Origin: Cyanobacteria bacterium M_surface_10_m2_119
GTDB taxonomy: Bacteria; Cyanobacteriota; Cyanobacteriia; PCC-6307; Cyanobiaceae
Direction of reading: 5' to 3'
NCBI GenBank assembly: GCA_016882525.1
Contig: VGPU01000014.1
Coordinates: 1-48,898 of the forward strand
Length of the DNA: 48,898 nt
A program made the translations under genes and the position numbers. Within the stretch, counting starts at the first letter, position 1. Every line of letters starts with the position of its first letter. The notes below the pieces were generated by a model that did no database searches, had not been told where the DNA came from, and saw only the letters and a list, made by a program, of their open reading frames with translations. Positions 1 through 48,898 of this stretch are shown here, in pieces.

Positions 1-333
1 GGGGGCCGTGGGGGGGGCGGTTTGGGGGGGGGCGGTGGTGCCGGGGGCAGTCGGGGATGCGGCGGTGGGGGCGGGAATGTCGCCGCAGGGGTTGACCCCG
101 AAGCGCTCCACCAGCTGCAGCACGCCCTGTTGATAGATGAACTGGGCCTGCTGGGGGTTGCCCTGGGCGGCCTGCAGCTGGCCGGCGAACTCCTGACAGG
201 CTCTGCGTTCCTGGGCTCGGCGCACCAGCGGGCCCGCCTCGGCGGACGGAAGCTGGGCGATCCCGGCCGCCACCGCGCCCAGGCCCAGGGTTCCCAGCAG
301 CGTGCGCGCGATGGCAATGGCCCGGACCTTCAT
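1..333 (-). CDS. partial secreted hypothetical protein with Pro/Thr-rich tail
   Basis: The gene runs off the left edge, so only its N-terminal part is present. The chosen ATG at 333 gives a typical signal peptide: MKVR, a hydrophobic stretch (about residues 5-25) and Ala-rich processing sites before 'SAEAGP'. An in-frame ATG at 360 would add nine residues. The mature part has a short charged region with two cysteines (in 'RACQEF' and 'NPCGD'), then turns into a Pro/Thr/Ala low-complexity segment that explains the G-runs at the very start of the window. I do not recognise the family; export to periplasm or thylakoid lumen is inferred from the signal peptide only. It is divergent from moaC. Confidence 0.6.
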   Translation of the reverse strand, partial: MKVRAIAIARTLLGTLGLGAVAAGIAQLPSAEAGPLVRRAQERRACQEFAGQLQAAQGNPQQAQFIYQQGVLQLVERFGVNPCGDIPAPTAASPTAPGTTAPPQTAPPTAP

Positions 334-393
334 GGCAGCAGTGGCGATTGAGGCGCTCATTCAACCTACGGTCGTTTCAGCCTGCGGATCGCG

Positions 394-933
394 ATGGAGC
401 CCAGCCTCGGGGACCTTGCCCTGACGCATCTCAACAGCCGCGGGGAGGTGCACATGGTGGACGTGGCGGCCAAGCCGCCCACGGCCCGGGAGGCCGTGGC
501 CGAGGGCTTCCTGGCTCTGGCGCCCGAGGCCCTGGCCCTGGTGCACGAGGGGCGGGCCGCCAAGGGTGATGTGCTGGCCGTGGCCCGGGTGGCGGCGATC
601 CAGGCGGCCAAGCGCACGGCTGAGCTGATTCCGCTCTGCCACCCACTGCCGCTCAGCGGCCTGGAGGTGGTGATCGAGGTGGCGCCGCTGCCGGACGGCT
701 CAGGCCAGGGCCTGCGCTGCCAGGCCCTGGTGCGCACCACCGGGCCAACCGGGGTGGAGATGGAGGCGCTCACCGCGGTGCAGGTGGGCCTGCTCACCCT
801 CTACGACATGCTCAAGAGCGCCGACCGGGGGATGACCATCGGGCCGGTGCGCCTGCTGCGCAAAGCCGGTGGTCGGGGGGGGGACTGGGTGCGCGCGGAG
901 GAGCCCCAGGCTGCGGAGGGTCGGGATGGTTGA
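394..933 (+). CDS. moaC: cyclic pyranopterin monophosphate synthase MoaC
   Basis: MoaC acts with the radical-SAM enzyme MoaA to turn GTP into cyclic pyranopterin monophosphate, the first intermediate of molybdenum cofactor. The 179-residue product shows the family landmarks in order: '[15 protein letters not shown]' near the N-terminus, '[15 protein letters not shown]' (about residues 70-85), '[10 protein letters not shown]' and 'LTLYDMLKS' (about 120-142). Its stop overlaps the moeA start, so the two are probably cotranscribed and translationally coupled. The cofactor is needed by the nitrate reductase encoded downstream in this window. Confidence 0.96.
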
Positions 934-2200
934 GCCCACTGTCACGCCGGCCCCCGCCGAGCCCTACGGCCGGGAGGGTTTGCCCCTGGAGCAGGCCCGC
1001 GGCCGAATCCTGGTGGCGCTCCAGCCCCTGGGGCGCCGGGAGCAGTTGCCTCTGGATGCCTGTCTGGGTCGGGTGGCGGCGGAGCCGGTGCAGGCCGCAG
1101 CGGCGGTGCCGGGCTTCCGGGCCTCGATCATGGACGGCTTCGCCATCGCCGGCGAGGCCGTGCCAGAGCCCGGAACGCGCTGGCGGCTGGTGGGCCGCTC
1201 GGCGGCGGGAGCTCCCCATGGCGCTGCCCTGGCGGCGGGCGAGGCGGTGCGGATTCTCACCGGCGCCGTGGTGCCGGAGGGCTGCGGGCGGGTGCTGCCC
1301 CAGGAGCTGGTGCGGGCAGAGGCTGGCGATGCCGGGGAGCTGATCGAGCTCACGGACCCCTGCGGGCCCAACCCCTGGATCCGCGGGCCGGAGGAGGAGG
1401 CCGCCGCCGGCCAGGAGCTGTTGGCGGCGGGCCAGCGGCTGGGGGTGGCCGAGCTGGGGCGGCTGGCCAGCTGCGGCGTGGAGCGGCTCACGGTGCGGGG
1501 CCGCCCGCGGCTGGGGCTGCTGATCAGCGGCGATGAACTGCTGCCTCCCGGCCAGCCGCGCGGGCCAGGCCAGATCTGGGAGAGCAATTCCGCCCTGCTG
1601 GCGGCCCTGCTGGAGCGGCTCGGCTATGGCGTAGCGGAGCGCCGGGTGGTGGCCGATCAGCCCGAGGAGCTGCGCCAGGCCCTGCTGGAGCTGGCTGCTG
1701 GCTGCGACGTGGTGGTGAGCACCGGCGGCGTGTCGGCCGGTGACAGCGACTGGATGCGCGCCCTGGTGGCCGAGCTGGGCGCCGTGGCGTTCTGGAAGCT
1801 GTTCCTCAAACCGGGCCGGCCCTTTGCCTGGGGGCAGGTGGCCGGCACCCCGTTTTTCGGGCTGCCCGGCAACCCGGTGGCGGCGGCGATCACGGCCCTG
1901 CAGCTGCTCTGGCCGGCCCTGCAGCGGCTCGAGGGCGGGGAGATTCAGGCTCTGCCTCGCTTGAAGGTGCGACTCGAGCGCGAGCTGCGGCGTGGAGCCG
2001 GCCGGCCGGAACTGGCCCGGGCCCAGCTGCTGGTGGACACCGATGGGGCCCTGCTGGCGCGGGTGGAGGGCACCCAGGCCTCCTCCCGCATCGGCTCGCT
2101 GCAGGGGGCCGACCTGCTGCTGGAGATCCCGGCCGAGCTGGGCACGCTGGCCGCCGGCACGGAGCTCTGGGCCCAGCTGCTGCGGCTGCCGATCCTCTGA
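926..2200 (+). CDS. moeA: molybdopterin molybdenumtransferase MoeA
   Basis: MoeA inserts molybdate into adenylylated molybdopterin. About 424 residues, normal for the family. Visible landmarks are '[11 protein letters not shown]' near residue 60, the MoaB/Mog-like core '[16 protein letters not shown]' (about 255-270) and '[11 protein letters not shown]' (about 310). I chose the ATG at 926, which overlaps the moaC stop by 8 bases, over an in-frame upstream start at 869 because the extra 19 residues are Arg/Gly-rich and unlike the family. The C-terminal beta-barrel domain follows the core. Confidence 0.95.
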
Positions 2201-2215
2201 GCCGCTCTCCGGCCA

Positions 2216-2728
2216 TTACAGCGGGGTGTTGCCCTGCACCCAGTGGCCGCTTCCGTCACCCAGCCACTCCCGCTTCCAGAAGGGGGCCTCGTGCTTGAGC
2301 GCCTCCAGCAGCTCCTGGCTGCAGCGCTGGGCCGGGCCGCGGCGGTCGGCGGCCACGGCCACCAGCACGATCGACTCCCCGGGCTGCACCCGCCCCACCC
2401 GGTGGTGCACCAGCACGGCGGCGGCGCCGTGGCGCTGGGCCGCGGCGTAGGCCAGGGCGTGGAGCTGGGCTTCGGTCATGCCGGGGTAGTGCTCCAGCTC
2501 AAGGGCGGCCAGGGGTTCGCCGCCGGCGGTGTGGGGCCGCACCCGGCCAATGAACAGGCTCTCGGCGGCGGGCGGATCCTCCAGCACGGCGGCCAGCTCG
2601 GCATGCCAGGCCGCCAGGGCCCGGAGGGGCTCGAAAGGTTCCGGCTCCAGCCGGATCGACAGCCTCGGCTCGGCCTGGGGAGCAGTCGCCCCAGGTGGCG
2701 TTGCCATCGACCCCATGGCCTCAGCCAC
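2216..2728 (-). CDS. moaE: molybdopterin synthase catalytic subunit MoaE
   Basis: MoaE forms molybdopterin synthase with MoaD and adds the two dithiolene sulfurs to the cyclic pyranopterin. Family features include 'LFIGRVR' (about residue 60), 'LELEHYPGMTEAQL', 'VLVHHRVGRVQPGE' and the late 'ALKHEAPFWKRE', which holds the conserved catalytic Lys region. It follows moaD on the minus strand; a GTG start at 2728 overlaps the moaD stop by 8 bases, while an ATG at 2716 (MGSMATPPG) is an equally good alternative. It is convergent with moeA, with 15 bases between the two stops. Confidence 0.93.
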   Translation of the reverse strand: MAEAMGSMATPPGATAPQAEPRLSIRLEPEPFEPLRALAAWHAELAAVLEDPPAAESLFIGRVRPHTAGGEPLAALELEHYPGMTEAQLHALAYAAAQRHGAAAVLVHHRVGRVQPGESIVLVAVAADRRGPAQRCSQELLEALKHEAPFWKREWLGDGSGHWVQGNTPL

Positions 2729-3002
2729 CGCTGATCGGCGGCAGGAAGGCCAGCTCGTCGCCGGCCGCCAGCGGCGTATCCCAGCTGGCGAACTGCTTGT
2801 TGATCGCCGCCCGGATGCCGCCGGGTGGGATGTCCGGCCCCTGGCACCGGGGCTCCAGGCCCAGCTGCTGCCACAGAGCCAGGGGGGTGCCGGCGCAGGG
2901 CGTTGTTGCGGCGATCAGCCGTTCACCCCAGCCCGCGGTTTCGCGCAGGGCGGCGAACAGCCGCACCCGGATGCCGGCCTCGACTGGGGCGGATGCGGCC
3001 AT
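2721..3002 (-). CDS. moaD: molybdopterin synthase sulfur carrier subunit MoaD
   Basis: A 93-residue ubiquitin-fold protein that carries sulfur as a C-terminal thiocarboxylate for MoaE. The diagnostic features are the beta-grasp pattern ('IRVRLFAALRETAG' at the start, 'GDELAFLPPISGG' at the end) and the C-terminal Gly-Gly. The ATG at 3002 gives a normal family length. It lies directly upstream of and overlaps moaE, and is divergent from moaB with about 50 bases between starts. Confidence 0.93.
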   Translation of the reverse strand: MAASAPVEAGIRVRLFAALRETAGWGERLIAATTPCAGTPLALWQQLGLEPRCQGPDIPPGGIRAAINKQFASWDTPLAAGDELAFLPPISGG

Positions 3003-3053
3003 GGGCAGCGGCGGCTCGGGAGCAGTCTGGGCCCCGGCCCGGGCCCCAGCACA

Positions 3054-3578
3054 ATGCAAGGGCGTTCGATCGGGCCGCCGGTGAGCCTCGCCATCGCCCT
3101 GCTCACGGTGTCGGACACGCGCACGCTGGTCGACGACCGCAGTGGCGATGCCCTGCAACAGCGGCTGCAGGCGGCCGGGCACCGGCTGGTGGAGCGGGCG
3201 CTGGTGCCCGACAACCGCTACCGCATCCGCGCAGAACTGAGCCGCTGGATCGCCGATGAGGCGGTGCAGGTGGTGATCACCAGCGGCGGCACCGGCCTCA
3301 CCGGCCGCGATGGCACCCCCGAGGCGGTGGCCCCCCTGCTCGACAAGACGGTCGAGGGATTCGGCGAGCTGTTCCGGGTGCTCTCGTTCGAGACGATCGG
3401 CACCAGCACCCTCCAGAGCCGCTGCCTGGCGGGGGTGGCCAATGGCACGGTGATCTTCGTGCTGCCGGGATCGCTGGATGCGGTGGAAACCGCCTGGGAT
3501 CGCCTGATCCGCGCCCAGCTCGATGCCAGCACCCGCCCATGCAACCTGGTGCAGCTGTTGCCGCGGTTGCGCGAATAG
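3054..3578 (+). CDS. moaB: MoaB/Mog-type molybdopterin adenylyltransferase
   Basis: A 174-residue MoaB/Mog-fold protein that in this family adenylylates molybdopterin or binds it before metal insertion by MoeA. Landmarks are 'LLTVSDTRTL' near residue 17, 'VVITSGGTGLTGRDGTPEAV' (about 73-92) and 'VFVLPGS'-like 'VIFVLPGS' (about 135). The ATG at 3054 was chosen because the reading frame upstream is a low-complexity shadow of moaD/moaE on the opposite strand. It is divergent from moaD and is followed by the HPP gene. Confidence 0.92.
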   Translation: MQGRSIGPPVSLAIALLTVSDTRTLVDDRSGDALQQRLQAAGHRLVERALVPDNRYRIRAELSRWIADEAVQVVITSGGTGLTGRDGTPEAVAPLLDKTVEGFGELFRVLSFETIGTSTLQSRCLAGVANGTVIFVLPGSLDAVETAWDRLIRAQLDASTRPCNLVQLLPRLRE

Positions 3579-3632
3579 GCGGGTGCACTCTCTGGCTGCA
3601 GCGCCTGCGGGGGGAGGCTGGCGGCCCACTTC

Positions 3633-3674
3633 GTAGCCTTGGCCACCGTGGCGGCCCCTGCCGCCGCCGACAGT
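3633..3674 (+). promoter_or_regulatory. possible NtcA box and -10 upstream of the HPP gene
   Basis: GTAGCCTTGGCCAC (3633-3646) fits GTA-N8-CAC, one base from the NtcA consensus GTA-N8-TAC. Exactly 22 bases later is GACAGT (3669-3674), one base from the -10 pattern TAN3T. The predicted transcript start near 3681 is 29 bases before the GTG chosen for the HPP gene. This is pattern reading only. Confidence 0.35.
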
Positions 3675-3709
3675 GCCCCCCGGTGGGTGGCGTGGGAATC
3701 GCGGGTGTG

Positions 3710-4231
3710 GTGACGCTGCACAGCTGGCTGGTAGAGCAGCGCAGGCGCGGGCGGGCCTATCAGCCCCGCTTTCAGCGCCGCCAGCGCTCGGTGACCTGGC
3801 TGGGGGCGCTGCTGGCCCTCGCCCTGCTGGGCCTGCTCAGCGCCTGGAGCGGCATGGTGCTGCTGGCGGCGCCGCTGGGGGCGTCGTCGGTGCTGCTGTT
3901 CGGCTACCCCGCCAGTCCCCTGGCCCAGCCGCGCAACATCGTGCTCGGCAACCTGGTGGGGGCGCTGGCGAGCGTGGCGGCGGTGGCCTGGCTGGGCCAG
4001 GGACCGCTGGTGATCGCCCTGGCCGTGGGGCTCACGGTGCTGCTGGGCCAGCAGCTGCGCTGCCTGCATCCGCCGGCCGGCGGCCTGGCTTTTCTGGGCG
4101 TGGCGCTGGGCGCGACACCGCCCTATGTGCTCACGCCGGTGCTGAGCGGTTCGCTGCTGTTGGTGCTGATCGCCGCGGCCTTCAGCCGCTGGGTGAAGGG
4201 GGCGCTGCCCTACCCGCACCATTGGCTGTGA
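3710..4231 (+). CDS. HPP-family membrane protein, probable nitrite transporter
   Basis: An integral membrane protein of about 173 residues. After a basic N-terminus ('EQRRRGRAYQPRFQRRQRS') come several hydrophobic helices. Family signatures are 'APLGASSVLLFGYPASPLAQPRNI' in two parts (about residues 50-73) and the eponymous 'HPPAGGLAFLG' (about 121-131). HPP proteins of cyanobacteria and chloroplasts have been reported to transport nitrite, and its place among molybdenum-cofactor and nitrate genes fits that role. The start is uncertain: no ATG is available; GTG codons lie at 3692, 3707 and 3710. It is convergent with moaA. Confidence 0.82.
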   Translation: MTLHSWLVEQRRRGRAYQPRFQRRQRSVTWLGALLALALLGLLSAWSGMVLLAAPLGASSVLLFGYPASPLAQPRNIVLGNLVGALASVAAVAWLGQGPLVIALAVGLTVLLGQQLRCLHPPAGGLAFLGVALGATPPYVLTPVLSGSLLLVLIAAAFSRWVKGALPYPHHWL

Positions 4232-4262
4232 CCCTGAGGTTGCTGTCGCTGCAGGGGCTGAT

Positions 4263-5378
4263 TCAGCCCCCCAGATAGGCCATCTCCGCATGGGCCGGAG
4301 CCGCTACGGCGCCCTCGGGGCCCCCGCGTTCCCAGGCCTCCAGGCGCTCCTCACTCCAGCGAGCGGCGCGGTCGCTCCAGCGAGCGGCGATCGCCTCGCG
4401 CAGCTCCACGCCCGGGGAATCGGGCTGCAGCCAGGGGCGCAGGTCGAGGCCGCTGCCGGGGGCGGCGAACAGGCAGGTGTAGGCGATGCCGTCGGCGGTG
4501 ACGCGCAGGCGGTTGCAGTCGCCGCAGAAGGGGGCGCTCACCGACGCCACCACCGCCAGGTGGGCACCGCCGTCCTCGGGGGAGCGATCCCGGTAGCGCC
4601 AGCGGCTGGCGGTACCGTGGGCGGTGCGCCCCAGGGGCTCCAGCGGCCAGCGCGCGCCGATCCGCTCCACCATCGCGGCGGCGCTCAGCACTGCCGCGGG
4701 GTGCCAGCCGTTGCGGTTGCCCACGTCCATGAACTCGATCAGGCGCAGCTCCAGGCCGCGCTCGCGGGCCAGGGCCGCCAGGGGCAACAGCTGGTCGTCG
4801 TTGGCGCCGTGCTGGATCACGGCGTTGAGCTTCAGCTCCCCCTGCTGTGGATCGAAGCCGGCGGCGCGGGCGTGCTCGAGGGCCGCCAGCACCTTGGCCA
4901 GCAGGGCTGCGCCCCGCCGTTCTCGCCCCTGCGGATCGCTGCCGCCGATCCCGGCCATGCGGGCCACCGCCGCGCCGGTGGTGCCATCGAGGCTGAGGGT
5001 GACGCGATCGAGGCCGGCGGCGCGCAGGGCCCGGGCCCGCTCGGCACTCAGCAGGGCGCCGTTGCTGGTGAGGGCGATCTCGCGCAGGCCCTGCTTCCGC
5101 AGGGGTTGCACCGCCGCGATCAGCTCCTCCAGGCCGGCGTGCAGCAGGGGCTCGCCGCCGGTGAGCCGCAGGCTGCTCACCCCGAGCGCCACCGCCGCCT
5201 CGATCACCCGCAGCCGCTGCGCCAGCGTCAGCAGGCCCGGCGGCTCCACGCCATCGGGCAGGCAGTAGGGGCAGGCCAGGTTGCAGCGGGCTGTGAGCGA
5301 CAGGCGCAGCACCCCCAGGGGCCGGTCGAGCTGGTCGCGCGGGGCACGGCTGGTCGCGTGGTTGGCGGCGTTGGCCAT
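4263..5378 (-). CDS. moaA: GTP 3',8-cyclase MoaA
   Basis: Radical-SAM enzyme that starts molybdenum cofactor synthesis from GTP. The N-terminal SAM cluster motif is 'CNLACPYC' (about residues 33-40), 'LRLTGGEPLL' follows, and the C-terminal second [4Fe-4S] site appears as 'CGDCNRLRVTADGIAYTC'. The protein ends in 'MAYLGG', matching the conserved C-terminal Gly-Gly essential in MoaA. The ATG at 5378 ('MANAANH') is preferred; longer in-frame starts would run into the divergent nucleotidyltransferase gene. About 371 residues, slightly long for the family. Confidence 0.94.
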   Translation of the reverse strand: MANAANHATSRAPRDQLDRPLGVLRLSLTARCNLACPYCLPDGVEPPGLLTLAQRLRVIEAAVALGVSSLRLTGGEPLLHAGLEELIAAVQPLRKQGLREIALTSNGALLSAERARALRAAGLDRVTLSLDGTTGAAVARMAGIGGSDPQGRERRGAALLAKVLAALEHARAAGFDPQQGELKLNAVIQHGANDDQLLPLAALARERGLELRLIEFMDVGNRNGWHPAAVLSAAAMVERIGARWPLEPLGRTAHGTASRWRYRDRSPEDGGAHLAVVASVSAPFCGDCNRLRVTADGIAYTCLFAAPGSGLDLRPWLQPDSPGVELREAIAARWSDRAARWSEERLEAWERGGPEGAVAAPAHAEMAYLGG

Positions 5379-5427
5379 GGGAGCAACGCTATGGCTGCCG
5401 GCCTGCTGCTGGCGGTAGCGTTTCGGC

Positions 5428-5859
5428 ATGGTTGCTACGCTGGCTGCTACCGCTGTTGAGCCTTTTTCTCCGCCAGTGATTCCCTGGCGCCAGCCTCGCG
5501 TGTTGGACGCCACGCCTGAGCTGGGCCCCGGGTTGGATCCTCAGCGGCTTGTTGAAGCCTTGGCACGGCTCTGTGCCGAGCCCGATGTGCAGGCGGTGAT
5601 TGCCTTTGGCTCCCGTGCCAGGGGTGAGGCACGGCCAGATTCCGATCTGGATCTGGCCGTGATCGTGCGCCAGCCCCATCTCAGCGCAGCCGAAAAGATG
5701 GACTGCTGGACACGCTTCAACCGCGCACTCGGTCGGCTGGGACTGGGTGTCGATCTGGTGCTCGCAGGCACCGCTGATGCCGAGCGACTGAGCGGCTCCC
5801 GATGGCATGTGTTTGGCGACGTGGCCCGGGAAGGACGGGTGCTGTATGTCGCCGGCTGA
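5428..5859 (+). CDS. MNT-domain nucleotidyltransferase (antitoxin-type partner of HEPN)
   Basis: A 143-residue minimal nucleotidyltransferase. The motif GSX10DXD is intact: 'GSRARGEARPDSDLD' (about residues 57-71), and a third acidic residue lies in 'LGVDLVL' (about 106-112). In characterised HEPN/MNT pairs such a protein AMPylates and silences the HEPN RNase. It overlaps the following HEPN gene by 14 bases, the usual two-gene arrangement. The first 35 residues are Pro/Ala-rich and unlike the domain, so the start could be further in. It sits inside the molybdenum cofactor cluster, where it has no obvious metabolic role. Confidence 0.85.
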   Translation: MVATLAATAVEPFSPPVIPWRQPRVLDATPELGPGLDPQRLVEALARLCAEPDVQAVIAFGSRARGEARPDSDLDLAVIVRQPHLSAAEKMDCWTRFNRALGRLGLGVDLVLAGTADAERLSGSRWHVFGDVAREGRVLYVAG

Positions 5860-6229
5860 AGACGCGCAATTGCTTCTGGGGCTTGTGCGCCGCCATCTGC
5901 GCAGTCTGCGGTTGAGTCTTGATCCTGCCTATCCCGATGAAGACTGGGGTTTCACGGCACAGCAGGCCGTGGAAAAGCTGATCAAGGCCTGGATAGTGCT
6001 GGCGGACAGGCGGTCCCCTCGCGTGCACGACCTTGAGGAGCTGATGGTCTTGGCGGGCCTGGAGCTGGATCCCAGGCTGCTGGCGCTGCAGGTGTTCGCG
6101 GTGGAGGCCCGCTACGAGGAGGGTCCGTTTTCACTGCCCGCACCGCGGCAGGACCTGTTGGCGCTCGTGGAAGCGGAGCTGGATCGCTGTGAGCGCAGGG
6201 TGCAGGAACTGGGCCCATCGTTCAGTTGA
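5846..6229 (+). CDS. HEPN-domain protein (toxin-type partner of MNT)
   Basis: A 127-residue alpha-helical HEPN protein. Typical features are '[18 protein letters not shown]' (about residues 35-52) and the RX4H core '[11 protein letters not shown]' (about 59-69), the RNase-type motif. The Tyr that follows the His in the RX4HXY form, the AMPylation target in one studied system, is replaced by Leu here ('HDL'), as in other HEPN subfamilies. The start at 5846 overlaps the MNT gene. The 3' end overlaps the convergent mobA by 8 bases. Toxicity is not shown by the sequence. Confidence 0.83.
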
Positions 6230-6842
6230 TCGGCCCAGGCCTGTTCACGTTGCGCATGGCGCGGGGATCCAGGGGAATCGGCCGGCATGGCAGCGCCGCC
6301 AGCCAGCTCTGCAGGCGCCGTTCGCCCCGCTGCACTGCTGCGGCCAGGTGCGTGCGGATCGGGGTGCTGCTCGGATACAGGCCCAGCAGCGGTTGCAGCC
6401 GCTCGCCGTCGTGGGCCAGGTGCAGCCGGGTCGGGCTTGCCGCTGCCGCAGCCAGCAGCGTCTGCAGCGCGTCCAGACTCAGATCCGGCATGTCCACCGG
6501 GCAGAGCAGCAGCTGCTCCCCGGGGTGGCGTTGCATCAGCCGGTGCAGGGCCAGCAGCGGCCCCTCCCACGGGGGCGGTTCGGCCAGGGCGGTGATCGCA
6601 GCCGGGGCCAGCGCCAGGTGGGCCGGGTGGCGGCTGAGCAGGGTGATCGGTGCCTCCAGCTGGCCCAGCAGCAGCAGGGTGCGCTCCAGCCAGGTGCCGC
6701 CTTCGGGGTGGGGCAGCAGGGCCTTGTCCCGGCCCATGCGCCGGCTTTCACCACCGCTCAGCAGGCAGGCGCGCAGCGGCAGTTCAAGGGCTGGCGCCAG
6801 CGGCTGTAGCAACGGCTGCCCGGTTGGTCGCCGTTGCCCCAT
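6222..6842 (-). CDS. mobA: molybdenum cofactor guanylyltransferase MobA
   Basis: MobA couples GTP to Mo-molybdopterin to form the bis-MGD cofactor used by NarB-type nitrate reductases. The nucleotidyltransferase signature is '[18 protein letters not shown]' (about residues 27-44), followed by the metal-binding 'CPVDMPDL' (about 113-120). The ATG at 6842 is preferred; an ATG at 6872 is also in frame and shares a CCATGG palindrome with the cynS start on the other strand. With either start, the cynS promoter lies within or beside mobA's 5' end. Confidence 0.9.
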
Positions 6843-6847
6843 AGGGT
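6806..6847 (+). promoter_or_regulatory. probable NtcA-dependent promoter of cynS
   Basis: GTAGCAACGGCTGC (6806-6819) is one base from GTA-N8-TAC. Exactly 22 bases later TAGGGT (6842-6847) matches the -10 pattern TAN3T, the layout of class II NtcA promoters. The predicted start near 6854 leaves a 17-base leader before the cynS ATG. The box lies inside the 5' part of mobA on the opposite strand. Confidence 0.5.
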
Positions 6848-6870
6848 CCGGCCGCAGCTCCGATGGCTCC

Positions 6871-7326
6871 ATGGCCCTGCCTCCCTATAGCGCAACCCTG
6901 CTCGACGCCAAGCGCCGCAGCGGCCTCAGCTTCGCCGATCTCGGGGCCCGCCTCGGCCAGGACGAGGTGTGGACCGCCAGCCTGCTGTACGGCCAGGCCA
7001 CCGCTTCAGCTGATCAGGCCCAGGCCCTGCTGGAGGCCCTGCAGATCCCGGAGCCGGAGCGCGCCGCCCTGGCCGCCGCCCTCACCACCTATCCCGTGAA
7101 GGGGGCCCTCGATCCGGTGGTTCCCACCGACCCGCTGCTCTACCGCTTCTACGAGATCCTGCAGGTGTATGGCCTGCCGCTCAAGGACGTGATCCAGGAG
7201 CAGTTCGGCGACGGCATCATGTCGGCGATCGACTTCAGCCTCACCGTGGCCAAGCAGGAGGACCCCAAGGGCGACCGGGTGGTGGTGACGATGAACGGCA
7301 AGTTCCTGCCCTACCGCAAATGGTGA
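6871..7326 (+). CDS. cynS: cyanate hydratase (cyanase)
   Basis: Decomposes cyanate with bicarbonate to ammonia and CO2 in the cytoplasm, supplying nitrogen and detoxifying cyanate. The 151-residue product has the N-terminal helix-turn-helix-like region and the C-terminal catalytic domain. The catalytic triad residues Arg, Glu and Ser are recognisable in '[13 protein letters not shown]' (Arg and Glu) and 'GIMSAIDFS' (Ser), and the protein ends '[10 protein letters not shown]' as in known cyanases. No cynABD transporter genes are adjacent; the neighbouring nrt transporter belongs to the same ABC subfamily. Confidence 0.97.
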
Positions 7327-7347
7327 GCAGGTTGGCCGGGCGACGGC

Positions 7348-7845
7348 TCAGGCTGGTTTGATCAGCAGCCCGAACTCCGCCAGGGCCCGGGGCAGGTTGC
7401 GGTGCTCGTGGCCGGGGTGGCTGAGCTTCACCAGGGCGAAGCGCTGCAGCTCGTTGAGCGCTGTCCAGCCGTCGCTGCACAGCTCCAGGCCCAGCTGGGC
7501 GGAGGAGGCGGCCAGCACCTCGGGGAGCTGGCCTGCCTGCTGCCAGGGTTCGTGGCCGCTGGGCCGGGGCAGCTCCTTCGCCTGGCCGGCGCCGAGGGAG
7601 GCGGTGCGCGCCAGCAGGTGCTCGCGCAGGGCCTCAATGGCGGCGCCGTCGTCGCCCCAGGCCAGCAGCTCGCCCCGCTCGGCCTCGGCCAGCTCGCTCC
7701 AGTGCTGCAGCTTGAGCTTCACGCCGGCCAGATCCAGCTTGCGCCGCACCGCCATCGGGATGCAGCGCAGGTCGGCGGTGAAGTCGGCCTCGAAGGCGAA
7801 GCAGCTGCTGGCGAGGGGGGTGGTCAGGGGAGAGCGGGGATGCAC
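7348..7845 (-). CDS. narM: nitrate reductase-associated protein NarM
   Basis: A 165-residue member of the cyanobacterial nitrate-reductase-associated family, which has been shown to be needed for NarB activity, probably in maturation. The recognised N-terminal part is 'FEADFTADLRCIPMAVRRKL' (about residues 17-36), followed by 'GVKLKLQHWSELAEAER'. The C-terminal half contains 'LNELQRFALVKLSHPGHEHRN'-type sequence, given here as 'NELQRFALVKLSHPGHEHRN'. It is divergent from narB, separated by 101 bases, and converges with cynS. Confidence 0.88.
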   Translation of the reverse strand: MHPRSPLTTPLASSCFAFEADFTADLRCIPMAVRRKLDLAGVKLKLQHWSELAEAERGELLAWGDDGAAIEALREHLLARTASLGAGQAKELPRPSGHEPWQQAGQLPEVLAASSAQLGLELCSDGWTALNELQRFALVKLSHPGHEHRNLPRALAEFGLLIKPA

Positions 7846-7895
7846 GCTTCCATTTCAGCGCGGCTTCAGCCCAGGCCTGGCCGCAAACGGCCTGC

Positions 7896-7912
7896 CGGTA
7901 ACAACCGCCACC
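7896..7912 (+). promoter_or_regulatory. NtcA-like box between narM and narB
   Basis: CGGTAACAACCGCCACC contains GTA-N8-CAC (7898-7911), one base from the NtcA consensus. The identical 17 bases occur upstream of nrtA at 14810-14826 on the minus strand. The box centre (7904.5) is 42.5 bases before the narB ATG and TCGAAT lies at -10 distance (7935-7940), which would give a nearly leaderless narB transcript. It may also serve narM. Confidence 0.5.
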
Positions 7913-7946
7913 GTTGGGCCGCTACCCGGCTTGGTCGAATGGTGCC

Positions 7947-10118
7947 ATGGCCAGCGCTCCCGCCTCCAGCCCGACCGCCCGGGCCCAATGCCCCTACTGC
8001 GGCGTGGGCTGCGGCCTGGAGCTCAAAGCACCGGCTGAATCCGGACGAGGCAACAGCCCGGACGCGCACGGCACCTGGACCGCCCGCGGCGACCGCCACC
8101 ACCCCTCCTCCCTCGGCCAGGTGTGCGTGAAGGGGGCCACCGTGGGCGAAACCCTGCACCACAACCGCCTCACCACCCCCCTCTGGCGCGCACGCACCGA
8201 TCAGCCCTTCGCGGCGATCAGCTGGGAGCGGGCCTTCTCGATCCTGGTGGAGCGCATCCAGGCCACCCTGGCCCGCAAGGGGCCGCAGGCGCTGGCGATC
8301 TACGGCTCCGGCCAGTTCCTCTGCGAGGACTACTACGCGGCCAACAAGTTGCTTAAGGGCGCCCTGGGCAGCAACAACTTCGATGCCAACTCGCGCCTGT
8401 GCATGAGCTCGGCGGTGGCCGGCTACGCCCGCAGCCTCGGCTCCGACGGGCCGCCCTGCTGCTACGACGATCTCGACCTGGCCGAGCTGGTGCTGCTGAT
8501 CGGCACCAACACGGCCGAGTGCCATCCGGTGCTGTTCCAGCGGCTGCTCAAGCGCCGGCGCAAGGGCGAGGGGCCGCGGCTGGTGGTGGTGGATCCGCGC
8601 GCCACGGCCACCAGCGATGCGGCCGATCTGCACCTGGCGATCGCCCCCGGCACCGACCTGGCCCTGCTCTGCGGCCTGGGCCACCTGCTGCTGGAGCAAG
8701 GCGGCGTGGATCAGGCCTTTGTGGCGGCCCACACCGAGGGCTTCGCGGAGCTGGAAATCCTCTGGCGGGCCTGGACGCCGGCGCGGGCGGAGGCGGTGTG
8801 CGGCATCGCCGAGGCCGACCTGCGCCAGCTGGCCGCCTGGTGGTGCGAGGCCAGCGCGGTGCTGAGCCTCTGGTCGATGGGGGTGAACCAGAGCCGCGAG
8901 GGCACCGCGACGGTGGCGGGGATCTGCAACCTGCACCTAGTGAGCGGCCAGATCGGCAAACCCGGCGCCGGGCCCTTCTCGCTCACCGGCCAGCCCAACG
9001 CCATGGGCGGCCGCGAGGTGGGCGGCCTGGCCCAGCTACTGCCGGGTTATCGCGCCGTGGCTAACCCGGAGCACCGGGCCGCGGTGGAGCGCCACTGGGG
9101 TTTCGCAGCTGGCTCGATCGATCCTGAGCCCGGCCTGGCGGTGTGGCAGCAGATCGAAGCGATGGAGCGCGGTGAGCTCGACCTCTGGTGGGTGGCCGCG
9201 ACCAATCCGCTGGTGAGCATGCCGAGCCTGGACCGGGTGCGGGCGGCGGTGGCGGCCTGCCCCCTGGTGGTGCTGAGCGAGGCCTATGCCGGCACCGAAA
9301 CCGAAGCGGTGGCCCATCTGGTGTTGCCGGCGGCCCAGTGGAGTGAGAAGGAGGGCGTGATGGTGAACTCCGAGCGCCGCGTCACCCTCTGCCGTGCCTT
9401 CCGTCCGCCCCCGGGTGAGGCCCGGCCCGACTGGGCGATCTTCGCCGAGCTCGGCCATCGCCTGGGATTCGCGGAGCAGTTCGGCTGGCGCGATGCCGGC
9501 GAGGTGTATGCCGAGTTCGTGGCGCTCACCGCCGGTCGGATGTGCGACAGCAGCGGCCTCAGCCATGCCCTGCTTGCCGACCACGGCCCCCAGCAGTGGC
9601 CCTTCTCCGCCGGCACCGAACCGGGCGGCGGCCAGGCGCGGCTCTACACCGACCACCACTTCCCCACCCCCTCCGGCCGGGCCCGTCTCTGGGCCGATCC
9701 GCCGCTCGGGCTGGCCGAACCCCCCGACGCGGAATTCCCCCTGGTGCTCACCGTGGGCCGGGTGCTGGGCCACTGGCACACCATGACCCGCACGGTCCAC
9801 GTGGCCCGCGTCGCCAAGGCCCACCCCGAACCCCTGCTGGAGGTGCACCCCCACGATGCCGCCCGCGCCGGCCTGGTGGAGGGCGGTGAGGCCCAGGTGC
9901 GCTCCCGCCGCGGTGTCCTCAGGGTGAAGCTGCTGCTCACCGAGCGCATCCGCCCTGGCACGGTGTTTCTGCCGATGCATTGGGGCGCCTCCCAGGGGGA
10001 GCTGGCCTGCGAGGCCAACCGGCTGATGCACGAGCTGGCCTGTCCGATCTCCCAGCAGCCGGAATTGAAGGGGGCGGCTGTCTGTCTGCAGCCTTTGGCG
10101 GAGGCGACAGCCCGATGA
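7947..10118 (+). CDS. narB: assimilatory nitrate reductase NarB (ferredoxin type)
   Basis: Reduces nitrate to nitrite in the cytoplasm with reduced ferredoxin as donor. 723 residues, the usual length of cyanobacterial NarB. It begins with the [4Fe-4S] motif 'CPYCGVGCGLE' (about residues 14-24), completed by the Cys in 'GQVCVKGATVGE' near residue 63. The expected Mo-ligand cysteine lies in 'SRLCMSSAVAGYARSLGSDG' (about 149-168). The C-terminal molybdopterin-dinucleotide-binding domain starts near 'TVGRVLGHWHTMTRTVHV' (about 600). The ATG at 7947 is chosen over an upstream TTG because it lies close to the first Cys motif. Its stop overlaps the next gene. Confidence 0.96.
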   Translation: MASAPASSPTARAQCPYCGVGCGLELKAPAESGRGNSPDAHGTWTARGDRHHPSSLGQVCVKGATVGETLHHNRLTTPLWRARTDQPFAAISWERAFSILVERIQATLARKGPQALAIYGSGQFLCEDYYAANKLLKGALGSNNFDANSRLCMSSAVAGYARSLGSDGPPCCYDDLDLAELVLLIGTNTAECHPVLFQRLLKRRRKGEGPRLVVVDPRATATSDAADLHLAIAPGTDLALLCGLGHLLLEQGGVDQAFVAAHTEGFAELEILWRAWTPARAEAVCGIAEADLRQLAAWWCEASAVLSLWSMGVNQSREGTATVAGICNLHLVSGQIGKPGAGPFSLTGQPNAMGGREVGGLAQLLPGYRAVANPEHRAAVERHWGFAAGSIDPEPGLAVWQQIEAMERGELDLWWVAATNPLVSMPSLDRVRAAVAACPLVVLSEAYAGTETEAVAHLVLPAAQWSEKEGVMVNSERRVTLCRAFRPPPGEARPDWAIFAELGHRLGFAEQFGWRDAGEVYAEFVALTAGRMCDSSGLSHALLADHGPQQWPFSAGTEPGGGQARLYTDHHFPTPSGRARLWADPPLGLAEPPDAEFPLVLTVGRVLGHWHTMTRTVHVARVAKAHPEPLLEVHPHDAARAGLVEGGEAQVRSRRGVLRVKLLLTERIRPGTVFLPMHWGASQGELACEANRLMHELACPISQQPELKGAAVCLQPLAEATAR

Positions 10119-10876
10119 CGCGCCTGCTGGTGCTTCAGCATCTGGAGCGGGAGGGGCCGGGCCTGTTTGCGCTGGAGGCGGCCCGCCGAGGCTGGCCGAT
10201 CCGCACCGTGCGTCTCGACCGGGGTGAGCCTCTTCCGCCTCTCGAGCCCGACGATCTCTTGCTCGTGCTCGGTGGACCCATGGGGGTGGCCGATCTGGGG
10301 GATCCGGCCTACCCCTGGCTGGAGGGGGAAGTGGGCTTGCTGCGCCAGGCCCTCGAGCGCCAGCAGCCGTTGGTCGGTGTCTGCCTCGGGGCCCAGCTGC
10401 TTGCCCTTGCCGCCGGTGGCACGGCCATTCCCCTGCAGGTGGGCGAGCCGCCCCGGCCCCTGCGGGAGGTGGGTTTCGGGGCCATCAGCTGGTGTCACGA
10501 TCCTGCGGTCGTCCCCTGGCTGCGGGGGCTGGCCGCCAGTGAACTGGTGCTGCACTGGCACGGCGACCGCTGCGTGCTGCCGCCTGGGGCCGAGCTGCTG
10601 GCCAGCACTCTCCACTGCCGGGAGCAGGCCTTTCGCATCGGTGCGCGGGCGGTGGGGCTGCAGTTCCACGTGGAGCTCCTGCCAGAACAGCTGGAGCAGT
10701 GGCTGCACCACGACAGCGACTATGTGCTCGGTGCCCTCGGGCCCGCTGGGGTGGAGCGCATCCGCGCCGACGCCGAGCGCTGGGGTGTTCGGGTGGCCCG
10801 GCAGGGCCAGCGGTTGATCGCCAACCTCCTGGATCTGCTCACGGATCAGTCCACGTCGTGGGCGAAGCGGCGGTAA
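10115..10876 (+). CDS. class I glutamine amidotransferase-like protein
   Basis: A 253-residue single-domain class I glutamine amidotransferase homologue. The oxyanion strand 'LLVLGGPMGVADL' (about residues 48-60), the nucleophile elbow 'VGVCLGAQLLAL' with Cys near 91, and 'VGLQFHVELLPEQ' with the catalytic His and Glu near 185-187 are all present. The acceptor substrate is unknown; related proteins are often annotated as GMP-synthase-like. ATG overlaps the narB stop (ATGA), so it is probably cotranscribed with narB, but no nitrate-related role is established. It overlaps nrtD by 31 bases, tail to tail. Confidence 0.85.
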   Translation: MTRLLVLQHLEREGPGLFALEAARRGWPIRTVRLDRGEPLPPLEPDDLLLVLGGPMGVADLGDPAYPWLEGEVGLLRQALERQQPLVGVCLGAQLLALAAGGTAIPLQVGEPPRPLREVGFGAISWCHDPAVVPWLRGLAASELVLHWHGDRCVLPPGAELLASTLHCREQAFRIGARAVGLQFHVELLPEQLEQWLHHDSDYVLGALGPAGVERIRADAERWGVRVARQGQRLIANLLDLLTDQSTSWAKRR

Positions 10877-11670
10877 AGGAAGTCGAGGGCGTGGTTGCGC
10901 AGCTGGCCGTAGCGGGGGTCGTCCTGGATGGCCTCGTAGCTCCGGGGGCGCCCGAAGGGAACGTCCAGGATTTCGCCGATGGTGGCCGAGGGGCCGTTGG
11001 TCATCATCACGATCCGGTCGGCCAGGAACAGGGCCTCGTCGATGTCGTGGGTGATCATCAGCACCGTGGGTTTCTGCTCGCGCCAGATCGCCAGCAATTC
11101 CTCCTGCAGCTCCTCCTTGGTGATCGCATCGAGGGCGCCGAAGGGTTCATCCAGCACCAGCACCGCCGGGCTCACGGCCAGGGCCCGGGCGATCGCCACC
11201 CGTTGGCGCATGCCGCCGGAGAGCTGGCCCGGCCGTTTGGCTCGGGCCTCCAGCAGCCCCACCATCTCCAGGTGATGGCTCACCACCTCGCGGCGGCTTG
11301 AGTCAGCCAGTTCCGGGCGGGCCGCCTTCACGGCCATCTCCACGTTCTGCCACACCGTGAGCCAGGGCAGCAGTGAATAGTTCTGGAACACCACCATCCG
11401 GTCGGGGCCGGGGCGCTCGATCGGCGTGCCCTCCAGGGTCACCGTGCCGCTGCTGGGCTGCAGGAAGCCGCTCACCATGTTCAGCAGGGTGCTCTTGCCG
11501 CAGCCGGAGTGGCCGATCACGCAGAGAAACTCCCCCTGGCGCACCTGCAGGTTGATGGCGCGCAGGGCCTCGAAGGGGCCGCGGCGCGTCTGGAACACCT
11601 GGCCTACATCCCGGAACTCCAGGAAGGCTTGGCCGGTGCTGGCGGGGCTGGCAGCTGGGGCGGTGGTCAT
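10846..11670 (-). CDS. nrtD: nitrate ABC transporter ATPase NrtD
   Basis: A 274-residue ATPase of the NrtD/SsuB/TauB group that energises nitrate/nitrite import with NrtC. Walker A is 'GHSGCGKST' (about residues 51-59), the signature is '[15 protein letters not shown]' (about 149-163), Walker B '[12 protein letters not shown]' and the switch His 'LMITHDIDEAL'. The N-terminal 20 residues are Ala/Thr/Ser-rich. The ATG at 11670 overlaps the nrtC stop by four bases (ATGA), showing coupling. Confidence 0.93.
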   Translation of the reverse strand: MTTAPAASPASTGQAFLEFRDVGQVFQTRRGPFEALRAINLQVRQGEFLCVIGHSGCGKSTLLNMVSGFLQPSSGTVTLEGTPIERPGPDRMVVFQNYSLLPWLTVWQNVEMAVKAARPELADSSRREVVSHHLEMVGLLEARAKRPGQLSGGMRQRVAIARALAVSPAVLVLDEPFGALDAITKEELQEELLAIWREQKPTVLMITHDIDEALFLADRIVMMTNGPSATIGEILDVPFGRPRSYEAIQDDPRYGQLRNHALDFLYRRFAHDVD

Positions 11671-12485
11671 CGGTGGCTGGCGGCGGCTTGCTGTTTGAGG
11701 CGGCGCTGATCCTGGAGGAAATGGATCAGCTCGGCGCGCAGGTGGTAGTAGTCGGGGTGGTCCATCACCGTGAGCCGCTCCCGGGGCCGGGGGATCGGCA
11801 CCTCCACGATCCGGCCGATGCCGGCGGCGGGGCCGTTGCTCAGGCACACCACCCGGTCGGAGAGCAGCAGGGCTTCGTCCACGTCGTGGGTGACCATCAC
11901 GGCGGTGAGCTGTGACTCCTGGCAGATCTGCATCAGCTGCTGCTGCAGGTTGCCGCGGGTGAGGGCATCGAGGGCGCCAAAGGGTTCATCCAGCAGCAGC
12001 AGGGTGGGGCGAATCGCCAGGGCCCGGGCGATCGCCACCCGCTGCTTCATGCCGCCGGAGAGCTCGGCCGGCAGCTTCTGGGCCGCGGCGCTGAGGTTCA
12101 CCAGCTGGATGTTGCGCTCCACGATCGCCCGGCGCTCGCCGACGCTCAGCTGGGGGTGGACGGTGTCCACCGCCAGGGCGATGTTCTGGCGCACCGTGAG
12201 CCAGGGCAGCAGCGAATAGTTCTGGAACACCACCATCCGGTCGGGCCCCGGTTCGGTGACCTGGCGGCCATTCATCAGGATCCCCCCCTCGCTGGCCTGG
12301 CTGAGCCCGGCCATCAGGTTGAGCAGGGTGCTCTTGCCGCAGCCGGAGTGGCCGATCAGGGTGATGAATTCACCGGCTCGCACGTCCAGGGTCACCCCCT
12401 GCAAGGCCACATAGCGGCCCCCGTCGTCGAGGTTGAACGTCTGGGTGACGGCGTCCACCGTGAGCAGTCCGTTTGGGGTGGCCAT
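11667..12485 (-). CDS. nrtC: nitrate ABC transporter ATPase NrtC, short form without C-terminal domain
   Basis: ATPase of 272 residues with Walker A 'GHSGCGKST' (about 43-51), signature '[16 protein letters not shown]' (about 144-159) and Walker B '[12 protein letters not shown]'. In well-studied cyanobacteria such as Synechococcus elongatus, NrtC is about 660 residues and carries a C-terminal NrtA-like domain that mediates ammonium inhibition of transport. Here the reading frame ends just after the ATPase domain ('[12 protein letters not shown]') and runs straight into nrtD, so that regulatory domain is absent, not displaced. It starts one base after the nrtB stop. Confidence 0.9.
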
Positions 12486-12486
12486 C

Positions 12487-13314
12487 TCAGGCGGCCCCCC
12501 GGCTCACCTTGCGGCCCACCCAGGCCACCAGCCGATCGAGCAGCAGGCCCACCACGCCCACGTACACGATCGCCAGGATGATCTGGCTGGAGCTGGAGTC
12601 GCCGCCGGCGTTGTAGGCATCCCAGATGAAGTAGCCGATGCCGCCATCGGCCTTGAGCATCTCGGCGGCCACGATCGCCAGCCAGGCCAGGCCCACGGCG
12701 ATGCGCAGGCCGGTGAACACATAGGGCACCGTGGCCGGGATCACGATGTTGCTGATGTAGGCCCGTTTGCTGAGCCGCAGCACCCTGGCCACGTTGGTGT
12801 AGTCCTGCGGGATCTCCTGGATGCCCACGGCGGTGTTGATGATGATCGGCCAGATCGCCGTGATGAAGATCACGAAGATGGCCGAGGTGTTGGCGTCCTG
12901 AAACACCATCAGCGAGATCGGAAACCAGGCCAGCGGCGGCACGGTGCGCAGCACCTGCACCACCGGGTCAAAGCCCTTGCCGGCGAAGCGGTTCAGCCCC
13001 AGTGCACCGCCAATAGCGACGCCCACTACGGCGGCCAGGCCATAGCCCACGGCCACCCGTTGCAGGGAGATCAGGATCTGCCAGCCCAGGCCCTTGCTGG
13101 TGCCGCCATCATCGAAGAAGGGATGGCTGATGTAGGGGTCCCAGGTGTCAACGATCACGTTGATCGGGCCAGGCAGTCGGCCCACGCCGAGCACGGCCGA
13201 GAGTAGTTGCCACACCAGCAGGAAGGCGCCGATGCAGAGCAGGTAGGGAAGCGCCTGCGGCAGGGCCGGCAGCAGCCGGCGCCGCCGCCGGCTCGAGGTG
13301 AGAGCAGGAGTCAC
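12487..13314 (-). CDS. nrtB: nitrate ABC transporter permease NrtB
   Basis: Inner-membrane permease of the nitrate/sulfonate/bicarbonate family, 275 residues with about six hydrophobic helices, the first being 'ALPYLLCIGAFLLVWQLLSA' (about 19-38). The cytoplasmic EAA-type loop contacting the ATPases appears as 'EMLKADGGIGYFIWDA' (about 221-236). The gene lies 44 bases after nrtA and is followed with a one-base gap by nrtC, consistent with one nrtABCD transcript. Confidence 0.93.
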   Translation of the reverse strand: MTPALTSSRRRRRLLPALPQALPYLLCIGAFLLVWQLLSAVLGVGRLPGPINVIVDTWDPYISHPFFDDGGTSKGLGWQILISLQRVAVGYGLAAVVGVAIGGALGLNRFAGKGFDPVVQVLRTVPPLAWFPISLMVFQDANTSAIFVIFITAIWPIIINTAVGIQEIPQDYTNVARVLRLSKRAYISNIVIPATVPYVFTGLRIAVGLAWLAIVAAEMLKADGGIGYFIWDAYNAGGDSSSSQIILAIVYVGVVGLLLDRLVAWVGRKVSRGAA

Positions 13315-13358
13315 AACGGATCGATAGAAAAAGACGGGAAGATCAGCTCAGTGCCGGA

Positions 13359-14666
13359 TCACTTCATGGCCTTGATCTTGAGCGCATCCAGATAGGCCTT
13401 GGGATTTTCCGGATCGAAGACCACCCCATCGAAAAAGGTTTCCTTGCCGCGGGAATCGCTGGCCGGAATCGCCTTCTCCTGGCCGATGGCCTTCGCCGCC
13501 TCCTTCCAGAGATCGGCCCGGTTCACCTTGCTCACCAAGGCATTGATGTCGGTGTTGGCGGGTAGATAGCCCCAGCGCATGTCCTCGGTCACGAACCAGG
13601 TGTCGTGGCTCTTGAACGGGAAGGAGGAATCGCTGGCCCAGAACAGCATCCTGTAGGGGCTGTCCTTCACCTTGCGGCCGTCGCCATAGTCGACGGTGCC
13701 GGCCAGGCGGGGCTTGATGTCGTCGATGCTGGCCTTGATGTACTTGTCCTTCGACACGATCTCGCACATCTCGTCAAGATTGGCGGGGTCGTCGCACCAG
13801 ATCTGGGCCTCCTGGACGGCCATCAGCAGGGCCTTGGCGGCCTTGGGGTTCGCGTCCACCCAGTCGGCCCGCATCGAGAAGGACTTCTCGGGGTGCTTGT
13901 TCCACAGTTCACCGGTCTGGGCGGCGGTGTAGCCCAGTTTCTTGTTCACCAGGCGCTGGTTCCAGGGCTCACCCACGCAGAAGGTGTCCATCGTGCCGGT
14001 CTGCATGTTGGCCACCATCTGCGGCGGCGGCACCACCACCAGGTCGGCATCCTTGTTGGGATCCACGCCGTTGGCCGACAGCCAGTAGCGCATCCACAGG
14101 TCGTGGGTGCCGCCGGGGAAGGTGACGGCCGCCTTGAACTTGCGGCCCTTGGCGCCTGCCGCCGCCAGGGCTTTTTTCATCGCCTCGGCATTGTCGATCG
14201 TGAGGCCGGGAAAGTCCTTCGACACCGAGAGCCCCTGGCCCTGGGTGTTCAGCCGCGCCAGGGTGACCATCGGCAGCGGCTGCTTGCTCTTGGTGATCGT
14301 GCCGGCCGTGAGCAGCAGCGGCATCGGCGAGAGGATGTGGGCGCCATCGATGCCGCCGCGGCTGCCGCCCAGCTCCAGGTTGTCACGGGTGGCGGCCCAG
14401 GAGGTCTGCTTCACCACCTTCACCCCGGGCATGCCGTGTTTGGCGAAGAAGCCCTTCTCCAGCGCGATGATCAGGGGTGAGGCGTCAGTGAGGGCGATGA
14501 AGCCCAGGGTGGCGCCGGGCACCTCGGGTGCGTCAGCGCCGGTGGCGGCGCTGTTGGCTTGAATTTCAGGTTTCTTGCTGGGGCCGCCACAGGCGGCCAG
14601 CCACACGGCACCGGCGGCCGAACCGGCGGCGGTGAGCAGAAATTTGCGACGGGAGAGGTTGGACAT
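13359..14666 (-). CDS. nrtA: nitrate/nitrite-binding lipoprotein NrtA
   Basis: Periplasmic nitrate-binding protein of the ABC importer, 435 residues. The N-terminus has a twin-arginine pattern followed by a lipobox, 'SRRKFLLTAAGS' then 'AVWLAACGG' (Cys near residue 25), so it is probably exported by Tat and lipid-anchored. The mature protein carries the NrtA/SsuA-like binding fold, with 'LGFIALTDASPLIIALEKGF' and 'ANMQTGTMDTFCVGEPWNQ' typical of NrtA. The ATG at 14666 is chosen because it begins exactly at the signal sequence. First gene of nrtABCD. Confidence 0.95.
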   Translation of the reverse strand: MSNLSRRKFLLTAAGSAAGAVWLAACGGPSKKPEIQANSAATGADAPEVPGATLGFIALTDASPLIIALEKGFFAKHGMPGVKVVKQTSWAATRDNLELGGSRGGIDGAHILSPMPLLLTAGTITKSKQPLPMVTLARLNTQGQGLSVSKDFPGLTIDNAEAMKKALAAAGAKGRKFKAAVTFPGGTHDLWMRYWLSANGVDPNKDADLVVVPPPQMVANMQTGTMDTFCVGEPWNQRLVNKKLGYTAAQTGELWNKHPEKSFSMRADWVDANPKAAKALLMAVQEAQIWCDDPANLDEMCEIVSKDKYIKASIDDIKPRLAGTVDYGDGRKVKDSPYRMLFWASDSSFPFKSHDTWFVTEDMRWGYLPANTDINALVSKVNRADLWKEAAKAIGQEKAIPASDSRGKETFFDGVVFDPENPKAYLDALKIKAMK

Positions 14667-14809
14667 GCGCGTGATGGGTGAGCCGGAGTGTCGGCAGACA
14701 GCACTCCGGACGGGCTCCACAACAAAGCGCACCGTGCCGGTCGGAATGGAGTTGTCGGCGCGCAGGCTGACCGACCTGAACAGATCACCACGCCGCCCTC
14801 CCGCTGCAG

Positions 14810-14826
14810 GGTGGCGGTTGTTACCG
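14810..14826 (-). promoter_or_regulatory. NtcA-like box upstream of nrtA
   Basis: On the minus strand this is CGGTAACAACCGCCACC, identical over 17 bases to the box before narB (7896-7912). It contains GTA-N8-CAC. No good TAN3T is found at 22 bases; the nearest is TGATCT at 24 bases. Predicted start near 14776, about 110 bases before the nrtA ATG. Confidence 0.45.
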
Positions 14827-14843
14827 ATCTGTCCTTTGCCGCC

Positions 14844-15968
14844 TCAGTCGGCGAGCGCGCGGCGCAGGCGCTCGCCGCTGCGGGCCGTGAGCAGCGCACC
14901 GGCCTGGGCCAGGCCGTCCTCGAGGGTGGGGAAGCGGTCGCTCAGCCACAGGTAGGCCCCCACGTTCCAGTGCAGGGCCGTCGCCAGGGGGCCCTCGCCG
15001 CAGAGGGCTGCCAGGGCCTGGCTCTGCCAGCGCTCCAGGTCGTGCCAGGGCACATCCTCGCCGTGCAGGTCGTGGTCACGGGGGTGCAGCAGGATCCGCT
15101 CCCCCTCGCCGTCGGCCCGCAACCGGGCGGTGATTCCTGCCCGGCTGGTGGGCAGGTCGGTGGAGCCCTCCAGCCCCTTCACCGTGAGCACGTCGGTCTC
15201 GCCGGCGGCGGCCAGGGCTTCCCAGGCCCGTTTCTCGGTGGGCGGATGCACGAAGCCGCTCACCAGCAGATGGGATCCCTGGTGGGGGGTCCAGAGCAGC
15301 TCCAGGCTGGCCACCGGCGGCCGTTTGCCGATCTCGTCGCGCACCGGCAGCAGCCGCTCGGCCACGGCGAAGTGGTCGGGCTGGTGGGTGAGTGCCAGGT
15401 GGTGGCTGCTGAGCCGCTCCTGCACCGCGGCCAGCGGGAGGCCCCGCCATTCCACGCCGATCGCGGCGAACAGTTCCGCCAGGGTGACCCCAAACTTCAC
15501 CGGCATCGGATCGCCCCCGTGCAGCACCACGGGCAGGCCGGCGCTGGCCAGCACCAGGGCGGTGAGCGGCAGGAGGGGGGCCGTGCGGCTGCGGCCGTCG
15601 TAGGGCACGCTGAAGCAGAGGGCCCGCTGCCCCGGCGTCGCCAGCACCGGCCCGAGCTGGCGGTAGGTGTCGAGCATGCCGGTGAGCTCGAGCGGCTGGG
15701 GGCGGCGGATGCGGTGGGCGATCAGGAAGGCCCCCAGCTGGGCATCGCTCACCGGGCCAGTGAGCATCAGCTCCATCGCCTCCCGCGCTTCCTCGCGGCT
15801 GAGGCCGGTGCTGGTGTGCTCACCGCTGCCCACCTTGCCCAGCAGCTCGCGGAAGCGGGCCCGCTGCGAGCCCAGGGCCACCAGCCGCTGCTGCTGACGC
15901 CTGGGATGCTGCGGGCCAGGGGCGCCGCTGCCGGCCTCCCGCGGGGTGTTCGGTAACGGTTGCGACAC
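14844..15968 (-). CDS. anthranilate phosphoribosyltransferase-like protein
   Basis: A protein of about 374 residues related to the TrpD/TrpD2 (YbiB-like) nucleoside phosphorylase fold. The helical N-terminal domain contains 'LSREEAREAMELMLTGPVSDAQLGAF' in part, then 'DGRSRTAPLLPLTALVLASA' (about residue 145) and 'LPVVLHGGDPMPVKFG'. The Gly-rich phosphoribosyl-binding motif of true TrpD is not evident, so trpD function is doubtful. The GTG at 15968 is a possible start; the frame is open to 16118, and the true start is uncertain. It lies between nirA and nrtA. Its substrate is unknown. Confidence 0.72.
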   Translation of the reverse strand: MSQPLPNTPREAGSGAPGPQHPRRQQQRLVALGSQRARFRELLGKVGSGEHTSTGLSREEAREAMELMLTGPVSDAQLGAFLIAHRIRRPQPLELTGMLDTYRQLGPVLATPGQRALCFSVPYDGRSRTAPLLPLTALVLASAGLPVVLHGGDPMPVKFGVTLAELFAAIGVEWRGLPLAAVQERLSSHHLALTHQPDHFAVAERLLPVRDEIGKRPPVASLELLWTPHQGSHLLVSGFVHPPTEKRAWEALAAAGETDVLTVKGLEGSTDLPTSRAGITARLRADGEGERILLHPRDHDLHGEDVPWHDLERWQSQALAALCGEGPLATALHWNVGAYLWLSDRFPTLEDGLAQAGALLTARSGERLRRALAD

Positions 15969-15994
15969 GGAGGAGCGCGGCGGATGCGCAGAAT
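15953..15994 (+). promoter_or_regulatory. weak NtcA-like box upstream of nirA
   Basis: GTAACGGTTGCGAC (15953-15966) fits GTA-N8-GAC, one base from consensus, and CAGAAT (15989-15994) sits exactly 22 bases downstream, one base from TAN3T. The predicted start near 16001 would leave a long leader of about 180 bases before nirA. The box overlaps the possible GTG start of the divergent gene. Confidence 0.3.
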
Positions 15995-16181
15995 CCCATT
16001 GTCTCCCTCCGGGGAGTCCCTCGAGATCCGGTGCGGCGCTGCAGCCATGGGCGCCCCCGGTTGAACAGTCCGCTCCCGGCGGCGCAGCCCTCATCGGCGC
16101 TGACCCGGACCCATCCACTCCCTAGCGGGTGGGCAGGTTGAGGTCGTCTTGCGCTCCCCCTGCGCCCCAGGTGTGTCTCCC

Positions 16182-17786
16182 ATGTCGCGTTCCCCTGCCT
16201 CCCCCGCTGCCGAGTCTCCGCTCGCCGGCCTGAGCAAGATCGAGCAGGCCAAGGCTGAGCTCTGCGGTCTGGAGCTGGCCCCCCGCCTCGAGGAGCTGGG
16301 CCGCCAGGGCTGGGAGGCCCTCGATGAGGCCACCCTCACGATCCGGCTGAAGTGGCTGGGGATCTTCTTCCGGCCGGTGACGCCGGGGCGCTTCATGGTG
16401 CGGCTGCGTCTGCCCAATGGCGTGATCACGGCCGAGCAGCTGGCGGTGCTGGCTGAGGCGATCGACCGCTGCGGCGAGCACGGCAGCGCCGACATCACCA
16501 CCCGCCAGAACCTGCAGCTGCGGGGCCTGCTGCTGGAGGACATGGCGCCCCTGCTGGCCGAGCTGGAGCGGGTGGGGCTCACCAGCCGCCAGTCGGGCCA
16601 CGACAACCCCCGCAACATCACCGGCAACCCCCTGGCCGGCATCGACCCCGAGGAGTTCCTCGACACCCGGCCCCTGGTGGACGCCATCCAGGCCGCCCTG
16701 CTGGGCCCGGCCGGGCCGCGCAACCTGCCCCGCAAGTTCAACGTGGCCGTGGGCGGGGCCTCCGACAGCTTCCTGCTGCACAACGACCTCGCCTTCCTGC
16801 CCGCCCACCACAACGGGGAACTGGGCTTCACCGTGATGGTGGGGGGCTTCTTCTCCGCCCAGCGCAACGAACTGGCGATCCCCCTGGGGCTGTGGCTGCC
16901 GGCCGCGCAACTGCCGGGATTCACCCTGGCGGTGCTGCGTCACTTCGAGCGGGCTGGCAACCGCCAGCAGCGCAACAAGAGCCGGCTGATGTATCTGGTC
17001 GACCAGCTCGGCCTGGAGGGCTACCGCCAGGCGGTGCTGGACGCCTGGCTCGAACTGGTGGCTGAGCTGGCGGCGCAACCGGACCCCGAGCATGCCGGTG
17101 ATCCCGCCACCGCCGCCCCCCACGACGGCAGCCATCTGGTGAACCGGGCCCCCCGCGATGGTCTGGGGGTGCAGGCCCAGAAGCAGGCCGGCCTGCACTG
17201 GGTGGGGCTGCACGTGCCGATGGGCCGCCTGGATGCGGCGGCGATGGCTGAGCTGGCCCGCTTGGCCCGCACCTATGGCTCCGGCGAGCTGCGCCTCACC
17301 GAGGCCCAGAACGCCCTGATCGTGAACGTGGCCGCCGAGCGCGTGGAGGCGCTGCTGGCCGAGCCGCTGCTGCAGCGCCTGCGCCCCGACCCCTCACCCC
17401 TGCAGGCCGAGGCGGTGAGCTGCACCGGCAGCGCCTACTGCAGCTTCGCCCTGATCCCCACCAAGGACACCGCCCAGGCGGTGCTCGAGGAGCTGGAGCG
17501 GCGTGTGGAGCTGCCTCATGCCGTGCGCATGCATTGGACCGGCTGTCCCAACGCCTGCGGCCAGCCCTACATGGGCCAGATCGGCCTGATGGGGGCCAAG
17601 GCCCGCAAGGACGGCCAGATGGTGGAGGCCGCCAAGATCTTCCTCGGCGGCGCCATGGACGCCGAGCCGAAGCTGGCCGCGCTGCACGACAAGGGCGTGC
17701 CCCTCACCGACCTGCCCGATGTGCTGGAGCAGCTGCTGGTGGAGCGCTTCGGCGCCCGCCGGCGCGATCGGCCTGCTGCCGCCTGA
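16182..17786 (+). CDS. nirA: ferredoxin-nitrite reductase NirA
   Basis: Reduces nitrite to ammonium with six electrons from ferredoxin, using siroheme and a [4Fe-4S] cluster. 534 residues. The four cluster/siroheme cysteines are in 'CTGSAYC' (about residues 414-420) and 'GCPNAC' (about 453-458). The two-fold ferredoxin-like and nitrite reductase domains are in the expected order, with 'DITTRQNLQLRG' (about 106-117) typical of siroheme binding. The ATG at 16182 is preferred over an in-frame GTG at 16149. The downstream chelatase and cobA genes make its siroheme. Confidence 0.96.
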   Translation: MSRSPASPAAESPLAGLSKIEQAKAELCGLELAPRLEELGRQGWEALDEATLTIRLKWLGIFFRPVTPGRFMVRLRLPNGVITAEQLAVLAEAIDRCGEHGSADITTRQNLQLRGLLLEDMAPLLAELERVGLTSRQSGHDNPRNITGNPLAGIDPEEFLDTRPLVDAIQAALLGPAGPRNLPRKFNVAVGGASDSFLLHNDLAFLPAHHNGELGFTVMVGGFFSAQRNELAIPLGLWLPAAQLPGFTLAVLRHFERAGNRQQRNKSRLMYLVDQLGLEGYRQAVLDAWLELVAELAAQPDPEHAGDPATAAPHDGSHLVNRAPRDGLGVQAQKQAGLHWVGLHVPMGRLDAAAMAELARLARTYGSGELRLTEAQNALIVNVAAERVEALLAEPLLQRLRPDPSPLQAEAVSCTGSAYCSFALIPTKDTAQAVLEELERRVELPHAVRMHWTGCPNACGQPYMGQIGLMGAKARKDGQMVEAAKIFLGGAMDAEPKLAALHDKGVPLTDLPDVLEQLLVERFGARRRDRPAAA

Positions 17787-18018
17787 GGCCCAGCCGACCC
17801 CGCCAGGGCTGCGGCGCCTGGCCCTCGGGGTGCCTGGGGCCTGGATCCAGGGCCGCCAGGGCGATCCGGTCGCTGAGGTCGTGCCCGCCGTAGAGGAGGG
17901 TGATCACCCGCTCCGGATCGATCGTCAGGGCGGCCACCTCCTGCCAGAGGGCCTCCAGCTGGCCCTGGCCTGCCGGCGAACGCTGGGCCTCGCCCAGCTG
18001 GCGCACCAGCAGCCACAC
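17704..18018 (-). CDS. hypothetical protein opposite the nirA-chelatase gap, with a stop at codon 3 of its natural start
   Basis: The minus strand between nirA and the chelatase gene has a protein-like frame: 'ALVWLLVRQLGEAQ' followed by 'EVAALTIDPERVITLLYGG'. The first conventional in-frame start without a stop is GTG at 18018. Further upstream an in-frame ATG at 18075 reads ATG-GCG-TAG, so one nonsense codon at position 3 cuts off what looks like the true N-terminus ('LNSSSAAALAAKEQ' follows it). The C-terminal 40 residues, overlapping the nirA end by 83 bases, are Arg/Pro-rich. Family not recognised. Confidence 0.5.
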   Translation of the reverse strand: MWLLVRQLGEAQRSPAGQGQLEALWQEVAALTIDPERVITLLYGGHDLSDRIALAALDPGPRHPEGQAPQPWRGRLGLRRQQADRAGGRRSAPPAAAPAHRAGR

Positions 18019-18105
18019 CAGTGCCTGCTCCTTGGCGGCCAGGGCCGCCGCACTCGAGCTGTTCAGCTACGCCATCCGTTCCTCTCCCCTAGCGTCGTCA
18101 TCTCC

Positions 18106-19413
18106 GTGTTAGCTCCGTTCCGGGCTGCCGTGCCGCTCTGCCCCACCGACCTGCCGGAGAGCGGCGATCCGGCCCGCTGGCCGGCCCTCACCCGCCTGCG
18201 CGAGGCCCCGGCCCTCGACCCCGCGCCCTGGCTGCAGGCCCTGGAGGCCGGTGAGCTGGCCCCTGCAGAGGATCTGGTCGCGGTGTTGGCCCCCCATCTG
18301 GCCGTCGCCGATCAGCTGCGTCTGCTGCGCTGGTGGTGCCAGCAGCCCGCCCCCGATCCCGCGCTCCCGGCCCTGGTGGTGCGTCAGCGCGATCCCGCCC
18401 TGGCGGCCTGGCTCCAGGGTCAGCTCGAGGCGGGCGCGCAGGCCGAGGTGGCGGCAGCCCTGCTGCCCCTGCTGGGGCACCAGCGGCAGCCCGCGGCCTG
18501 GCCGCTGCTGCGCGCCTGGCTCCAGGCGCCGGTGCCGCAGCGCCTGAGGCGGGCGGCCCTGGAGGGCATCGCCCTGGGGCTGCCCGCCTGGCCACCGGCG
18601 GAGCGGGCCGCCGTGCTGGGGCAGCTGGCGGCCGATCTCGATCCCCAGCTGGCGGCCACCGCCGTCGACCTGCTAGCCCGCCTGCCCGCCTGCCGGCGCC
18701 AGCTGGTGCCCCTGCGGGGCCGCAACCTTGACGCCGCCGTGGCCGCGCGGCTGCAGCGGCGCCTGGCGGCCACCCTCGTGCAGCCGCTGCTGCTGGTGGT
18801 GCATGGCCGCGGCGGCGGCGTGCTGCCCGATGAACTGCTGGAGCTGGCGGCGGAGCTGGAGGTGCGCCGCCAGGCGCCGGTGCGCCTTCAGGCCCTCACC
18901 GCCGCCGGGCCGCCCCCCAGCGAAGCCCTGCTGCAGAGCGGCTTGCCCCTCACCCTGGTGCCCCTGCTGCTGTTGCCCGGCGGCCACGCGCGTCACGACG
19001 TGCCCGCCATCGCCGCCCACTGGCGCCGCCAGGGCGTTGCTGTGCAGCGCTGGCCGTTCCTGGGGGCCTGGCCCCGCTGGCAGCAGGGCTTGCGCCGGGA
19101 GCTGGCGGACCTGGGGGCCCATGGGCGTGCGACGACCACCCCTCCGCTGCTGCTGCACCATCCCCTCACCAGCCCCCTGGCCGAGCGCTATCTGGCGGTG
19201 TTGGAGCGGGCCTGCGCGGCAAGGGCCGTGCCCACTCCATACAGTGCCGAGAGCCCCCAGGAGCTGCCGCTGATCCCCGACGCCCCGGCCCTGCCGCTGG
19301 CCCTGGCGGCCAACCGTCTCACCGACCGCTGCGGCGCCTGGGTGGGCCCACCCCTGCTGGAGCGCCCGGCCCTGCGCGACCTGTTGCTCGAGCTGCTGGA
19401 GGCCCTGCCGTGA
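18106..19413 (+). CDS. CbiX-type sirohydrochlorin chelatase with long N-terminal extension
   Basis: The C-terminal half is a CbiX/SirB-like chelatase: 'LLLVVHGRGGGVLPDEL' (His near residue 230) and 'VPLLLLPGGHARHDVPAI' (His near 293) hold the two metal-binding histidines. It probably inserts ferrous iron into sirohydrochlorin to give siroheme for NirA. The first 200 residues are Ala/Leu/Trp-rich and helical, resembling degenerate helical repeats, with no function I can assign. No ATG is available; GTG at 18106 gives 435 residues. Its stop overlaps the cobA start. Confidence 0.78.
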   Translation: MLAPFRAAVPLCPTDLPESGDPARWPALTRLREAPALDPAPWLQALEAGELAPAEDLVAVLAPHLAVADQLRLLRWWCQQPAPDPALPALVVRQRDPALAAWLQGQLEAGAQAEVAAALLPLLGHQRQPAAWPLLRAWLQAPVPQRLRRAALEGIALGLPAWPPAERAAVLGQLAADLDPQLAATAVDLLARLPACRRQLVPLRGRNLDAAVAARLQRRLAATLVQPLLLVVHGRGGGVLPDELLELAAELEVRRQAPVRLQALTAAGPPPSEALLQSGLPLTLVPLLLLPGGHARHDVPAIAAHWRRQGVAVQRWPFLGAWPRWQQGLRRELADLGAHGRATTTPPLLLHHPLTSPLAERYLAVLERACAARAVPTPYSAESPQELPLIPDAPALPLALAANRLTDRCGAWVGPPLLERPALRDLLLELLEALP

Positions 19414-20186
19414 GTGAAGGCACCGTGTATCTGGTGGGGGCGGGGCCGGGGGATCCGGAGCTCCTCACCCTCAAGGCCCATCGGCTGCTCCGCAGCTGCG
19501 ATGCCCTCGTCTACGACTCCCTGGTGCCCCGGGCGTTGCTGGAGCTGGTGCCCGACACCTGCGAGCGGCACTTCGTCGGCAAGCGCCGCGGCCATCACTC
19601 CGTGCCCCAGCCCAGCACCAATGCGGTGCTCGTGGAGCTGGCCCAGCGCTGCAGGCGGATTGTGCGCCTCAAGGGCGGCGATCCCTTCCTCTTCGGCCGC
19701 GGGGGTGAGGAGGCGGCCCATCTCGCCCGCCACGGCGTGGCCGTGGAGGTGGTGCCCGGGGTGACGGCCGGCATTGCCGCCCCGGCCTACTGCGGTATCC
19801 CCGTCACCCACCGCAGTGCGGGCTCCAGCGTCACCTTCGTGACCGGCCACGAGGAAATTGACAAGGGGCGGCCGGGAGTCGACTGGCGGGGCCTGGCCCG
19901 CAGCAGCGATGGTCTGGTGATCTACATGGGCCTCCACAACCTGCGCCGCATCGCCGAGGAGCTGCTGGCCGGCGGCCTGGCGGCCGACACCCCGGCGGCC
20001 GTGGTGCAGCAGGGCACCGTGCAGGGGCAGCGGCTGCTGCTGGCCAACCTCGGAACCCTGGCCGATCGGGCGGAGGCGGAGGGCTTTGCCTCCCCCTCCA
20101 TCGTGGTGGTGGGGGAGGTGGTGAATCAGCGGGTGGAGAGCTGTGCGCCTCAGCCGGCGGATGCGGAGATGCCGATTCCCTTCTGA
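19410..20186 (+). CDS. cobA: uroporphyrinogen-III C-methyltransferase
   Basis: Transfers two methyl groups from SAM to uroporphyrinogen III to make precorrin-2, the branch point to siroheme and cobalamin. 258 residues, the single-domain length. Family motifs are 'VYLVGAGPGDPELLTLKA' (residues 6-23), 'VRLKGGDPFLFGRGGEE' (about 88-104), 'VVPGVTAGIAAPAYCGIPVT' (about 113-132) and 'VIYMGLHNL'. It starts with GTG overlapping the chelatase stop by four bases. Together with that gene it forms the siroheme branch serving NirA. Confidence 0.95.
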   Translation: MSEGTVYLVGAGPGDPELLTLKAHRLLRSCDALVYDSLVPRALLELVPDTCERHFVGKRRGHHSVPQPSTNAVLVELAQRCRRIVRLKGGDPFLFGRGGEEAAHLARHGVAVEVVPGVTAGIAAPAYCGIPVTHRSAGSSVTFVTGHEEIDKGRPGVDWRGLARSSDGLVIYMGLHNLRRIAEELLAGGLAADTPAAVVQQGTVQGQRLLLANLGTLADRAEAEGFASPSIVVVGEVVNQRVESCAPQPADAEMPIPF

Positions 20187-20315
20187 GCCCGTCTCCCGTC
20201 ACAACTGGCAGCCTGTCTCCGGTGAAGGCCCGGCCTGTTTCGGCCCGGTCACTGTTGCGGGCTGAACGTTTGGCGCCATCCAATTGCTGAACTGCCACCC
20301 ATCGGGCGCGATTGT

Positions 20316-20357
20316 GTAGCGCAGCTCACGGGACGGGACGGCGCCATTCGGTTGATT
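20316..20357 (+). promoter_or_regulatory. possible NtcA-like promoter of the cupin gene
   Basis: GTAGCGCAGCTCAC (20316-20329) fits GTA-N8-CAC, and TTGATT (20352-20357) follows after exactly 22 bases, one base from TAN3T. Predicted start near 20364, 16 bases before the ATG at 20380. The remainder of the 193-base gap shows no other clear signal. Confidence 0.35.
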
Positions 20358-20379
20358 GGCACACTCCCCAAGACCTCCT

Positions 20380-20925
20380 ATGGCCGCCACACCCCTCCAG
20401 CAGGATCTGCAGCACGAAAGCCCACGTCGGGCGCCGAAAGCGGCGCCGATGTTCGAGCTGATTCCCTATGAAAAATTCCGCGATACTCCTGCCGTCCGTT
20501 TCTTCGACATCACCGTCGCCGAATCCAATGCCCGCGATCTGGTGATCCACAGCGGGCCGGCGGTCTCGCCGCCCGACGAGGAGAAGACCGGCGCCTGGCA
20601 GTTCTATCTGCACCCCCACCAGGAAGACAACCTCCTGGCCCTGCACGGGGGGCGCACGTTCTACCTGGTGAATTTCGGCTGGAACTATCCCTTCCACATC
20701 GTGCGGCTGGAGACCGGCGGCGACATCCTGCGCATTCCTCCCGGCACCTTCCACCGCTCGGTGTCTGATCCCGATGGCTCGGTGGTGCTGAACCAGGCCG
20801 TGCGGGAGGAGGGCGCCAGCTTGGTGCGGGAATTCCGCGTTTACAACAGCCGCCGCATTCCGCGCCTGTTCGCCACCACCTTCAAGACGGCTCCGCTGCC
20901 GAAGCTCCATGGTCTGAACTGGTGA
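20380..20925 (+). CDS. cupin-fold conserved protein
   Basis: A soluble protein of 181 residues. The central region has cupin character: 'FYLHPHQEDNLLALHGGRTF' (about 74-93) and 'GGDILRIPPGTFHRSVSDPDG' in two parts (about 116-136), giving His residues and the Gly-Pro turns expected of a double-stranded beta-helix, similar to sugar-epimerase-like cupins. No enzymatic activity can be assigned. ATG at 20380 is chosen; upstream in-frame sequence lacks a good start. The 3' end overlaps the read-through tail of the GGDEF pseudogene by 44 bases, tail to tail. Confidence 0.65.
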   Translation: MAATPLQQDLQHESPRRAPKAAPMFELIPYEKFRDTPAVRFFDITVAESNARDLVIHSGPAVSPPDEEKTGAWQFYLHPHQEDNLLALHGGRTFYLVNFGWNYPFHIVRLETGGDILRIPPGTFHRSVSDPDGSVVLNQAVREEGASLVREFRVYNSRRIPRLFATTFKTAPLPKLHGLNW

Positions 20926-22825
20926 GGGGCAAGCTGGAGGGTGCCGCCGCCGCCAGGTTCTCCTCTGCACGCTGCATCAGCCCCTCGGCGGAATCCTGCC
21001 GGGGGTCGAGATTGGCAATGCCCACCCGGGGCAGTGCCCGCAGTTCCGGGTCATCCTGATGTTCGACGTCGCAGGAGGGGCCATCCGCCGGGCGATGGCC
21101 CCTGGGGCGCACTCAGACGCCATCGATCGCCGTCAGCAGGCTGCGGCCCAGCTGCTGGGCATCAACGGTGTTGCATCCCGTGGCGATCACCACGAACTGC
21201 CGCTCCGAGGAACGGAACAGATAGTCGGTGATGCGCAGTCGCCCGCGCAGTGCCCGGCCAGCCGCTTTCAGCAGCGCGTCGCCTGCCTGTGCCCCGAAGG
21301 TCCCGTAGGCCGGACCCACGCCATCGAGGGCAAAGCACAGGCAGGCCAGGGGTTCGCCGCTGCGGCGGGCCCGGTGCCACTCCTCCTGGAGGCGTTGCTC
21401 CAGAGCCTTGCGGTTGCCGCAGCCCGTGAGCGGATCAATGGTGAGCTGCCGTTCCAGCTCCCGCTGGGAGCGCAACAGGCTGGCGTTGCTCTCCTGGAGG
21501 GCACCTGAGAGGCGGTTGGCTTCGAGGATGCGTTCGTTGATCAGGCCGGCGAGCGTGCGCAGCTCGCTCACCGCCGAGAGCCGCAGGGGGGCCACCCCGG
21601 AGGCTTGCGCACGGTCCGTGGTCGCTTCCTCTGGGAGCTGGACTGGTCGGGTGTCGAGCACCAGGGCGAATTCCCGCTCAAACCGTGTGCTCACGAAGCT
21701 GCTCAGCAGGGTGCCCAGCACCACCACGACCAGACTCACCGCGAGGAGCTGACTGCTGTGTTCCTGCATGCGGATCACCGCCGCCCGGGCGGGCTCCACC
21801 ACCTGCACGAGGTAGGTGCCGTCCGGACTCTTGTACTGGTTGCTGAAGCTCCAGTAGCCGTTGACCCACTTGCGCAGGGCCGGGCCGTTCGCCCGGGGGA
21901 TCAGGAGGGCCAGGTCCTTGTTGGACACCTGGCTGCGGCCCCCATCGGTGAAGTTGCGCTCGAGACGGTTGAAGAGCGCAGCGTCGGAACTGGCTTCGCT
22001 GCCATCGCCGGCGATGCGCAGGTAGGCCAGATCGCCGCCCAGCTGCTCGATCAGCAGGCGGTTTGTCTCCTGGCCGGGACCGACCCGTGACACCGCCAGG
22101 CTGATGGTTCTGAGCCCATCGAGCACCCCCTGCTCCACGGCCCGCTGGAGCTGCTGGCCAGCCGTGATGCTGATCACCAGGGTGGGCAGGGTGAGGGCGA
22201 GCAGCGCCAGAGCGATGATCACCCCCCGCAGGGACAGTCCAGGGCCGCTGTTGCGCCGGGCCTGGACGGCGCGGGTGATCACCAGCGCAGCGAAGGCCAG
22301 CTCGGTGTTGAGGATGCCGTTGAAGCTCTGCTTCACCGCCACGACCAGCACATTCGCGGGGTCGATCCGCATCACCAGGCCGTAGAAAACGAAGACCAGC
22401 GGGGCTCCGATCAGCAGCCAGTAGCCGATGGCCAACAGCATCACCTGGCCGTTGCTGCGGGCATCCTCCGTGGCCTCGAAGCGACGCAGCCACAGCCACA
22501 GCCACATCAGTTCCAGGGTGAAGATCACCACCGCCCAGGGATGGCCCCAGAGCGGCCAGGTCTGCAGGCTGGCGAGCACGCCGATAGCCACACCCCACCA
22601 GCGGGGCCAGAGCAGCAGGACGAAGATCGCCGGCACCGAGCCCAGCAGCACGTGGACGCCGTAGAAGAGCGGCACCGGCAGGGCATTGAGCAGGAGCGCC
22701 AGCCCACTCAACACAGCAAGCATGACCACGGTGGTGCCCCGTGCGTTCGCCCCGGCAGCTTCAGCCCTGGGCAGGGGCCCGGAGCCTGGTACTGGCGCCG
22801 GTTGAACCTGCGCGGAGGGAGTCAT
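20882..22825 (-). pseudogene. membrane GGDEF-type protein interrupted by an in-frame TGA, degenerate active site
   Basis: The gene encodes an N-terminal block of membrane helices (about residues 34-215), a periplasmic stretch, another helix near 340-360, and a GGDEF domain from 'DPLTGCGNRKALEQRL' (about 465). The active-site GGDEF is replaced: the motif reads 'FRSSERQF', so diguanylate cyclase activity is unlikely. Translation stops at TGA 21113-21115, yet the same frame continues for 76 codons to 20882 with the missing end of the domain ('VGIANLDPRQDSAEGL', 'MQRAEENLAAA'). This indicates a single nonsense change in an already degenerate domain. It is divergent from the damaged binding-protein gene. 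Confidence 0.8.
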
Positions 22826-22921
22826 GCCTTCGGTTCCCGGATATGCGTGTCACCGAATGAACGGTAGGTGTGAAATCTGGGGGAGCCAACTACGGTTCAA
22901 GGACTTCTCAGGTTCGGGGCC

Positions 22922-23855
22922 GTGGTGTGGTGGGCTCGCGGCAGTGATGGCCGGGGATGGCTGATTCAGGCCTTCTCGCCAGTGGTGCGACTGCGCGCCC
23001 TGCTGCTGGGCATGGGCCTCCTCACGGTCGCTCTGGTCGCCGGTTTTTGCAGCCGCAACCCCTTTGAGGTCACCGTGCCGGTTTCCAACTGGCCTGGTTA
23101 CGAATACTTCTATCTCGCAGCGCAGAAGGATCTCGCTGCCGCCCGGGGCCTCACCCTGCGCACCGCCGAGTTCCCCGATCCCCAGGCGATCGTGCATGCC
23201 TACCTGCGCGGGGAGCTGTAGCTCGCGCAGCTCACCACGGTGGAAGCCGTGCATATCTGCTCGCGGGCGCCGGGTGGGGCTGACGCTCTACACCCTTGGC
23301 CCCTATGTGCTCAGCCGTGCTCTGGATCGGGAGGGGCTCTCCCTCAACGACGTGCAGGTGCGCAACATGCCGCTGGAGGCCATGGTGGATGCGCTCACCA
23401 AAGGCACTGTGGATGCGGTGGCCTTCTTCCCTCCCTACAGCGAGTTGGCCTACCGCGATGGGGTGGCCCAGAAGCTGTTTGACAGCAGTGCGATTCCTGG
23501 TGAGATCTTCGACGTGCTCGTGGCGAGCCCGGACCTCTACGCCGCCCATGGGGAGATGCTCCTCCGTCTGCTGCGCGCCTGGCAGGCAGCCCATGACCTT
23601 GCCCGGGCGGAGCCCGCCATGGCTGGTGCCCTGATGGCCCGCCGGGAAGGGCTCACTCCCGCTGAATTCCGGGCGGCCGAGCAGGGTCTGGTGTACTGGC
23701 CCCTCCGGGATCAGGTGGCCATGCTGGCCCCCGGAGGACCCATGGAGCGCAATCTCCAGGCGGTGCAGGCGGTGCAGAAAGCGCTCAAGCTGGTGACTCC
23801 CGGCAGTCCCCTGCCCAGGGTCAGCCAGGCCCCTGTGCAGGCCGCCCTGCGCTGA
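22922..23855 (+). pseudogene. periplasmic binding-protein-like gene (NMT1/SsuA type), disrupted by stop, deletion and frameshift
   Basis: N-terminal hydrophobic signal or anchor, then 'VSNWPGYEYFYLAAQKDL', the start of a type II periplasmic binding fold. An in-frame TAG (23219-23221) follows 'YLRGEL'; reading through gives 'LAQLTTVEAVHICSRAP', then the sequence jumps to 'GRRVGLTLYTLGPYVLSRAL' in another frame and continues to 23855. Comparison with the neighbouring paralogue (23983-24900) shows about 32 residues missing at this point. So the gene has a nonsense codon plus a deletion that is not a multiple of three. The first start (GTG 22922) is tentative. Confidence 0.82.
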
Positions 23856-23982
23856 TTTCTTCCCCGCCCCTCTCCGACCGTGTCCACCAAGCCCTGCCCG
23901 CGCCCCGGCTCAGCCACCCCATTGGGGGCGCCGCTGCCTGCTGCTCCCGCTGCTGCTGGGGCTCGCCGCGATTGGTGGAGCC

Positions 23983-24900
23983 GTGCTCTGGCAGCAATGG
24001 CGCCAGGAACGCGAGCTGTTCGTATCGATCACCAGCTGGCCCGCCAACGAATACCTCTACCTGGCGGAGCAGAAGCAACTCGGTCGTCCCTTCGGCATCG
24101 ACCTGCGCATCAAGCAGTCGAGTTCGCTGGCGGATAAGCGCCTGGCGTTCGTGCGTGGCGACGTGGATGTGATGGCCACCACCCTGCCCGAGGCGATTGC
24201 CGTGTGTCAGGAGGCGCCGGCCCGCTGTCCGCAGCTGGTGCTGGTGCTGGATGAGTCGGTGGGGGCTGACCGGTTGATGGCTCGGGTGGGCCTCTCCACT
24301 CCTGCTGCCCTGGCCGGGCGGCAGGTGGGCCTCGAGCGCACGGTGCTGGCGGAGTACCTGCTCCTGCGCAGCCTGGAGGGCCTGCCCGTGGCCATCGACG
24401 ACCTGCAGCTCCGCTTCGAGGGCCCCGTGGCGCTCGTGGAGCTGCTGCGGGCCGGCGAGATCGATGCCGTGGTCACCTATCCGCCCTACGACTTCCCCCT
24501 GCGCCAGGACCCCCGCTTCCATGAGTTGTTCAGCAGCCGCCGCATGCCCGGGGAGGTGGTGGATGTGCTGGCTGTGGCTCCGGAGATGGCGCGCACCCGC
24601 AAGCCCGCCCTCCGGGCCCTGGTGCGCACCTGGTGGGCTGCCCAGGCCTATGCCCGCCGACACCGCACCGAGTCGGTGGGGCTGATGGCCCAGCGGCAGC
24701 AGATCAGCCCTGCTGAATTCGAGCAGGCCGAGCTTGGATTGCGCTACCCGAACCCCTCCCAGCAGGGGGGTCTGCTTGCCGCCGATGGGCCGGTGGCCCG
24801 GGCGATCGGCGGGATGGCCAACCTGCTCAGGACCGCCCGGCGCATCCAGCCCGATGCGCCCCTGCCGCAGGTCACCACGGCGTTTTTGGTGGAGCCGTGA
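23983..24900 (+). CDS. periplasmic binding-protein-like protein (NMT1/SsuA type), possible frameshift at its 5' end
   Basis: A 305-residue binding-protein-like product beginning at GTG 23983 with 'LWQQWRQERELFVSITSWPA', a paralogue of the disrupted gene upstream. Conserved stretches include 'ALAGRQVGLERTVLAEYLLL' and 'LRAGEIDAVVTYPPYDFPLR'. Upstream in the same frame lies a clear membrane or signal helix ('CLLLPLLLGLAAIGG') without any start codon; a GTG at 23880 starts in the next frame ('STKPCPRPGSATPL') and would join it after a one-base shift near the C4/G5 runs at 23927-23938. The gene is followed by, and overlaps, the GGDEF gene, with no permease or ATPase nearby. Confidence 0.75.
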   Translation: MLWQQWRQERELFVSITSWPANEYLYLAEQKQLGRPFGIDLRIKQSSSLADKRLAFVRGDVDVMATTLPEAIAVCQEAPARCPQLVLVLDESVGADRLMARVGLSTPAALAGRQVGLERTVLAEYLLLRSLEGLPVAIDDLQLRFEGPVALVELLRAGEIDAVVTYPPYDFPLRQDPRFHELFSSRRMPGEVVDVLAVAPEMARTRKPALRALVRTWWAAQAYARRHRTESVGLMAQRQQISPAEFEQAELGLRYPNPSQQGGLLAADGPVARAIGGMANLLRTARRIQPDAPLPQVTTAFLVEP

Positions 24901-26165
24901 TGCTGCACCTGCTCTCGGCACCGGCTCGCTCGGACCTGCTCAGCCAGCGGGTGAATCGCCAGCTCTGGCTTGAAATGCTGCTGGCGGCCGCCGGCGCCTC
25001 GGCGCTGATGGCCCTGGTCGCCGGGTTTCTGGTGCTCTCCAAGGGAGCGCAGGAGCTCCAGCGGGATGCCGAGAGCCTCCAGCGCCAGTTGAGCGTGGGG
25101 CTGACCAGCTACGAGCCTCTCCATAACCTGCAGCGCCGCCTGCAGACCGCCGCCGTCGCCCAGGAGGTGGAGAGTGCCCTCGTGGTGGACCAGCGGGGGC
25201 TGGTGCTGGCTGCCTCCAACGGAGCCCTCGTGGGGTTGCCCCTGCCCCATGTGCTGCAGCTTCCCAACCAGCATCACCTGCGGGAGCTGTTTGCGGAATG
25301 TCCCTCCACCTCCACCCTGATCGCCTGCCTCACTCGCGACGAGGTGGTGTTCCACGGTCCGCTGCCCTGGATCGGGGGCGATGTGCTGATGACGATGCGC
25401 CAGTATCCCCTTGCCCTGGAGGGTGGCGGCCGGTTCGGTGACCGGGCCAGCCTGATCACCATCACGAATGTGCGGGCGGCCCGCACGGAGGCGCTGGCTT
25501 TCGTGCTGCAGGTGTTCGTGGCGGGCCTGCTGCCGCTCGGCGCCGGTTGCGTGGGCCTGATGCTCCAGTTGCGGCGGGTGCTGATTCCCGAGCTGCTGCG
25601 GCTGGCGCAGATCGATGCCCTTTCGGGCGTTTACAACCGCCGGGCCTTCACCGAAGCGGCCGAGGAGCTGCTGCGGCGTGCCCAGCAGGCGGAACGGCCG
25701 ATGGCCGTGGCACTGATCGATGTGGATTTCTTCAAGCAGGTCAATGACACCCATGGCCATGACGCCGGTGACCAGGTGATCCGCCAGGTGTCTGAGCTGC
25801 TGAGGCAGGCGGTGCGCAGCACCGACCTCGTCGGTCGCCTGGGTGGCGATGAGTTCGCCATCCTCGTGCAGCTGCCGGGGGACGCGGCCACCCAGATGCT
25901 GGAGCGCACCCGCCAGATGATCAATGCCACCCCGGTCTCCACCGCTGAAGGCCAGCAGGTGCAGGTGAACCTCTCGGTGGGGGTGACCTCCACGGCTGGC
26001 CAGGCCGGTTACAGCCTGGATGGACTGATGGGTGCGGCCGATGCAGCCCTGTACGCGGCCAAGGACCGGGGCCGCGGCCAGGTGGTGAACCTGGAGAGCG
26101 ACTCCCAGGCGGCTCGCGGCCGCCGCTCAGAGTCGTTCGGCTACTGGCAGGTCGGCGGCCTCTGA
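24900..26165 (+). CDS. membrane diguanylate cyclase with intact GGDEF and I-site
   Basis: A 421-residue protein: one membrane helix near residues 25-48, a periplasmic sensor-sized segment (about 50-195), a second helix (about 199-222), then a GGDEF domain. The domain is complete: 'DALSGVYNRRAF', 'ALIDVDFFKQVNDTHGHDAG', 'RSTDLVGRLGGDEFAILV' and 'ADAALYAAKDRGRGQ'. The inhibitory site RxxD lies five residues before GGDEF, so product inhibition by c-di-GMP is expected. TGATG overlap with the upstream binding-protein gene indicates coupling, which suggests that the binding protein feeds the periplasmic domain. The alternative start is GTG 24897. Confidence 0.9.
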   Translation: MLHLLSAPARSDLLSQRVNRQLWLEMLLAAAGASALMALVAGFLVLSKGAQELQRDAESLQRQLSVGLTSYEPLHNLQRRLQTAAVAQEVESALVVDQRGLVLAASNGALVGLPLPHVLQLPNQHHLRELFAECPSTSTLIACLTRDEVVFHGPLPWIGGDVLMTMRQYPLALEGGGRFGDRASLITITNVRAARTEALAFVLQVFVAGLLPLGAGCVGLMLQLRRVLIPELLRLAQIDALSGVYNRRAFTEAAEELLRRAQQAERPMAVALIDVDFFKQVNDTHGHDAGDQVIRQVSELLRQAVRSTDLVGRLGGDEFAILVQLPGDAATQMLERTRQMINATPVSTAEGQQVQVNLSVGVTSTAGQAGYSLDGLMGAADAALYAAKDRGRGQVVNLESDSQAARGRRSESFGYWQVGGL

Positions 26166-27050
26166 GGTGCCGTTGCGGCCTGGGGCGTGACCGGCGTCGA
26201 GCAGCTCGGCGTCGATCCCCCAGCTGAAGTCGCTGTTCACACCCGGGGGGCCGGAGAAACTGCCCGTGATCGCCGCCGTCAGTTCCGGCTTGGAGGAGGT
26301 GGCCAGGGTGATGTAGCGATCGTCGATCACGCCGATGCCACTGGGATCGAAGCCACGCCAGCCGGCGCCGGGCAGGTACACCTCCGCCCAGGCATGCAGG
26401 TCGTAGCGCTCCGGTTTCGGTTCCACCAGGTGGTAACCGCTCACGAAGCGGGCCGGCAGGCCCACGCAGCGGCAGGCCTCCACCATCAGCATCGCCAGGT
26501 CGCGGCAGGAGCCCACCCGCTCCTTGAGGGTGCGGCCGGCGGGCCAGGCCGGGCCCACATGCCGCTGGGTGTATTTCACCCGATCCTGAATGATCTCCAC
26601 CAGTTGCTGCAGGAACATCAGCGCCCGCTGGTCGCTGCCCATCAGCGCCTCCTGGGCCAGGTCCACCGCCGCCGGATCGTGCTGGCCGTTCGGCAGCCAG
26701 CCCTCCAGCGACCCCATCAGATCGCCGTTGAGGTGGCCCACCGGGTAGGGCAGCTGGGGTTCGTTCTCTTCCAGGCAGGCCTCCAGCAGCGGGGCTGTCT
26801 GGGTCTCCACCTCGCTGATGGCCCGCACGCAGAAGTGGTCGGTGCTGCCGGCGAAGCGGGCGCGCAGGATCTCGTCGCCACTGGCGGCCATCAGCGGGTA
26901 GAGACGATTGGGGTCTGGACTGATCTCCAAGTGGAAGTGCAGCAGGCGCTGGAAGCCCTGGCCGCGGGGTTTGAGGCAGAACCGGTGCGGACCCAGCAGC
27001 ACCGGCGCGTCATAGCGGTAGGTGAACGTGTGGATTAAGCGAGCACGCAT
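26127..27050 (-). CDS. transglutaminase-like protein
   Basis: A 307-residue transglutaminase-fold protein with an N-terminal beta-rich domain ('RLIHTFTYRYDAPVLLGPHR') and a core with the papain-like triad: Cys in 'KERVGSCRDLAMLMVEACR' (about 176), His in 'YDLHAWAEVYLPG' (about 213) and Asp in 'GWRGFDPSG' (about 228). In the widespread three-gene set with alpha-E and ATP-grasp proteins it is predicted to act as a peptidase or amide-transfer enzyme on a peptide tag. It overlaps the alpha-E gene by 16 bases, and its 3' end overlaps the GGDEF gene by 39 bases. Confidence 0.9.
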   Translation of the reverse strand: MRARLIHTFTYRYDAPVLLGPHRFCLKPRGQGFQRLLHFHLEISPDPNRLYPLMAASGDEILRARFAGSTDHFCVRAISEVETQTAPLLEACLEENEPQLPYPVGHLNGDLMGSLEGWLPNGQHDPAAVDLAQEALMGSDQRALMFLQQLVEIIQDRVKYTQRHVGPAWPAGRTLKERVGSCRDLAMLMVEACRCVGLPARFVSGYHLVEPKPERYDLHAWAEVYLPGAGWRGFDPSGIGVIDDRYITLATSSKPELTAAITGSFSGPPGVNSDFSWGIDAELLDAGHAPGRNGTSEAADLPVAERL

Positions 27051-28018
27051 GCCGGATCGGCGCTGATGGGGTGGATGTTGGCGGCGGTGAGGAAGCGCTG
27101 TTCGATCAGGCCGTGCAGGTTGTTCAGATCGCTTTGCAGGTCGTCGATCGCTTCATGCAGCCCGCCGGTGATCAGCTCTTCGATGCGGGTGTAGCTCCAG
27201 CGGGCCAGGGTTAGACCACTCAGGCATTCCAGGTCGTCGGGCACGGCCGGCACTGCCTTGCCGCGCACGATCTGCAGGGTTTCCTGGATCCGCTCCAGGC
27301 AGTAGCGCACGGAGCGCGGGAAGATCGGATCCAGCAGCAGGAAGGCCGCCACGGCTTTGGGCTCGATCGCCTGCTGGCGCGATTGGCGGAACATCTGGTA
27401 AGCCCCCGCACAGCGGAGCAGGGAGATCCACTGCAGTTCATCGAGCACGCCGCCCACTTCATCGGGAGAAGGCAGGAGCAGGAAATATTTCACATCCAGA
27501 ATGCGGGTGGTCTTGTCGGCCCGCTCGATCAGGCGCCCCAGCCGGCTGAACTGCCAGGAGAGGTCGCGGCTGAGGGTGGCGTCGGTGATGCCATAGAAGA
27601 GCTGGCAGGCCCGGCGGATGTCGCGCAGCACCTCCTGGGGAGGCTGGTTCCAGAAGTGCTCGTCCTCCTGCAGGGTCCAGTAGATGTCGTTGAGCTGCTC
27701 CCACATCTCGGTGGTGATCACCTCGCGGATCTGTCGGGCGTTCTCGCGGGCGAAGCCAATGCAGTTCACGATGCTGCTGGGGTTGGCCTCAGCCCGCACC
27801 AGAAACTCCACCACGTTCTCCGGTGTGCCCTCCGGATAGAGGCTGTCGAACAGTTCCCGGTCGCCGGTGGCATCGATCAGGGGCAGCCAGGGCTCGGCAC
27901 TGCCGGGGGGGCAGTCGAGGGCCATGGCCTCACTCACCTCCACGAAGCGCGAGATGTTTTCCGCCCGCTCCACGTAGCGGTTGATCCAGTAGAGCGAATC
28001 GGCGACGCGGCTCAGCAT
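27035..28018 (-). CDS. alpha-E domain protein
   Basis: A 327-residue all-helical protein of the alpha-E (DUF403) family, recognised from 'MLSRVADSLYWINRYVERAENISRF' (start; split here as 'MLSRVADSLYWINRYVERAE' and 'NISRF') and the late 'LDPIFPRSVRYCLERIQETL'. Its biochemical role is unknown; the family nearly always travels with ATP-grasp and transglutaminase-like genes and is thought to be part of the same peptide-modifying system. It overlaps the ATP-grasp gene by 7 bases. Confidence 0.92.
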   Translation of the reverse strand: MLSRVADSLYWINRYVERAENISRFVEVSEAMALDCPPGSAEPWLPLIDATGDRELFDSLYPEGTPENVVEFLVRAEANPSSIVNCIGFARENARQIREVITTEMWEQLNDIYWTLQEDEHFWNQPPQEVLRDIRRACQLFYGITDATLSRDLSWQFSRLGRLIERADKTTRILDVKYFLLLPSPDEVGGVLDELQWISLLRCAGAYQMFRQSRQQAIEPKAVAAFLLLDPIFPRSVRYCLERIQETLQIVRGKAVPAVPDDLECLSGLTLARWSYTRIEELITGGLHEAIDDLQSDLNNLHGLIEQRFLTAANIHPISADPACVLA

Positions 28019-29469
28019 GGCAGCGCCTCCGCGCCGGCCCGTTCACTCACGATCCAGGTGTCCTTGCAGCCGCCGCCCTGGGAGGAGTTCACCACCAGCG
28101 ACCCCCGGCGCAGGGCCACGCGGGTGAGGCCGCCGGGACTCACCCAGGCCCCCTTGCCGCGCAGCACGTAGGGCCGCAGATCCACGTGGCAGGGGAAGAG
28201 CTCGCCCTCGCTCAGGGAGGGAACGGTGGAGAGCTCCAGGGTGGGCTGGGCGATGAAATTGCGGGGGTCGGCCTGGATCTTGGCGGCGAATTCCGCGATC
28301 TCCTCCTGGCTGGCATGGGGGCCGATGAGCATGCCGTAGCCCCCCGCTTCCGCCACCGACTTCACCACCAGTTCGCTGAGGTGGGCTAGCACGTAGGCCC
28401 GGTCATCCGGCTGGGCGCAGAGATAGGTGGGCACGTTTTCGATGATCGGCTCCTCGCCCAGGTAGTAGCGGATCATCTCGGGCACATAGGCGTAGATCAG
28501 CTTGTCGTCGGCCACGCCTGTGCCCGGAGCGTTGGCGATTGCCACCCGCCCTGCCTCGTAGGCCCGCATCAGCCCGGGCACGCCCAGCATGGAGTCACTG
28601 CGGAACACCTCCGGGTCGAGGAAGTCGTCGTCGATGCGGCGGTAGATCACATCCACCGGCTCCAGACCGGCGGTGCTGCGCATCCACACCCGCTCGTCCT
28701 GACAGACCAGGTCGCGCCCCTCCACCAGCTGGATGCCCATCTGCTGGGCCAGGTAGCTGTGCTCGAAGTAGGCGCTGTTGTAGACGCCGGGGGTGAGCAG
28801 CACCACCTTGGGGGTCTCGGTCCAGGGAGCCAGCTCCCGCAGGGTCTGCAGCAGGTGGGAGGGGTAGTCGTCGATCGGCTGCACCGTGCGGCCGGCGAAC
28901 AGGCTGGGGAACATCCGTTTCATCACCCGCCGGTTCTCTAGGAAGTAGGCCACGCCCGACGGGCAGCGCAGGTTGTCTTCCAGCACCCGCCAGGTGCCCT
29001 CACCGTCGCGCACCAGATCCAGGCCGGAGATGTGGCACCACTTGCCCAGGGGCGGCTGGAAGCCCTGGAGCTGGGGGCGCCAGCCCTGGGAGCTCTCCAC
29101 ATCGGCCCGGGGAATGATGCCGTCGCGCAGGATCAGTTGGTTGCCATAAACATCGGCCAGAAACTGATCGATGGCTTCCAGCCGCTGAATCAGCCCCCGC
29201 TCCAGCCGCTCCCAGTCGCTGGTGCTGATCAGCCGGGGTAAAGGATCAAAGGGCAGGATGCGCTCCACGCCGCGCTGGTCGGAGCCGTTCAGGCGGAAGG
29301 TGGCCCCCAGGCGTTTGAGCAGCACGCCGGCGGCGGCGTGGTTGCGGTTGAGTTCCTCGAGCCCCAGACGGCCCAGAGAAGAGAGGAGCGGCCGGAGGGC
29401 GCTGCGGGGTTGATCGGTGGCGCTGAAATATTCGTCGTAGCCGCGATTCGGGGTGTAGTCAGTAAACAT
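28012..29469 (-). CDS. circularly permuted ATP-grasp type 2 protein
   Basis: A 485-residue protein of the circularly permuted ATP-grasp group (DUF404/DUF407). Recognisable blocks are 'GWRPQLQGFQPP' followed by 'ISGLDLVRDGEGTWRVLEDN' (about 142-161), 'PGVYNSAYFEHSYLAQQMG' (about 227-245), 'DVIYRRIDDDFLDPE' and 'LFPCHVDLRPYVL' near the end. The family is predicted to form amide bonds between peptides and amino acids using ATP; no substrate is known. It is the first gene of a three-gene operon and has a consensus NtcA box 52 bases upstream. Confidence 0.93.
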   Translation of the reverse strand: MFTDYTPNRGYDEYFSATDQPRSALRPLLSSLGRLGLEELNRNHAAAGVLLKRLGATFRLNGSDQRGVERILPFDPLPRLISTSDWERLERGLIQRLEAIDQFLADVYGNQLILRDGIIPRADVESSQGWRPQLQGFQPPLGKWCHISGLDLVRDGEGTWRVLEDNLRCPSGVAYFLENRRVMKRMFPSLFAGRTVQPIDDYPSHLLQTLRELAPWTETPKVVLLTPGVYNSAYFEHSYLAQQMGIQLVEGRDLVCQDERVWMRSTAGLEPVDVIYRRIDDDFLDPEVFRSDSMLGVPGLMRAYEAGRVAIANAPGTGVADDKLIYAYVPEMIRYYLGEEPIIENVPTYLCAQPDDRAYVLAHLSELVVKSVAEAGGYGMLIGPHASQEEIAEFAAKIQADPRNFIAQPTLELSTVPSLSEGELFPCHVDLRPYVLRGKGAWVSPGGLTRVALRRGSLVVNSSQGGGCKDTWIVSERAGAEALPC

Positions 29470-29492
29470 GCCTGGCCGGAAGCGGCCCAGAA

Positions 29493-29534
29493 ATCATCCG
29501 GAAGCAGCTGCCCCCCGCGGGTATGGGTTGCTAC
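29493..29534 (-). promoter_or_regulatory. perfect NtcA consensus box upstream of the ATP-grasp operon
   Basis: GTATGGGTTGCTAC (29521-29534) fits GTA-N8-TAC exactly. On the minus strand GATGAT (29498-29493) follows after 22 bases, one base from TAN3T. Predicted start near 29486, a 17-base leader before the ATG at 29469, the same leader size as predicted for cynS. On the plus strand towards the PilZ gene no -10 is found at that distance. Confidence 0.5.
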
Positions 29535-29649
29535 GGATCCAGTCATTGCCCGCCAACCGGCGTGGCAGCTTTCCGTTGCCTTCACTAGCTTGAGAGATGA
29601 AGGCGCCGCGGTTTGTACTCCATCCCCCTGCCGGTGGTTGCCCCACCCG

Positions 29650-30168
29650 ATGCCCGGTTCCTCTCCTGAATCCTTTCCTGGAGCCTTCCCCCTCACCGGC
29701 GGCGAGCTGCTGCCGCTGGAGGGGTTCGAGGCCGGCACGATCCTGGAGCCGCTGGCCGATGTGGTCGACGAGGTCGATGCCGACGGCTTCGACTGCAAGC
29801 GCCAGTACCCGCGCCTGGTCGCGCCCCCCTGTCGCCCCGTGACGGTGCGCACGGAGGGGCCCGGGGAGCCCTCCCGCTGGTTCTACGCCGACATCCTCGA
29901 CATCAGCCATGGCGGGCTGTGCGTGCTGATCACCGATTCCCACGAGCTGGAGGTGGGGGAGGTGGTGACGGTGGATTTCAAGGCCCACCGCCTGCCGGCC
30001 TCCTTTGCCGGCACCACCTGTCTGGCCGCCACCCTGCGCTGGTTCGTGCGCTCCGGTCACGTCATCACCATGGGCGTGGGCTTCGTGCAACCCCTCACCG
30101 AGCTGCCGGAGCTGCTGCCGGAGCGCCGTCACCGGCTGCGGGATCTCAACCTGCCGGTGGACCGATGA
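29650..30168 (+). CDS. PilZ-domain protein, probable c-di-GMP receptor
   Basis: A 172-residue protein. The two c-di-GMP contact motifs of PilZ are present: RxxxR in 'KRQYPRLVAP' (about residues 50-59) and DxSxxG in 'DILDISHGGLCV' (about 81-92). The first 45 residues are acidic and probably flexible. It is the only likely c-di-GMP effector in the window and lies about 3.5 kb from the intact GGDEF gene, but it is a single domain protein with unknown output partner. The ATG at 29650 gives the first residues before the domain. It is convergent with ureC. Confidence 0.85.
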   Translation: MPGSSPESFPGAFPLTGGELLPLEGFEAGTILEPLADVVDEVDADGFDCKRQYPRLVAPPCRPVTVRTEGPGEPSRWFYADILDISHGGLCVLITDSHELEVGEVVTVDFKAHRLPASFAGTTCLAATLRWFVRSGHVITMGVGFVQPLTELPELLPERRHRLRDLNLPVDR

Positions 30169-30209
30169 GCAGCCAGGAACGGGCCGGTTGAGGCGCTTCT
30201 CAGCAGGCT

Positions 30210-31922
<1,713 letters not shown>

Positions 31923-31986
31923 GGGAGGGGGTCGGCTGGCGGCGAAGCGGGGGCAGATCGGAGCGCGGTTGGCTTGGCGCCTCGCG

Positions 31987-32304
31987 TTAGTCGAGGGGGC
32001 CGTTGATCAGGCCGTTGAAGCCGAACACGCGGCGCTCGCCGGCAAAGGGCACCAGTTGCACGTCGCGGCTGTCGCCCGGCTCGAAGCGGATCGCCGTGCC
32101 GGCGGGGATGTCGAGCCGCTGGCCCCGGGCCGCGTCGCGATCGAAGGTGAGCGCGCTGTTGGCCTCATGGAAATGGAAGTGGGAGCCCACCTGCACCGGC
32201 CGGTCACCTGTGTTGGCCACCGTGATCGTGGTCACGGGCCGGCCGGCGTTGAGCTCGAGCTCGCCGTGTTCGGGGATCAGTTCGCCGGGAATGAGGGGGG
32301 ACAT
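31987..32304 (-). CDS. ureB: urease subunit beta
   Basis: A 105-residue urease beta subunit; landmarks are '[19 protein letters not shown]' at the N-terminus, '[20 protein letters not shown]' (about 30-49) and '[16 protein letters not shown]' (about 64-79). It lies 7 bases downstream of ureA and 64 bases before ureC, and forms the structural core with both. Confidence 0.96.
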
Positions 32305-32311
32305 GGCGCGC

Positions 32312-32614
32312 TCAGCGGATCGGGTCGTGCAGGGTCACGAGCTTGGTGCCGTCGGGGAACATGGCCTCGATCTGCACCTCGTGCACCAGCTCCGGCACCC
32401 CCTCCATCACCTGGTCGCGGCTCAGCCAGGTGCTGCCCTCGGCCATCAGGGCCGCCACGCTCTTGCCATCACGGGCGCCCTCGAGCACCTGGAAGCTGAG
32501 CCAGGCCACCGCCTCGGGGTGGTTGAGTTTGAGCCCGCGGTTCAACCGTCGCTCTGCCAGCAGGGCGGCGGTCACGATCAGCAGCTTGTCCTTTTCCTGG
32601 GGAGTGAGGTGCAT
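32312..32614 (-). CDS. ureA: urease subunit gamma
   Basis: A 100-residue gamma subunit. Typical sequence: '[20 protein letters not shown]' at the start, '[20 protein letters not shown]' (about 26-45) and '[20 protein letters not shown]' (about 72-91). The ATG at 32614 gives the canonical N-terminus; a start 7 codons upstream adds atypical residues. Located between ureD and ureB. Confidence 0.97.
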
Positions 32615-32665
32615 GGGGTGACAGGCATGAATCAACTGTGGCAGGGGTGGCCCGCCCTGGCCCGT

Positions 32666-33619
32666 TCAAGGTGAACCGCTGGCGCCGGGCGCGTCGGCGG
32701 CGAACGGTGTTTCCTGGAAGGGCCACACCCGCGGCAGCTCCGGTGCCGCCAGCCCCCGCTGGGCCCGCGTGAGCCGCCAGATCCGGCTGAACCAGTAGCG
32801 GGCCGCCTGGCTGGAGGGGCCTCGGTAGCGGGCCACCAGGCCCTGCTCCAGGGCGCCGCAGGCCATCTCCCCCTCCAGGCCAGCCCGTTCGGCCCGGCAC
32901 TGGTCCAGCAGCTTCGCCAGCGCGGCGCCGCCCAGGGGTTCCGGCGCGGCCCACACCAGGCTGCCGAACACCGGCTGGTCAGCCAGGCCGTGTTCCTCGC
33001 CCAGGGCCGGGCCCCCGAGCTCCAGGCAGTCGACCAGCTCCCAGCGCGGCCCTGCTGGCGACTGCCGGCGGATGCTGAGGGCCGATCGCCAGCGCCCGGA
33101 TCCCAGCGCCTCCTGATCGGCCGTGCGCCCCAGCCGCACGATCTCGGCGGCCAGGAAACTGGCCCCGGCTGCCAGGTCCACCTCCAGCCGCTGGGCAAAC
33201 AGGCCGTCGGCATAGAGCACGAGTTCCTGGGGCAGCCACTCCAGGTCGCTGCCTGCGGCCAGCTGGAAGCGCAGCGCCTGCTCTGCCCAGCTGCCGTCGG
33301 GAGACCGGCGTGAGCGCCCCACCGTTCCGTACACCTTCTGGGCGGCCACGCTGGTGAGCAGGGCCCGGCTACCGGCCTCCAGGGTTGCCTCAACCTGCAG
33401 CTGATCGCCGCCCACGAGGCCGCCGGCGGTGTGCAGCAGGGGGAGTTCGCAGTGGCCGCTGCTCTGCTGGAAGGCCCGCTGCAGCTTGAGCGGGGCGGTG
33501 GCGCCGCCCTGGTGGCTGGTGCGCTCCCCCTGGCGATGAAACCGCAGCCACGCCTCAGCACGCCAGGGGTCGGCATGCGCCGGGGCGGGGGGGAGCGGGC
33601 AGGGAGTGCGGGACGCCAT
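32666..33619 (-). CDS. ureD: urease accessory protein UreD
   Basis: UreD is the scaffold that binds apo-urease and receives UreF and UreG for nickel insertion. 317 residues with 'LPLLHTAGGLVGGDQLQVEA' (about 60-79), 'LTSVAAQKVYG' (about 89-99) and 'QELVLYADGLFAQRLEVDL' (about 127-145), all family landmarks. The ATG at 33619 is preferred; an in-frame ATG at 33643 exists. It is divergent from ureE, and the start codons of both lie exactly 41.5 bases from a central NtcA box. Confidence 0.92.
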   Translation of the reverse strand: MASRTPCPLPPAPAHADPWRAEAWLRFHRQGERTSHQGGATAPLKLQRAFQQSSGHCELPLLHTAGGLVGGDQLQVEATLEAGSRALLTSVAAQKVYGTVGRSRRSPDGSWAEQALRFQLAAGSDLEWLPQELVLYADGLFAQRLEVDLAAGASFLAAEIVRLGRTADQEALGSGRWRSALSIRRQSPAGPRWELVDCLELGGPALGEEHGLADQPVFGSLVWAAPEPLGGAALAKLLDQCRAERAGLEGEMACGALEQGLVARYRGPSSQAARYWFSRIWRLTRAQRGLAAPELPRVWPFQETPFAADAPGASGSP

Positions 33620-33653
33620 GGGCGCATGCTCCGCTGCCCCCATGGCGAATCCC

Positions 33654-33667
33654 GTAGCAATCACTAC
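33654..33667. promoter_or_regulatory. perfect NtcA consensus box between ureD and ureE
   Basis: GTAGCAATCACTAC matches GTA-N8-TAC exactly. Its centre (33660.5) is 41.5 bases from the first base of ureD (33619) on one side and of ureE (33702) on the other. At 22 bases from the box are GAGCAT (minus strand) and CAGGGT (plus strand), each one base from TAN3T. Class II activation would start both transcripts at the first base of the start codon. Confidence 0.6.
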
Positions 33668-33701
33668 AGAGTGCCGCTGTGGTGCTGGCCAGGGTGCTCC
33701 C

Positions 33702-34199
33702 ATGCGTGATTCCTCCTCCCCCACGCCCCTGCTGCTGGAGCAGCGCCGGCAGCCCGATCCTGGTGCGCCGGCACTGGCCCTGCCTCTCACGGCCCAGGAG
33801 CGCACCAGTCTGCGGGGGCGCCGCCAGTCGACCTGTGGCCGGGATCTGCTGCTGCAGCTCCCCCGCGGCGCGGCCCTGGAGCCGGGGGAGTTGCTGGCCC
33901 AGGCCGGCAGCGCCGCCGGGCCGCTGGTGCGGGTGGAGGCGGCTCCCGAACCCCTGCTCCAGGTGAGCAGCGCCGATCCCCTGGCCCTGCTCCAGGCCGC
34001 TTACCACCTGGGCAACCGCCATGTGGCGATGGAGCTGCACGCCGATCGGTTGCTGTTGCTCGACGACAGCGTGCTGGCGGATCTGTTGCGTCGCCGCGGC
34101 CTGCAGTTGGAGCGGTTGCAGGCACCCTTCTGCCCCGAGCCCGGCGCCTATGCGGAGCCTGCCCATGCCCACCACCACAGCCATGGCCATGGCCACTGA
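33702..34199 (+). CDS. ureE: urease nickel metallochaperone UreE
   Basis: A 165-residue UreE with an N-terminal domain ('PLTAQERTSLRGRRQSTCGR' about 27-46) and a metal-binding C-terminal domain containing 'AYHLGNRHVAMELHADRLLL' (about 96-115), where the conserved His dimer-interface ligand lies. It ends in the His-rich tail '[11 protein letters not shown]' for nickel storage or delivery. The tail codons also provide the start of ureF in another frame. ATG at 33702 is preferred over earlier in-frame starts. Confidence 0.92.
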   Translation: MRDSSSPTPLLLEQRRQPDPGAPALALPLTAQERTSLRGRRQSTCGRDLLLQLPRGAALEPGELLAQAGSAAGPLVRVEAAPEPLLQVSSADPLALLQAAYHLGNRHVAMELHADRLLLLDDSVLADLLRRRGLQLERLQAPFCPEPGAYAEPAHAHHHSHGHGH

Positions 34200-34917
34200 A
34201 GTGACCGGGGCCGGCGCCGGTGCTCGGCTGCGCTTGCTGCAGCTGGTGAGCCCGGCCCTGCCGGTGGGCGCCTTCAGCTACTCGGAGGGCCTCGAGTGGC
34301 TGGTGCAGGCGGGCCGCATCGGTGATGGGGGGGCCTTGCTGCGCTGGCTCCAGGCTGAACTGGGTCGCGGCACCCTCTGCCAGGAGGTGGCCGCCCTGGC
34401 CGGGCTGCGCCAGGCGCTGGAGCGCTGGCGGCAGGGGGATGACACCGCAGCGGCCGAGGTGGTCGATCGCGATGGCTGGCTGCTCGCCCTGCGCGAGGCC
34501 CCGGAGGTGCGGGCCCAGCAGCGCCAGATGGGGGCCTCGCTGCTGCAGCTGCTCGCCGATCTCGGCTGGCCCCTGCCCCCGACCTGTCACGGGCCGCGGG
34601 CTCCCCGCCAGCCCCTGCCGCTGGCCTGGCCCGTGGCCTTCGCCTGGGCTGGACTCTGCCTGGGAATCGGCTCTCCCGAGCTGGAAGAGGCCTATCTCTA
34701 TGGCTGGACGGCCAACCAGATCAGCGCAGCCGTGCGGTTGGTGCCCCTGGGTCCCACCGAGGGGCAGCGGCTGCAGCTGCAGCTGGCCCCCCTCATTGCT
34801 GAACGGGCCGCGGCGCTGACGACGGCCGATCCGAGCACGCTCTGGAGCGGGGGCGTGGGCGCCGGGCTGGCCCAGCTGCGCCATGCTGAGCTCTACTCCC
34901 GGTTGTTCAGGAGCTGA
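34189..34917 (+). CDS. ureF: urease accessory protein UreF
   Basis: UreF joins UreD and UreG in the activation complex. The diagnostic N-terminal block is '[20 protein letters not shown]' (about residues 15-34), with '[20 protein letters not shown]' (about 168-187) near the C-terminus. Several in-frame ATGs (34165, 34183, 34189) lie within the His-tail codons of ureE; the last gives the usual short N-terminus and overlaps the ureE stop by 11 bases. Confidence 0.9.
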
Positions 34918-34925
34918 GCGGGGCG

Positions 34926-35525
<600 letters not shown>

Positions 35526-35586
35526 GAATTCCTTTCTCAGCGTTTCAGAACCCAGCGGGATGCTTTTGGTCGCCGTCTGGGATTTA

Positions 35587-35628
35587 GTTACAATAGATAC
35601 ACTAGTGTGCTGTGGTGATCCGTAGTTT
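35587..35628 (+). promoter_or_regulatory. probable NtcA-dependent promoter of urtA
   Basis: GTTACAATAGATAC (35587-35600) is one base from GTA-N8-TAC, and TAGTTT (35623-35628) matches TAN3T after exactly 22 bases. The predicted start near 35635 leaves a 42-base leader before urtA. This 150-base gap is clearly more AT-rich than the surroundings, as expected of a strong promoter region. Confidence 0.6.
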
Positions 35629-35676
35629 GCGTAAGCCGGTAGATACACGGCACCATCTCCATTTAGACGACGACAC

Positions 35677-36969
35677 ATGATGCTCAGTCCTTCCAGACGT
35701 CTCGCCGTTGGTGCAACTGCCGGCGCGATGTCCCTGTCCCTCGTTGCCTGTGGCGGTGGCGGTAGCGGCGGCAACTTTGATGGCGAAATTAAAGTCGGCA
35801 TCCTCCACTCCCTGAGTGGCACGATGGCCATCTCCGAAACCACCCTCAAGGAAGTTGAGGAAATGGCGATCAAGGAGATCAACGACGCTGGTGGCGTGAA
35901 CGTTGCTGGCAAGAAGTACAAGATCACCCCAATCGCTGAAGATGGTGCCTCTGACTGGCCCACCTTTGCCGAGAAGTCGCAGAAGCTGATCGATGCGGAC
36001 AAGGTCGCCGTGGTGTTCGGCGGCTGGACATCGGCCAGCCGCAAGGCGATGATGCCTGTCTATGAGTCGAAAAACCACATTCTCTTCTACCCCATCCAGT
36101 ATGAGGGTCAGGAGTGTTCCAAGAACATCTTCTATACCGGCGCTGTTCCCAATCAGCAGGCTGAGCCTGCTGTGGATTGGCTGATGAAGAATTTCAGCGA
36201 CAAGTATGGCAAGAAGGTTTACCTGGTTGGTTCAGATTACGTTTATCCGCGAACCGCCAACACCATCATCAAGGAGCAGATGAAGGCCCTGGGCGGTGAG
36301 ACCGTTGGTGAGGACTATATTCCTCTCGGCAATACCGAGGTGGCTCCGATCATTGCCAAGATCAAGAAAGCCTTCCCCGATGGCGGCATCATCATCAACA
36401 CCCTGAATGGCGACTCCAACGTTGCCCTGTTCAAGCAGTTCAAGGCCGCCGGTATCGATCCGGCTAAGTATCCGATCATGTCCTTCTCGATTGCCGAGGA
36501 GGAGATCCGCCAGATCGGACCTGAGTACACCACCGGCACCTATGCTGCCTGGAACTTCTTTATGAGCCTGGACACCCCAGCGTCCAAGAAGTTCACGGAA
36601 GACTTCCAGGCCATGTATGGCAAGGAGCGCGTGACCGGTGATCCGGCCGAATCTGCCTACAACATGGTGTATCTCTGGAAGAACGCCGTGGAGAAGGCTG
36701 GCACCTTCGAGGATCTTGACAAGGTGCGCAACGCTATGATCGGCATCAAGTTCGCCTCTCCCCAGGGCGAAATCGAGATGTTCCCGAACCACCACACCTC
36801 GGAGCGGGTGCTGATCGGCGAAGCTTCCGCTGATGGCCAGTTCAAGATTCTCGAAGATTCCGGGAAGGCCATTCCGCCAATCCCCTGGAACCAGTTCGTG
36901 CCGGAAACTAAGGGCTACACCTGCGACTGGACGCAAAACCGTCCGGACGCCGGCAAGTTCAAGATGTGA
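35677..36969 (+). CDS. urtA: urea-binding lipoprotein UrtA
   Basis: Periplasmic urea-binding protein of the branched-chain-amino-acid-type ABC importer, 430 residues. The N-terminus has a signal with lipobox 'SLSLVACGGG' (Cys 25), followed by 'IKVGILHSLSGTMAISETTL' (about 38-57) and 'FPDGGIIINTLNGDSNVALF', typical of UrtA rather than amino-acid-binding relatives. Its codons are less GC-rich than those of neighbours, consistent with strong expression of a solute-binding protein. A second ATG follows immediately after the first. Confidence 0.97.
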   Translation: MMLSPSRRLAVGATAGAMSLSLVACGGGGSGGNFDGEIKVGILHSLSGTMAISETTLKEVEEMAIKEINDAGGVNVAGKKYKITPIAEDGASDWPTFAEKSQKLIDADKVAVVFGGWTSASRKAMMPVYESKNHILFYPIQYEGQECSKNIFYTGAVPNQQAEPAVDWLMKNFSDKYGKKVYLVGSDYVYPRTANTIIKEQMKALGGETVGEDYIPLGNTEVAPIIAKIKKAFPDGGIIINTLNGDSNVALFKQFKAAGIDPAKYPIMSFSIAEEEIRQIGPEYTTGTYAAWNFFMSLDTPASKKFTEDFQAMYGKERVTGDPAESAYNMVYLWKNAVEKAGTFEDLDKVRNAMIGIKFASPQGEIEMFPNHHTSERVLIGEASADGQFKILEDSGKAIPPIPWNQFVPETKGYTCDWTQNRPDAGKFKM

Positions 36970-36999
36970 CCTGAGCCAAAGCTCATCCCAACCGTCCGA

Positions 37000-37031
37000 C
37001 TTGGGTCCGGCACTGCCGGACCTGAGCTTTT
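37000..37031 (+). terminator. hairpin between urtA and urtB, possible attenuator
   Basis: GGTCCGGC (37004-37011), loop ACT, GCCGGACC (37015-37022), extended outward by four further pairs including wobbles, and followed by CTTTTC. The hairpin could terminate part of the transcript or protect the urtA message, letting the binding protein be made in excess over UrtBCDE. Confidence 0.5.
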
Positions 37032-37049
37032 CACAAAGCCTCCTCTGCG

Positions 37050-38207
37050 GTGGAACTTTTCTTCTCTCAGATTTTGGACGGCGTCAGCATTGGCTCCGTG
37101 CTGCTGGTGTCTGCCACGGGTCTGGCCATTGTCTTTGGTCTGATGGGCGTCATCAACCTCGCCCATGGCGAGTTCATGATGCTCGGCGCCTATGTCACCT
37201 TCGTGGTGCAATCCATCTTCAAGCCGATGGGTGGGGTGTTGTTCGAGCTGTATTTCCCGATCGCCCTGGTGGCCGCCTTCGTGGTCACGGCCTTGGTGGG
37301 TGTGCTGCTGGAGAGAACCCTGATCCGCCAGCTCTATGGCAGACCGCTGGAAACCTTGCTCGCCACCTGGGGGGTGAGCCTGATCATGGTGCAGCTGATC
37401 CGCAGTGTCACCACCGCCATGATCGCCGCGATCGTGGCCGGGGTGCTGCTTGGACTACTGGCCGTGCGTTTTCTCGCCGCCAGGTTTGCCGAGTACCCCT
37501 TCTTCCCCTATCTGCGCGGCGTGGTGTGGGCCGCCGCCCTTGGCGTGGGCCTCGCAATTAATGGGGCCCTCGCTAGCGTTCGCCCCCTGGCCAGCGCCTG
37601 GTTTGGCCCGCGCAACATCGATGTCACCGCCCCCAAATGGCTTCAGGGCAGCTGGGGCAAGATCGCCGGCATCGAACTGCCCGGCATCCGCATCTTCATC
37701 ATTCTGCTGTCGGTTGCTCTGCTGCTAGCGATGCTCTGGTTCCTGCGCAAGAGCGTGTGGGGTCTGCGCATGCGCGCCGTCACCCAGAACCGCCAGATGA
37801 GCAATTGCCTCGGCATCCCCACCGACCGGGTCGACAGCATCACCTTCGGGATCGGCTCCGGCCTAGCCGGCGTGGCCGGCGTCGGCATTACCCTGCTGGG
37901 TTCGGTAGGTCCGAACCTCGGTGCCGCTTACATCGTGTCATGCTTCATGGTGATCGTACTAGGTGGGGTGGGCAACCTCACCGGCACGGTGATCGCCTCA
38001 TTGCTGCTCGGCATCCTTCAATCGGTGATCGGCTCCGGCTCAATCCTGATCGCCTTCCCCGATCTGCCCGCCAGCGTGAAGGGTGTGGTGGAATTCTTTG
38101 CCACCACCAGCATGTCGCTGGTGTTGGTGTTTACCTTCATCATCGCCTTCCTGCAGTTTCGTCCTAACGGCATGTTCCCCCAAAAGGGGCGTTCCGTTGA
38201 GGTCTGA
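37050..38207 (+). CDS. urtB: urea ABC transporter permease UrtB
   Basis: A LivH-type permease of 385 residues with many hydrophobic helices. Landmarks are 'LFFSQILDGVSIGSVLLVSA' at the start, 'FGLMGVINLAHGEFMMLGAY' (about 29-48) and 'RMRAVTQNRQMSNCLGI' (about 240-256), the cytoplasmic loop. The start is GTG at 37050. Separated from urtA by 80 bases with a hairpin. Confidence 0.95.
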   Translation: MELFFSQILDGVSIGSVLLVSATGLAIVFGLMGVINLAHGEFMMLGAYVTFVVQSIFKPMGGVLFELYFPIALVAAFVVTALVGVLLERTLIRQLYGRPLETLLATWGVSLIMVQLIRSVTTAMIAAIVAGVLLGLLAVRFLAARFAEYPFFPYLRGVVWAAALGVGLAINGALASVRPLASAWFGPRNIDVTAPKWLQGSWGKIAGIELPGIRIFIILLSVALLLAMLWFLRKSVWGLRMRAVTQNRQMSNCLGIPTDRVDSITFGIGSGLAGVAGVGITLLGSVGPNLGAAYIVSCFMVIVLGGVGNLTGTVIASLLLGILQSVIGSGSILIAFPDLPASVKGVVEFFATTSMSLVLVFTFIIAFLQFRPNGMFPQKGRSVEV

Positions 38208-38246
38208 TCCTACTCCATCTGCTGTATCCAGTCGCTGTAGTCAGCC

Positions 38247-39377
38247 TTGAAAAACTTCAAACGCCTGCTTCCCTGGATCCTGCTGGCGATCGCTTTTTTC
38301 ATCCTCCCGGCAATCCTCGACGATTTCCGTCTCAACCTCTTCGGCCGCTACTTCTCCCTGGCCATCACAGCCCTGGCGATCGATCTGATCTGGGGTTACA
38401 CCGGCCTGCTTAGCCTCGGCCAGGGCATTTTCTTCTCGCTCGGTGGTTACGCTGTAGCGATGCACCTGATGCTCAACACCAAGAGTGAGGCAGGCGGCAA
38501 TGGCATTCCCAAGTTTTTCGAGAACTACGGTGTGGATCAGCTGCCGTTCTTCTGGCAGCCCTTCTGGTCGCCAATGTCCACGCTGATACTGCTCTGGCTG
38601 GTGCCGGCCGTCGTGGCTGGTCTGGTGGGCTATCTGATCTTCAGGAACCGCATCAAAGGTGTGTATTTTTCGATCATCACCCAGGCGGCTCTGATGGTCT
38701 TCTATCACTTCTTCAACGGCCAACAGAAGCTGATCAACGGCACCAATGGTCTCAAAACCAGCACCACTGAAATCTTCGGGCAGCTGGTTGGTTCTCCTGA
38801 CCTGCAGGGCTGGTTCTACCGCATCACGGTGCTGTTGCTGCCGCTGGCGTTCCTGGCCTGCCGATACTTCACCAGCGGCCGCTTCGGCGATGCACTGATC
38901 GCCATCCGAGACGACGAGGTTCGCTTGCGCTTCACCGGCTTCAACACGGTGCCCTACAAAACCATCGTGTTCATCGTGGCCGGTCTGCTCTGCGGGGTTT
39001 CGGGTGCGCTCTATACCGTTCAGTCGGGTATCGTGTCGCCCCAGTACATGACGATCGCCATGTCGATCGAAATGGTGATCTGGGTCGCTGTGGGCGGCCG
39101 GGGCACCCTGGTGGGCCCGATCATCGGCGCAGTGCTGGTGAACTATCTGCGCAGCCTTGTGAGCGAGGCGCTGCCTGAGATGTGGTTGTTCGTGCAGGGG
39201 GCGCTCTTCATCTTCGTGGTGGTGTTGATGCCCGATGGCATTTATGGCTGGTTCACCAAGGGCGGCTTCACCCGCCTTCTGGCCGCCTTCGGTTTGGCGC
39301 CCCGCACGGCCACCTACCCCCAGCTCGATTTGGAGGTGGCCCCGGCCAGCGAGGGCCGCGTGATCTCCAACGACTGA
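38247..39377 (+). CDS. urtC: urea ABC transporter permease UrtC
   Basis: A LivM-type permease of 376 residues with the typical N-terminal 'LAIDLIWGYTGLLSLGQGIF' (about 43-62) and the conserved loop 'FGDALIAIRDDEVRLRFTGF' (about 212-231). The start is TTG at 38247 ('KNFKRLLPWILL'), since no nearby ATG is in frame before the first helix. It lies 39 bases after urtB and forms the membrane channel with it. Confidence 0.94.
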   Translation: MKNFKRLLPWILLAIAFFILPAILDDFRLNLFGRYFSLAITALAIDLIWGYTGLLSLGQGIFFSLGGYAVAMHLMLNTKSEAGGNGIPKFFENYGVDQLPFFWQPFWSPMSTLILLWLVPAVVAGLVGYLIFRNRIKGVYFSIITQAALMVFYHFFNGQQKLINGTNGLKTSTTEIFGQLVGSPDLQGWFYRITVLLLPLAFLACRYFTSGRFGDALIAIRDDEVRLRFTGFNTVPYKTIVFIVAGLLCGVSGALYTVQSGIVSPQYMTIAMSIEMVIWVAVGGRGTLVGPIIGAVLVNYLRSLVSEALPEMWLFVQGALFIFVVVLMPDGIYGWFTKGGFTRLLAAFGLAPRTATYPQLDLEVAPASEGRVISND

Positions 39378-39416
39378 TCCCATCCGCCTGCCTTCGCTCT
39401 CCCCAGCTCACGCACC

Positions 39417-40163
39417 ATGACCACCCCCTTGCTTGAGATCGACGACGTCAGCGTCAGCTTCGATGGCTTCTTCGCCCTCACGGATTTCTCGCTGCGCCTG
39501 ATGCCGGGTGAGCTCCGCTCGGTGATCGGACCCAACGGCGCTGGCAAGACCACCTTTCTCGATGTGATCACCGGCAAGGTGAAGCCCCTCAAGGGGAGCG
39601 TCACCTTCCGAGGTGAGACCCTGGTGGGCCTGAGCGAGCACAAGATTTCCCAGCTGGGCATCGGCCGCAAGTTCCAGACACCGCGCGTGTTCGAGAACCT
39701 CGAGGTGATCCGCAACCTCGAGCTTGCGGCCTCCCCCTCCAAGGGCCCCTTCGCGCTGCTCACCCAGGGCATTCCGTCCAGGGTGCGCGATGAGGTGCAG
39801 CGCCTTCTCGACTACGTTGGCCTTGGCCCCTATGCCAAGGTGCAGGCCGGCTCCCTTTCCCACGGCCAGAAGCAGTGGCTGGCGATCGCCATGCTGGTGG
39901 CCCAGTCGCCTCAGGTGCTGCTGCTTGATGAGCCGGTGGCCGGTCTCACTGACGAGGAGACGGTGCGCACCGCCGAGCTGATCAAATCCCTCGCGGGAGA
40001 TCACACCGTGCTGGTCATCGAGCACGACATGGAGTTCATCCGCGACCTGAACGCCTCCGTGACCGTTCTGCACCAGGGCAGCGTGCTCACCGAGGGGAGC
40101 CTTGATGAGGTGCAGAACGATCCCCGCGTGATCGAGGTGTATCTCGGCCAGGCCGAGGACTGA
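39417..40163 (+). CDS. urtD: urea ABC transporter ATPase UrtD
   Basis: LivG-type ATPase of 248 residues. Walker A 'GPNGAGKTTFLDVI' (about 38-51), signature 'LSHGQKQWLAIAML' (about 148-161), Walker B 'VLLLDEPVAGLT' and switch His 'VIEHDMEFI'. The His in place of Gly in the signature (LSHGQ) is common in UrtD. ATG at 39417; 39 bases after urtC. Confidence 0.95.
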   Translation: MTTPLLEIDDVSVSFDGFFALTDFSLRLMPGELRSVIGPNGAGKTTFLDVITGKVKPLKGSVTFRGETLVGLSEHKISQLGIGRKFQTPRVFENLEVIRNLELAASPSKGPFALLTQGIPSRVRDEVQRLLDYVGLGPYAKVQAGSLSHGQKQWLAIAMLVAQSPQVLLLDEPVAGLTDEETVRTAELIKSLAGDHTVLVIEHDMEFIRDLNASVTVLHQGSVLTEGSLDEVQNDPRVIEVYLGQAED

Positions 40164-40200
40164 GCCCGCCGCTTTTCCTGCTAACCGACCGCAACCAGCC

Positions 40201-40944
40201 ATGATCAGCCAAGCTCCGGCACCGGCCACCGCCCGCGGCACGCTCCTGCGGGTGAGCGGTGTGAATGTGTACTACGGCGAGAGCCACATCCTGCGCAACG
40301 TGGATCTCAAGATCCCCGAAGGCGAAATGGTCTGCCTGATCGGTCGCAATGGTGTGGGCAAGACCACCTTCCTCAAGACGTTGATTGGCCTGCTGCATCA
40401 CAAGTCCGGCACCATCGACTATGAGGGCAGCCAGCTGCTGAGCGAGCCGCCTTACCAGCGGGCGCGCCGCGGCATCGGCTACGTATCCCAGGGGCGGGAC
40501 ATCATTCCCCAGCTCACGGTGAAGGAGAACCTGCTGCTAGGCATGGAGGCCCTGCCCGGCGGCCTGGCCCGCAACCGCCACATTGATCCACTGGTGTTCG
40601 ATCTGTTCCCGATCCTCGAGAAGTTCCTGGCCCGCAAGGGTGGCGACCTCAGCGGCGGCCAGCAGCAGCAGCTTGCCATCGCCCGTGCCTTGCTCGGCAA
40701 GCCCAAGCTGCTGCTGCTCGATGAGCCCACCGAGGGCATCCAGCCCTCGGTCATTCTCGACATCGAGCGGGCCGTGCATCGCATCATGAATGAGACGGGC
40801 ATCAGCGTGTTGCTGGTGGAGCAGCACCTGCACTTTGTGCGCCAGTCGAGCTACTACTACGCCATGCAGCGTGGTGGCATCGTGGCCAGCGGCCCCACCA
40901 CCAGCCTCAGCGATGCGGTGGTGAAGGAGTTCCTCACGGTGTGA
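40201..40944 (+). CDS. urtE: urea ABC transporter ATPase UrtE
   Basis: LivF-type ATPase of 247 residues. Walker A 'GRNGVGKTTFLKTL' (about 49-62), 'GYVSQGRDIIPQLTVKENLL' (about 94-113), signature 'LSGGQQQQLAIARAL' (about 151-165) and Walker B 'LLLLDEPTEGIQPS'. The C-terminus 'SYYYAMQRGGIVASG' to 'VVKEFLTV' can be aligned to a separate urtE fragment at 43512-43607. Last gene of urtABCDE, followed by a strong terminator. Confidence 0.96.
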   Translation: MISQAPAPATARGTLLRVSGVNVYYGESHILRNVDLKIPEGEMVCLIGRNGVGKTTFLKTLIGLLHHKSGTIDYEGSQLLSEPPYQRARRGIGYVSQGRDIIPQLTVKENLLLGMEALPGGLARNRHIDPLVFDLFPILEKFLARKGGDLSGGQQQQLAIARALLGKPKLLLLDEPTEGIQPSVILDIERAVHRIMNETGISVLLVEQHLHFVRQSSYYYAMQRGGIVASGPTTSLSDAVVKEFLTV

Positions 40945-40983
40945 TCGGCGCCCAAGGCTGCAAGCACCAAAGAGCTGCAAATC

Positions 40984-41022
40984 AAAGCCCCGGTCTGCTC
41001 AGCGGCAGACCGGGGCTTTTTG
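40984..41022 (+). terminator. Rho-independent terminator after urtE
   Basis: A perfect 15-base-pair stem AAAGCCCCGGTCTGC (40984-40998) / GCAGACCGGGGCTTT (41005-41019), six-base loop, and T-run ending at 41021. It ends the urt operon 40 bases after urtE. The A-run on the left also gives a partial terminator for the convergent fmdB transcript. Confidence 0.93.
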
Positions 41023-41053
41023 TTGACTAATCGCTGGGTTGCTAGCCAGCAGC

Positions 41054-41326
41054 TCAGCAGTCGCGGTTCAGCATCCAGGGACGGGTGCCGCTGGCCTCGC
41101 GCAGGCGCGGTTTGGATTCGCTGCCCACGGTCTTACGCACCATGCGCGGTTCGCTGCTCTCCACCTTCAGCCGCAGCGGGCCGCAGAGTGACATCGGCGG
41201 GCTGAACACCCGGTTGCCGGCTTCGCCGCAGGCGGGGCACTCGGTGGCGGTGCGGCGCTCGCTAATTGAGCGCCACACCTCATAGTTTTCACAGCCGTTG
41301 CTGCAGCTGAATTCGTAAACGGGCAC
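41054..41326 (-). CDS. FmdB-family zinc ribbon protein
   Basis: A 90-residue small protein with an N-terminal zinc ribbon, 'PVYEFSCSNGCENYEVWRSI' followed by 'ECPACGEAGNRVFSPP': two Cys pairs (C8/C12 and C31/C34, roughly). Members of this family often sit next to formamidase genes and are annotated as putative regulators; their function is not proven. The start is GTG at 41326, at the canonical N-terminus. It lies downstream of fmdA with a hairpin between. Confidence 0.85.
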   Translation of the reverse strand: MPVYEFSCSNGCENYEVWRSISERRTATECPACGEAGNRVFSPPMSLCGPLRLKVESSEPRMVRKTVGSESKPRLREASGTRPWMLNRDC

Positions 41327-41384
41327 TGGAGGGAAAGGGGCGAGTGGAAGTGGTCGGCGGGAAGGGCTGCGGCCTGGGCCATGG

Positions 41385-41424
41385 AAAAGGGACCATGGGT
41401 TCCCCACGCGAGGGGCCATGGTCC
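41385..41424 (-). terminator. hairpin between fmdA and fmdB
   Basis: The 9-base inverted repeat GGACCATGG (41390-41398 and 41416-41424) encloses a second stem CCCC/GGGG, and on the minus strand is followed by TTTT (41388-41385). It could terminate most fmdA transcripts or attenuate fmdB. Confidence 0.6.
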
Positions 41425-41439
41425 TGTGACTCGTGCCGC

Positions 41440-42645
41440 TCAGCGGGGCAGGATGTCCTGGTCGAAGATGCTGGTGGGCAGGGCCAGGGTGGCGCAGGCA
41501 TTGGGGATGTCCACGATGCCGCTGATCCTGCCCTCCACCGGGGCGCAGCTGAGCAGCAGGTAGGCCTGCTCGCCGGTGTAGCCGAACCGCTTCAGGTATT
41601 CGATGGCGTTGAGGCAGGCACGCCGGTAGGCGATGTGCACATCCATGTAGTATTGCTTGCCCTCGAACTCATCCACAGAGATGCCTTCGAACACCAGGTA
41701 GTCGGTGTAGTGGGGTTCCACCGGGCTGGTCTTGAACATCGGATTGACCATCCCATACTTCGCCATGCCGCCCTTGATGATCTCGACGTGGAGGTCGAGA
41801 TAGCCGGACATCTCGATGGCGCCGCAGAAGGAGATCTCGCCATCCCCCTGGGAGAAGTGGATGTCGCCCATCGAGAGTTTCGCCCCTTCCACATACACCG
41901 GGAAGTAGATGCGGGTGCCCTTGGTGAGGTTCTTGATGTCGCAGTTTCCGCCGTGCTCCCTGGGCGGCACCGTGCGGGCTGCTTCGTTGGCCACCCGCTC
42001 GAACTCGCTGGCGGGGAGGGTGCCGAGGATGGCGCTGTTGGGATTGGGCAGGGCCGCCAGCACCGGCTCGCTGCCGGAGAGGCCGGCGCCGTAGGTGCGG
42101 CGGTCGGGGGCGGTCTTCACCAGCTCCGTCTCGCGACGGTTCCATTCGTTCAGCAGCTCCTGGGAGGGGGCGCAGCCGATCAGGCCAGGGTGGGTGATAC
42201 CCGCGAAACGGACACCGGGAATGTGGCGGGAGGAGGTGTAGATGCCTTCGAGATCCCAGATGGCCTTGGCGGCCTTGGGGTAGTGATCAGTGAGGAAGCC
42301 GCCACCGTTCTCCTTGGCGAAGATGCCCGTGAAGCCCCACTCATCCCCCTGCAGGGCGCCGACATCGAGAATGTCGACCACCAAGATGTCGCCGGGCTGG
42401 GCGCCGTTGACCCAGATCGGGCCGCTCAGGACGTGAACAACCTCGAGATTCACATCCTCGATGTCCTTTGGATCGTCATTGTTCTTGATCTGGCCATCGG
42501 TCCAGTCCTTGCATTCGATTCGGAACACATCTCCAGGATTCACCGATGCCACGGCAGGGATGTCTGGATGCCAGCGGTTGTGCCCGGGCATGTCCTGCTG
42601 ATCCATCGGCTTGGTGAGATCAACGGAAAAAAGTGTTTTGGGCAT
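41440..42645 (-). CDS. fmdA: formamidase/acetamidase
   Basis: A 401-residue FmdA/AmdA-family amidase that hydrolyses formamide or short aliphatic amides to ammonia and acid in the cytoplasm. The N-terminal 'KTLFSVDLTKPM' and 'GHNRWHPDIPAVASVNPGD' (about 21-39), 'VLSGPIWVNGAQPGDILVVD' (about 72-91), 'FAGITHPGLIGCAPS' and 'YFPVYVEGAKLSMGD' are typical. The substrate (formamide or other) cannot be told from sequence. It sits next to the urea transporter and has a strong NtcA-type promoter, supporting a nitrogen-scavenging role. Confidence 0.93.
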   Translation of the reverse strand: MPKTLFSVDLTKPMDQQDMPGHNRWHPDIPAVASVNPGDVFRIECKDWTDGQIKNNDDPKDIEDVNLEVVHVLSGPIWVNGAQPGDILVVDILDVGALQGDEWGFTGIFAKENGGGFLTDHYPKAAKAIWDLEGIYTSSRHIPGVRFAGITHPGLIGCAPSQELLNEWNRRETELVKTAPDRRTYGAGLSGSEPVLAALPNPNSAILGTLPASEFERVANEAARTVPPREHGGNCDIKNLTKGTRIYFPVYVEGAKLSMGDIHFSQGDGEISFCGAIEMSGYLDLHVEIIKGGMAKYGMVNPMFKTSPVEPHYTDYLVFEGISVDEFEGKQYYMDVHIAYRRACLNAIEYLKRFGYTGEQAYLLLSCAPVEGRISGIVDIPNACATLALPTSIFDQDILPR

Positions 42646-42670
42646 CGAGCAAGCGATACGCAGCTAACTC

Positions 42671-42712
42671 AACCTAAAGGATCAGTTGCGTATCGAAAGT
42701 GTCTGTTACTAC
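42671..42712 (-). promoter_or_regulatory. probable NtcA-dependent promoter of fmdA
   Basis: On the minus strand GTAGTAACAGACAC (42712-42699) fits GTA-N8-CAC, and TAGGTT (42676-42671) fits TAN3T after exactly 22 bases. Predicted start near 42664 leaves a 19-base leader. The region is AT-rich compared with its surroundings. Confidence 0.6.
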
Positions 42713-42807
42713 AGAAGACTGACGGATAATACCCGCTTGATTGGAGTGAAATAAGAATCATTCTCATGCCCGGAGCTGCGATCTAGCAGGTCTCGGTCGC
42801 TGGTTGA

Positions 42808-43293
42808 TCAGGTGTCGTTGAAATCACCTTTGCGGCAGAGATTATCCTTCAATCGAGAGACCCAAGCGCTCGGGTCCAGCGTGCCTATTTGTTCGGTGCG
42901 ACCATCAAAATGGAAAAGAAATTGCCAGCGATCCTTGTTTAGAGATGTACTCTGGGCGTTGAGATCACTGATCGGATCTCCGTAGATGTTGTCATAAACC
43001 TGCCAGCCTGGCTCTCCCTCGATGCTGCAGATTGCAGTGGTTTCATACATCTGGCCCTTGGCGTCACCGGCTCTTGAGGTGACCTTCACGACACCCTTGT
43101 GCAGCCCATTGGCAATGCCCGGCCTGAACGCCCGCACCAGCTCAACCCGACTGCCCTCGGTCTCTACCAGCAGGTCGCCCGGTTTTGCGTTCTGAATCGC
43201 CACTTCCTTAGGGGTGGAGCTGCACCCGGCCAAGGCGAGGCCTGCACAGGCCAGGAGTCCTGCCAGGTGCTTCCGAGCCAACAGACCCCCCAC
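42808..43293 (-). CDS. lipoprotein of unknown function
   Basis: A protein of about 161 residues with a lipoprotein signal 'LAGLLACAGLALAGCSSTP' (lipobox LAGC, Cys near 24). The mature part contains 'KPGDLLVETEGSRVELV' and 'TTAICSIEGEPGWQVYDN', with 'DNLCRKGDF' near the end; two further cysteines may pair. No family recognised. The start GTG at 43293 gives a compact signal; a longer in-frame start at 43404 would add an unlikely 37 residues. It is codirectional with fmdA; no promoter seen. Confidence 0.7.
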   Translation of the reverse strand: MGGLLARKHLAGLLACAGLALAGCSSTPKEVAIQNAKPGDLLVETEGSRVELVRAFRPGIANGLHKGVVKVTSRAGDAKGQMYETTAICSIEGEPGWQVYDNIYGDPISDLNAQSTSLNKDRWQFLFHFDGRTEQIGTLDPSAWVSRLKDNLCRKGDFNDT

Positions 43294-43337
43294 AGCGTCG
43301 GGCAATGTGATCGATCTACTCTCCAGCCAGCCTATGA

Positions 43338-43511
43338 CTACACCAGTAGCCCCTCCCAGAGCTCTTCGACCCCATCGGGCACGGGCAGGTCGGTGGCGCC
43401 GCAACGCCGGATCGGGCGGGCGCCCAGGCTGTTGATCAGCAGGGCCGCCGCGCTCTCCAGCAGGCCCGCCACAGACAGCCGCTCCTCCCGCACCAGCCCT
43501 AGGGCCAGGCC
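43338..43511 (-). pseudogene. 3' remnant of a second pabC-like gene
   Basis: The minus strand encodes 'GLALGLVREERLSVAGLLES' then 'AAALLINSLGARPIRRCG' and 'VEELWEGLLV' before a TAG (43340-43338). This matches the C-terminal part of class IV aminotransferases and aligns with the intact PabC encoded at 43629-44570 ('GALLLNSLSCRPISHLG'), but with a different sequence, so it is a divergent copy rather than a recent duplicate. No N-terminal part exists: at 43512 the sequence changes abruptly to the urtE remnant on the other strand. Confidence 0.82.
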
Positions 43512-43607
43512 GACTGGTACTACGCCAAGCAGAAGGGCGGGGTGGTGGCCAGTGGCTCCACCAGCGACCTCAGCAAGGACGTGGTGGAGCGCTTCCTGAG
43601 CGTCTGA
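43512..43607 (+). pseudogene. 3' remnant of a second urtE gene
   Basis: The plus strand encodes 'DWYYAKQKGGVVASGSTSDL' then 'SKDVVERFLSV' and a stop at 43605-43607, an evident match to the UrtE C-terminus encoded at 40201-40944 ('YYYAMQRGGIVASG', 'VVKEFLTV'). Only 31 codons survive, with no start. It faces the intact pabC 21 bases away, as expected if urtE and pabC once were convergent neighbours here. Confidence 0.85.
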
Positions 43608-43628
43608 CCAGGCCGGCGGCTGCCGGCC

Positions 43629-44570
43629 TCAGCTGATCCCGACTTGCAGCAGTCGCTGCCACAGGGCCTTGGCCTCGGCGGCGGCGCTGCCCGCTCCGGC
43701 TGACGCCCCTGCCCATCCCAGGGGCGTCTCGCCCAGGTGGCTGATCGGCCGGCAGCTCAGGCTGTTCAGCAGCAGGGCGCCGCTGCTGTGGTGCAGCGCA
43801 GCTTCGCCCAGAGCCCCCAGGCCGGCCTCCTGCGCCAGTCCCAGCTCCAGGGCCCGGGCGCGCATCACCCCGGGCAGGCAGCCGCTGGCCAGCGGCGGGG
43901 TGAGCCAGCGCCCCTCCTGCCGCACCAGCAGGGTGGCGGCGGTGCCGCAGCAGAGGCCCCCGGCGCTGCTGGCCAGCAGCGCGTCGTCGGCCCCGGCCGC
44001 TTCGGCCTGGCGCCGGGCCTGGATCGCCGGTCCGTAGGCGAAGGTCTTGCAGCGGCTGAGCAGGCTGGTGGCGCTGCGCACTTCCGTGGGGCTCACGATC
44101 ACCCGCACCGGCTCGAAGGTGGGGGTGGCAGCGCTGAGCTGCAGCCAGAAGCGGTGGCGGCAGCGCTCCGGGATGCCGATGCCCCGGCTTGCCCTGCCAG
44201 CTGAGCCCCGGCTCCAGTTGAGCCGGAGGGCTCCCTGCCGGATGCCGCTGCGCTGCACCGCCTCGTCGATCAGCGGCGCCAGCTGGGCGGCGGTGGGTGG
44301 CGCCTCCATCCCCAGCAGCGCCGCGCCCTGGCGCCAGCGCGCCAGGTGCGCCGTCAGGAGCCGGGCTCGGCCGTCGCTCACCATCAGTGTTTCAAACAGG
44401 CCATCCGCCAGCAGCAGGCCCCGATCGTCGAGGGGTAGGGCCAGCGCCGCGGGGTCCCCCCAGCACCCCCGAGCCTCCGGGCTGTCGATCCAGGCGATCG
44501 CGGTGCTGGCGGCTGGGTGGGGCATCGGGGCGGTTGACCGGGGGCGGTGCAGGGGCGGTTCAGGAGACAT
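43629..44570 (-). CDS. pabC: aminodeoxychorismate lyase-like class IV aminotransferase
   Basis: PLP enzyme of fold type IV, 313 residues, probably converting aminodeoxychorismate to p-aminobenzoate. Visible are 'GLLLADGLFETLMVSDGRAR' (about 51-70), the PLP Lys region 'LLSRCKTFAYGPAIQARR' (about 174-191), and 'SGCLPGVMRARALELGLA' (about 232-249). The start at 44570 overlaps the pabB stop; an ATG at 44525 is an alternative. Last gene of a queC-pabB-pabC run. Confidence 0.85.
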   Translation of the reverse strand: MSPEPPLHRPRSTAPMPHPAASTAIAWIDSPEARGCWGDPAALALPLDDRGLLLADGLFETLMVSDGRARLLTAHLARWRQGAALLGMEAPPTAAQLAPLIDEAVQRSGIRQGALRLNWSRGSAGRASRGIGIPERCRHRFWLQLSAATPTFEPVRVIVSPTEVRSATSLLSRCKTFAYGPAIQARRQAEAAGADDALLASSAGGLCCGTAATLLVRQEGRWLTPPLASGCLPGVMRARALELGLAQEAGLGALGEAALHHSSGALLLNSLSCRPISHLGETPLGWAGASAGAGSAAAEAKALWQRLLQVGIS

Positions 44571-45897
44571 GCGCGCCGCTCAGGGCCTGCAGCAGCGGTT
44601 GCAGTTTCCAGCCGAGTTCCTCGGCCTCCGCCATCGGGTCGGAGTCGGCGACGATGCCGCAGCCCGCGTGGGCACGCAGCCGGCGCCCCTGCACGAACAG
44701 CGATCGGATCAGGATGTTGCTGTCCAGGCCCCCGCGGCCATCGAGCCGGAACAGGCTGCCGCAGTAGGCATCCCGGGCCACCGGCTCCAGGCCGCTGAGC
44801 CGCTGGCAGGCGCGGATCTTGGGAGCACCGGTGATCGATCCCCCCGGCCAGCAGGCCCGCAGCAGCTCCGCCGCCCCCAGGCCGGCGCGCAGCTGCCCCT
44901 GCACCACCGAGGTGAGGTGATGCACCTGGCTGTAGCTCTCCAGCCCCACCAGCTGCGGCACCTGCACCGAACCGGGACGGCACACCCGGCCCAGGTCGTT
45001 GCGCAGCAGATCCACGATCATCACGTTCTCCGCCCGGTCCTTGGGGCTGCTCACCAGCTCGGCCGCCGCCGCGGCATCGGCCCGGGGGTCGCGGTGGCGG
45101 GGACGGGTGCCCTTGATCGGTCGGGTTTCCACCAGCCCCTGGGGATCCAGCTGCAGGAAGCGCTCGGGTGAGGCCGAGAGGATCGCTTCCCCTGCCGCCG
45201 CCACTCCAGCGATGGCCAGGCCGGCGAAGGGGGCCGGGCAGTGGCGGCGCAGCCGGCCGTAGAGCGCCAGCAGGCTCTCGGTATCGGCGGGGCTGTCGAG
45301 CCACTGCTCGCAGCAGGCGGTGAGGTTGGCCTGAAACAGATCCCCCGCGGCGATCCAGGCCTGCAGCCGCCGCACCCCCTCCGCAAAACCGGCCGGATCG
45401 GTGTGCCAGCGCCAGCCCTCCAGCGGCACCGCGATGCCCTCTGGAAGGGCCCGGGGCTGGCAGGCCTGGATCCGGGCGGCCAGCCGCGCCAGCCGCTCCG
45501 GGTCGTGGCCTTCGAGCCACAGCTGCCGCTGGCGGTGGTCGAACACCAGCACCGGGTCGGCCTTCATGGCCCAGAGCTGGGCCATCTCCGGCTCGGGCCA
45601 GTGCGCGCCAGGCTCCAGCCAGGCGCCGGCCCCGTAGCCCAGCCAACCCAGCCAGGCTCCCCCCTCCGCTTCCAGTTCGGCCAGCACGGCAAACGGGTCG
45701 GCGCTGCCGGGCTGATGCGGCAGCCCGCGGCACACCCGCTCCTCCAGGGGTTCCACGGCCAGCACGCTGCGCGCTCCCTGGGCAGAGCCATCGCCGTCCA
45801 GCCACACCAGTCCGGATCGCTCCAGGTCCGGCAGCAGGGCGGCCAGCAGGGACAGGGGGTCGCACCAGGGAAGGTGCTGGCGCAGCACAGGACTCAT
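44560..45897 (-). CDS. pabB: aminodeoxychorismate synthase component I
   Basis: Chorismate-binding enzyme of about 445 residues. Signature blocks: '[13 protein letters not shown]' (about 279-291), whose 'PIKGT' Lys is characteristic of PabB rather than TrpE, '[20 protein letters not shown]' (about 305-324), '[14 protein letters not shown]' and '[12 protein letters not shown]' (about 359-370). It makes aminodeoxychorismate for folate synthesis with a glutaminase partner not found in this window. ATGA overlap with queC; pabC follows. Confidence 0.92.
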
Positions 45898-46589
45898 GCT
45901 GGCGCGCTGCCGGTGGCCCCACTGGCCAGATCCGGCCGGCCGGCCTGGATCAGGGCGGCGTCGCGGATGCGGCAGCTGTCACAGCGGCCACAGGGCACGG
46001 CTCCGCCGCTGTAGCAGCTCCAGGTGCTGGCGATCGGCACCTCCAGCCGCAGGGCCTCCTGCACGATCTGGGTCTTGCTCCAGCGCACCAGCGGCGCCCA
46101 CAACGCGGTGCCATGGCCTTCCCGCCCCGCCTTGCTGGCCAGATCGGCCAGGGTCTGGAAGGCATCGAGATAGTCGGGCCGGCAGTCGGGATAGCCGGAA
46201 TAGTCGACGGCGTTCACGCCGAGCACCAGCCGCTCGGCCGCGCGGGCCTCCGCCAGGCTCAGCCCCAGGGCGATGAACACCGTGTTGCGGCCCGGCACGT
46301 AGGTGCTGGGGATCACCCCCTCCTGCAACCCGTCGCTGGGAACGGGAATGGCGGTGTCGGTGAGGGCGGACCCCCCCCAGGCGGCCAGGTTCACGGCGAT
46401 CGTGTGGTGCTCCACCAGCCCCAGGCTCCGGGCCACGCTGGCGGCGGCCTCCAGCTCCCGCCGGTGGCGCTGGCCGTAATCCAACGACAGGCCGATCACC
46501 TGATACCCGGCCTCGATGGCCAGGGCCGCGGCCGTGGCCGAATCCAGGCCGCCGGAGAGCAGGGCGATGGCGGTGGGCTGGGGGGACAT
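45894..46589 (-). CDS. queC: 7-cyano-7-deazaguanine synthase QueC
   Basis: Makes preQ0 from 7-carboxy-7-deazaguanine and ammonia with ATP, for queuosine synthesis. 231 residues with the PP-loop '[15 protein letters not shown]' (about 10-24), '[17 protein letters not shown]' (about 94-110) and the Zn site '[15 protein letters not shown]' (about 195-209). It overlaps pabB by four bases. Its pathway partner queE lies nearby at 47284-47934. Confidence 0.95.
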
Positions 46590-46720
46590 GGCTGGGGAAG
46601 ACGGGCTGTCGGCCCATGCAGGGACGCAGATCCCGGGGGCACGCTGGGCAGAACTCCATCTTCCCCAATGCCGGCGGGGAGCGTTGTCGCCACCATGGGA
46701 GCCAGCTCGCGGATCGACCG

Positions 46721-47239
46721 ATGGGAATCAGGGGGATGGGGGCCATTGCTGCGGCCTTGGCCCTGCTGGGCGCCGGGCTGCCGGCGGCGGCCGTGCCCCG
46801 GCTCGACCTCAAGCCCTATCCGGCCGCAGGGGCGGGCGAGAGCCGCTGGGTGATTCAGCTGCCTGGTGTGCTGCGGCCGAGCCCGGATCCGGCGATCTCC
46901 GCCAATCCGGCCGACTGGCGGGTGGAGCTGATCGTGGGCAAGGAGATGACGGTCGACTGCAACGGGCCCCGCCTCCAGGGCCGCATCCGCCAGGAAAGCG
47001 TGAAGGGCTGGGGATACCCGATCGTGCGGGTGAGCGATGTGGCGATCGGCCCCAGCACCCTCATGGCCTGTCCGCCGGACCGGGGTCCGCGCCAGGCCTT
47101 CGTGCCCATCGGCGGCAAGCCCTTCGTGGTGCCCTACAACGCCAGCCTGCCGATCGTGCTCTACGCCCCCCGCGATCTGCAGGTGCGCTGGCGGCTCTGG
47201 AAGGCGGAGACCCGCCAGCAGCCTGCCCAGCGGCTCTGA
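46721..47239 (+). CDS. eco: ecotin-like serine protease inhibitor, exported
   Basis: A 172-residue protein with a signal peptide ('[20 protein letters not shown]') and the ecotin fold: '[19 protein letters not shown]' (about 29-47), '[17 protein letters not shown]' (about 65-81), '[13 protein letters not shown]', 'STLMACPPD' (P1 Met within the inhibitory loop), and '[20 protein letters not shown]' near the end. The two cysteines of the ecotin disulfide are present. It would act in the periplasm on trypsin/chymotrypsin-like proteases. ATG at 46721 gives the signal peptide. It sits alone between queC and queE on the opposite strand. Confidence 0.88.
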
Positions 47240-47283
47240 CGGCAGGTCTCCCGTCTCACGGCAGACTCGATCGCAAGAGGGCC

Positions 47284-47934
47284 TCAGCGCACGCCGAGCC
47301 ACTTGTGGCTCTGCAGGCTGAGGCGCCAGGCCGGGTGGCTGCGCACGTAGGCCACCGCCAGCGCCTGGCCCTCCGCGCTCTGCCAGCCCGGCTGCAGCAG
47401 CAGGCTGGGGCCGGGTCTGGGGCCAGGGTCGCCACCATTGATCCGGGCCTGTTGGGCCTGCGCGGCCATCGCCTCGGCGAAGGCGAGGTCGGCCGGTCCA
47501 TGCACCACCACCTTGAGTTCATCGCAGGCGGCCAGCGCCGCCGGCGTGGGGGGGCGATGAGCCTTCGGCGAGAGGGTGATCCAGTCGAACCGGCCGGAGA
47601 GGGGGTCGACGCCGCTGGTTTCCAGGTGCAGGGGCAGGCCTGCGCCGGCCAGCTCCTCGCAGAGCGCATCAAGGTTGTGATGCAGGGGCTCGCCGCCGGT
47701 GATCACCACGAAGGCCGCCCCGGCCTCGCCGGCCTCTCGCACCGCCGCGGCCAGCTCCGGCAGGGCCATCTCCGGGTGGTGACCCGCAGGCCAGGAGACC
47801 TTCGTATCGCACCAGTCGCAACCCACCGTGCAACCCGCCAGGCGCACGAACAGGGCACTGCGCCCGGCATGGAGTCCTTCACCCTGGAGGGAGTGGAAGA
47901 TCTCCACCACCGGCAGGGCTGGCGGGGCGTCCAT
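47284..47934 (-). CDS. queE: 7-carboxy-7-deazaguanine synthase QueE
   Basis: Radical-SAM enzyme forming 7-carboxy-7-deazaguanine from carboxytetrahydropterin; the step before QueC. 216 residues, with 'VEIFHSLQGEGLHAGRSALF' (about 10-29) and the cluster motif 'CTVGCDWCDTK' (about 35-45), 'VVITGGEPLHHNLDALCEEL' (about 76-95). The ORF ends 'SHKWLGVR' as in QueE proteins. Convergent with the ecotin gene. Confidence 0.93.
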   Translation of the reverse strand: MDAPPALPVVEIFHSLQGEGLHAGRSALFVRLAGCTVGCDWCDTKVSWPAGHHPEMALPELAAAVREAGEAGAAFVVITGGEPLHHNLDALCEELAGAGLPLHLETSGVDPLSGRFDWITLSPKAHRPPTPAALAACDELKVVVHGPADLAFAEAMAAQAQQARINGGDPGPRPGPSLLLQPGWQSAEGQALAVAYVRSHPAWRLSLQSHKWLGVR

Positions 47935-48044
47935 GGCGGCAGGGGGGCGCTGTCCTCAACCTAGGGAACCTGCGCCCGCGGCGTCCGGGAGCACAGGGCA
48001 TCCCGGCCCACCGTTGCCAGGATGAGCCGATCCTGCCTGCGACG

Positions 48045-48758
48045 ATGGCCCTCCCGGACGGCTCCAAGCTGGCGCGCTATCGCCTCCTGCGTCCCTATCT
48101 CCGCCAGGAGGTGCTGGAGGAGGTGCTGCAGGCTGTCCCCCTTGAAGGCGAGGAGCAGGCGGCCGCCCGCCGCCAGTTCCTGGTGGATCAGCGACTCCAG
48201 AGTGATGAGGACCTGGCGGAGTACTGCGCCCGCCACCAGCTGTCCCCGGACGATCTGGACTACCTGATCACCTATCCGGTGAAGATCTGGAAAATCTGTC
48301 AGGACCATTTCGCTCCGCGCGCTGAATCGCGCTTTCTGGCCCGCAAGACCCACCTTGATCAGATGGTGTACAGCCTGCTGCGCACGGAGGATGCCGGGCT
48401 GGCACGGGAGCTGTTTCTGCAGGTGCGCGAAGGGGAGCAGAGCTTTTCCGAGTTGGCGGCGGCCTATGCCGAAGGGCCTGAGCGCGCGACGCGGGGGATC
48501 ATCGGCCCGGTGCCCCTCAGCCAGGGGCATCCGCTGTTGGTGGACCGGTTGCGCAGCGCGGAACCTGGCGCCCTCCTGGAGCCATTTCAGATCGAGAATT
48601 GGTGGGTTCTGGTGCGACTGGAGACCTATGTTCCTGCCAGCTTCGGGCCGGATGTGGCGGATGCCATGACCCAGGAGATGCTCGATGAGTGGCTGGAAGA
48701 GCAAGTGGATCGGCGCCTGAAAGATCTGCCCCTGTTACCTATTTCTGCATCGGGCTGA
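48045..48758 (+). CDS. parvulin-like peptidyl-prolyl isomerase-type protein
   Basis: A 237-residue protein with an N-terminal helical region and a PpiC/parvulin-like C-terminal part: 'LARELFLQVREGEQSFSELA' (about 121-140), 'EGPERATRGIIGPVPLSQGH' (about 146-165) and 'EPFQIENWWVLVRLETYVPA'. No signal peptide is visible. In cyanobacteria such proteins often precede type I secretion ABC transporters, which would fit the gene starting at 48835, but that is inference. ATG at 48045. Confidence 0.7.
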   Translation: MALPDGSKLARYRLLRPYLRQEVLEEVLQAVPLEGEEQAAARRQFLVDQRLQSDEDLAEYCARHQLSPDDLDYLITYPVKIWKICQDHFAPRAESRFLARKTHLDQMVYSLLRTEDAGLARELFLQVREGEQSFSELAAAYAEGPERATRGIIGPVPLSQGHPLLVDRLRSAEPGALLEPFQIENWWVLVRLETYVPASFGPDVADAMTQEMLDEWLEEQVDRRLKDLPLLPISASG

Positions 48759-48834
48759 TGGGGCCACCTTGATGATTGCTTGGCTGCCATGAATGGACTT
48801 GCCCTGATCGTCATCCTCTCCTTCTGCCTGTCGC

Positions 48835-48898
48835 ATGCCCCTCGCTGATCCCTCGCTGCTGGCCGACCATCCCGCGTTCCGCGGCCTGGAGGAGCAGA
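48835..48898 (+). CDS. N-terminal fragment of a gene cut by the window end
   Basis: ATG at 48835 opens a frame 'PLADPSLLADHPAFRGLEEQ' that runs off the end. The sequence resembles the first residues of cyclic-nucleotide-binding or ABC-exporter N-terminal domains ('HPAFRGL'), but 21 residues cannot decide this. It starts 76 bases after the parvulin-like gene. Confidence 0.4.
   Translation, partial: MPLADPSLLADHPAFRGLEEQ

Follow-up and report, generated by a model that had tools for sequence, protein, structure and literature searches.

The window, which is the whole analyzed stretch of 48,898 nucleotides from a cyanobacterial draft genome, carries a urea-transport operon (urtABCDE) that follows the urease accessory gene ureG and is itself followed by genes for an fmdB-like protein, a formamidase (fmdA) and a putative lipoprotein (LP). 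Between LP and an intact pabC, which is in turn followed by pabB and queC, the 3' ends of a second pabC and a second urtE lie back to back. The operon occurs in the family in two versions, type 1 and type 2, which are distinguished by their UrtB proteins (see below). The features of the locus are, in window coordinates:

34926..35525, plus strand: ureG, left native flank (TIGR00101, E = 2.2e-96)
35526..35676: spacer between ureG and urtA, the left edge of the import, placed only to this interval
35677..36969, plus strand: urtA, type 2, imported (TIGR03407)
37050..38207, plus strand: urtB, type 2, imported (TIGR03409)
38247..39377, plus strand: urtC, type 2, imported (TIGR03408)
39417..40163, plus strand: urtD, type 2, imported (TIGR03411)
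40201..40944, plus strand: intact urtE, type 2, imported (TIGR03410)
41054..41419, minus strand: gene for an fmdB-like zinc-ribbon protein (PF09723, E = 3.7e-8)
41420..41500: approximate position within the imported block at which G249-like sequence gives way to g6-main-like sequence
41440..42645, minus strand: fmdA, formamidase (NF045496, E = 1.9e-203)
42808..43404, minus strand: LP, putative lipoprotein open reading frame
43338..43512, minus strand: remnant, 3' end of a donor-type pabC (about 57 codons and the stop codon)
43504..43512: junction microhomology GCCAGGCCG
43504..43607, plus strand: remnant, 3' end of a native type-1 urtE (31 codons and the stop codon)
43629..44570, minus strand: intact pabC, native right flank (PF01063, E = 1.6e-47)
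44560..45897, minus strand: pabB, native flank (PF00425)
45894..46589, minus strand: queC, native flank (TIGR00364), included in the flank tree

The PF09723 match of the fmdB-like protein scores 33.7 bits, slightly below the gathering score of 34.4 bits. A Pfam search of the LP reading frame (42808-43266) found no family, and its real start probably lies downstream of 43404. A perfect 15-nt inverted repeat at 40984-41019, in the interval that separates urtE from the fmdB-like gene convergent with it, resembles a terminator. The Rfam model of the 5' ureB sRNA (RF02514) matches positions 31481-31771, antisense to ureC, with a score of 124 bits, which possibly reflects coding conservation only.

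Comparisons were made with 13 genomes of the window's own genus (g1), the window's own included, and with a family survey of 400 genomes, again including the window's own. The genus g6 is taken here to be Cyanobium. All trees are quick trees with SH-aLRT support only. The draft genome yielded one match each for UrtE (E <= 1e-60), PabC (E <= 1e-15) and FmdA (E <= 1e-30); at these cut-offs it holds no second full urtE, pabC or fmdA, i.e., the native urt copy has been lost.

Two gene-end remnants and their junction

The initial annotation read the gap between LP and pabC as the ends of a second PabC on the minus strand and of a second UrtE on the plus strand, which is borne out by translation and by homology matches. 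Positions 43338-43514 translate on the minus strand into 58 residues of a PabC C-terminus and a stop codon, and positions 43512-43607 translate on the plus strand into 31 residues of a UrtE C-terminus and a stop codon. No domain was found in either fragment by a Pfam search; in a translated search, as proposed at the outset, and in a nucleotide search, the two match pabC and urtE genes of other genomes at levels not due to chance.

The urtE remnant matches urtE in nine of the 12 other own-genus genomes at 83-94% nucleotide identity (best match E = 2.6e-40), the best relative being G010 (94% over 104 bp); no match was obtained in the own-genus genomes G003, G005 and G007. At the protein level it is 81-87% identical to the urtE product of six own-genus genomes, whereas it shares only 18 of 31 residues (58%) and 64 of 93 bases with the resident urtE. 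The PabC remnant has matches in 91 of the 400 family genomes, own genome included (E <= 0.001), and the best one outside its own genome has an E-value of 2.5e-23 and an identity of 81%. Amino acid identities in g6 are 81% (G234), 82% (G291), 82% (G100), 77% (G218) and 79% (G180), with nucleotide identities of 85-87% to the same five genomes. Within the own genus the identity is at most 50% over the full length (59% in a shorter, 46-residue match to G010), and the resident pabC reaches 48% over 44 residues. As judged from these identities, the PabC tail is a foreign piece of the g6 (Cyanobium) kind.

Ten own-genus genomes lack an FmdA match. In eight of them urtE and pabC are convergent direct neighbors, and the remaining two could not be assessed (in G002 the contig stops immediately downstream of urtE, and in G007, which is 77% complete, urtE was not matched). 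The former adjacency of urtE and pabC that had been postulated is thus found in the relatives, which also show the orientation in which the urtE remnant faces the intact pabC. Because the two genes are convergent in these fmdA-less relatives and the remnant matches their urtE, it is the end of the native type-1 urtE, still in its native place beside pabC.

The urtE remnant carries a methionine-to-lysine and a proline-to-serine change at sites that are invariant in the 12 relatives compared, which fits the expectation for a functionless piece. Relative to G010 it shows one synonymous and five non-synonymous changes, a ratio that fits decay, the numbers being too small to count alone. Synonymous and non-synonymous counts for the PabC remnant revealed no excess of changes over the donor clade. 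The scar itself is most likely without function.

A spacer-free join near 43511/43512 had been proposed. No spacer was found, but the join cannot be assigned to a single base: instead, the alignment reveals a 9-bp stretch, GCCAGGCCG (43504-43512), that is compatible with both parents. The window follows the g6 pabC up to GGGCCAGGCC and the own-genus urtE from GCCAGGCCGACTGG onward. The stretch GCCAGGCCG is also present in the pabC of G234, G180 and G218 and in the urtE of G010, G008, G001 and G011; the site differs in G291 and G100 on the donor side and in G012 on the recipient side, so that the microhomology relies on the remaining genomes. When breakpoints are paired at random in the same genes, at least 9 bases are shared at a frequency of 2.0e-4 and at least 8 bases at a frequency of 4.8e-4. 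The word itself is common, with nine copies in the window, and its weight therefore depends on its position. The exact 36-bp junction was found in five of 205 fetched loci, all five from the window's own genome.

Affinities of the flanks and of the block between them

The product of ureG is 93-96% identical to that of eight own-genus type-1 genomes and 90-94% identical to g6, and the ureG DNA tree (53 rows) places the window with three own-genus genomes and one genome of g47 (support 96). On the right side, identity of the intact pabC product is 63-74% to eight type-1 genomes of the own genus, 72% to G003, and 58-62% to G005 and five g6 genomes. Identities of the pabB product are 73-76% to G003, G004, G006, G008, G009 and G012, 65-66% to the own-genus genomes G001, G005 and G011, and 63-66% to g6. 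In the flank tree of UreG, PabB and QueC (49 rows) the window groups with six own-genus genomes (support 98); its branches are long and the genus is not recovered as a whole, G005 being placed with g35, and G001 and G011 together lying beyond the group supported by 98.

At the left edge, nucleotide identity to the native genomes is 86-97% in 34926-35425 and 73-81% in 35426-35525, then 28-48% in the next two 100-bp bins, and identity to G249 (a g6 genome) is 53, 77, 84 and 88% in the four bins starting at 35526. The affinity hence switches within the ureG-urtA spacer, beside the conserved ure genes, where no junction is visible.

Among the proteins of the block, UrtA is 93% identical to G249 (67-76% to own-genus type 1), UrtB 91% to G249 (78-81% to the other type-2 genomes of g6, 57-61% to own-genus type 1), UrtC 91% and UrtD 88% to G249, and the intact UrtE 87% to G249 (72-75% to own-genus type 1). 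The fmdB-like protein shows 79% identity to G249 over residues 32-121 and 65-67% to G234, G180, G285 and G226. FmdA is 98-99% identical across the main g6 group, to which LP is 79-84% identical (84% to G180; 48% to G005). In 100-bp bins, identity to G234 and G180 is 91-99% from 41501 to 42600, and none of the earlier bins from 40201 exceeds 87%.

Amino acid matrices and 100- or 200-bp identity bins divide the locus into four zones. The native ure genes are followed by a second zone that extends from the ureG-urtA spacer to approximately 41420-41500 and is closest to G249 of g6 at the protein level; a third zone, from fmdA to 43512, is closest to G234, G180 and their kin, and the native sequence resumes from pabC onward. 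In nucleotide comparison G249 does not lead throughout the urt zone, G234 and G180 being as close or closer in several bins. For those g6 genomes that match fmdA, LP and pabC best, identity in the urt genes is only 75-89%, so that no single donor haplotype was found. The window pairs with G249 in the urtA-E tree (57 rows, support 100), and it groups with five g6 genomes both in the FmdA DNA tree (38 rows, support 98) and in the LP protein tree (38 rows, support 96). In these quick trees the placement of the block disagrees with the placement of either flank.

By identity and by trees, the latter suggested beforehand, the pieces separate by origin, the flanks with the own genus and fmdA and LP with g6. 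The question of which part is foreign is answered by half of the initial annotation: the left block (urt, fmdB, fmdA, LP and pabC tail) is foreign, whereas the intact pabC, offered there as the other candidate, is native, as is the urtE tail. Judged by its nearest relatives, which differ between the urt-fmdB and the fmdA-LP-pabC parts, the imported block is itself mosaic; either the donor was already mosaic or the urt genes may have been exchanged again later.

Besides the window, only G003 and G005 have an FmdA match in the own genus, and their UrtE proteins are the nearest in the genus to the intact UrtE of the window (79 and 85%, others 71-75%). The best matches of the PabC remnant led to 19 fetched regions, 17 of g6 and two of g45. 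All 17 regions of g6 have the order ureG-urtABCDE-fmdB-fmdA-LP-pabC-pabB-queC, as in the imported block; the two regions of g45 have no urt genes beside pabC.

Probable exchange of cassettes at the ureG-pabC address

A UrtB match (E <= 1e-100) is present in 293 of the 400 family genomes, which fall into two groups separated by a gap in E-values from 1e-175 to 1e-138. Type 2 comprises 59 genomes (72-100% identity, window included) and type 1 comprises 234 genomes (at most 61% among the matches listed); between the types, UrtB is approximately 55-61% identical. FmdA occurs in 62 of the 400 genomes, namely in 57 of 59 type-2 genomes versus 0 of 234 type-1 genomes (counted by hand from two tables) and in five genomes without a UrtB match (G070, G081, G120, G136 and G191). 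The two type-2 genomes without FmdA are G334, whose contig ends in urtE, and G284, which is 83% complete. An fmdA match in G217 (C1:2426517-2427716) contains three in-frame stop codons and is apparently a decaying copy.

Both types occur within each of seven genera (g1, g5, g6, g10, g25, g34 and g48), and both share the address ureG-[cassette]-pabC: among eight type-1 loci fetched from g6 and g47, all seven with pabC in view have the order ureG-urt-pabC. The cassette type changes at least five times on the flank tree (47 labeled rows). The eight urea-binding residues of UrtA named in PMC10392092 are identical in all UrtA rows with data (17 of type 1, 39 of type 2; the mapping of S274 is ambiguous between two serines, both invariant), so both types should bind urea, as far as these residues can tell. 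An altered urea pocket in the type-2 UrtA is not supported by these residues.

Scars with both kinds of remnant were found in three of the 34 type-2 loci with pabC in view, i.e., in the window and in the g6 genomes G303 and G366, and represent two lineages, G303 and G366 being sisters in the flank tree (support 100). In G303 (L101, 7732-8594) the interval between LP and the intact pabC holds a pabC tail, pieces of PabB that are most similar to G234 (100% over 22 residues, 77% over 31 residues) and a frameshifted type-1 urtE that starts at residue 79, i.e., its last two thirds; this scar is more decayed than that of the window. G366 (L103, 10109-10251) has the window's arrangement of LP, pabC tail, urtE tail and pabC. 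Its pabC tail (27 residues matched, 10109-10189) is followed directly by the end of a type-1 urtE, about 55-60 bp long and with a 2-bp gap, that reaches the stop codon of the intact pabC. This urtE piece, detected by nucleotide comparison and missed by tblastn, is 85% identical to the G303 remnant over 54 bp (E = 5.8e-14) and scores 59.9 bits versus 27.4 bits for the best of 500 shuffles. When the LP-pabC intervals of the 33 other type-2 loci were compared at the nucleotide level, strong urtE matches appeared in G303 and G366 only, the next best being G273 (34.6 bits over 28 bp). By tblastn, 113 gaps of both types gave matches in G155, G303 and G366 only, and those in G155 seem to be the termini of that genome's own pabC and LP. 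In type-1 loci, tblastn of the urtE-pabC gaps of more than 60 bp found no trace of a swap in the opposite sense (pieces of fmdA, fmdB or LP). A clean swap of the whole cassette is seen between G003 (type 2; L047, L196) and G004 (type 1; L048), which are sisters by their flanks (support 99): identity is 95.3% over the 8094 bp that end at the ureG stop codon, 70.8% in urtA, and 92.1% over 3582 bp that begin about 63 bp into the aligned portion of pabC, where the variable PabC C-terminus could blur the right edge.

It is highly probable that the stretch is the scar of a replacement, in which the native urea-transport operon gave way to the version of another genus. The earlier proposal that foreign or duplicated DNA had left fragments at its edge thus holds for foreign origin and fails for a duplication of resident genes. 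The relatives have ureG-urtABCDE (type 1) with urtE convergent to pabC, and the window has the type-2 urtABCDE-fmdB-fmdA-LP cassette between the same two flanks. Points that weigh against the replacement are the lack of a single donor haplotype, the left edge with no junction in sight, the rarity of such scars (3 of 34 type-2 loci with pabC in view) and the position of G001, G005 and G011 apart from the window in the flank tree. The left end of the incoming DNA may have been anchored by homology in the conserved ure genes; the right end would have been closed by illegitimate joining at the pabC 3' end, because the donor and native pabC (about 60% amino acid identity) are too divergent for homologous exchange. 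An integrase-borne genomic island was rejected: none of the genome's seven matches to PF00589, the one integrase family searched, lies on the window's contig, no tRNA was found in the window, and no direct or inverted words of at least 9 bases are common to 35450-35720 and 43250-43720.

A single step, or two steps in which an insertion beside the native operon is followed by a deletion between short repeats, would leave the same scar. The two-step course, with the type-2 block and further donor DNA inserted first and the deletion occurring between the copies of GCCAGGCCG in the donor pabC and the native urtE, falls within the replacement explanation, and the probabilities assigned to the two are not mutually exclusive; we consider it possible but somewhat doubtful. 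The pabC tail, PabB pieces and two thirds of urtE in G303 are what would be expected from a longer donor stretch that later decayed, but the course needs an extra intermediate, no fetched locus holds complete urtE genes of both types, and no piece of a donor pabB is seen between LP and pabC in the window.

The same junction would result from the opposite direction, in which a type-2 recipient acquired the right side (urtE tail, pabC, pabB and queC) from a type-1 donor of g1. This is very improbable, as both outer flanks group with the own genus (ureG alone and the flanks jointly) and only the middle is foreign. An assembly chimera of two cyanobacteria in a mixed sample, suggested by the draft status (118 contigs, 2.66% estimated contamination) and by the lack of the exact 36-bp junction in any fetched locus outside the window's own genome, is slightly less probable still: the shared stretch of 9 bp is below the usual overlaps of assemblers, own-genus affinity returns on both sides, and the arrangement of LP, pabC tail, urtE tail and pabC recurs in G366. 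A local duplication of the resident urtE and pabC, followed by decay, would account for two urtE ends and two pabC ends side by side, but was rejected as scarcely conceivable, since the remnants are not closest to the resident intact copies (81-87% to six own-genus urtE versus 58% for the urtE remnant, 77-82% to g6 versus 48% over 44 residues for PabC).

In the replacement reading, the seam shows that a whole nutrient-uptake operon was replaced across genera of picocyanobacteria, with the kind of donor, the state of the recipient and the direction readable from the leftovers. It seems evenly balanced to us whether, beyond this case, the address ureG-[cassette]-pabC has long served in the family of Cyanobium for exchange between two states. 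Two old and distinct urt versions, one of them tied to a formamidase, would then replace each other as complete units, inside a genus or from one genus to another, through the ordinary recombination machinery; the ureG end and the 3' end of pabC would serve repeatedly as edges, and a gene-end scar would occasionally be left. The tie between type 2 and formamidase raises the testable question of what purpose the two versions serve. From gene content, a review suggests that the substrates of urtABCDE may include nutrients besides urea (PMC6737895), and amides usable by the formamidase would be an obvious candidate for such further cargo. Urt urea uptake is described as prevalent in picocyanobacteria in PMC11851481, the main text of which contains no word beginning with 'formamid'; a literature search of titles, abstracts and selected passages found no report of a urt/fmdA swap at this locus.

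Three known kinds of event offer a comparison. The term xenologous replacement in situ denotes the replacement of an orthologous operon at its own site by a foreign one. The window resembles it in that address and predicted function are the same, the sequence is foreign and the old copy is lost, but differs in that the cassette adds fmdB, fmdA and LP, i.e., replacement is combined with gain. Homology-facilitated illegitimate recombination, as outlined in PMC3240628, is homologous at one end and illegitimate at the other; similarly, one edge lies here beside conserved ure homology and the other is joined at a 9-bp microhomology between otherwise unrelated sequences, although the event is deduced from a natural genome, the left crossover is placed only to an interval and an origin in two steps is possible. 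In the type VI secretion (T6SS) loci of Vibrio, displaced effector modules leave orphan immunity genes, and a process resembling homology-facilitated illegitimate recombination has been suggested for them (PMC5361080). There, too, the module at a fixed locus is displaced by a new one, and 3' parts of the former module persist; in contrast, the module in the window serves nutrient transport, and what remains of the old one are broken gene ends instead of kept genes. Such swaps are thus known as a kind of event, and in the window the seam of one is readable to nine bases.
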